Of a stretch of DNA of 64,000 bases, positions 1 to 64,000 are shown piece after piece. A program made the position numbers and the translations under genes. Numbering within the stretch: the first letter of the stretch is position 1; every line of letters begins with the position of its first letter. Origin of the DNA: Salminus brasiliensis (taxonomy: Eukaryota; Chordata; Actinopteri; Characiformes; Bryconidae); contig NC_132878.1 in the NCBI RefSeq assembly GCF_030463535.1, positions 39,747,554 through 39,811,553 on the forward strand. Direction: 5' to 3'. The notes under the pieces are model-generated. The model ran no database searches and had not been told where the DNA came from. It saw only the letters and a program-made list of their open reading frames with translations.

Positions 1-438
1 TACAGTGCTATCATATTAATGTCTGTTAACTGTGTCTATTGAGCTTTTGAATATTATCAAGTGTTCCACTTTATCAGGCACACATCTCTAGTTCTGTGTA
101 GACTTCAAAAAACATCCTGAATGTGTCATGGCATGGATTAAACATGGACCAGAATATCTAAAGAACAATTTTTGCACCAAGTTGGCATGATTGCACTACA
201 AAGTTCTTGTACATTAGTCAGCTGTGCATTCATGCTCGGTTCTACCGCATTTCAAAGGTGCTCTACTAGATGCAGATGTTGGGGAAAATCTGTTGTGTAC
301 TTAAATCAGGGAATCCAGTGAGGTATGCTGAGATAACTTGATCATGCTGGAAGTAATGGAAATTGGCTGATGTCTCCTTTAGGCTTGCTAAATACAGTGA
401 CTGATTTCCTCTAATATTGTCTCTATTTGAAAATACAG

Positions 439-620
439 GACTCGGGAGCGAACAGCATTCTCCAGGACATTGCCAGAGCACGAGAGAACATTCAGAAGTC
501 TCTCGCTGGGGTAAGTGGTGCAGGCTTGGACACAAACACAGTTCCTCTTTTCATTTAAACCTCTCTTCCATACGTGTGTGTAAGAGAGACGGAAGGTTTA
601 ATGCTCTTAATGTCTTCATA

Positions 621-658
<38 letters not shown>

Positions 659-1773
659 GTGCTCTATTGCACACTCTCTCTCACGCTTCACCTCTTGCTC
701 TCTCTGACTGGCCCTTTTGCCCTCTCTCTTTTTCACAGTAGCACTCCTCTCTGCTTACCCTGTCCTTACCCATATTCTCTCCCTTAGTTGAAGATGACCT
801 TGCAGCCAACTAGAGGCTCTGCCCATAAATCTGTAAACCCCTCTCACACCTCCACTGTAAGTGTGTGTGACCTTGTGGGAGACTTATGTTATCTGTTTGA
901 ACACACTGTGTCCCAGTCAAGTTGAGCTGGTAGCGTGTGCTGTGTTCTAGAAACCTCCTGTCTATGCATGTGTTTGCCTTAAAGTACGCCGCCGCTTTTA
1001 GTAGTTTCCTCACACGAGACAGAACAACATAATTAGAAAGGATTTGATTAGAAAAAGAAGGAAGAAGGAAATCCAGAAAAAAAGGTCAAATGTGTTGTGT
1101 GAGAGTAGATGATGTTTAGCTGCCTGATGCTGTGTGTTCTTTCTGCCCCGACTTGTCACAGATTTGTGTGTGTGTACAGTAGGGAGTTCCCCAGCTGTGT
1201 CCTGTGTGTTTTAATTAGTTGAATGTAGCCTTTCCTATTTCTAATATTTACATATGTGTGAAACTGACACTGCCTCTAACACTGCATTAGTGGAAAAGTA
1301 GGTGCTAGTCGCCATCCCTACATCCCTTGAAATTTGCTTCTCCACGAACACTCTTCTGTGTGTTTGCATGTGTGTTCAGACCTCAGGAGGCGGCAGTGCA
1401 GACCAGGGAGAACTCCTTACACGCATGAAGAACTTGGAGCTGGAGAATCAGGGTCTTCACAAAGGTGTGAGAAACCTTTCTAAAGCGCTCCTTAGACTTC
1501 GTCATCATCAGGAATATCTGCACTGCACCTGCTAAAAAACATTTTTAAAAATGGTTATCTCCTCTGGGATGGCATTAGGATTATGTAGGATTATATTGGG
1601 ATTAATCAGGATTATAAAGTTTGTCTCAAATGTGTCAAATTTACTACAGTGCGAGGTTCACACTAAAAACAAGTGCAAGTTTTGCAAGTTTTTTTTTTTT
1701 ACCTGTTTCCTCTTGCTGCATTATAAACCTCATTAGCATGTTTTGACACAAACATAATACTTAATTTGGGAAA

Positions 1774-1817
<44 letters not shown>

Positions 1818-2912
1818 GTATATATGTGTATATATATTATTTATTATATATATATATTAAAATATTAATATTTTACATTTTAATTTGAAATAAAAAAATT
1901 AATTGTTTTTTCTTAATAAACTTTCAAATTTTGTGTACACAACTGTAACTGGAATTTTGTTCAACAGTCTGTTGTTCCAAAATACCTGACATGTCTGAAC
2001 AGTAATAATCCCTTCATAAATGTAAAATGTGTTGTCTCAATTACCTTTTTTTTTTTCTCTTACCGTCTCTCTTAGTGGTGGAGGAGTTGCGTGCTGCTCT
2101 CTCTAAACTAGAGAGTCGAGTTTCTGTCCTGGAAAAAAGACCTGCAGCTGCAGCACCAGTGGTTAATGGAACAGCTCCTAATGTGAATACATATTAACAT
2201 TCCCACAAGTACTGTATCATAGACATGCTTATTTCACTTTTTTAACTCCAATCTGTTGTTTCCCAGAAAACACCCCCTGCACCGACAAAAAATGATGAAG
2301 AGGACGACGATATTGACCTGTTTGGCAGTGATGATGAAGTGGACGAAGAGGCAGAACGCCTCAAAGAGCAGCGGTTGCAGGAATATGCTGCCAAAAAGGC
2401 CAAAAAGCCTGCCCTTATTGCCAAATCCTCCATCCTGCTGGATGTCAAGCCTGTAAGTGCAGATGTCGCTGCCTAAATTAAAAAGTTAAGTGTCTTTGCT
2501 TGTACACTTCCTCACAGGCTGTTTCTCTGTGTGTGTTCATGCAGTGGGATGACGAGACTGACATGGCAAAACTAGAGGAGTGTGTGAGGTCAGTACAGGT
2601 TGACGGATTGCTATGGGGAGCCTCCAAGCTGGTACCTGTTGGTTACGGTATTAAGAAGCTGCAGATCAATTGTGTGGTTGAGGACGACAAGGTGGGAACA
2701 GACCTGCTGGAGGAAGAGATCACCAAGTTTGAAGATTACGTAAGTGTAAAATAAGGACATGTGAATGAGTGAAAGGAGATATATAACCAGGAAATGCACA
2801 TCATTTGTAGATCTGTGTTGCTGCCCTGCCAGTTTGTGTACCCTCACCGGTGTGTCTGTATGTTCTTTTGCAGGTCCAGAGTGTGGATGTAGCGGCTTTC
2901 AATAAAATTTAA
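439..2912 (+). CDS. eef1d: Elongation factor 1-delta, C-terminal two thirds (5' end outside window)
   Basis: This is the guanine-nucleotide exchange subunit of the eEF1B complex, which reloads eEF1A with GTP in translation elongation. Six coding exons are visible: 439-510, 1380-1464, 2076-2182, 2267-2452, 2545-2739 and 2874-2912. They give 227 residues and all phases close. In order they encode the conserved segment [15 protein letters not shown], a leucine-rich coiled-coil segment, the acidic [12 protein letters not shown] region with a [14 protein letters not shown] stretch, and the C-terminal exchange domain ([29 protein letters not shown], ending AAFNKI). Each block matches vertebrate EEF1D closely and distinguishes it from EEF1B2, which lacks the leucine zipper. 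The first exons lie left of position 1, so the start codon is not seen. Introns hold simple repeats only. Confidence 0.97.
622..654. repeat. (CT)n microsatellite
   Basis: An uninterrupted CT run lies in the first visible eef1d intron. The reading frames across it are low complexity and not coding. Confidence 0.95.
1779..1860. repeat. (TA)n-rich tract
   Basis: A TA dinucleotide run with TATATG variants followed by an AT-rich stretch, in the eef1d intron between 1464 and 2076. Confidence 0.9.
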
Positions 2913-2978
2913 AGCACTCTGCATTTACATGCACTCATTTACACATGCACTACTGCTACTGATAAAATGACAGTTGAT

Positions 2979-2984
2979 AATAAA
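2979..2984 (+). promoter_or_regulatory. Probable eef1d polyadenylation signal
   Basis: A canonical AATAAA sits 67 bases after the eef1d stop codon. A second AATAAA overlaps the last codons (901-906 of the 2 kb block) but is inside the CDS, so this one is the more likely 3' end signal. Confidence 0.6.
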
Positions 2985-4132
2985 GAACTCTGACTGCATT
3001 TTGTTCCTGCCTCATATCCGTTCTCATTTGATATGTCAAAAAACGTATGTCTGCAGCCAAGGACCATCTGAGGATGTCATGGACCCTCTGTTGTATTTGA
3101 AAACAGTGGATAGCAGGTTGAATTACTGTCCTATCTGTCTTACACTGTTGCGTACAAATGTCAATTGCACAATCTATAGTTTGTCAACTGATTAAAACAA
3201 TACAAAAGCCCAAAAAAGTGCCACCAAACTCTGGATTTTGCCCCTAGTTGTGAACCAAGATGGATGTTTTAAGCTCTTAGCATTTATTTATGCTGTTTTG
3301 CTCTTATGTCTTAAGCAATGGGTCCTATGAGTCATGGATTTGAGAGAACTACAAATCCACACCGTGTTAACCCTTGTGTAGTTATAACATTCTGTATACA
3401 TGGAAGTATGGACAAATGCAGTGATCCACTTTCTCTAAAGTTGGGGTCCCTTTAGGAAGAGTTAATCAATTTCTAGCTGAGTCATGATCATTTTGGGGGG
3501 TTCTCTGCTGTTACAGGCAGGTCATTTCTAATCTTTAAGACAATACAAGGTATAATAACAGGACTGTACAAGACAGTCGTCAGTATTCTACATACTCTTA
3601 AGTGTCTAGTATGATGAATCTTTTGTGTTTTATTATCTTGCAAAGTTCTAATCCAGGAATGCATCATTTCCAAATGATTTAGTAATGTATCTGAATTACT
3701 AGTAAGTTTACAGATGTTTTCCAAAGTTTTAATTCTCAGTAAAATTTTGGGAAATATCTTTTATTTTGCTGAAATGTTATGATCAAGATTTTTAATACTA
3801 GTGATGAATAGTTTAATTCAGAATTTAAGATGATGCAATTGTTGCATGTAGACGTGAACGGGGTCCAACACTAAACATTTTTTAAATTCATAATTTTTAA
3901 CATTATGACTCATTCAACCTGCATATCTCTGTGTATGTTTTCCATCACCTACTGATAATGAGCAGTTCAGCTAAAGGCAACATGAGCACAAATAACTTAC
4001 CCTATTATACTTTGTCAAATGTAAACTAGAATGGTATCCAAATATGTTGGATCATTAAGAAAGTCTAAAGAATGTTTTTGTGTAATGTCTACAATTTTGT
4101 GTTAAAATGATGTGGAGTAATGTACTGTGCAG
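2985..4132. other. Intergenic stretch, nothing recognised
   Basis: AT-rich intergenic DNA between eef1d and a DNA transposon relic. Short open frames here carry no recognisable motif and no splice context. I see no gene. Confidence 0.6.
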
Positions 4133-5072
4133 TACAGTGCCCTCCGTAATGTTTGGTATATACATTAATATGAATACCTTGATATGCCCCTCCACTGCGC
4201 CACAGTTAAACATTTCAAATCAAACCAATCAGACGTACAGTACACATCAGTTTCACCATGTTAAAAAAACACCCTAGTAGCATGTCTGGGATCAATATCT
4301 TGCTTTAGGTTGAAGCGCTGCCCAATGAATTACAATCTAAGCAGATGAGATGTTCCTAAGCACCTCAGAATTCATTGTGCTACTGCCTTCAGCATGTGCA
4401 TCATCAATGAAGACAAGTGTGCCAGTATCTGTGGCAGCCATACATGCCACAAGTCACGAGTTGGTATGGTATGTTTTGGATTGTGGGCAGTTTCTTTTGG
4501 TCTCCACACTTAGTTCTAGCCTTCACTTTGATACTTGGACTTATCTGTCCAAGACCTTTTTCCAGAATTCTGCAGCTCTCAATTTCTGTTCGTAAGTCTT
4601 CTGTGGATGTATCAGTTTTTGACAAATACTCCTAATCTATAGGGCGAACAGTAGAGGACTTTCTGGAGGCTCAGAGAAGATTCTTCTGCCATCAGCTGGG
4701 GAAGTCTTTCTGGGCCTACCACTCCCTTCGCAATGAACAGGCCTCATAATACTGTAGCTTCTTTCACTGTCATTGACGCAGCTCTTGTCCTCCTGTTAAA
4801 CGATGGCAACTACAGACTCCAAAGGTGTTTCTTTTTCCCCAGACAAACTACTGCACACACAAGGACAGCTGTGGCCAAAAGCTGCTTCTGTTTCTGCTCC
4901 ATTTTTCAGCAGCTTCTCTTCTAGTAAACTTCCAGCAGGAGCACGATGGCAAATCATCTCAACAGGAATCCAGTACAGTGACCTTGCAGTGACTCCCACT
5001 CTCAGCAGAGAGCCTGATTCATTGTCTTTGGATGTGAGAGTTTCAGACAGTTACATGATAGATGGCACTGTA
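4133..5072. mobile_element. Degraded non-autonomous DNA transposon with TACAGTGCC ends
   Basis: The left end reads TACAGTGCCCTCC and the right end reads GGCACTGTA, its inverted complement, about 940 bases apart. The interior has only short frames with many stops. A roughly 130-base interior segment (around 4850-4975) recurs in inverted orientation near 34500-34640, which supports a dispersed repeat. The TACAGTGCC(C/T)TCC ends are typical of fish DNA elements; I do not assign a superfamily. Confidence 0.6.
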
Positions 5073-5399
5073 TATTCATTGATATGGCTTTATAATAATT
5101 ATATAGTGTATTAATGATGTTTTATGATGTGTCGTAAAACTACAATCAATCAAGTAATCTCTAAGGAATCGATTTCATAGGAGTTCAATGCCGTCGCTAC
5201 TCAACATAGATAACACAGTACACAATACGGTCTGTAGCTATTATAGGTCATTAGTCTTACCCCAGCCTCTCTCTCTCTCAATAAAACACGTGCTGTGTAC
5301 TCGGTTTGGTGCAGACTGCTGCTCTTTTAAACGTCTGTCGCTCAGCGAAACACTTAAGCTCAGTCGGGAAGCTAACTGCTAACTTTTTTGCTTCGTCTC

Positions 5400-5781
5400 C
5401 TAAAACTGATGTGCTCGTGCTTTGTTTTTGGGGCGCGGGTGCGTGCGTGCGGGCGCGCGCGCGCGCGCGAGTGAGTGTGCGTGCGTGCATGTTCTGGGCC
5501 AGCACCGCGTTATTTAGCTGACTCCCTCTTAACGAGGGAAATGCTGATATTTCCCCCCGAACCCACTGGTAGCTACATCCCTGTTACTGTCCACACAAGG
5601 CTCCGAGACCCAGCCTCCAGCGGCTGTAGCTCGGTGTGTTAAACAGCTGTGTCTCGGGCAGTGAATGGGAAGTACACAATTAGAGCACAGGATGTGGAAT
5701 GATGGTAGTCCAGCCCTCAGCGTCGTCGAGCTGGAGTAGAGAGGAGAGCTGCCCTCACCGCGGACTCCCCGTTTCTTTCAG
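5400..5781 (+). promoter_or_regulatory. Putative promoter and noncoding first exon of the multi-EGF gene
   Basis: The stretch is locally rich in G+C and CpG (an alternating GC run at about 5452-5468), unlike its AT-rich surroundings. A good donor, CAG followed by GTGATT, lies after 5781. The next acceptor, at 6353, leads straight into the ATG of the EGF gene. I infer an untranslated first exon ending at 5781; the transcription start is not determined. Confidence 0.4.
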
Positions 5782-6354
5782 GTGATTTGTCTTTTGCTAA
5801 CTTTTTTATTTTTAATATTCAGTGATGGGATACAGAAACAGACAGAAGCCTGTTCGTGTGTGCCGTTTGGGCGGCCTCAGCGGTAGCTAATGGTAGTACA
5901 GACGGTCTTGTGTGTGAGATGGAGAGTGTAAGCACGCAGCTGTGTGTGTAGTCTAAAATCCACCTATATTTTTTTTTATACTTTTTAAAAAACTTTACTT
6001 GAGAAAAATGAGAGCGACAGAGATGAGGGAAAGAGCAGTAAACTCTTTGTTTATTAATTGCTACGAGTGCTTTATAGGGTATTGGTAGACAGTTAATAAC
6101 AGGCTTCTTTACTGTCAAGCCTGGGCTTGTGTTAAGGTAGAGAGAGCATGACCTCCAGACCTTCTTGGAAACCCACAGCAGTAGTTATGCTGAAGCTGAA
6201 CTTAGTCACTCTTTCTGTGCATTTATCACTGTAAGTAGTCAGTTTCAGTAGAAATTACATAAGTAAATATTATTAATAATGTGGGTCTCATTGCAAAGGT
6301 GGTTTGTTGATTTAACGTACTGTAAATGTCTCGAACTGTCACATTGCCCCTAGG

Positions 6355-9300
6355 ATGGGAATTCCAAGTGTTCTTTTACTGCTAGCAATCCAGTCCTCTG
6401 CTAACTACCTGACCGCTGCCCAGGAGGACAACGAAATCCTCAAACCCACAGACACACAGGCCAAGCACCAGGTCAGAGATTGAAATATACTGAAATGAAA
6501 TTCCTGAGTTTGCAATGTTGTTTTAGTAAACGTGTTACAAATACAATGGCATACAAATGAATGAATGAATGAATGGATGAATGAATGGATGAATGAATGG
6601 CCACCCTGGTTAAATGTCTAAGGTGGAAAATAAGTCATGTACAGACACACAGACAAACACACTTCTGCACATGTACTGTTTGTTTGCTGATTTTAGCAAA
6701 TTGAAAAGAAAAGGCCATAACACATAGCACGTACAAAGCTGTGGAATATATGCATTATTGTTTCCCAATTTGATGAATTCAACAAGTAAATAGACATTTA
6801 CCATCATAAAAAAATGTACGCTCTGTGAGGGGATCGTTTGACTAGTAAGAATAAGGGAACACTTTTCTGATGCTATATGGAAGCAATTTTAACTAAACCA
6901 TCTAGGGTTTTCTTATGTATGAAGAACCATTTATACCTTCAGTGTTTTTTGAGCTGTCGTGGTTCCATATGGAACTATTAGCTCTACTCAATAATAATTA
7001 AAGAACCCATTTTCAGTGAAGTAAAGGATTTGTTAAGTTGTTTTAATTTGAGAAAAACAACAATACATGTCATTTGAACAGAGGTGTCCAAATGTTTGTG
7101 TATGAATGTGTATTACTCTCTTAACAAAACTTTGCATCTCCAAAATGGTTTACAGGACAATCCAAAGCATTTAGTTATTCTTTATTTATGTAGTCATTTA
7201 GAACGATATATATAATTATATAGATAGTCTTTTCTTTTCATGAAATGCTGAGACAATCTATAAGACCAACCATATATGTGCATAGTACAAATGAAGTCAA
7301 GAGTCGAGTCATGAGTCAGTATGGCTGTATTCTTTGTCTGTCTGTGCTCATAAACAGAACCAGATTCAGCACATTGGGCTTGCTGCCAGCAACTTGAGTT
7401 ATACTACTCAGGACACTTCTAACACAGGTAAAACACACGAGCACACACACACACACACACACTTTCTCATAGTCAAAGCCCCACACTGGTCTCCTTTACA
7501 ACATTTCTAATTTCTGTTCTCAGACCAGACCCCCACCCCCACCTCTTCAGTCACTAACCCAGACACTGGTTGCCAGGGCAACCAGGTGAACATGGAGGGT
7601 CAGAACTGCTCCTGTGCCAAAGGCTATGCTCAGAGAGGGGCAGAGTGTGTAGGTAATATACGGATGTGATTTCTGTCCTAACGTATGCAGTATTAACAAC
7701 AAAAAGATGCTCTCCAAAAAACGTAATGTTAGAGATGTAATATTCTTGTCAACAGCTTAAGCAAAATTAGTACATTATTTTGTTTTGTAGAAGTGTAGAG
7801 TGAAAAAAAGTTTGGGCACCCCTAGAAATATGAGTTTCACATAACTTTGGAACATGGAACAGCTGTTCAGCTGTTGAACAGCTGTCACTTGATCTTTATA
7901 ATTCATAATGTAGTTAAAAAATGACAGTTGGTAGAAACCGTACAGGTGAAGTTGAGGTCTGGAAGACCAAAACAATTGTCAGAGAAAACTACTCGAGAAA
8001 ATCTCATCAAACCCCTTGCTTGACAGTGAGATGAAAAATTAACTGAACTAGAAGCCTTAGTCCCCCAAACAAGACCCCCCCCAAAAAAAAAAAAAAAAAC
8101 TTTTACAAGCTGTGAAACCTGCCACGAGGGTGTTACTAAATACTGACCATGCAGGGTGTCTAAACTTTTTTTTTTTTTTTTCTAAGCTTTTTTGGCCTTT
8201 TTCCTTTTTTTGGCATTTTAAAACTATAGATGATGGAAATAAAAAGTTATTTTTCCAATATATAAACTTTTTGCCTTTTGAGTATCAGGAATTTTACTCA
8301 ACTATTTACACCAGGTGTGCCCAAACATTTGCATGCCACCGGATGATCACCTTTCTAGTTTCTGCATTCTTGTTTAATAGTATTTAATACCATTAACATC
8401 ATTTCTCTATTTCTCTAATGGAAGACATTAATGAATGTGAGCATGGTGACCCTAAGCCCTGTGGTTACCACAGCAACTGCACCAACACCCCGGGCTCCTT
8501 TGTGTGTAGCTGTGTCCATGGTTACCTGATGGGTGCTGGAGGTTGTCACGGTGAGCAAATTTCGACTGTCAATGCTGTATGAATTCACCTACTTTAAAGT
8601 ATTGGCTAGAGTGGCGTAAAGCTTCCCAGCACTGAGCTGTGGTGCAGTGAATGCTTTTGTGACTGAGTGCAATGAAATCCTCACTGCAGTGTTCCAACAT
8701 TTAGTATAGAAAAGTAGTATAGAAATATAGAGCCTGTTTCTGCAGCAGAGAAAATATCATTCAGTTACAGTCCTGTAGTTCTGTTAGTCAGGATGATGCC
8801 CTGCATAGGTCTATAAACATGGTTCTCGTGAGACATAAGCTCTAAATAGCTGATGGATTTGTATATCTCATTGATTATGAGTTAGTAATTATATTGTACT
8901 TAAAGCAACATAATGTAGCATTTGTACCTTAAAAACAGCTCTGGAAACATATGCAATACCACTATGGCCAAGGGGTTCTGAGTTTGAATCCCGTGCATAC
9001 CCTAGCTTGTGTCTACTCTGGACAGCTTTTGTCTGACAGAGAGCTGTCACATTGTCAAGTGTCATTACAGTAAACATGGATCTCAGTTACTTACTGCCCT
9101 GCCAGTGCTACTGACCAATGTAGCCTCTCAAATTAAAGCAATTGGCCAACACAGCTCCTCAGATTACAGCTCACTGACATACAGTATAATCAGGCTACAG
9201 AACCAATAAGAGCACCCAGCAGTTTAGCAGCCCACAAAGACATGCATTTTCTAATCTGCTATTTGACACTATCTAGTTAATGTGGTTACAGTACACTGAC

Positions 9301-12300
9301 TGATGTTGTTTACAGTCTCTCTATTATTGGCATTGTTGTAGTGCTAAGCACTGAGAGATAAACATAATGTCATAAAAACCACCCATAGACTAAATAGTCT
9401 GTTCATGTAATTTAATCCTATGCATTTATGTGATTACAAATTAGACAATAACGTATCTAAACTGCTTTAATAATGTGTTTGTAATGGCTGTGTGTTGCTG
9501 TGTGTGTGTGTTTGTTATAGACATAGATGAATGTGCATTAGCTGCAGTAACTGGTCTGCAAGCCTGCGGTAAAGGGGCGATGTGTAAGAATAGCCCCGGG
9601 TCCTTTTCCTGCCACTGTCCAGCAGGATTTGTCCTGGCAATTGATGGACACAACTGTATTGGTGAGTTCTTGACTTTGTAATATGCCTCTGGCTCTATGT
9701 ATGTTCGCAGCTGGCGGCAGTGAATGTGGGACATTATATAAAGTTGTTCACTATACATGTTTCCTTATATTCTGCAGATGTTGATGAGTGTAGTTATGAA
9801 GAGAGCTGTCGGAGGGAGCTTGGAAATATGTGTGTGAACACAGAGGGCAGCTACAAATGTGTGTGTCAGACTGGCTTCAGAGAAGACAAGGTGGCTTGCG
9901 TGGGTGAGTTTGTGTGTGTGCAAGAGGCCGCGTGTGTATGTGCATTTGCGTACGTGGGTGTGTGAGAGAGATGGATGAGACCAGTCTCATCAGTCTTTAT
10001 CAGTTCTATTACAGTATAAACCTTTTGTGTATCATATGTGTAGACATGTGTAATATCCTGTACTATGCAGAACCTTTTGGGCACCCAAGGACATAATTTA
10101 AAATTTACCATTTCTTTTATTACGAGAGCTTTTACTGTAGAATCTCCAGATCTCATTAGAACAGATGCAAGTAAACATAAATACAGATTCTGTCATTCTG
10201 TAGAAAGTAGTTGAGCTAGTCTGAAGTACAAAGATTGGTTTCAGGTATTTCTGGACACCCCCAGTCGACGTCCATTTCAGCTCCTGAGGAGTTTCCAGAC
10301 CCCCTAAGAGGTCAAGCAAGTGGTGTAATCCATATGCTGTTGCCTTCATAGGATATTTTGGACTGATATGATTCAACACCAATGAGGGTATTTCTTTTGG
10401 AAGTTCCAGATACGTGTAGAATCTATTCCAAGACAAAGCTTTGCATGATGTCTTTTTGGCTGTTTGACAGCTTTGAATGGTCCAGTATCTTACATCACAC
10501 CTTTTCGCAACATTTCAGGTATAAGTTGTATGTATAACTGCAGTAATCAGGCTGTTCTAAGCCTTTGAGAGAAACTATTTACAACAAATAGTATTTTCTC
10601 ATGATTACTAACCCACTCTTTGTTTTAGCCTGTGCCCTTTTGTTGTGTTAATGTAATTACTTTCTTGCTCTTGTCTCCTCTTGTCTGTGTCCTATCTGCT
10701 CTGTTACCCCCTAGCTTCTCCCGCTGACCCCCTCACCCTGACTCCACACACCTTTTTGGGTATTGAAATGCCTCTCTGGCTTTTATAATCTCCTTTTGTC
10801 CCCCTCCCCCCTCAACCTCATACTCATGCTTCCTCCACCTTGTTCTTAGGGGAGATCCCCAAATATGCCTTCTTCAGACTGTTGAAAAGCTTCACTGAAT
10901 TAAAAAATACAGGTTAATAGGTTACTCTACAGTAATGCTTCAGACTTCATTCTGCTAGTGACCATCAAGAATCTTAAATCATATGATAGCATCAAGCTAA
11001 CGGCACGCATGGCTTTTGTTGTTTAAACATGGATGTTTGAAGTTGTCACTTTTTCTGCACAAACGCTAACTGTGTGCTGCCCACGGCTGATTTGAACTGT
11101 CTTATTCCATCTGTGCACTCTTTCTGTCTCTCTCTCCATCTCTCGCATACTGTTTTTCCTTTAGATGCTCTGTGTCCTGGCTTCCGCACGTGTAAAGGTA
11201 CTGAAATGGAACATCAGAAAAGATTTTTAAAAAGACTTTGTGACATGAAGATGTTGCACCCTAAAGTATACATTCAGTAATGACTTATATTTCCAAAACT
11301 CAGTATGGGTTTCATGGTAAATCTTTTTACTCCATAGATGTGGATGAGTGTGTTGAGCTGGATGGTGTGTGTACTAATCAAGGAGAGTGTGAGAACACAT
11401 TGGGGAGCTACAAGTGTGTGTGCTCACGTGGATATCGTGGCAATGGAACGCATTGTATGGGTGAGAAACAAATTTTACCTTTATTTTATGTATAAGATAT
11501 ATATGTACTCCCATCAGATGAAATTATGTACACTGACAGAGCTGTGTAAATGTTTTTTTTGTGGTGGTGTAAAGATGTGAATGAGTGTGTCTCAGGAGTT
11601 CACAGCTGTGATGTGAATGCTCGCTGTGGGAACGTCATGGGCTCATATTTCTGCCAGTGCCACCAGGGCTACAGTGGTGATGGCCACTCCTGCTACGGTC
11701 AGTTCAGTCCCTACAGCATTTGTATCTGTATTAGATTTATCTAAGAATGTACTATCATTTTAAAGTCTGGTCTTTGTCTGATCTGTCTTAAATTGTACAA
11801 GATGCTACTCTAGAGATTATTAGGTGAGATTATTATTTGAGATTCTACAGGTATGGAGTCAGAACTGTTAACAGAGCTAGTGATAGCAGCCTTACAGAAA
11901 TCACAAAAAATGATGAATAAAGCCCCATTCTGAAGAGCTTAGTTTTACATGGGGAGGTGGGGTAATGTAATTATCAGTCATTTTAATCCAGTCAGAATGA
12001 ACCATGTCAGTCATTTTTATGGACTGCGTGCTCCAGCGTAGGTAAATACTCTGCAGTATTTTACCTTCTGTGAAATGAGCTGTAAAAATAACCTCAGGTT
12101 ATATTCATCCCGAGCAAACCAACATGTGGGTAAATATTCTATTCCATTCAAATCCAGAAGACGAGCCAAGGACTTATGGATGTTATGAACATGTAGCTGC
12201 TAATTTATTTATTTTAAATATGATGGTTTATAAGATTAGTAATCAATAAGTATTTTGGAGGTGACAGCACGACGTAAATCTAATAGCCATTTCTGCCAAG

Positions 12301-13443
12301 ATTTCTTATCCTGTGTGAATCAGTCATAAAGTTTACAGACGCCCTGTAGTAAAAGTACATTACCCCATCTCCCCATGTAACACTGATGTAACACTGATCA
12401 CTAAACACATTGTTTTGTGATAGTTTAAAGTTGGGAATTTAAACCTATTTTTAAAAAAGATACATACACGGTGTTGTAAAGCCAAATACTACTTCAGGTT
12501 CCCTCAACAATAGTAATCCTGTTTACTTTAATGCAAAGACAAAACCTGATAGTAGACATGGCTGTCAGTTATGATTTTATTGTTATTGAGCGTCACTCAT
12601 GACATTGCATGACAGTGACGTATTAATCATTATCTGTGGTGTTTTGTCTTCGTCTTTGTTGGTGGTGGTGGGCTTTCCTGCTATGGCGACAGATGTGGAC
12701 GAGTGTGCGGTGAACAATGGCCTTTGTGAGCACAGCTGTGCTAACCAGCTTGGCACTTACAGCTGCATGTGCAATGAGGGATACACACTGAAAGAGGACC
12801 TACACAAGTGCACAGGTACACACATGCATAAACACACACACACACACACCTCCCTTTTTCTTCTGATATTGCCACATATTTTGCTGCAAGACAGGCTAAA
12901 TGCATCCCTGTCAGAACAACTCATTCACTATACATTTAACATTATGTTTTCCTTCTCTCTCTCTGCAGACGTGGATGAGTGTGTGAGCAGTAATGGAACG
13001 TGTGAGCAGATGTGCACCAACACACCAGGGTCCTTCCTCTGCTCCTGTCTGCAGGGATATCAGCTGCACATAGACAGATACAGCTGTGTGGGTTAGTATA
13101 TGCTAAGACTTAAAATATGTTAAAAAGATACACCCCAAACAAAAATGACCAAAACATTGCCATTGCAGAGTAGGCAAACATAGCTGTATGCTGTTATGGA
13201 TTATTAGAAAATGTGTACCCAAAGATACTGTGAACAGTGTTGGCCTTGGCACAAATGGTTGCATTCACAGACTGTGATCACAGATTGCTCACAATTGTGT
13301 GTGTGATTCTTTATGTCCTTTTTTTAGGTGAAGTGTCTCTAGAAATCTAGGAAACCCAAAATATTTTGTATTTGTGTTAGCATTAGGACAGGGTTTCAAT
13401 ATAACAATTGTCTAGTTTAACAGCATAACTTCTTCTTACGTGC

Positions 13444-13474
<31 letters not shown>

Positions 13475-16400
13475 GGCCTGTCTGTGTCTGTGCATGTTCA
13501 GACATAGATGAATGTAAGTTGCAGAATGGGGGCTGCTCTCATGGCTGTACAAACACACCAGGAGGATACATATGTCACTGCCCTCCTCCTCTACTGCTGG
13601 ATCACCTCAACACCACCTGCGTCAGTAGGTTACACTCATATAAGTGTATTGTTAATAGTCTAATCAAAAAAGAAGTAATTAATGAAATTGTGTGTTCCTT
13701 TACTAATAAGTGTATGCCTGTATTTGTGTGTATATGCCTGTGTGTGTGTGCATATACAATCTCTTCTTATAGACATCACTTCCTGTGCCTTGCGGAATGG
13801 GGGCTGTGATCATGCATGTTCTCTGGGTGCTGAGGGACGTGTTCAGTGCAGCTGCAGAGAAGGCTGGGAGTTGGCCAAGGACCAAAGAACCTGCCTCGGT
13901 AACATCACACAACCACCATATTTACACTCCTGAACACACGCTCTAGCCCACACACTTGTTATAGCTAATTAGTAGTTTGGTTATTATCTGAGGAGTTTAG
14001 TCTGATGCATTAGGTCCAGGGCTGCTGCGATTAGTCATTTTTAGGTCTCTAAAATATTAATATTAAGTTCAAATAACACGTTTTCCCATTTTGTATTAGC
14101 CTTTAAACACACTGGTTAATAAAACTATGTTTTTGTCTGCCTGCTACCTTGGAAATTCCAGTGAATACTAAGAGAAAAAGTTAAGTCTAGAATTTGGGCT
14201 TTTACATTGATTGATGGTGTCAGTGTGTGTTCGTACACTTTGGGCTTGACTGGATATAAACCATATCTAATTACTCTAATTACTCAGGATTTTAAGCACA
14301 GTTCTTTGTGTAGGAAATAACATAAATACACTAGATCACATACACTTTGATGAGGGGTTATAAATACCCCACTGCACTGCTGACCTTCACACTGGAGTTC
14401 TCAGTTTAAACCTGCAGTGTTAGATTTTCATAGGGTAAAACTTTATTCACTGTTTTGTCAAAATAAAAGAAAATCTTTATGCTATAATTAATTAATTAAC
14501 ATTAATCGATAGACTAATTGATTAGTCTCTAGTTGCTGCAATAATTGTTGGAAAAACAGGAAAAGGTGTGTGTAATGAATTGATTTTGTTCTGCAGAAGA
14601 ACAATAACTAACTCAAGTTCACATTCTAATCATGATCAAATATATTCTTTTCCACTTACAAACACCAGTGTGCTGATGGTTAAAATATATCCACAGACAT
14701 CAGTTTCCACACTTTGGACATGCTTCTTTCCAATTGTTTCACTGATCCGTTCAAATCACATTACACCATCCTTTTTTATCTCTAGATATGTTAACTTGCT
14801 ATTAGAAGTTCAATTCACTTTTTACTGCAGTCTGATTACAATCTTCAATGTTTTTTATAATGTACTTCATAATTACTTAGTAACTAATTAAGATACTTGT
14901 AATAATTATATAACTTTCAACTTCAAAGCATTAAAAATATATATATTTCTAGGCACAGACCTCATCTCATTAAGTTAGTCACTGCCATAAATGATATCAC
15001 ATTACACTTGCCCCTTCTCCCTCTCTCTCTTTGTAGATGAGGATGAGTGTGTAAGATTCAATGGAGGATGTGAGCAGGTGTGTGTGAATCATGCGGGCAG
15101 TTTTAACTGTACCTGCAGACCAGGGTTTGAACCTCGCACTGATGACCCCACCAAATGCCAGCGTAAGTTTCCCTTATCCAGGTGTATTCTAACTGCAGCT
15201 CTACTTGACTGCAGCCTTGGCTAATGCAGTTTAAGGCCACATTCTTTCTTCTTTTCTCTTGCTTGGCTTTACTCTGCTTTACTCTGATTTCCTCAGCGGT
15301 TTGTGAACCTAGCTGCCAGAATTACGGAGTGTGTATCGCTCCTAACACCTGTGAATGTCCTGCTGGCTACCCAGGACCTGGATGCTCAGGTACAGCATAT
15401 TGAAGGGTGGTGGTTTCTTCTTCCAAGCAATGTAATCTACCAGCTGGTGTTTAGTATTTGAGTCTTGATTCTTTGGTGCTTTTATTTTGTACTACAAAGT
15501 TAATGTAGCAAATAAGCATCGAATATCGAATGTCAAATGTCACGATGGTCTAGGCTGATTGACTTTATCCAGGGCTATATGTGTCACAGCTATGTGTTCG
15601 CCACCCTGTGCTCATGGAGGAACCTGCATGCGATGGAACACCTGTCTCTGCCCTCTTGGCTGGACTGGAGAGGGTTGTCACACAGGTATCACGCCCCATA
15701 TGTTCAAAACACACACACACAGGCACATATACACACACACAGTCTTAAAATGTGTTTTGTTTGTTTTTTTTCTTTTTACCAGCTGTGTGTGAGTTACCTT
15801 GCGGAAATGGTGGACGGTGTATAGCTCCTAACACCTGCCAGTGTCCTTCTGATTATGCTGGTCCACAGTGCCTCACTCGTGAGTTTATGCATGTGTTTTT
15901 GTTCAAAGTAGGAATGGGAGATAAATTAATGCAGATGTTATCGTTATATTTGGAGTGCAAAGCAGTATTACTACACATAGAGTTGTGGTCAGAGGTTCAC
16001 ATACACTCGTCCTGGACATTAATCATCATAGCAGTTATTTCAGTTATTTTTTTAACTGTCCTTTTTCTGGAACAGAATGCACGTACAACATATATCTTTA
16101 ATGGAAAAAACAAGAATGTGGTGCCCAAATTTTATATTTTGGGAAGTTTTCTGATATCAACACAGGTTCAAAAGTATACAGACACCCACTCATATTATGA
16201 ATTCAGTGCTGAGAGCTCCAAAATGTCTTTAAACTGGCCAAAACCTCTTAACTTCCTGCCAGTACTCATGCTTGACTACAGCTGGTAGCTGTAGTCAGAG
16301 GGTTTGTTTGACAGAATTGACCAACACAAGTCCAAGGAGCTCAATGCAGATCTGAGAAGGATGATCATAGTTTTACACTCTTGTAGTTATTCATAAACAT

Positions 16401-16897
16401 GTGCAGATTCCAGCATCATCTGTTTAAACAATTTTATGCAAGTGCAATTTATTAGGAGGTGTAACCACTTTGCCATGATCTGAAAGAAAACCCAAACTGT
16501 CACCCTCAACGTCATGAACAACCAATGAACCTCCAAGGTATAGGACAGCCATGAGCTGGAGCTGCTGGAACACCATCATTACTGTCTACAGACAGTAAAA
16601 AGCATCTGCTCCAAAATCCACAACTACAGCTGAGCACACTGTACAACAAAAATGTCTCTTGGGATGTTTTGCTAACTCAGAAAGTCTTCAATATAACCTC
16701 AAACCATCAGCTAGATGATTGAAACTTCCAACAGGACAGTGACCCCAAACACACATCAAAGGTGGCTGTGTAATGGATGAAGCAGGCTAACACAAAGATT
16801 TAAAAGTGCCTAAAAGTCAGGTCTGTGCCAGGAAACCAACCAATTTAATGGAACATTTAACCAAGTATTAGGTGTGCTGTGTGTATAGTTTTGATCT

Positions 16898-16965
<68 letters not shown>

Positions 16966-19900
16966 ACAGGAGTTCTGTATATATATATGTTACTGTTATG
17001 GGAGAATTTCTGTCAACTTCACTTTGTCTAACTGAATGTGTGTCTGTTTAGCTCTTTGCACTCCTCCATGTCTGAATGGTGGAAGGTGTGTGGATGTTAA
17101 CACCTGCAGCTGTGTTGGAGCCTGGCAAGGAGCTCGCTGTCAGATAGGTACACACACACACACACACACACTCACGCAGTCATGTGGATATATGCACAAA
17201 GTAGTTCTAGATCAGTGTTTAATCCTGCTTTTAGTCACCTATAGTTTTTTGGCTGTTCCATTCCCTAACATACTTGATTCAGCTTATGAACGGCTTGATA
17301 ATCAGTAGAAGAGCTGGATCAGGTGTGTTGGAGCAGCGGGGTTCCCACAGATCTCTTATACAGTCTACTACTATACGATTTCTAAAATTCTTATGTAATT
17401 AAATTCTGAGATGATGTCTAAAGTAGGGATGCACTGATCCAGCCTTTTCAGTTCTGATTCCGATACAGATACATAAACTTCGATCTGATACTATTGTTGA
17501 ATTAATAAACCTTATACCTCACCATATGGGAGAGACTTAAGGAATCAGGATTGACTTAAACATTACTTTACTAACTTTGTAAAACAAAATATAACAAATT
17601 AACACATAGATATAACTGTACTTAATTGATATTTATTTGTCACTAAAATAAACAAAAAGTGCAGGACCTTGACACAGCATTCAAAAAAAACTTTTTTAAA
17701 AATATTAATATAAATAACTATCTTCACTTTGTCAAACACACAAACATTAATCAGTCTTAATCTAAATCAATCTTACTCTAAATATTTTGCGTAACTCAAA
17801 ATAAAATCTAGCAGCTGAACTTGGGAATAAATAAGTAACTCTTCAAACATAGAAGCAGCAATCAACAATTGCATGTAAACATTTAGTGCAGTCTCACACC
17901 AACAAATTAAAGTGAAAGGATTGGTTCCATAGATCGGCCTAATTATCCGATTCCCGATCTAGCTAATTTTGTTAGTATCGGTAACTAGCACATGCATATT
18001 AATGGCCAAAGCTCAGCACCAGGCTGAGTGCCAAGTTAGCCATGCTACACCAAAAAAAACTAAAATCTTAAAATCAGACTACAGACTGCAAGAAAAAAAA
18101 AAAGTTATCTCTGGTAGATCAGTACAAAAACAAAACATGAATAAACATATTTAATGATCAGTTTTTATTAATACATGTAACAACAACTTTTCATGCATAG
18201 TTAAAATCAGTGGTAAGATGAAGAAAAATGTCAATGAAAAATCAAACACATATTCAGGGAGTCCTGATGTTCAGTAAACTGTATGTATGCTATGCTTATC
18301 TTTTTGGATACTTTCTCCTTTTCTAATCTCATTGACTGAGGTTAAAGCCTTTCTAGTAATGCATTTTAACGAAAGTCAAATTCTTCTCAATTACATTTGC
18401 TTTGCTTGCTATGATGCTCCATCCAGGCTCATAATAAATGTTTAAATATGTTGTTTACTAAGCTGAGTGAGTGTAAGTGCACAATTTGTTTCGTCCGTAT
18501 GACTAAGTATCATAGAAAACGTATAATTGAATGCACATTGGTTATTGGTAAAATTTGTCATCATTTGCCCAGGTATTATTTTTGTCTGGGACAGTGCTGC
18601 GTTATGAATCACTAACAGCACATGCAAGTATGGAAACAGAATGTGGTAGTCACCCAAAGAAAAAACACACAGGTCATGCTCATAAGCAAATAAGCAAAAA
18701 AAAACAACACTAGGATTGAGGTGATAATAAAAAAAATTGACTTCTTTGTTTGTACTTTGTGTTTCCTCAGAACCTGTGCAGTGTGTTAATCCCTGTAAGA
18801 ATGGGGGAGTATGTGTGGGACTCAACAGGTGCCAGTGCATCAGTGGCTTTATAGGGGGGCTCTGTGAAACAGGTGTGTGTATATGTGTCCTGATCTCTAT
18901 GCAACATCTTTTAGGTGGGCTTGACTACCCTCCATGCTTTGTGATTTAATATGTATTTAGGTTTTTAATCATTATTTCTTAACCTGCTTAATATCTCAAT
19001 ATACTTTTCACTATTTCTTGAGTGGGAATGTGACATCTGTATGTGTATGTGTTTGTGTGTGAGTAGCTGTCACTACTCCCTGTGTGCCTCCCTGCCGGCA
19101 CGGTGCCATGTGCAGCCCCCATAACACCTGCACTTGCCCAACAGGGACCAGCGGCCTGCGTTGTGAGAAACTGTATGTACTGTCCACACATATGTTCTCT
19201 CTCACACACACACAGAACATATATATACAGTGTGTAAGAAATAGAGATACAGACACTGACAGACTGGTTAACAACCTCTCCTTTCTCTCTCTCTTTTTCT
19301 CTCTCTCCCCCAGGACATGTCCGGTGGTGACCACAGTGCTCAGTATGGCCCGAGCAGTACGTAAAGGATTTAGAGAGAGTTATGTAGATCGTTGTGGACC
19401 TCTGGGTGTCCAGCTCTGCACCAAGTACAGGTAATTTAATATGGTGCCAATTACCTGATCAGCCAGTCATGTGGCAGCAGTATGTGTATAATCAGCAGCT
19501 TTATCTAATGTTCTCATCAACCATCAGAATAGGAAAACAAAGTGATCTAAGTCATTTTGAGCATGGCATGATTGTTTGTGTCAGACTGGCACTGGTTACA
19601 CTTTCACTTCAGTCAAGAAAGCTGAACAGAAAGCTGAGGCTGCAGTGGACACAGGATCACTAAGACTGGACAGATGAAGACTGGATAAACGTAGCCTGGT
19701 CTGATGCATGAATCCATGGACCCAACAAGTCTTATGTCAACTTATGTCACCACTGGTACAGGTGGTGTAATTCGAGCCCATTAATTAAAAAAAATAATAA
19801 TAATAATTTGAGATAATGGAAGATTTGTAGCACGAAAATGTTGCCTTATTCATATTTTCTGATTTCAAACATATGTCAGTTTATTTCAGAAAAAATGGTT

Positions 19901-20164
19901 CTGTGCTTCTAAAAATTCCTGTTTTCCTGTTTGGACTGTTAGCACAAGTAATACAGATGCTAATAGATGCCAGCATAACCTATTTTTGTGCTTACGATCC
20001 AAACTTGACCATGTACATAAATATTTTGATGTACAGCCATGTACATAAAAAATGAAATCATGGTGTATCTTGTGTGTTTTTACAGGATAAACCAGGCCCG
20101 TGTTTATCTTCAGGCATACAGGGTGGGCTACAAGATCCAGTGTCCTGATAAAGCAGGCATATGA
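6355..20164 (+). CDS. Secreted multi-EGF protein with C-terminal EMI-like module
   Basis: The predicted protein has about 833 residues. Coding exons: 6355-6471, 7358-7427, 7524-7652, 8425-8550, 9521-9661, 9778-9903, 10715-10759, 10850-10912, 11165-11197, 11338-11460, 11575-11697, 12693-12815, 12969-13091, 13502-13624, 13773-13898, 15037-15162, 15297-15389, 15590-15685, 15783-15878, 17052-17147, 18771-18872, 19067-19172, 19314-19430 and 20086-20164. Residues 1-17 form a signal peptide, then comes a Thr/Ser-rich linker. About ten calcium-binding-type EGF modules follow (residues 106-572, mostly starting D-V/I-D/N-E-C and ending at a phase-1 intron). Six compact EGFs of type CxxPCxNGGxC (573-768) and a C-terminal module with four cysteines (769-833) complete it. 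One-module-per-exon structure with phase-1 introns is typical of extracellular EGF proteins. The calcium consensus suggests a rod in the matrix or at the cell surface. I do not recognise the orthologue; VWDE-, fibrillin- and MEGF-like proteins share single module types. The three exons at 10715-11197 are the least certain. Confidence 0.85.
6556..6600. repeat. Tetranucleotide repeat (ATGA/ATGG)n
   Basis: A run of GAATGAATG with GGATG variants in the intron after the signal-peptide exon of the EGF gene. Confidence 0.9.
7810..8326. mobile_element. Short DNA transposon relic with GTTTGGGCAC inverted ends
   Basis: The left end reads GTTTGGGCACCCCT and the right end AGGTGTGCCCAAAC, inverted complements, about 517 bases apart. 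No transposase frame remains, so it is a non-autonomous (MITE-like) copy within an EGF-gene intron. Confidence 0.6.
10060..10445. repeat. Dispersed repeat, copy 1
   Basis: The block with AACAGATGCAAGTAAACATA, TGGTTTCAGGTATTTCTGG and CGCC-like downstream sequence recurs in the same order at 38440-38610 with about 75-80% identity by eye. The flank TTTTGGGCACCCA suggests an old DNA transposon. An open frame on the minus strand (112 codons) is not conserved in the second copy. Confidence 0.5.
15990..16880 (+). mobile_element. Decayed Tc1/mariner element
   Basis: On the plus strand the text around 16725-16760 translates in part to [10 protein letters not shown], the remnant of the transposase motif around the second catalytic Asp. 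Stops and frameshifts interrupt all frames, so no functional transposase remains. It lies in the EGF-gene intron between 15878 and 17052. Confidence 0.6.
16900..16962. repeat. (AT)n microsatellite, about 31 units
   Basis: A long uninterrupted AT dinucleotide run just before exon 17052-17147 of the EGF gene. It is likely length-polymorphic and hairpin-forming. Confidence 0.95.
17424..17985. mobile_element. Possible hAT-type non-autonomous element
   Basis: The left edge reads TAGGGATGCACTGATCC, a terminal sequence common to vertebrate hAT derivatives. The right part contains ATCGGCC and CCGATTCCCGATC, which resemble sub-terminal repeats. The right boundary is uncertain and no transposase frame is present. 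Confidence 0.4.
19431..19760 (+). mobile_element. Deleted Tc1-like element fragment
   Basis: Sequence directly after the donor of EGF-gene exon 19314-19430 resembles a common fish Tc1-like family: CCTGATCAGCCAGTCATGTG near the left, then CTGGACAGATGAAGACTGGA and AACGTAGCCTGGTCTGATG, which encode a broken W(S/T)DE-type transposase motif. Only fragments remain. Confidence 0.5.
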
Positions 20165-21169
20165 CCCACAATATCACCTTTGTATCCTGACCAGCTTACC
20201 TACAAACAAACAAACACAATCATCTGTACTGTAGCAAATTTGCACACATTCAGTAGGGATGTAAACATCTGACCTCACCATTAAACTCAGTTTCAGTTCT
20301 TTACAAAATGATTCAGTGCACCTGACTGGAAGAATGAAGTGGAACAATTCTGATTTTATAGAACTGTTTCATAATGAACATTATGAACACAAGCCTGGAC
20401 TAAGAGTTGAGTTTAGATGAAAACTGGTCTGAGTGACTGACCTGGACAAACCCATCAAACTGTGCTTCTGTAACTATTTCTTTTACAGTTTTTTATATAG
20501 TGTGTATTTTGCTTCTTCTGTTGGTTAAATTGTACCTCAGGATCAAATGTGTGCTTTACAAATGAGTCACTTTTACTGTGGTTAGGATATAATCTGCTTT
20601 TTATTGAAGTGTAACTAAAGTTCTGTAATCTGGTCAATCAGTAGCAAAATATAACACCTCACTTTCATATGTATCACATCTACTGTCTTAAAGCAATACA
20701 AATAAATGACTGTCTGAACCTTTTAGTTATGCTTTGGCATAATAAATGGGTTAATAAAGAAGCTATGCTATTAAAACGTGAGTTAAGAGTTTTTCTAACA
20801 CTGCAACACCTCAATTTGCAATTTTGTTTTAAGTATTGGGCAGTTTTGTCATGTTTTATTTGTTTTTTAGTTTTTAAAGACTTTTTTTTAAACACTGAAG
20901 AATTGCTATTTGTACATTTCCATCAGTGCAATGGCAAAGCAAGTCTAATTCTAATGTAAAATAGTACAGAAATACATTGAAAAGTATTATTTTTAGTAAT
21001 ATTTATTTTAGTACCATTCTGAAATGCCATGTGCCTTGTTTGTGTGTGCCCTGGACCTGAAGTTTAACTGAAGTTAATCTGTGGTCATCACAGTAACTGT
21101 GTGTGTGAAGATCAGAGGAGGGCAGGACAGACCTTGCTTCAGCAGTGAAAGTAGTTCAGATCAGTAGTC
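20165..21169. other. 3' flank of the EGF gene and upstream region of the GPT-like gene
   Basis: AATAAA motifs at 20701-20706, 20741-20746 and 20753-20758 are plausible polyadenylation signals for the EGF gene. No open frame with recognisable content is present. The GPT-like start codon follows at 21170; no TATA box or CpG-rich promoter is obvious. Confidence 0.5.
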
Positions 21170-24100
21170 ATGTCAGCTGTGACAAAGCGCTCCCTTGCCC
21201 CTTCAGCAGAGGAACAGTTACAGAAACGAGCAGACGCCATCAGACTGCAAGTCACACAGGTGAGAATCACACACACTCACTTCTAGAGTGCTTCAGGTCG
21301 AAAGATTCTGTGGTTCTTGATTACGCCTTTAAAGGATGATTAAAGTGTATAATTTCATGTTAAACTGAAATCACTTAACTGCTGCAGTGGCAAACTGGTG
21401 AGATTTCTGAGAGGTAATCTGTTTAAATATAAATGTAGAAAATATAAAAGTTTAAATATAAATATAGAAATTTAACTAAAGGTTTTCAAGGATCAACCCT
21501 CTGTTTTTTGGGCTGATAGGGATTGTGTAATGTTTGATGTCTTGTTTTGGTAAATGTGTTTTTACCCCCAGGGCTTTGGGACGGTTTGTCCTGAGCACTG
21601 ACCTTAAAAGCCTTTGTTACTGATTGCTGCTAATGTCATTAACCCCTTTTTATAAGCACATAGTTCATTGATTAACCCAGTAAATACTTTATATTATGGG
21701 GGGAAATAAAGAATAAGGTCATCATTAGGTGATATAATTCTCCAGTTATAACAAATGCAGTATATGATGCCATACTGTACCAGAAAATGCAAAATTAAAA
21801 CAGTCTAATGATCTCAGTTTCATTGGTCATTATTAATGCTGTGTGCGGGTTTGTGTTTGTATATCCAAAGGGAATCAGCAAACCCTTTAAGAAGGTAATT
21901 GATGTCAGTTCTGGTGACATACACTCTACAGGAATGAAGCCAATTACGTTTGTCAGACAGGTAGACACTGCCTCTTGTCTAAACACCACAAAGCCATTTA
22001 TATCCATTTGTTTAATGAAACTGCTGATTTGGAAACGTACGCAATAGATTCTGCTCGTTGTCTTCAATGCCAGTGTTCTGTTCTGTTCTGTTCTGTGTGT
22101 GTGTGTGTGTCTGATTTTCAGGTCCTGGCAGGATGCCTATGTCCTGATCTGTTGGACAGTGACACACTTCCTCATGATTCCCAGCTGAGGGCCCGAAAGT
22201 TGTTGGAACACTGTGATGGAGGGAGTGTTGGTGAGGAATGTTTAATGGGTGTGAAGGAGTGTGAGGTATTTTTTTTAAGATAGTGAATGAATGACCCCTC
22301 GTTATGTGTGTGAGGTCACTGGTGAACGCCAACCTTCCTCAGAGAAGCTACACGTAACTCTTCAAACTAAACAATGCAATGGATTATGGGTATTCCACGT
22401 CTGTTTAGTGTACATTGTTTGTTCACCATATATATTACAGTGCATTGTGGGATTGTTAGAGTGCACTGAACATTTAGCACTGCATTTTTTAGACCCCACT
22501 ACTAAATGGCAGAACTATGTAGTGCATAGGGCCCAGTTTCCACTTTCTCATACACTATCCCATCACCTTCACACTTAGCCATACTCATACACACATTCCA
22601 CAACATCACTGCGCATGATAGTGTAGAGAGACAATTATGGCCAAAAGTGTTGGCACCGATAACATTGTTCCAAAAAATTAAAAGTATTTCTCCCAGAAAA
22701 TTATTGTAATTACACATGTTTTGTTATACACATGTTCATTTCCTTTGTGTGTATTGGAACAACATAAAAAACAGAGCGTTCAATGGGATTTTGCCCTACA
22801 TTGCAACCCAAAATCCTTTGGTAATCTACAGATTTCATGATACCTTGTACATGGTCAAGGCGCCCAGTGCCAGTGGCAGCAAAACAACCTCAAAGCATCT
22901 TTGAACCCCCACCATATCTGACTGTAGGCCCTGTGTTCTTTTCTTTGTAGGTCTCATTCAGGTTTCGCTAAACAGTAGAATGATGTGCTTTACAAAAAGC
23001 TCTATCTTGGTCTCATCTGTCCACAAGATGTTTTCCCATAAGGATTTTGGCTTACTCATGTAAGAGTACTAGAGTCTAGCTTTTTATGTCTTTGTGTTAG
23101 CCGTGGGGTCCTACTGGGTCTCTTACCATAGTGATTTATTTCATTCAAATTTCATTCAAACGGGTAGTTCTCTCTGACACAGATGCAACCTGAGGCTGCA
23201 GGACAACTTGAATTTTTTTGGAACTTGATTGGGGCTGCTTATCCACCGGATGATCCTACATTGCAACCTTTCATCGATTTTTCTCTTCCCTCCACATCCA
23301 GGGAGATTAGCTAAGATTTCTGGAGATGGAGGTGTAACCTTGAGATAAATGTGTTCATATTTTTCCACAATTTTGGTTCTCAAGTCCTCAGACAGTTCTT
23401 CTCTTTCTGTTCTCCATGCTTAGAGTGGCACACACAGACACACAATGCAAAGACTGAGTCAACTTCCCTCCTTTTTATATGGTGTCAGATGTAATTTTAA
23501 TACTGAAAAAAAAAAACACACACACTTTCGGCCATGATTACATGACTGTGTGTATTGTGTGTATTTGTTGATGGAAAGAATGTTATACTGAGTAATAGTG
23601 GGCTAAAAAAATGGGCTGACTTTTTTAATATCTCTGGACCTAAATCTTAATTTCCAAATACCCTTTAAGGTTCCAGTTATCGTTTCAGGTGCCTATGCTG
23701 AATCAAGTGGAATGGCTTATGTGAAGAGCACTGTGGCGAAGTTTATTTCTGCACGGGACGGTGGTCTGTCTTCCAATCCAGCACACATCTTCATCGCTTC
23801 TGGCTCCCTGAGAGCTATAACAGTACGTTAAAGAAACATCTAAGCATGCTGACTGAAACCAGGATGTGGAAACAGTGCAAAGAACAGTGAAAAAGAAAAA
23901 CAAGCAACGTTTTTCACACAACGTCACTGTGTGCACAATTATTATTATTAGTCTTATTTTTGAGGATTATTTTTATTAATCACCAACTACAGTGCTCTCT
24001 GTTAATCTAAAATATTAATAGACCTCAAACATAAATATTGAGGAAGGAAAAGTGAGGTTTTGGCTTTCTTAGGAGAATATCTATATGTGCACAATAATTG

Positions 24101-27100
24101 GGCAACAATTATTGTGCAGAATTATTATGCAGCTAAATGAAAAACACACATTTTCCCAACTCACTTTTTTTATCTTTACCTGTTCAAGTGAGAATTATAA
24201 ACAAAAAAATCTAAACTTTCCAATAAACATTTCTGACATATAAAAAAATCTGTGACCGATATAGCCACCCTGTCAGTTTCTTGATCTGTTGATAATGGAC
24301 CTTTTGTGCAGCCGTTGGCAGTTAATTTGCGTCTTTTTTCTCAACACATGACTATTTTCAACAAAATGTTTGATGGTTCTGTGATCACACCCCAATATCT
24401 TAGCAATTTCAAGAGGGCTGCATCCCTCTGAGAGACTTTTGGTCATTTTTGACTTTCAGAGTCAGTTAAATCTCTTTTTGGCTCATTTTGCCTAAAGAAA
24501 AAAACTGCCTAATAATAGTGCACACCTTGATATAGGATGTTGCTCTCCTTAGGCCACGCCCTCCCCATTACACAGACACACATCACCTGCTATGCTTAAA
24601 TCCATTAAGCATTCAAGTTTATACTCACTTGCCTAATAATTGTACACACAGTGTATTATAACTACAGCATATTGTTTAACGTGGTTAACAGATAGTATAG
24701 TGTTATTGCTTCATTGTGGCTAACGATCAGGGATGGGATTAAAAAATTAAGTATTTATTTGTTTTTGTTTCCTGACTGCAACCTCTATCCTCTCCTAATT
24801 GAAGGTAGTTCTAAAGCTGCTGGATCAAGGTGAGGGTGCACATCGAACTGGAGTCATGATTCCTTTGCCATTTCCCTACACCCTGCCTCGTGTGCTGGAG
24901 AGGGTGGGCTCTGTGCCTTTGCCTTATAGTCTGACGGAGGAGGCAGGGTGGAGGATAGAGAAGAAGGAGCTTCACAGAGCTATACAGGCCTCTAAAGGCC
25001 ACTGCTGGCCACGAGCTATTTACATCAGTAACCCAGGCAACCCTACAGGTACCCCCTGTACACATACATACGTGGTTGTAAATATTCATACATAAATACT
25101 GATACAGAATGTGAGTATTTGTCCTGATCTGTTGGATAGGTCATGTCCAGAGCAGAGAGTCCATTCAGGAAGTGATTGAGTTTGCTGCACAGAACAATCT
25201 GTTTTTATTGGTTGATGAGGTGAGATTTTATTTTATTTTTTTTACTGTATGAGAGAACTACAGACTAATCAGCATTATTATGTGCACCTGGTGATGCAAA
25301 TACACTAGTAACACCCGAGCAACCACATGGGGTATCACAGAAACCATTTGGCAACACACTAGCAACCACTAAGCAAATCAGTAGAAACCACCTGGAAAAC
25401 CTTACCCACAGCCATTGCAACTACCTCAAATGCCATGGCAACCATCTGAAATACATTACCAACTGCCCATCAACCACCTGGAACACCTTAGATGCCACCT
25501 AGCTACCACATGGCATGCCATAGCCACCACATAGAAACACCTTAGCAACCATTTAAAATAGTTAAGCAACTGCCATAGCAATCAACGACTAGGAATTACA
25601 TAGCAACCACCAAGCAATACTGTAGCAACCACTAGTTAACACCATAGCAATCACCTAGCAACCCTATAGCAACCACCTATCGGCCAATTATCAACATCAA
25701 AGCAACCACCTGCAATGATTTGTCTTCTTCAGGAAATGCACTTTTCTAATTATTGATGCCAATGTGCACATTCACACACATGCCTGATGTCTATCTGCTG
25801 ACAGGTTGTTGCTTAAAATATGGACAATATACTTCACAGTTAAAATAAATCTAATAGTCAGAATTAAGGGACACATTTACACACACACTTTTCTCTCCTC
25901 TCCTCTCTGTTCATGTGCTAGGTAAACCAGGACACTGTTTTTGGGATGGGCAGTGAGTTTGTGTCCTATAAGAAGGTCCTAGCTGAGATGGGTCCTCCTT
26001 ACTCTCACACTGTGCAACTGGCCTCTGTCCACTCCCTCTCCAACGGTATCCTAGGAGAGTAAGTTTTTACTCAAGACACCCAAGTTAAACAATTAGGTTT
26101 TGTGTATTTGGCAAAGCGTGGGTGGTCTTCAACACTGACCAACTCTGTGGTCTATAAGCAGGTTGGAGCTGGTTAATGTTGAAGAAATGCATCAAAAAAC
26201 AAGAACTGGAAAATGCTGACCCAGCATTTGAAAAAGATGCATAAAAATGTGATTTCCTTTGTGGTTGTAAATTTGTGTGTGTGTCCTGCTAATGCATTTG
26301 TGATTCAGGTGTGGTCTAAGGGCTGGCTATATAGAGCTGGTCAATGTTGATGAACATGTGATGTTATTTGCTGAGACATTGCTCTGTGGGGACATAAGCA
26401 CGCCTATTACTGGTCAGATTGCCCTCGATGTCATGGCTGACCCACCAAGACCTGGAGATCCATCATACTGTTTATACAGACAGGTACTTAAACAGGCAAT
26501 TACTTATTATTATGATCACTGTATTTTCTTTGTGTATACATGTGTGTGTGTGTGTGTATGTGTGTGTTACAGGAAGTGGAATCCAGAAGAAACACACTAC
26601 GGCGTAATATGCACAGAAGTGCAGAGTTTTTTAACAGTCTGCCCGGTTTCCACTGTCCTCCAGTACAGAGCGGAGTTTTTATCTATCCACATCTAACGCT
26701 CTTACCCACGGCACTGACCCACGCACAGGTACACATATTCACAAAAAAAGCTTTCATTTGATTTAAATATGTGCATTAGCAGTTTACTTCTTGTGGCCAG
26801 AACTACGTTCAGGTCATTTTAATGTCAAAATGATATACACATTTTTATATAATATAAAGATATCAATGGATACATTGATGTTTTTACGAGATATTTGACA
26901 TAAATGGTATTATCTGCCCCCAAGGTAAAAATGCGTTCTGCCTTTTTGCCTAAAAGCATGCATTCTTTGGGGGAATACAAGCTACTGTCCCAATACTTTT
27001 TTTTCAAATGGTGCAGTTATGTCTAGTTTGTCAGTAATAACTGAAAATAGGATGAACTGTATGAGTTACCAAAATATTTAAGCCCAGACAATCACAAGTG

Positions 27101-27698
27101 CGCATTACAATATACAGTCTGTACTTTGCTCTAAACATATACAACTGTTCTGACACTGGCACAAATCAGAACCGTCAGGTATGGGTGGGACTTTCAGAGA
27201 GGGCACTGTCTACTAATCCCGCAAAGGTTTTTTTTACCATGATGCGGAAACTGTGAAACTGTGTGAATGTCACTGAATGCCAGTCCCAAAAATTGGTCCG
27301 GCCCCCTTGACATTGGGCTGTAAGTACTATGCCCAGTCCCCTCAGTTTGCCATCCATTCTCTAGGGCCTTGGTGTGGAGGCAGGGCTGTGGTACTGTGAA
27401 AGGTTGTTAGAGGAGGAAGGTGTGTGTGTTGGTGTAAACGAGTGTATGGGGAAAGCAGTGACTCAAAGCTGTCCTCCAGGAAGCAACTGGCATTTAAGGT
27501 AATATATATATATGAGGGAGCCTGTTTAGACTCTTATATATACCTAAACTCCTCATATCTGTAATAAGAATGTTCTACATCTATTTCTAACCTTATTTTA
27601 TTATTTTCAGGATGTGTGTCCTGATGCCACCTGACGCTCTGAAGGAGGTTCTATGCCGTCTGCAAGCTTTTCACTGTCGTTTTCTCAAAGGATTCTAA
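21170..27698 (+). CDS. Alanine-aminotransferase-like protein lacking the PLP lysine (probable pseudoenzyme)
   Basis: Eleven exons encode about 478 residues: 21170-21259, 21871-21960, 22122-22230, 23689-23822, 24805-25048, 25140-25219, 25922-26058, 26309-26483, 26573-26728, 27365-27498 and 27611-27698. All phases close. The family (GPT/GPT2, fold type I) normally converts alanine and 2-oxoglutarate to pyruvate and glutamate. Homology is collinear over the whole length: KPITFVRQ, RTGVMIPLP, ISNPGNPTGHVQSRESI, LLVDEV, VLAEMGPPYS, GECGLRAGY and a C-terminal WHLRM. The motif around the internal-aldimine lysine, normally STSKG, reads SLSNG (Asn at residue 290). DEVY reads DEVN (251), and the GASD phosphate/cofactor loop reads GSLR. 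The NPGNPTG loop, the phosphate-side Arg in GLRAG and the substrate Arg in HLRM remain. No mitochondrial presequence is evident and the protein starts 40-60 residues later than GPT2, so it may be cytosolic. Transamination is very unlikely; function unknown. Confidence 0.93.
22630..23541 (-). mobile_element. Internally deleted Tc1-like transposon
   Basis: The ends ACAATTATGGCCAAAAGTGT and ACACTTTCGGCCATGATTAC are inverted repeats about 910 bases apart. On the minus strand, around 22780-22930, remnants of a transposase are visible (a GGG-rich motif before a FEVV-like stretch). The frame is broken throughout. It sits in the GPT-like intron between 22230 and 23689. Confidence 0.6.
24086..24648. 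mobile_element. Non-autonomous DNA transposon, 20-bp TIRs
   Basis: Left TGTGCACAATAATTGGGCAA and right TTGCCTAATAATTGTACACA are near-perfect inverted repeats. A degraded second copy of the terminal motif lies about 25 bases inside the left end. There is no coding content. It lies in the GPT-like intron before exon 24805. Confidence 0.65.
25300..25720. repeat. Degenerate minisatellite, GCAACCAC-type units
   Basis: About twenty imperfect repeats of a unit like TAGCAACCACCTAGCAAC fill most of the GPT-like intron between 25219 and 25922. Unit length varies and there are no regular spacers, so it is a decayed tandem repeat. Confidence 0.75.
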
Positions 27699-27947
27699 AA
27701 GGAGAGCAGCGGAAAGTGGAATCTGCCTGCATTAGTTGCGTTGATGTTTTTTTTGTTGCAGTAACACATGCTGAACCTGTGGTGCACCTATAGTACAGTT
27801 TGCTTCTCCTTAGAATGAACTGTGCACTGTTGGAATGTCCTATGAACAGCAGAGAGCAGCAATGGCAAGGCTGTGATGCCAGAAGAGGAAGGTGCTCTTT
27901 GATTAAGAACCAGCTTCCCCTCGTGTCTTTAGACGTTCTGCCGCTCA

Positions 27948-27953
27948 AATAAA
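27948..27953 (+). promoter_or_regulatory. Probable polyadenylation signal of the GPT-like gene
   Basis: AATAAA about 250 bases after the stop codon at 27696-27698, with no earlier canonical signal in between. Confidence 0.6.
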
Positions 27954-28636
27954 GCAGCATTTATTATACATTAAATTGCCAGTGTAGTTACAGTTTTTTT
28001 TTATTTTAACTAACATATAGGCTACTGTTATCTCCAATCAAGGAAGAATGCATATGTAAATACAAACAATGAAACTGAGAAATTGCATCTAAGCCTATAT
28101 TGGCTCCTTATTCTTTTACTTACACCAGGTTGGTATAGTTCATTTAGTGGAACCTAATTCCATTTCAATAACATATCATAATATACAGCATTTTTTTTTC
28201 ATAAAATCTAAAAATAAAAAAACTTGGATGACTTGAGTCTCAGTCTCGCTCTAAGATTGAGAAGAGATGGAGTGCAGTGCAGTGAGTGTCTTGTTGGATG
28301 GATGGAATGATTGGCTAAAAGGAGTGACTGCATTTGGGCGTACCAAAAGCCATAATATAAACGAAGTTGCTGAATTTGCAGGTGAATGAAAGTGTACAGT
28401 CATACAGGTCTACCAGCAGTGGCAGAAAACCCAGTCTATGGGAAATTCTCCTCAGAATTGCGTCCGAAACTGACGTACAGGTTTGATGGCTTGTGAATTA
28501 AAGAAGAATTGCCTCTAGAAGCCAATGCAGGTCCTTCACCACCAGTTTCTAAAAGAACACTCCACAGTGAACTGCATTTCCAGATCTTTGTGATCACCCC
28601 TTCTAATGAATGCATTAGCTACTTTAAGTTTCACCT

Positions 28637-29000
28637 GTTGCTGACACAGATGTGCAAATACACAAACACGGCCTGCCTAGTCCCTGTAGATAAGTATTGC
28701 CAACAGAATAGGACTCTCTGGAGCAGATAAACATGACCCTATTGGCACCATGCCTAATGCCAGATGTGGGCCAAAGGGGTATAAATCCCCCCAGCATTGA
28801 GCTGTGGAGCAATGTAACTGTGTTCCCTGGAATAATAGATGGTGCTCCATCCAATACTTTTGAGATGAGTTAGGGAGTTGGGAGTGAGGTAAGGTGTTGA
28901 TCCTCCAACATCCTGACCTCACTAACAATCTTGTTCCTGAATGCCATCAAATCCTCACAGCAGTCTGCACCTTTCATCTAAACAGTGAAGTCTACCTTTC
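28637..29000 (+). repeat. Dispersed repeat family, longest copy
   Basis: The block begins CTGACACAGATGTGCAAATA and runs to AAATCCTCACAGCAGTCTGC. Its left part recurs at 36945-37010, and its right part recurs inverted at about 41200-41400 (shared TCCAACATCCTGACCTCACT). Fragments also occur near 8612-8690 and 31850. Rest of 27954-29990 shows no gene. Confidence 0.6.
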
Positions 29001-29999
29001 AGTGTAGACTTCAAGAGACAGGCTGATAACAATGATTGTAAGACTATTCCAGTGCCACTTGCTGCAGCATGCATAATTCTTAGTACTAATAAGAGGCGAG
29101 CAACATGTGATCTAAGGAGGATGAGGTCACTGGGTTACGGGTACTGCTGCTGAGGGAGCCTGTTTAGACTCTTAGCAGAGCAACCTGACAGCTAGGCATG
29201 AGGTAATCAAAAATGTGTGATCTAGTTTCTCTGTATCATGTAAGAAAAGTGAATTTGATCAAAAATGCAAATGAGGCTATTCTAATAATATTGTCTGTAT
29301 GTGCACTGAAGGACAGATCAGAATCTCGCAGTTTTTCACAGTTGTACCTCATGCAACTGGAAAGTATCACAATTAGTGATACTAGAGAGTTTAGCAAGAG
29401 GAAGTTATTTGATAATTCCGTCTTTTACACAATTCTCTTATGAAGCTTTTAATGACCCAATCTTAATGTAGCTGAAGTACATCATCTTGATTGAGGTCCT
29501 AGAACATAACCTTGTGGGACACCATATTTTACCATGTACTTTCCTGCTGTGATTTCCCCTGACAGCAACAAATTCACTCTGAAATACATCAGTCCCTCAA
29601 AGGCCACTGATGTACAGTTTATGAAGTGGTGGAATAGGAGCTTGTCGCTGAGGAACTAAGTGAGTGTAAAAAGGTTTTGTTTAGTCGTGCTTTTAGTGGT
29701 GGTGTGGTCATGGTGTATGTTACAGGATAAAGTAATAGGCCATTGTTTCATTTTGCAACCATGAGTCAGCTGACGTCACGTCAGCTCATGGATGAAATAA
29801 GGCAGGTGAGGTCAGCAGTGGCTCAGAAGCAGCAGAGCAGTAAATCACGCGGGATTAAAGCAGGTTAACGCATTTCACCACGTCCTATTGTCCTGTTGTG
29901 GGGCATAGCGGGCTCCAGCCTGTTTGGTGGAGTTGTCTCTATCACAGACCTGGGCTAATTAATAATAGAGCTTTTCCTTTCCCCTCAGTGATCCAGTGC

Positions 30000-30337
30000 A
30001 CATGCAGCCTACGCGAGAGACACCAGTAGCGCGTTATTAAGCTGCTGCAGCGCTACAGCTCAGCTCTCCAGTGTGCTGTGCTCTTTCTAATCCACGCTGG
30101 CGCTAAGGGGCGGGATTCGTTTCACTTCGGTGTCTCGCATCCCTCGTGTGTCGTTCTGAGGGAGGAGGGAGGAGACGAGGTAGTGGTGGTGGTGTGTGTG
30201 TAGGGAGGGTGGGGGGCATCTCCACCTCTCAGTTTCCGTCCTGCCCGTTTCTTCCGCCACCCCGCCCCCCCCTCCCGCACCCCCAACACTCCAACCCTCC
30301 CTCCCGTCCATCCGTTCACGCGCTGCACTGAGGCTCA
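30000..30337 (+). promoter_or_regulatory. phactr1 upstream promoter and 5' UTR
   Basis: A G+C- and CpG-rich stretch immediately precedes the MAEAPEDD start codon; CpG richness continues to about 30800. No in-frame upstream ATG extends the protein. The exact transcription start is not visible. Confidence 0.5.
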
Positions 30338-48195
<17,858 letters not shown>

Positions 48196-49343
48196 TGCTG
48201 ACTGCTGTGCAGCAGCACAGGGCATTACCAATGACCCCTAACTCCCCATGGGGCCTGTTCTTTCTATGGAATCTCTGGTCTGGGAATATGCTGGGATCAA
48301 CCCATACAGGAGTTCTGCCGTGGGACTAAATGCAGAGGCTGCGCTGCCAATCTGATCTGAGATCAGGAGGGAACACTGATCTGCTTCTGAAAGCCCAAAA
48401 CAACCTGACCTGCCTAGAGTCACCCCTCCCTGCCTTCACTGACCAGTTCAGACTCTAAAGAAGTATGTATGTGTGTTTGTGTGCTCTGGCTGACAGTTTA
48501 AATGCGCTATTCTTTTGTGCTCTGGCAGTACACTTACATACGAATGATTTTATTCTGTGCCAACGTTTGACAATTCAGAAGAGGCGGATGTAAATCAGCA
48601 CGTGGCCCTGTACAGGGAATGGTCCCACATAGGCAAGCGGGAACAACGTGCAAATGAGGGAATTTTGATACAGTATAAAGTGAAGATAACTTTACATCTG
48701 GAAGTAATATCTGCCTTTGATTTACATTTTCTGTCTTTCTGTGGAGTCATGCTATTTTACCTCTGTGATGACTGATGTCCTTTTTTTGAACATGGGGAAA
48801 AAAAGAGAAGGATCAGATGTTTTCATCCTATTCTGGCCGTGATGCAGAGCTCTCATTTGACTCAGTTACAGGATTGAGCAATAATTTGTCTGAGCAATGT
48901 TTGGTCTTGACACGTCATGTCTTAATTTTTATGTCGTCTTAATTGTCAGGCTGCTTAGGAGGGACTCTCCGGGTTATCTAAGAAGGCTTGTGCTGAGGCA
49001 GGGCACTCCAATGAAGCATTCCAGAGGGTGTAGGTAGCATTTGGAACACACCCGCTGTCTGTCTCTGCTCTGTTTACAGGGTGCAGTGTTGCCAGAATCA
49101 GACAAAACCAATGACTCCAGTGTTTGTGGGGGAGAAAAAAAAGTACCATATTAATGTTGTTTTTGTTGTATATTTATTTATATACTTCATGCAAAACTGG
49201 TAAAGGTATACAGTGTGGGAAAGTATGTTTTTAAATCCCTTACATACTTCACTTGACTTTGATAATAGAACACTAAATAGGCACGACACTGGCGAGAGCG
49301 AGTCCGTACAGATCAAAGTAGAGTGGGTCAAGTCTTGTTGAGG
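48196..49343. other. phactr1 3' UTR and flank
   Basis: The stretch follows the phactr1 stop codon. I found no canonical AATAAA close to it, so the 3' end is not placed. No other gene is supported. Confidence 0.4.
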
Positions 49344-50059
49344 ATGGCGCGTTATGTTTACAGTCTTGCTGTGGTGCTCCTCTTCTCTGCTGCTATGGGG
49401 CTGAGAGAATCCATGAAAGGAGGAGGTGCATGTCTTGTTCTAACTTATTGTTGCTCCCTGGATCATGTATGCAGTTTCTGTTGTAAAGAGAACTTATTAA
49501 AAAAAGAACATACATTTAAAGAAAGTGTATTGTTGACTGAGATTTGATCTGAGCTTTTCCAGAGAAGCTAGTGCTGAAGATTCACTTCAAAGCTGATCGT
49601 CCACAGGCATTAAAAGGTGCCACAGAATGCTTTTATTCAGTATTTTAAATTATTCTTTGATGTCTACATAAAAGGTAAGTGACTGGTTAGTGTAAATATG
49701 CACCCATTCACAACCCAATCATTCGGCATAGAACCAAACAGGCTGTTTTTCCTTTTATGGTGGGCTTGGGAATTATTTAATGAGTTCTCCTCCGACTGGC
49801 TGGTTTACAGCAACTCACAATCAACATGTCTAGCCACAATGTTAGCACAGCCATACCATAGCTGCCTGGCCTTTTCTAAGCTGGGGTTTAGGAGAGTTAG
49901 GGAGTTTAGCCTAGCAGGGATACCTGCTTGCTCCCTGTGTTTTCACTTCCTCGCACACCACTTTCCAACATCCCACCCCCAGATACTGGCATCAGTAAAA
50001 GCCAGTTTGCATGCCAACCTGAGGTTGCATGTTTTCCAATATCTAGTAGAGTGTGTTGA
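49344..50059 (+). CDS. Weak candidate: small secreted peptide, three exons
   Basis: Exons 49344-49425, 49563-49616 and 49983-50059 join in phase to give 70 residues. The first has a good start context (GAGGATGG) and a textbook signal peptide (MARYVYSLAVVLLFSAAMG). The middle is charged (KLVLKIHFKADRP) and the third exon carries three cysteines (FACQPEVACFPISSRVC then stop). Both donors are weak (GTGCAT, GTGCCA), and I know no such gene between PHACTR1 and TBC1D7. The joining of exon 3 is the least secure step. It may be a real short secreted peptide, the remains of a gene, or chance. Confidence 0.25.
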
Positions 50060-50324
50060 TGTGTCACTCTCTTGAGCTACTGATGCACAATTGTGACAAA
50101 GACTGTCTTGGAGAATTGGCCACTGTGTGCTACTGGGCAAGACCACTGGTGTATGTGAATTTTGGCGGGTGTAAATATAGTTAGGACTGTTATGAAACAG
50201 GGTTAACGTTTGATTTTGAAATTGGCCTCTTTTTACCGCCATATTTTGCTTATGCAGGATGTGCATTTGAATGAGGAGACAACTATGTGAAGGTAAACAA
50301 TAGCTTTTCATTTTATGGCACCTT

Positions 50325-52881
50325 TTAAACAGAGTGCATGGGAGTGCCGCAGTACTTGTGCCACAGATCAATGGCTTTGGTCACAATGGCATCTGTATTT
50401 TCCTGCGGCATCTGCGTGGGAAAAGAAAGGTACAGTAAATACAGGCAAACAAAAGACCGCAGTGGGGTAATAATATTATTAAGAATAGAGACTGGTGTAT
50501 GCACTCAGTAAGATGTGAACTGCTGGTGTATATTAAAAACAAAAAGCAGTCTGTATAATCATGACTGTACATGGATTTTGTCACTTCAGTAATTACACCA
50601 ACATTTTGATCTATGACAAGCATCTGAAATGCTATGACACCAAACATTCATAAACAATACACAAGCTTGCATACATATTATTTAATGGATAAACATTCAC
50701 TAATGAATTTCAAGAGGAGGTTACGAGTGTGTGAGAGAAAATGTCTCTATTAAGATGTAGTGTTCTTACATTGCTCAGGAAGTTCACTATCGCTTCTGGA
50801 CGACTCATTCCCATAAGCATGATCTTGTAGCTCAGCAGAATCTCCAGAGCCACGAAAACTAAGATTTTACAGGAGCCACTAATCACTTTGTCCCACACTC
50901 TGTTGACCAATCACATATAAATGCAAAAGAGACAACAAGGGGAGTCAATTAGCATACAGTCATCCTTTAAAGTCATGAGAAAAATAAAAGAAAGGCATTA
51001 GTTCAACTTTAATGAATAATTAAAGCCTTATGGAGCAACGTTTATCTTACGCAGTGTGCACCATTTTGAGTAGGTGCAGAATAGATATCTGCCTCCAGTT
51101 TCTCTGCTCTAACACACCCACTTTAACTTGTTAAGAGCTTGAAAGAGCTTGTTAATGAACTGATCTGGTGCATTATATCAAAATATGAGGGGCTGGGGTA
51201 CTCCAGGACCAAAGACAAATGTTAATACTAAATGGCTCTTTAATAGAATTAAGTGAACTAAGTCTAAGTGAATAATTTGACTGTACTGTATTTCATGAAC
51301 TGCCTAATGCACTGTAGAGCAGAGATGGTCAACCTTTTTATATTTAAAGAACTGGGCCACAAATATACATTTAAACATACTCGAAAAGACTAAATCTTTA
51401 CTTTAGAAATGGAGTACAATTTCTTACTTAGTTCCCAGTTTTCGGTCTTGAAAAAAAATGAGATGCAAGATTCTAAATTTCAGGGACTTTATCAGTGCTG
51501 ACCTCTGTAGACTGGACTCTGGCAGGCAGCCCGCAAAACAGCGTCTGAACCAAAGGGAGTAAGGCAACATCGCTAGACTGCCTGAGGTTTTGAGGTGGGC
51601 CAGAAGTCGATTGTCCTCCTGTGAGAGGAAATGTTCCAGGCTTTTGGGCTGAAAGAGGCAGACAGATGTAAATAGTTTGGAACAGAACTGAACAAGTGTC
51701 GCAAACCTCAGTATTAATTTCTGGTATAAAAGTCACTATCAATTCAATTAATAATAGCACACTTCACAGATCATTCTGATGATAAATGAGCAATGAAGTC
51801 TTAAGTATCTATCAAACTGGACGTAAGTTCTTAAAAGAAGCCCTAATCAAGACAAAAAAAAAAAAACTAAAATGAAAAAAGCCTTAAATAAAAACACATG
51901 TGGAGAAAACTGCATGTCTACATTACTCACTGCTGCTTTATGTAAAAATAATCTGACATTCAGTACTGTCAAAATTCTTCAACATAATACATACGAACCA
52001 AGTGAGGTATCGAGTCGCCAAACTTGTGGTTGAACTGGTTGACAAAGCACCTAATCAGCCAGTAACAGTCCACTGGGTCATCTGCAATCTCCTCCATCGC
52101 CCTGGCAATAGTTAAAAAATCTTCATCCTCTTCTCCCTCAGAAATAAAAGGCAGACGTGTGTAAGGGCGCAAAAAGACTAGGAGACACAGTGAGTGGAGA
52201 TATGTGACTAGGTCCTTACAGGCTGTGTGAGCTCTGATCGGCGGGGCAGTTGCTGGTTCTCCAGCTGATGCATACGAAGGTAGAGCTCAGTGTACGGCGT
52301 TGCTGCATGAACAAAGCGCATGGCCAGAAGAGCTTGACTCACATCCACATACTGTTCTTGTCTGTAGCGTGCAACCAAGGGGTGAGAATCACTGTGTGGA
52401 GGCAGTATCCCTGTGGAAGGTCAACACAGTAAGATGATCGAGACAAGAACAATAACCTTGGGGACACATTGCACATGATGGATGAAACAGAAAAATGCCG
52501 ACAACAAGGGTGTGAATCTCTGAGTGTGTTCCTACCAAGTAGGACTTTCCAGACATGGATCCGGTACATGGAGGGTAATGGAAACCGCTGACTGAAAGTA
52601 CTTAACTTCTCCACATCTGAATGACAACATAGGAATGACACGATTATAAAGCAGCACCTGATATGCCCAATGCCACCGGGACAGCATTTCAGCATCATAT
52701 TTAACAGATATTAATGTTAAGGGCAAGAAATAACACTATAAAAAAAATATAGGAAACAGCTCATCTTACCAAGTGGATTGTCCTTTAAGAGAATCTCGAG
52801 AGATTTCTTCTCTTCCACACCCCTGAAGCCCACCTTCTCATAATACGCAGACCTGAAGTTTCTCTGAGGATCCTCTGCCAT
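50325..52881 (-). CDS. tbc1d7: TBC1 domain family member 7 (third subunit of the TSC complex)
   Basis: TBC1D7 stabilises the TSC1-TSC2 complex, which inhibits Rheb and mTORC1. Seven coding exons, in transcription order, are 52881-52770, 52616-52536, 52410-52220, 52136-51999, 51648-51503, 50899-50770 and 50411-50325. They give 294 residues with all phases closed; human TBC1D7 has 293. Landmarks match throughout: [42 protein letters not shown], the TBC-domain text [54 protein letters not shown], and the end [15 protein letters not shown]. The exon 4 acceptor was set at 52136 because the upstream AG (52177) gives the wrong frame. Exon 4 uses an unusual donor, GTTCGT. The gene is convergent with phactr1, as in human 6p24. 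Confidence 0.97.
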
Positions 52882-53740
52882 ATTCAGATTTTTCTAAATG
52901 AAAGAAAGAGAAAATATGTAGAAAAAATGTAAAAATGCTAAATCTTCTTCTTAACGTAGAATTAGGGAAACGCATGTAATCCAGAGCCTTGTCCTACTGT
53001 TTAGCTACGGGTTAATGCATCGCTATACTGGACATTTTGCATTTTGAGTTTCAAGTGTAAGAACAGACAGTTTTCCTTCACGTATAAGTATGTGCATGTG
53101 TATTAACCAGTACAGAGACCTTTTATGACTTTTATGAAAATCAGCGAGAAGAGCAGGTGTTTCACTTAGCTAGCTACAGAGTGTCGCTAGCTCACTAGCG
53201 CTAGCTGTGTGACCGGCTTGTAATACAGGGTGTAAAAAGAAACTGCAAGAAACGAGCGTTTATGACTTCTGCTCAAAATAATTTTTTTGTACATGCCCGG
53301 TCTTCTAGCTGTCATTTATAATGAATAAATACCACAACAAGGATAGAAGCTGTTGAAGAACCCACCTCCTGTGCGCCAGCAGTGCTGTAGGCCGCCGTTA
53401 CATCCGCGGATTTTCCCAGACATTCCCCGCTCGGGTGCACCCAGTCCGCACAACTTACCCCGTCCTAGAAGCCTGGAAACCTTCAGAAACACTGTCAAAA
53501 CTGAACTATTTCGGTTTGATGAACCTCTTTCCCCACACACCGGGAAAGGTGTCCACGCAGCAGGTTTAGCTTTATGGTCCAGTTCAGAGCAGGGGACGAT
53601 CCAGCGCCTCTGAAGCAGCTGAGCAGCTGGTCTGTTGTTGTAATACCGCCGCTGATCAGCAGGGGGCACCACGTGTTCTCTCCTAGTCCAGGACTGTGAA
53701 GAAGTCCCTCCGCGTCGCACTATGGAGGACCAAGTCAGCT
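52882..53740 (-). promoter_or_regulatory. tbc1d7 5' UTR, noncoding exon and promoter
   Basis: A pyrimidine-rich acceptor (ending at about 52894) precedes the start codon by 12 bases, so the leader continues in an upstream exon. A good donor (AGGAG followed by GTGGGT) ends a candidate exon at 53366. The DNA upstream to about 53720 is moderately CpG-rich. Confidence 0.45.
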
Positions 53741-53749
53741 TTTTCCATT

Positions 53750-54044
53750 TTTGTAAAATACTTATATGTGTATTCAGGAACTACTCAAAAGTCCGTAGTC
53801 TGGAGGTTACGTTTCAACACGCGACATTTATAAAGGAAATATTTCTTTAAAAAATCAAAAGATAAAAAAAAAAATGTTTTTATTAATAATAGCATTGATA
53901 TCAAAACGCCTGTTAAAAGCTAATAAAATAAATGCAATCTCTCTGCAAAAAAACACGAAGCAAATTTATGTGGGGTAAATAATAATAATTTTAATAAAAA
54001 AAATTTTTTTTTAAATTATTTTTGGTTTCTGTGCTGTAGGGTCG

Positions 54045-54079
<35 letters not shown>

Positions 54080-54114
54080 TTACTTACTACTCTAAAAAGT
54101 GCACTAGGTGGAAT

Positions 54115-54145
<31 letters not shown>

Positions 54146-55230
54146 CACACTTATTGATATACACCACAAGTGTGGGGGTATGTGATTTGGGCCAAAACCT
54201 TTGTATTTGGGGAGTGTAGGTCTGTAAATTATTACCAGCACATTAGTAGAAACACATTGGGTAGCACAACATTGGGTTGGACCTCCTTCTGCCCTCAGAA
54301 CAGCTTCAACTCTTCAGGGTGTGAAGTCTACATGTTGAGAACTAATACTGAGCGCTTTGCTGTATGTGTGTGTGTGTGGATGTGACCATGAGTAGAGTAC
54401 AGCGCAGGACAGGACAGTCACTTAGTTTGTAATAAATCTTAAAGTATTTTTACCAAGCATAAAGGACTGTCTTAAAATCAGGCTAGGTCGTAAGTCTTTT
54501 TTTCTGAAGTTTTATAACTTACTTCCATGATCTCAGGATAACAACAGCTATTTTCCCATGATCACAAATATAAGAAAAACATGGATTACCTTACACTCTT
54601 TTCTCAGCAAATTCACTGGAGAGCACAAGTGAAACTAAAGATTCATACCGGAGAACATTTTCAAATATGCAGGCAAAAACACCAAAGTTGTAATGATTCA
54701 CATTTTATTTCTTTATTCAAAGATATAGGAGGAGTAAGCAACAGTGTTAAAACAGTCAATGTTGAGTAGAAAGGTAAGAAAGGCACTTGAAACCGTCTCC
54801 CTATTCTGAACCATGTAGCATTATGAACACTCATTACCCAGTCTAACCTGGTAAAGGCACTACACTGTAATTCCTTACATCCTCACTACCCACACCACCT
54901 CAGAAATACAAAAGCATTGCTTTTCTCAAAAGAAATCCTTAAGCCCACTCTTTAATACTTGCAATATAATCTAACTGAAAAGCTCACATCAGCTAATAAT
55001 CCCAAGATATTCATGTGAAAGATGATTTATCAAAACAGTTTGAGGATACTGACTAGACATGATCTTGACTAGGCATTTTCACGTACGTGAAGGTATAGAA
55101 AAGAAAGCGTTACTCTCAGGCATCAGCTTACATCCTATCTATGAATTAATTTTCATCATTTGTATCAGAAATTAGTTCATCCTCTGGTTTAGTGAATTAC
55201 AGCTGGTAGCCTGTATATATGGTGGCTTTC
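53750..55230. other. Region between tbc1d7 promoter and dsp stop codon
   Basis: It includes the desmoplakin 3' UTR on the minus strand. TTTATT at 54704-54709 and 54712-54717 (AATAAA on the minus strand) are the likely dsp polyadenylation signals, about 520 bases past the stop. A (CA)n run lies at 54049-54077. No other gene is seen. Confidence 0.5.
54049..54077. repeat. (CA)n microsatellite
   Basis: Uninterrupted CA run between tbc1d7 and dsp. Confidence 0.95.
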
Positions 55231-58200
55231 CTAGGACAGAGACCTGGTGCTAAAAGAAGTTCTGCTGAAGCTGAAGCTGCTGTATCTGGACGAAGATGAA
55301 GTTGAGAAAGTGTGGTCCACGCTGCCTCTGCGGGAGCCGCTCCGGGAGCCTGGAGCGGAACTCGGTTGTGTGTTATAGGGGCTGCTGATACCATGCGAGG
55401 ATGTGGCGGCTGCAGGAAGCATGCGTACCCCTGTTTTCTCTTCCAACATACAGGCATCCATGGCTTCCTTGTAGGAAATCCTCAGCTTAGTCTTGGGGCA
55501 GGTCAGTGCCTTGGGGTGGTGCCGCGTTTCCAGAAGCTTCTGCGCTGCTCTTCCATCCAGCCATCCCAAGTGTAAAGACTCATCAAGAGTGAGTTTTCGG
55601 CCACGTTCTGGATCATACAAGCCTCCGGTCAAAAACTGATATTCAAGGAAGCGCTGCCCAGCCTCATATGGCAGCCATTTTTCCTTTACCGCTTCAGCTG
55701 CTGACATTTTCTTCTTGGTCTTTAAATCCTCAAAGCCAAGGTAGGCCTTCTGAGCTGGTTTCAGTCGGTTAGCCAAGTCGTCATCGATTATGCCAAGCCG
55801 GGTAGCTTCCTGAACGGAGATGCGACCACCATTTTCTGGGTTTACAATGCCGCCAGTGCAGGCTTGAGCCTCTAGCAGTCTCTGAGCCGTGATGGAGTCC
55901 ACAAGACCGCGCCTCACTGCTTGATGGATACTGACCTTCTCCAACTTTTCTGTGTCAAAGATGGCCCCAACTGGAGTCTGCTCATCAGACTCTCCAGCTG
56001 TTGTCAATGTAATGGACATGCTAGAAATGTGCTTCAGGGAGTTTGGAGAAGAAGGACGTGGCTGCAAGGGAGTACTTCTGACAGTTGACACGGTTTCACT
56101 TTTGATTACTGTTGGCTGAGAGGAAAATGAGGAGGAGGAGGACGAGGAGGAGGTGGCGGCGCTGGAGGGCTTTTTCATTAGTTTGGTCTTACTGTTAATG
56201 ACTTCAACAAACTGTGTAAGAGTAATGGCCCCTGAGCGGTACCTGCTAAAGGTGTCTTGGTCAATGACCCCTTTATCAAGCAGCTCTTGCAAGTCATACT
56301 GAAGGCCTGTTTTCCGATCAGTGATGACCAGTTTGCTTGTGCCATCTGAGGCAGTAAGAGTCATCTCCTCCCATTCACTCTCTTGTTTGGAAAGCTCTAG
56401 ATAAGTTTCATAATCAATCAGCTGCTTGTCATAGGCTTCACGTACGGTCATCTCCTTATTGGTATCTGGATCTACGATCACAACCCTTGTTTTCCTTGTA
56501 GTGTTCTTCTGGGTGGTTTCGGTCTTGCCCTTATCATAAAGTGGTAGAAGCACAAGGCCAGTTTTCTCATCTGTAGTACAGCGACTCTTCAGCTGCAGGT
56601 AGGTCAGATTGTCCTGGGTGTTAGGATCAAAGAAGCCCTTTGTGTCATCACCCTCATCTTTCAGAATTTGGTTCATTTCTTTACCAAAGTAGCCCCTCTG
56701 ATAGGCCACATCCACATCAATTCGGTGGCTTTGTTTGGGGTCAATGATGCCACCGCTGGCTATCTGGGCTTCCAGCAGGCGAATACCATGGCCTTTCTCA
56801 ATCAGACCCCGTTCAATTGCTTCAAAGAGAGAAATGATCTTGTCTGTCCCAGGATCTTTATATCCAGTAACTGCTCTCTCTGCAGAAAGGAGCTTGTCTT
56901 TAAACTCCACCCCCACCAGGTGCTTTTTACAGGCCTCCTCCACTGTGTAGTACTGGTTGTTAACAGGGTCTATCATGAAGCCTGAAGCTGCTTGGGCCTC
57001 CAGAAGCTCCATTGTGGTGCCAGGCCGCAGAAGTCCTTCTTTCATAGCTTGGTAAACAGGCAAGACACGGTTGTTGGCTTCATCGTAGACCCCAGCAATG
57101 CAGGTGGATCCCCTCAGGTAGGCTCTTAGTCTATGTTCGATGTCCTGGCTAGTCAGCTTGCCTTCTTTTAGCTGAACAATGTCTGAAGGCTCCAACAACT
57201 TGGCCCAGACTAGATCAGACACAGAAACCTTTCCTCGTAAGCCCTGTACCATCATTTGCTCTTGGGCTGGAAGCAGGAGCAAGCCCGTGTTAGCATCAAC
57301 TTTGCATTGCCTCTTCAGGGTGACATAGCTAGCACTGATCCCTGTCTCAGGGTCCGTGTAGCAGTTTGGTTTCGCATTCAGGGCTTGATAAAGCTTCTCA
57401 TCAATCAGACCACGGTCCATAGCGACATCTTTAGGGAGATATACACTAAGAATAGGGTCAATTATCCCTCCCGCTGCCTCCTGTGCTTGCAAAAGACGAA
57501 TAGCTGCATCTTCATTTATCAGGCCCTTTCCAATGGCTTGGCTGGCTGATAGAAGTTTGGTTGTGTTTGGATCCCGGAATCCAATGCAGGCAGCCTCCGC
57601 AGTCAGCAGTTGCTCCTTATCCTCTTCATCCAGAAGTCCACTGAGATACGCCTCTTCGACAGTCATCCTCGCATTAGCTCTGGGATCAAGTATGTGTCCT
57701 GTGGCTGCTTGAGCCTCCAACAGTTTTATGGTGCTCTCTTTTGAGATCAAGTGGTCTCTCTTGGCCTCTGTGATTGTTAAGTTTCCTGCAGGCCCAGCAG
57801 CTATTCCTGCAATGGCTCCTGTGCCCTTGAGATTTAGCTTAATATCAACAGCCACATCTTCGACAGTCTTCTGACCTTTGACCAAGTGGTCCAATGTGGT
57901 TTTGTCGATTACACCACAGTCATGCAGTTGCTGAGCTGTGACCTTTTTGCGGACACCATCAAATACTAGAGTGGATGGATCGATGACAGGCTGGTCAGTC
58001 TGTGTGTAACTATTTGCAGCATCCGTTCTCTGCTGTAGTTTCTGCAAATCCATTTGCAAGGAATCCCTCAGAGTCTGCAGATCTGTGCGCTCCCGCTCCA
58101 ATGCCTGAAGCTGGAGTCTATAGCGCTCCTCCACCTCCTGTAATCGGGCCTGCAGGCGCTCTATCTCTGTTCTCAACGAGTTGCGCTCTCCTTCTAGCAC

Positions 58201-61200
58201 TCTGCACTGCGAGTTATGCTTCTGCACACGCTCCTCCTGGGTCTCGAATTGCTTTTTCCAGTGGCTGAACTCTTTCTTGAGCCTTTCATTCTCCTCCTGC
58301 AGCTGGGCTTTCAGACGTGTTTCTGACTCTAGGGATAGTTTGATACGGTTGAGCTCTCCTTCAATCTTTTGCATGCGAGTCAGATCCTGTTCCATTGTAT
58401 TTATCTTCCTGACGAGGGCATCTCGGTCTTGCTGTAAATTAGTACACTGAGATTGTGAAGCCTCGATCAAAGATGAAGTCTGCAGAGAAGAGAAAGAGAA
58501 GATCATTTAGGGGTCAATGGATTTACATACAATCAGTAACATAGAAAAAACTAACAGAGGGTGCACTTAAAATGGGAATTAAGCTTTCTAAGAATCCTCA
58601 AGTGCAAGAATTAATCATGCAATATTATGTGATAAAAGGGCAATCAATAGCATTCAGCACAACATGGAAAAGCATGCAGCAAGCTAAAGCTAAACATACA
58701 CAGCGTTTGAGTGAAACTATAGTCTACAATAGTCCCAGACACTCTACAGAGAATTAATACCTCGCTAGCTTGTTTCTGTATATTCTGAATCTCCAGTCGT
58801 AGTTTTTCTCTCTCCTGTGAGAGTTGCTGGACAAGGCTGTCATGCTCGGCTCTGGCACTCAGGCTGTTTTGAAGCTGTTGCTGAAGAGCTTTAATCTGGG
58901 AGCTCATCTCTTCATCTTCATGCCGCCTGCCTTGCTGCAGCTCTTCGTGTTTCAGACGCAAGGCCCGTAGCTCCTCCTCCAGGTGGAGGCGCTCTTTGGT
59001 CAGATTCTCTGTGTGCTTCTTCAGACGCTCAGTGTCAGCGGTCACTTCATTTAGAGCTCGGGTTTTCTCCTCCATGCTCCGATGCAGGGCTTCATATCGT
59101 TGGTTGGCTTCACGAACCCGACCCTGCTCTTGCACAAGCTGCAGCCTCAAAGCTTTCATTTCAGCTTCAAGCGTGGCCAGACGCTGACTGGAGACACCAT
59201 GCTCCTTTAGATTACGGTCAAGGGCCTCCTTCAGCCGCCTGCACTCCTCGTCTGCTTGTTTGGCCTCATTGCTGGCCTCCTCCTGGTTCTTCCGCAAAGT
59301 CGTGAAAGTGGAGGTGTACTCACGCATGGCCTGGCTAGTCTTCTCAAGCTGAGCTTCGATTCTCCTGCGCTTAGCACTCTCCTCTTGGGCCACACGCCCT
59401 TGCTGCTCTAGCTCCCCCTCCAGCTGTTTCAGCTCCTTCTGGAGTTCTTGAATTTTTGCCTGAAGCCGTGTGATGTTCTGCTCTGCCCGGCTCCTCTCGT
59501 TTGCTTGGGTTTCCAGCTCGACACGGAGGACCGTTACCTCTTTCTGTGAGGAGCGAAGCTGGATTAGCTCCTGACTGCAGGTTGTGTGTTTAGCATTTAG
59601 GGACGCTAATTCCTTTTCCAGGTGACCTGCCTGGGCTTCCACAGTTCTTCTCTTGCGTAACTCTTCCTCAAGCGAGTGTTTAAGGCTGGAAATTTCACTG
59701 CTTTTTTCCTTCAGCTCCCTAATGAAGCTCTCTTGCATCTCCTTGCTTTTGTCATCATCTGTATTTTTTTCACTGAGAAGCCGCTTTATTTGAGCCTCTA
59801 ATTCACTCTTCTTCCTGGCTTCTGCTGTCCTTTCTGACGATTGCTGCTGCAGCTGCTCTTCAACACGTCTCCTTTGAACCTGTTCCTCACTGAGGGTCAG
59901 CCGCAGCCTTTTCAACTCTTCCTGAAATTCCTTACATTCCCCCTCTAGCCTGTCAAGCTCCACACGCATGGATGAGGAGTCATCCTCTCGCTGCTGCGAA
60001 AGCTTCTGAATGTTGGTCTGTGTTACCAGGATCTGGGACTCATAGACCTGTTTCACCTCCCTCATTTCCATGCTGTGTTGCTGCCTTACCTTAGCCAGCT
60101 CCATCTGTGTCTCCTTTAAGTTCTGCACCTCCTCCTCCAGCTGTCTTCTCAGACGCTCAACCTCCCGGGTGCGATCTGCCACCGTCTTCTCTAGCTCAAT
60201 CTTGGCCCAATTGGCCCCTTCAAGCTGTCTTTGTCCTTTCCGCATGGCCTCCTCGTGTTCTTCCTGTTGACTGGTGTACCGCTCCTCCACAATCTTCTTG
60301 CTTGCCCTCTCCTTCTCCAAAAGCAGCTTCACACGTTGCAGCTCCTCCATTAGCTCCTGTAGATGGCTTTGAGAGGAGCTCAGGCTCTCCTGTGCTGCGC
60401 TACACTGCATCGCCTGGCTCCTTTTGACCTCCTCCAGCGAGAGACGTTGTTCATGAGATTCACTCAACTGAAGTTGGGACCGTGAGAGCGCCTCCTTAAG
60501 TGAGGTATTCTTAGCATCACGGTCTTCAATGTCTGCTCTTAAAAGCTTTAACTCCTCTTCGAGCAGATCTATCCTGGTGTTTCGCATCTATGTATTCAAG
60601 ACAGTGAAAATTAATGTAAATATAAAATTATATAAATACATTTTTAAATACAGGTACGAGGTCAAAAGAATGTTCTAGTCCTAGGTTCTAGCAAAGTAAA
60701 TTTGTCTACCTTCAATTGCTCCAAGTTTTTCAGTGAGTCGCCAAGATACTTGCAGTAATCACTTGAACGTGTAAGCAACTCCAAGTAGCGGGCGTGCAAG
60801 GAGGAAAGCTGAGGCACAAGCATAAAATTTGCAACCAAACAGACAAGACCCAAAAAATAAATAAATAAAAATAGGAAAAAAAAAAAGTGCTAGACTTTGA
60901 GAGTGTATACTTATGTACCTCCTGTGTCACTGCTGTAGATGGCGATTGTAGCACAGTTCTTTTAATAGGAATATTAAGCAGAGTCTCTAGCCCAGCACTG
61001 TAAGATGCCAACTCCACTTCATAGCCCTATACATTTGCACGTAAAAAAAAAATCCCAGTCATGTATTCATCACTATTTCAAACTTTTCATGACAGTAAAG
61101 TTTCTTCAATAAAATACCTAATCAAAACCACTGACCATGATCAGTGCAAGTTGGCACAGATTTAAATATATGGGTGCTTATTATTTTTGTACCTTAATGG

Positions 61201-63805
61201 AATTCACACATGCATCACCGTCTCTATGCACAGCCTCCACGGTCTCCCTCTTTGCCATGATCTCAGAATTCAGTGCCTAAACAACACATTCAAAGTTACC
61301 AAACAATGCTACTTGATATATACAGTTCACTGACTGCTTCAATTATAGTCTGGCCAGATACAGTGGGGGGAAAAAAAGTATTTAGTCAGTCACCAATTGT
61401 GCAAGTTCTCCCACTTAAAAAGATGAGAGAGGCCTGTAATTGACATCATAGGTAGACCTCAACTATGAGAAACAAAATGAGAAAAAAAAAAATTCAGAAA
61501 ATCACATTGTCGGAGAATTTATTTGCAAATAATGGTGGAAAATAAGTATTTGGTCAATAACAAAAGTTTCTCAATACTTTGTTATATATCCTTTGTTGGC
61601 AATGACAGAGGTCAAACATTTTCTGTAAGTCTTCACAAGGTTGGCACACACCATTGCTGGTATGTTGGCCCATTCCTCCATGCAGATCTCCTCTAGATCA
61701 GTGATGTTTTAGGGCTGTTGGCAGGCAACACAGACTTTCAACTCCTTCCAAGGGTTTTCTATGGGGTTGAGATCAGGAGACTGACTAGGCCACTCCAGGA
61801 CCTTGAAATGCTTCTTACAAAGCCATCCCTTTGTTGCCCTGGCAGTGTGCTTGGGATCATTGTCATGCTGAAAGACCCAGCCACGTTTCATCTTCAATGC
61901 CCTTGCTGATGGAAGGAGGTTTGCACTCAGAATCTCACAATACATGGCCCCATTCATTCTTTCATGTACACGGACCAGTCGTCCTAGTCCCTTTGCAGAG
62001 CAACAGCCCCAAAGCATGATGTTGCCACCCCCATGCTTCACAGTTGGTATATGTACGGATATGTACTGGCTTAAGCAGGGGAACACGTCTGGCACTGCAA
62101 GATCTGAGTCCCTGGTGGCGTAGTGTGTTACTGACGGTAGCCTTTGTAACGTTGGTCCCAGCTTTCTGCAGGTCATTCACTAGGTCCCCCCGTGTGGTTC
62201 TGGGATTTTTGCTCACTGTTCTTGTGATCATTTTGACCCCACGGGCTGAGATCTTGCATGGAGCCCCTGATCGAGGGAGATTAGCAGTGGTCTTGTAGGT
62301 CTCCCATTTTCTGATTATTGCTCCCACAGTAGATTTCTTCACACCAAGCTGCTTGCCTATTGCAGATTCAGCCTGGTGCAGGTCTACAATTTTATTTCTG
62401 GTGTCATTCGACAGCTCTTTGGTCTTCACCATAGTGGAGTTTGGAGTGTGACTGTTTGAGGTTGTGGGCAGGTGTCTTTTATACTGTTAACGAGTTCAAA
62501 CAGGTGCCATATAATGAGTAATGAGTGGAGGACAGAGAAGCCTCTTAAAGAAGTTACAGGTCTGTGACAGCCAGAAATCTTGCTTGTTTGTAGGTGACCA
62601 AATACTTATTTTCCACCATTATTTGCAAGTAAATTCTTTAAAAATCAGACAATGTGATTTTTTTTCTCATTTTGTCTCTCATAGTTGAGGTCTACCTATG
62701 ATGTCAATTACAGGCCTCTCTCATTTTTTTAAGCGGGAGAACTTGCACAATTGGTGACTGACTAAATACTTTTTTCCCCCCACTGTAGCGGTGATTTGAC
62801 TGCAATAAACTGGGAGTTTACATACTTTCTGCTGGTTAAGGAGTCTGGTGAGGACTGTGATGTCATCTGTCTTGGAGGTCTGCTGTGCATCTACACGGCC
62901 TCTAGTCTCATCAATCCAGGTACCGAAAGTCGAGCTAGAATGCAGATACTGCAGTAGCTGCTGTAGATATGAGTCCAGATCACTCAATCTGGCAGAAAGG
63001 AAAAAAAAAAACAAACAAAAATATATAGAATGTGCTCTCTCCATCAGACTGCATAGCTCTTTAAAAAAAGGCTGAAAGCAAAATGGATATTAAAAAGGGA
63101 GTGTCTTACCTGCTGTTAATCTGGGTTTGAATGCGTTTGCAACGCTCAGACAGCAGCTTCGCATGCTCAGCGTATTGGCATACCTCAACATCACATTTTT
63201 GACAGGGATGATAAATTTGTTCATTGTACTGATTGACCTTGTTTAATTCAGCATGCAGTGAAGCCAACACACTCTCTTTCTGCTCAAGCTCTGCCCGCAT
63301 AATCTATAAGACAAGACAAAAGTATCATAAATTTGTTAAATATAGGAATCATCCTAAACACACACAAGTCATTTAAGAATAATTCAGATTTCATTTTCAA
63401 TACCCTCAGAGTGCTCTGGTATGCTTGGACTTCAGCTGGGTCCAGTGACGTGGTATCTTTCTCGGTGAGTCGAGCTTCATAAACCTTCACCACATCCTCT
63501 GCCTGTAGTAAGGCCTGCAGCAGAGCCTTTATTGATTTGGACCTGATGGCAAAAGTGAAGGAGACTTTGACTTTTGTACAAACAAAGCAGCATTTGGAAA
63601 ACGGGCTTGCATGCATTTTTTTTTACCTTAATAGATAAGTGTTAGTGTGAGAGCCAAGCCTGTCCAGTCTCTGATTGATGAGGTCGAGTTGGCTGCGTAG
63701 AAACTGAGCTTTATCTGTGTCTGTCATGTCCTCTAGTTCTCCTTGCACTTGTTCCTTTAGCTTCAGAAACTGTGCCCTCAGTGTCTCCACATCCTTCTGC
63801 ACTGC
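55231..63805 (-). CDS. dsp: Desmoplakin, C-terminal part (5' end beyond window)
   Basis: Desmoplakin anchors intermediate filaments to desmosomes. Exons in transcription order are about 63805-63627, 63542-63404, 63303-63110, 62988-62826, 61276-61193, 61026-60919, 60808-60710, 60587-58761 and 58479-55231. They encode about 2,010 codons; human DSP has 2,871 residues. The first seven carry the end of the spectrin-repeat plakin domain (for example [38 protein letters not shown]). The 1,827-base exon is a heptad-rich coiled-coil rod. The last exon has 1,082 residues: the end of the rod, [20 protein letters not shown], three plakin-repeat domains rich in [14 protein letters not shown]-type repeats, and a Gly-Ser-Arg tail ([12 protein letters not shown]) ending in a Ser-rich stretch. 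That tail and the repeat order identify desmoplakin over plectin, epiplakin or envoplakin. The rod exon seems shorter than the human one. The first visible acceptor is ambiguous among three nearby AGs (63801-63806). Confidence 0.96.
61361..62785 (-). mobile_element. Tc1-like transposon in a dsp intron
   Basis: The element runs from CAGTGGGGGGAAAAAAAGTA to its inverted complement ending CCCCCCACTG, flanked by TA on both sides as expected for Tc1 insertion. The inverted repeats are about 200 bases long and closely matched, with shared text such as TTGACATCATAGGTAGACCT. The length, 1,425 bases, is below the usual 1.6 kb because of a deletion inside the transposase. It lies between dsp exons 61276 and 62826. 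Confidence 0.9.
61709..62432 (-). pseudogene. Deleted Tc1 transposase
   Basis: Starting at 62432 the frame begins [20 protein letters not shown] and carries the two helix-turn-helix DNA-binding segments (for example [18 protein letters not shown]). It then stops matching near 62040. The C-terminal part, in another frame (61709-62020), has [23 protein letters not shown] and [12 protein letters not shown]. About 60 residues between, including the WSDE region with the first catalytic Asp, are absent, and a stop interrupts the end at 61709. It cannot encode an active enzyme. Confidence 0.85.

Positions 63806-63807
<2 letters not shown>

Positions 63808-63849
<42 letters not shown>
63808..63849. 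repeat. (CA)n microsatellite next to a dsp acceptor
   Basis: On the dsp strand this is a (GT)n tract directly upstream of the first visible exon's acceptor. It makes that splice site hard to place. Confidence 0.95.
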
Positions 63850-63851
<2 letters not shown>

Positions 63852-64000
63852 AAACAAGTAATTGGTCATGGTATGTACAGTGCCTTTAAAATGAATTTAC
63901 CTCTGCAGATTTCCTTCTTTTATAATCAATTGTAGACACAATGGACTGTCAAGTATCCACAAAAGCTTTAACAGGACTGGCTTTGTAGAACACAGCCTAG

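Follow-up and report, generated by a model that had tools for sequence, protein, structure and literature searches.

When a gene is encountered that plainly resembles an alanine aminotransferase (GPT, also known as ALT, which is central to amino-acid metabolism and in routine use as a marker of the liver), but in which the codon for the catalytic lysine has become a codon for asparagine, the question arises whether the gene is being kept for something other than transamination or whether it is on its way to being lost and simply remains unbroken. One such gene is found in a stretch of 64,000 nucleotides from Salminus brasiliensis (NC_132878.1, positions 39,747,554 to 39,811,553, forward strand), the whole of which is called the window here and within which positions are counted from the first letter. 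An earlier note on this DNA had pointed out the substitution and proposed a retained pseudoenzyme with a non-catalytic role.

The gene and its cofactor site

The gene occupies 21170-27698 on the + strand of the window and has 11 exons totalling 1437 nt, encoding 478 aa + stop, with GT-AG borders at 10/10 introns and no internal stops. Its features are as follows.

21170..21259, + strand: exon 1, with the ATG (gene model)
21871..21960, + strand: exon 2 (gene model and spliced alignment)
22122..22230, + strand: exon 3 (gene model and spliced alignment)
23689..23822, + strand: exon 4; Tyr99 kept, phosphate cup Gly135-Ser136-Leu137 instead of Gly-Ala-Ser (model and alignment)
24805..25048, + strand: exon 5; FPYTL instead of the QYPLY motif, Asn220 kept (model and alignment)
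25140..25219, + strand: exon 6; Asp248 kept (model and alignment)
25922..26058, + strand: exon 7, which holds Asn251 and Asn290 (gene model)
25925..25927, + strand: codon 251, AAC (Asn) (alignment column)
26042..26044, + strand: codon 290, AAC (Asn), read in frame within exon 7, where the catalytic Lys would be expected (model and alignment)
26309..26483, + strand: exon 8; Arg299 kept (model and alignment)
26573..26728, + strand: exon 9 (gene model and spliced alignment)
27365..27498, + strand: exon 10; PGSGFG loop altered, 7 additional residues relative to aligned relatives shortly before the substrate Arg (model and alignment)
27611..27698, + strand: exon 11, with Arg450 and the stop (model and alignment)
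27948..27953, + strand: AATAAA, a candidate polyadenylation signal 250 bases beyond the stop (sequence)

Spliced alignment with human GPT2 (PDB entry 3ihj) as the query gave the identical 10 introns, bearing out the description in the earlier note of an intact gene with 11 exons, about 478 residues and no stop. When the window protein is searched against the PDB its top match is this same human GPT2 structure (E 1.1e-115, residues 19-476), to which it shows 41% (41.0%) identity over nearly the full length, and there is a match to Pfam PF00155 (E 2.5e-28). Exons 3-9 measure 109, 134, 244, 80, 137, 175 and 156 nt, sizes that are equal in the GPT genes of contigs C27 and C29 of the same genome; the GPT gene on contig C9 has an exon of 131 nt where the window gene has 134 (exon 4), and exon 10 is 134 nt in the window gene as against 113 in C9, C27 and C29. 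Near full-length homology and a common exon pattern together indicate that the gene is a member of the GPT family by descent. The intron ahead of exon 7 contains a 22-base tandem repeat of 3.6 copies (25600-25679).

In the alignment with human GPT2, which had been proposed as a check on the substitution, SLSNGILGECGLRAGY of the window protein pairs gap-free with STSKGYMGECGYRGGY, and Asn290 falls opposite the Lys of STSKGYMGECG with no gaps nearby. Lys is found in this column in 78/78 of the scored bacterial relatives (taken from the best 80 of 442) and in all six of the other proteins compared, namely those of C9, C29, C27 and C26, human GPT2 and the barley protein. The replacement of Lys by Asn at residue 290 is thus upheld by the gene model, by the 3ihj alignment and by the uniform presence of Lys in these relatives. 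The bacterial comparison was made by scanning prokaryote genomes with an alignment of the C29, C27 and barley proteins; of the best 80 relatives kept, 2/80 loci were dropped by a filter that called for an open frame of >=250 codons containing NPxNPTG. Since the scan took IPQYPLYS and [IV]INPGNPT as its seeds, conservation will tend to be overstated in the columns they cover; neither the Lys column nor that of Tyr251 belongs to a seed.

The statement that the rest of the gene is intact is correct for the frame, the introns and the stop, but two further changes at the cofactor site had gone unmentioned. At position 251 the window gene has Asn where every one of the 78 scored bacterial and six other relatives has Tyr; at position 137 it has Leu, C9 has Gln, and 78/78 scored bacterial relatives and the other five have Ser. 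Human GPT2 belongs to the same family and aligns almost throughout, but it has the catalytic Lys, the ring Tyr and the phosphate-cup Ser, all of which are lost in the window protein, where several motifs are also altered. Judged by their alignment columns, Asp248, Asn220, Ser289, Arg299, Arg450 and Tyr99 are retained. The column of the ring-stacking Tyr holds Pro165 according to the MAFFT alignment and Tyr166 according to the spliced alignment, in which the register is shifted.

As to what these residues do, PMC4094517, which concerns E. coli AlaA, describes Lys240 as bearing the PLP aldimine and transferring the proton, Tyr210 as hydrogen-bonded to O3' and N-zeta, Asn179 as also holding O3', Tyr129 as stacking on the PLP ring and Asp207 as holding N1; the phosphate is contacted by Ser105, Ser239, Arg248 and, from the other subunit, Tyr68, and the substrate carboxylate is bound by Arg378. 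If these roles are transferred by motif, rather than through an alignment of AlaA itself, the window protein would be without the Lys, the O3' Tyr and one phosphate Ser, and would keep the N1 Asp (Asp248) and the substrate-carboxylate Arg (Arg450). Given that the lysine responsible for the internal aldimine and the proton shuttle is gone, together with the tyrosine that tunes the Schiff base, ordinary transamination should, on chemical grounds, be lost.

Loss of transamination would leave room for a protein that binds PLP or PMP non-covalently, or that binds an amino acid or oxo acid, perhaps as a sensor or carrier, or for one that carries out some residual PLP- or PMP-dependent chemistry. This possibility, which overlaps with the reading of the gene as retained but transaminase-dead, draws on the presence of Asp248, Asn220, Ser289, Arg299 and Arg450, and on the fact that an aspartate aminotransferase in which Lys has been changed to Ala still binds PLP; it must contend with the changes of Ser137 to Leu and Tyr251 to Asn and with the disappearance of the QYPLY motif, and is regarded as rather unlikely. 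Another explanation would be that the assembly has a wrong base at codon 290, as AAC is only one base away from AAA or AAG. However, Tyr251 is also replaced by Asn, many further invariant columns have changed, and there is no stop or frameshift anywhere else in the gene, so that an error of this kind is very improbable indeed.

Paralogues and descent

A protein search of the organism's own genome (1.066 Gb in 103 contigs, best-scored candidates only) finds at least five loci of the GPT family, these being the window gene (on contig C1) and those on C9, C26, C27 and C29. Their modelled coding stretches contain no stops (C26, C27 and C29 being modelled without their N-terminal ends), and the other four genes all have Lys at the catalytic position. 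For C26 a GC donor splice site (L037, around 5585) had to be set by hand, and the model ends before the last exon. In both C26 and C27 the catalytic Lys is followed directly by Cys (SKCYMGEC), at a position that is Gly in 78/78 scored bacterial relatives. Identity to human GPT2 is 76.5% for C29, 71.0% for C27 and 72.3% for C26, but falls to 45.7% for C9, as against 41.0% for the window gene.

The gene on C9 (C9:6871716-6883485, that is, at 6.87-6.88 Mb of the contig) is accordingly divergent in its own right. Its top match in the PDB is also 3ihj (E 9.1e-140) and it keeps both Lys and Tyr, but it has GSQ for GAS, CYRSF for QYPLY and an altered PGSGFG loop, and it is possibly a transaminase with a different substrate. 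It is 49.0% identical to the window gene, and exon 7, the site of the lost Lys, ranks second of the 11 exons in this comparison (28/45). In a tree of 16 rows, including 8 bacterial rows picked by hand from the 78, these two form one clade with support 100/100, the tip branches being 1.5 for the window gene and 0.6 for C9; the tree program warns that the row of the window gene has a long branch and is uncertainly placed.

Evidence of another kind comes from the neighbouring genes, of which those downstream of the GPT gene are listed first.

~30339-47830, + strand: PHACTR-like gene (from motifs)
~55231-60587, - strand: desmoplakin-like gene
61709-62176, - strand: open frame of a DDE_3 transposase (from a domain match)

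The name PHACTR-like depends on first-exon and RPEL-type motifs. A second frame on the minus strand overlaps that of the transposase and reaches 62486, and it has a Tc1-like appearance. Upstream of the GPT gene there is a multi-EGF-domain gene (~9666-19434), and an exon of an elongation factor 1-beta/delta gene is found at 2482-2754. An Rfam scan over the whole window gave 0 matches.

On C9 the first exon of the PHACTR-like gene (37 residues) has a match at 5.78 Mb (62%, E 7.1e-9), and it is also on C9, at 0.21 Mb, that the desmoplakin-like region has its best match (61%). Since contig C9 thus bears paralogues of both PHACTR and desmoplakin in addition to its GPT gene, the window gene and that of C9 are probably duplication partners, even though the common neighbours are spread over some 6.7 Mb on C9 as against less than 40 kb in the window. 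A corresponding search with the EGF gene was uninformative as to a C1/C9 origin because EGF repeats match at many places. The two genes represent an old, divergent GPT lineage; the tree and these matches together suggest that they are a duplication pair, and the duplication in question was most likely that of the teleost genome. Within the pair Lys was kept by C9 and lost by the window copy, and C9 is to be regarded as a paralogue of the window gene rather than its orthologue.

It might also be proposed that the window gene is a fast-evolving fish orthologue of mammalian GPT1, a matter of descent that would be compatible with a loss of activity. Trees that place human GPT1 beside the window gene and C9 survive the AU test (p-AU 0.464), and so do those that add C26 and C27 to that group (p-AU 0.467), both with an unverified human GPT1 sequence; the elongation factor exon lies 18 kb upstream of the window gene. 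However, C26 and C27 are much closer to normal GPTs, at 71-72% identity to human GPT2, and the GPT gene of C27 itself has an elongation factor 1-beta/delta gene at a distance of ~0.8 Mb, a setting that resembles the human GPT1 region. It is on C27, not C9, that the elongation factor gene at the left of the window finds its closest relative (94% of 66 residues), while the window gene's own neighbours include PHACTR and desmoplakin. On balance such an orthology appears improbable.

Selection and the age of the intact frame

A one-ratio codon model gave omega 0.058. In a model with separate branches, fitted to 411 codons of the five paralogues, the window branch had an omega of 0.098, C9 one of 0.060, the stem of the window/C9 pair 0.077 and the rest 0.064. 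For the window branch omega=1 is rejected (LRT 78.7 with sister times tied, 17.6 untied), as is equality of omega between the window gene and C9 (LRT 8.8, p 0.003, tied times). The estimate of dN/dS that had been called for on this branch is therefore about 0.10, but it is approximate, as the branch times of window, C9 and stem all reached their upper bound of 8, meaning that synonymous sites are saturated. It must also be remembered that such an omega is an average over the branch, and for that reason cannot show selection after the loss of the Lys. Averaged in this way, the window gene has been under purifying selection and has changed faster than C9.

There are 164 columns that are invariant among C29, C27, C26, human GPT2 and barley (C26 being omitted past the end of its model), and 75 of these are changed in the window gene and 60 in C9. 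As 52 are changed in both, most of the departure from the invariant columns is common to the pair; the private changes number 23 for the window gene and 8 for C9. Judged by eye, the private losses of the window gene are not clearly enriched at cofactor contacts.

These figures would also be in keeping with a gene under relaxed selection that is becoming a pseudogene and is still unbroken, for which the 23 private losses against 8, the higher omega (0.098 against 0.060) and the longer tip branch (1.5 against 0.6) can all be cited. Against this, the frame, all 10 introns and the stop are intact, and omega=1 is rejected. The earlier note had relied on intactness as a sign of retention, for which it is by itself insufficient, since it does no more than set a bound on the length of any neutral interval. 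An estimate that counts stops, 40 splice bases and frameshifts, on the assumption of between 0 and 0.15 indels per substitution, indicates that a neutral interval beyond 0.011-0.032 substitutions/site would probably have damaged the gene. The chance that K290 and Y251 would both have changed during a damage-free neutral interval is, for a flat time prior, between 2e-4 (indel rate 0.10) and 1e-3 (rate 0). So low a chance makes it more likely that the cofactor chemistry went first, with the frame still maintained, although relaxed decay would also be compatible with it, and a relaxed gene heading for loss is considered unlikely without being far-fetched. As for the pseudoenzyme originally proposed, the intact gene and the lost Lys speak for it, as does a dN/dS that is far below 1 when averaged over the branch, an average that does not single out the period after the loss.

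Possible roles and known counterparts

A gene that is retained and transaminase-dead, whatever its role, is the reading to which we would give somewhat better than even credence. Among specific roles, that of a dimer partner is the one most readily entertained, albeit tentatively, and some fate or role other than those considered here seems distinctly unlikely. A scheme leading to a dimer partner would begin with duplication of a divergent GPT lineage to give the window copy and the C9 copy. C9 would have kept its lysine. From the window copy two residues would have gone, the Lys that serves as internal aldimine and proton shuttle and the Tyr by which the Schiff base is tuned, while its subunit would still have the overall fold, the Arg for the substrate carboxylate and the Tyr that extends into the cofactor site of its partner. 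The transaminase-dead subunit might then dimerise with, or regulate, a paralogue that has the Lys, C9 being the first candidate: it is the sister of the window gene in the tree and has 52 changed columns in common with it, but differs in keeping Lys and Tyr251 and in its slower evolution.

Parallels for parts of this scheme exist. The earlier note treated a non-catalytic role as apparently undescribed in the GPT family, but this overlooked yeast Alt2, an alanine aminotransferase paralogue that is reported to be catalytically inert (PMC3458083) and yet to form a Schiff base with PLP (PMC5960717). Alt2 resembles the window gene, as read here from its sequence, in being a retained inert GPT paralogue; it differs in arising from an independent duplication and in forming the Schiff base, and therefore presumably keeps its Lys. 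In serine palmitoyltransferase the LCB1/SPTLC1 subunit has no lysine for PLP and works beside a homologue in which that lysine is present (PMC3794620). Like the window protein it is a subunit of a PLP enzyme that has no PLP lysine, but it belongs to another enzyme family, and the window protein's partner is putative. With these precedents, dead GPT paralogues and Lys-less PLP subunits are both known kinds; a GPT without the Lys was not found in a narrow search of the open-access literature. The full combination, in which a non-catalytic GPT subunit that arose after a genome duplication and lost both Lys and ring Tyr regulates a Lys-bearing copy, so forming a counterpart among transaminases of the LCB1/LCB2 pair, is correspondingly speculative and on present evidence would be thought rather doubtful.

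In practical terms, a vertebrate GPT copy without the catalytic lysine, existing in one genome beside a duplicate that still bears it, would allow the conversion of a metabolic enzyme into a regulator to be examined in nature, and would caution that a GPT-like gene is not automatically an alanine aminotransferase.
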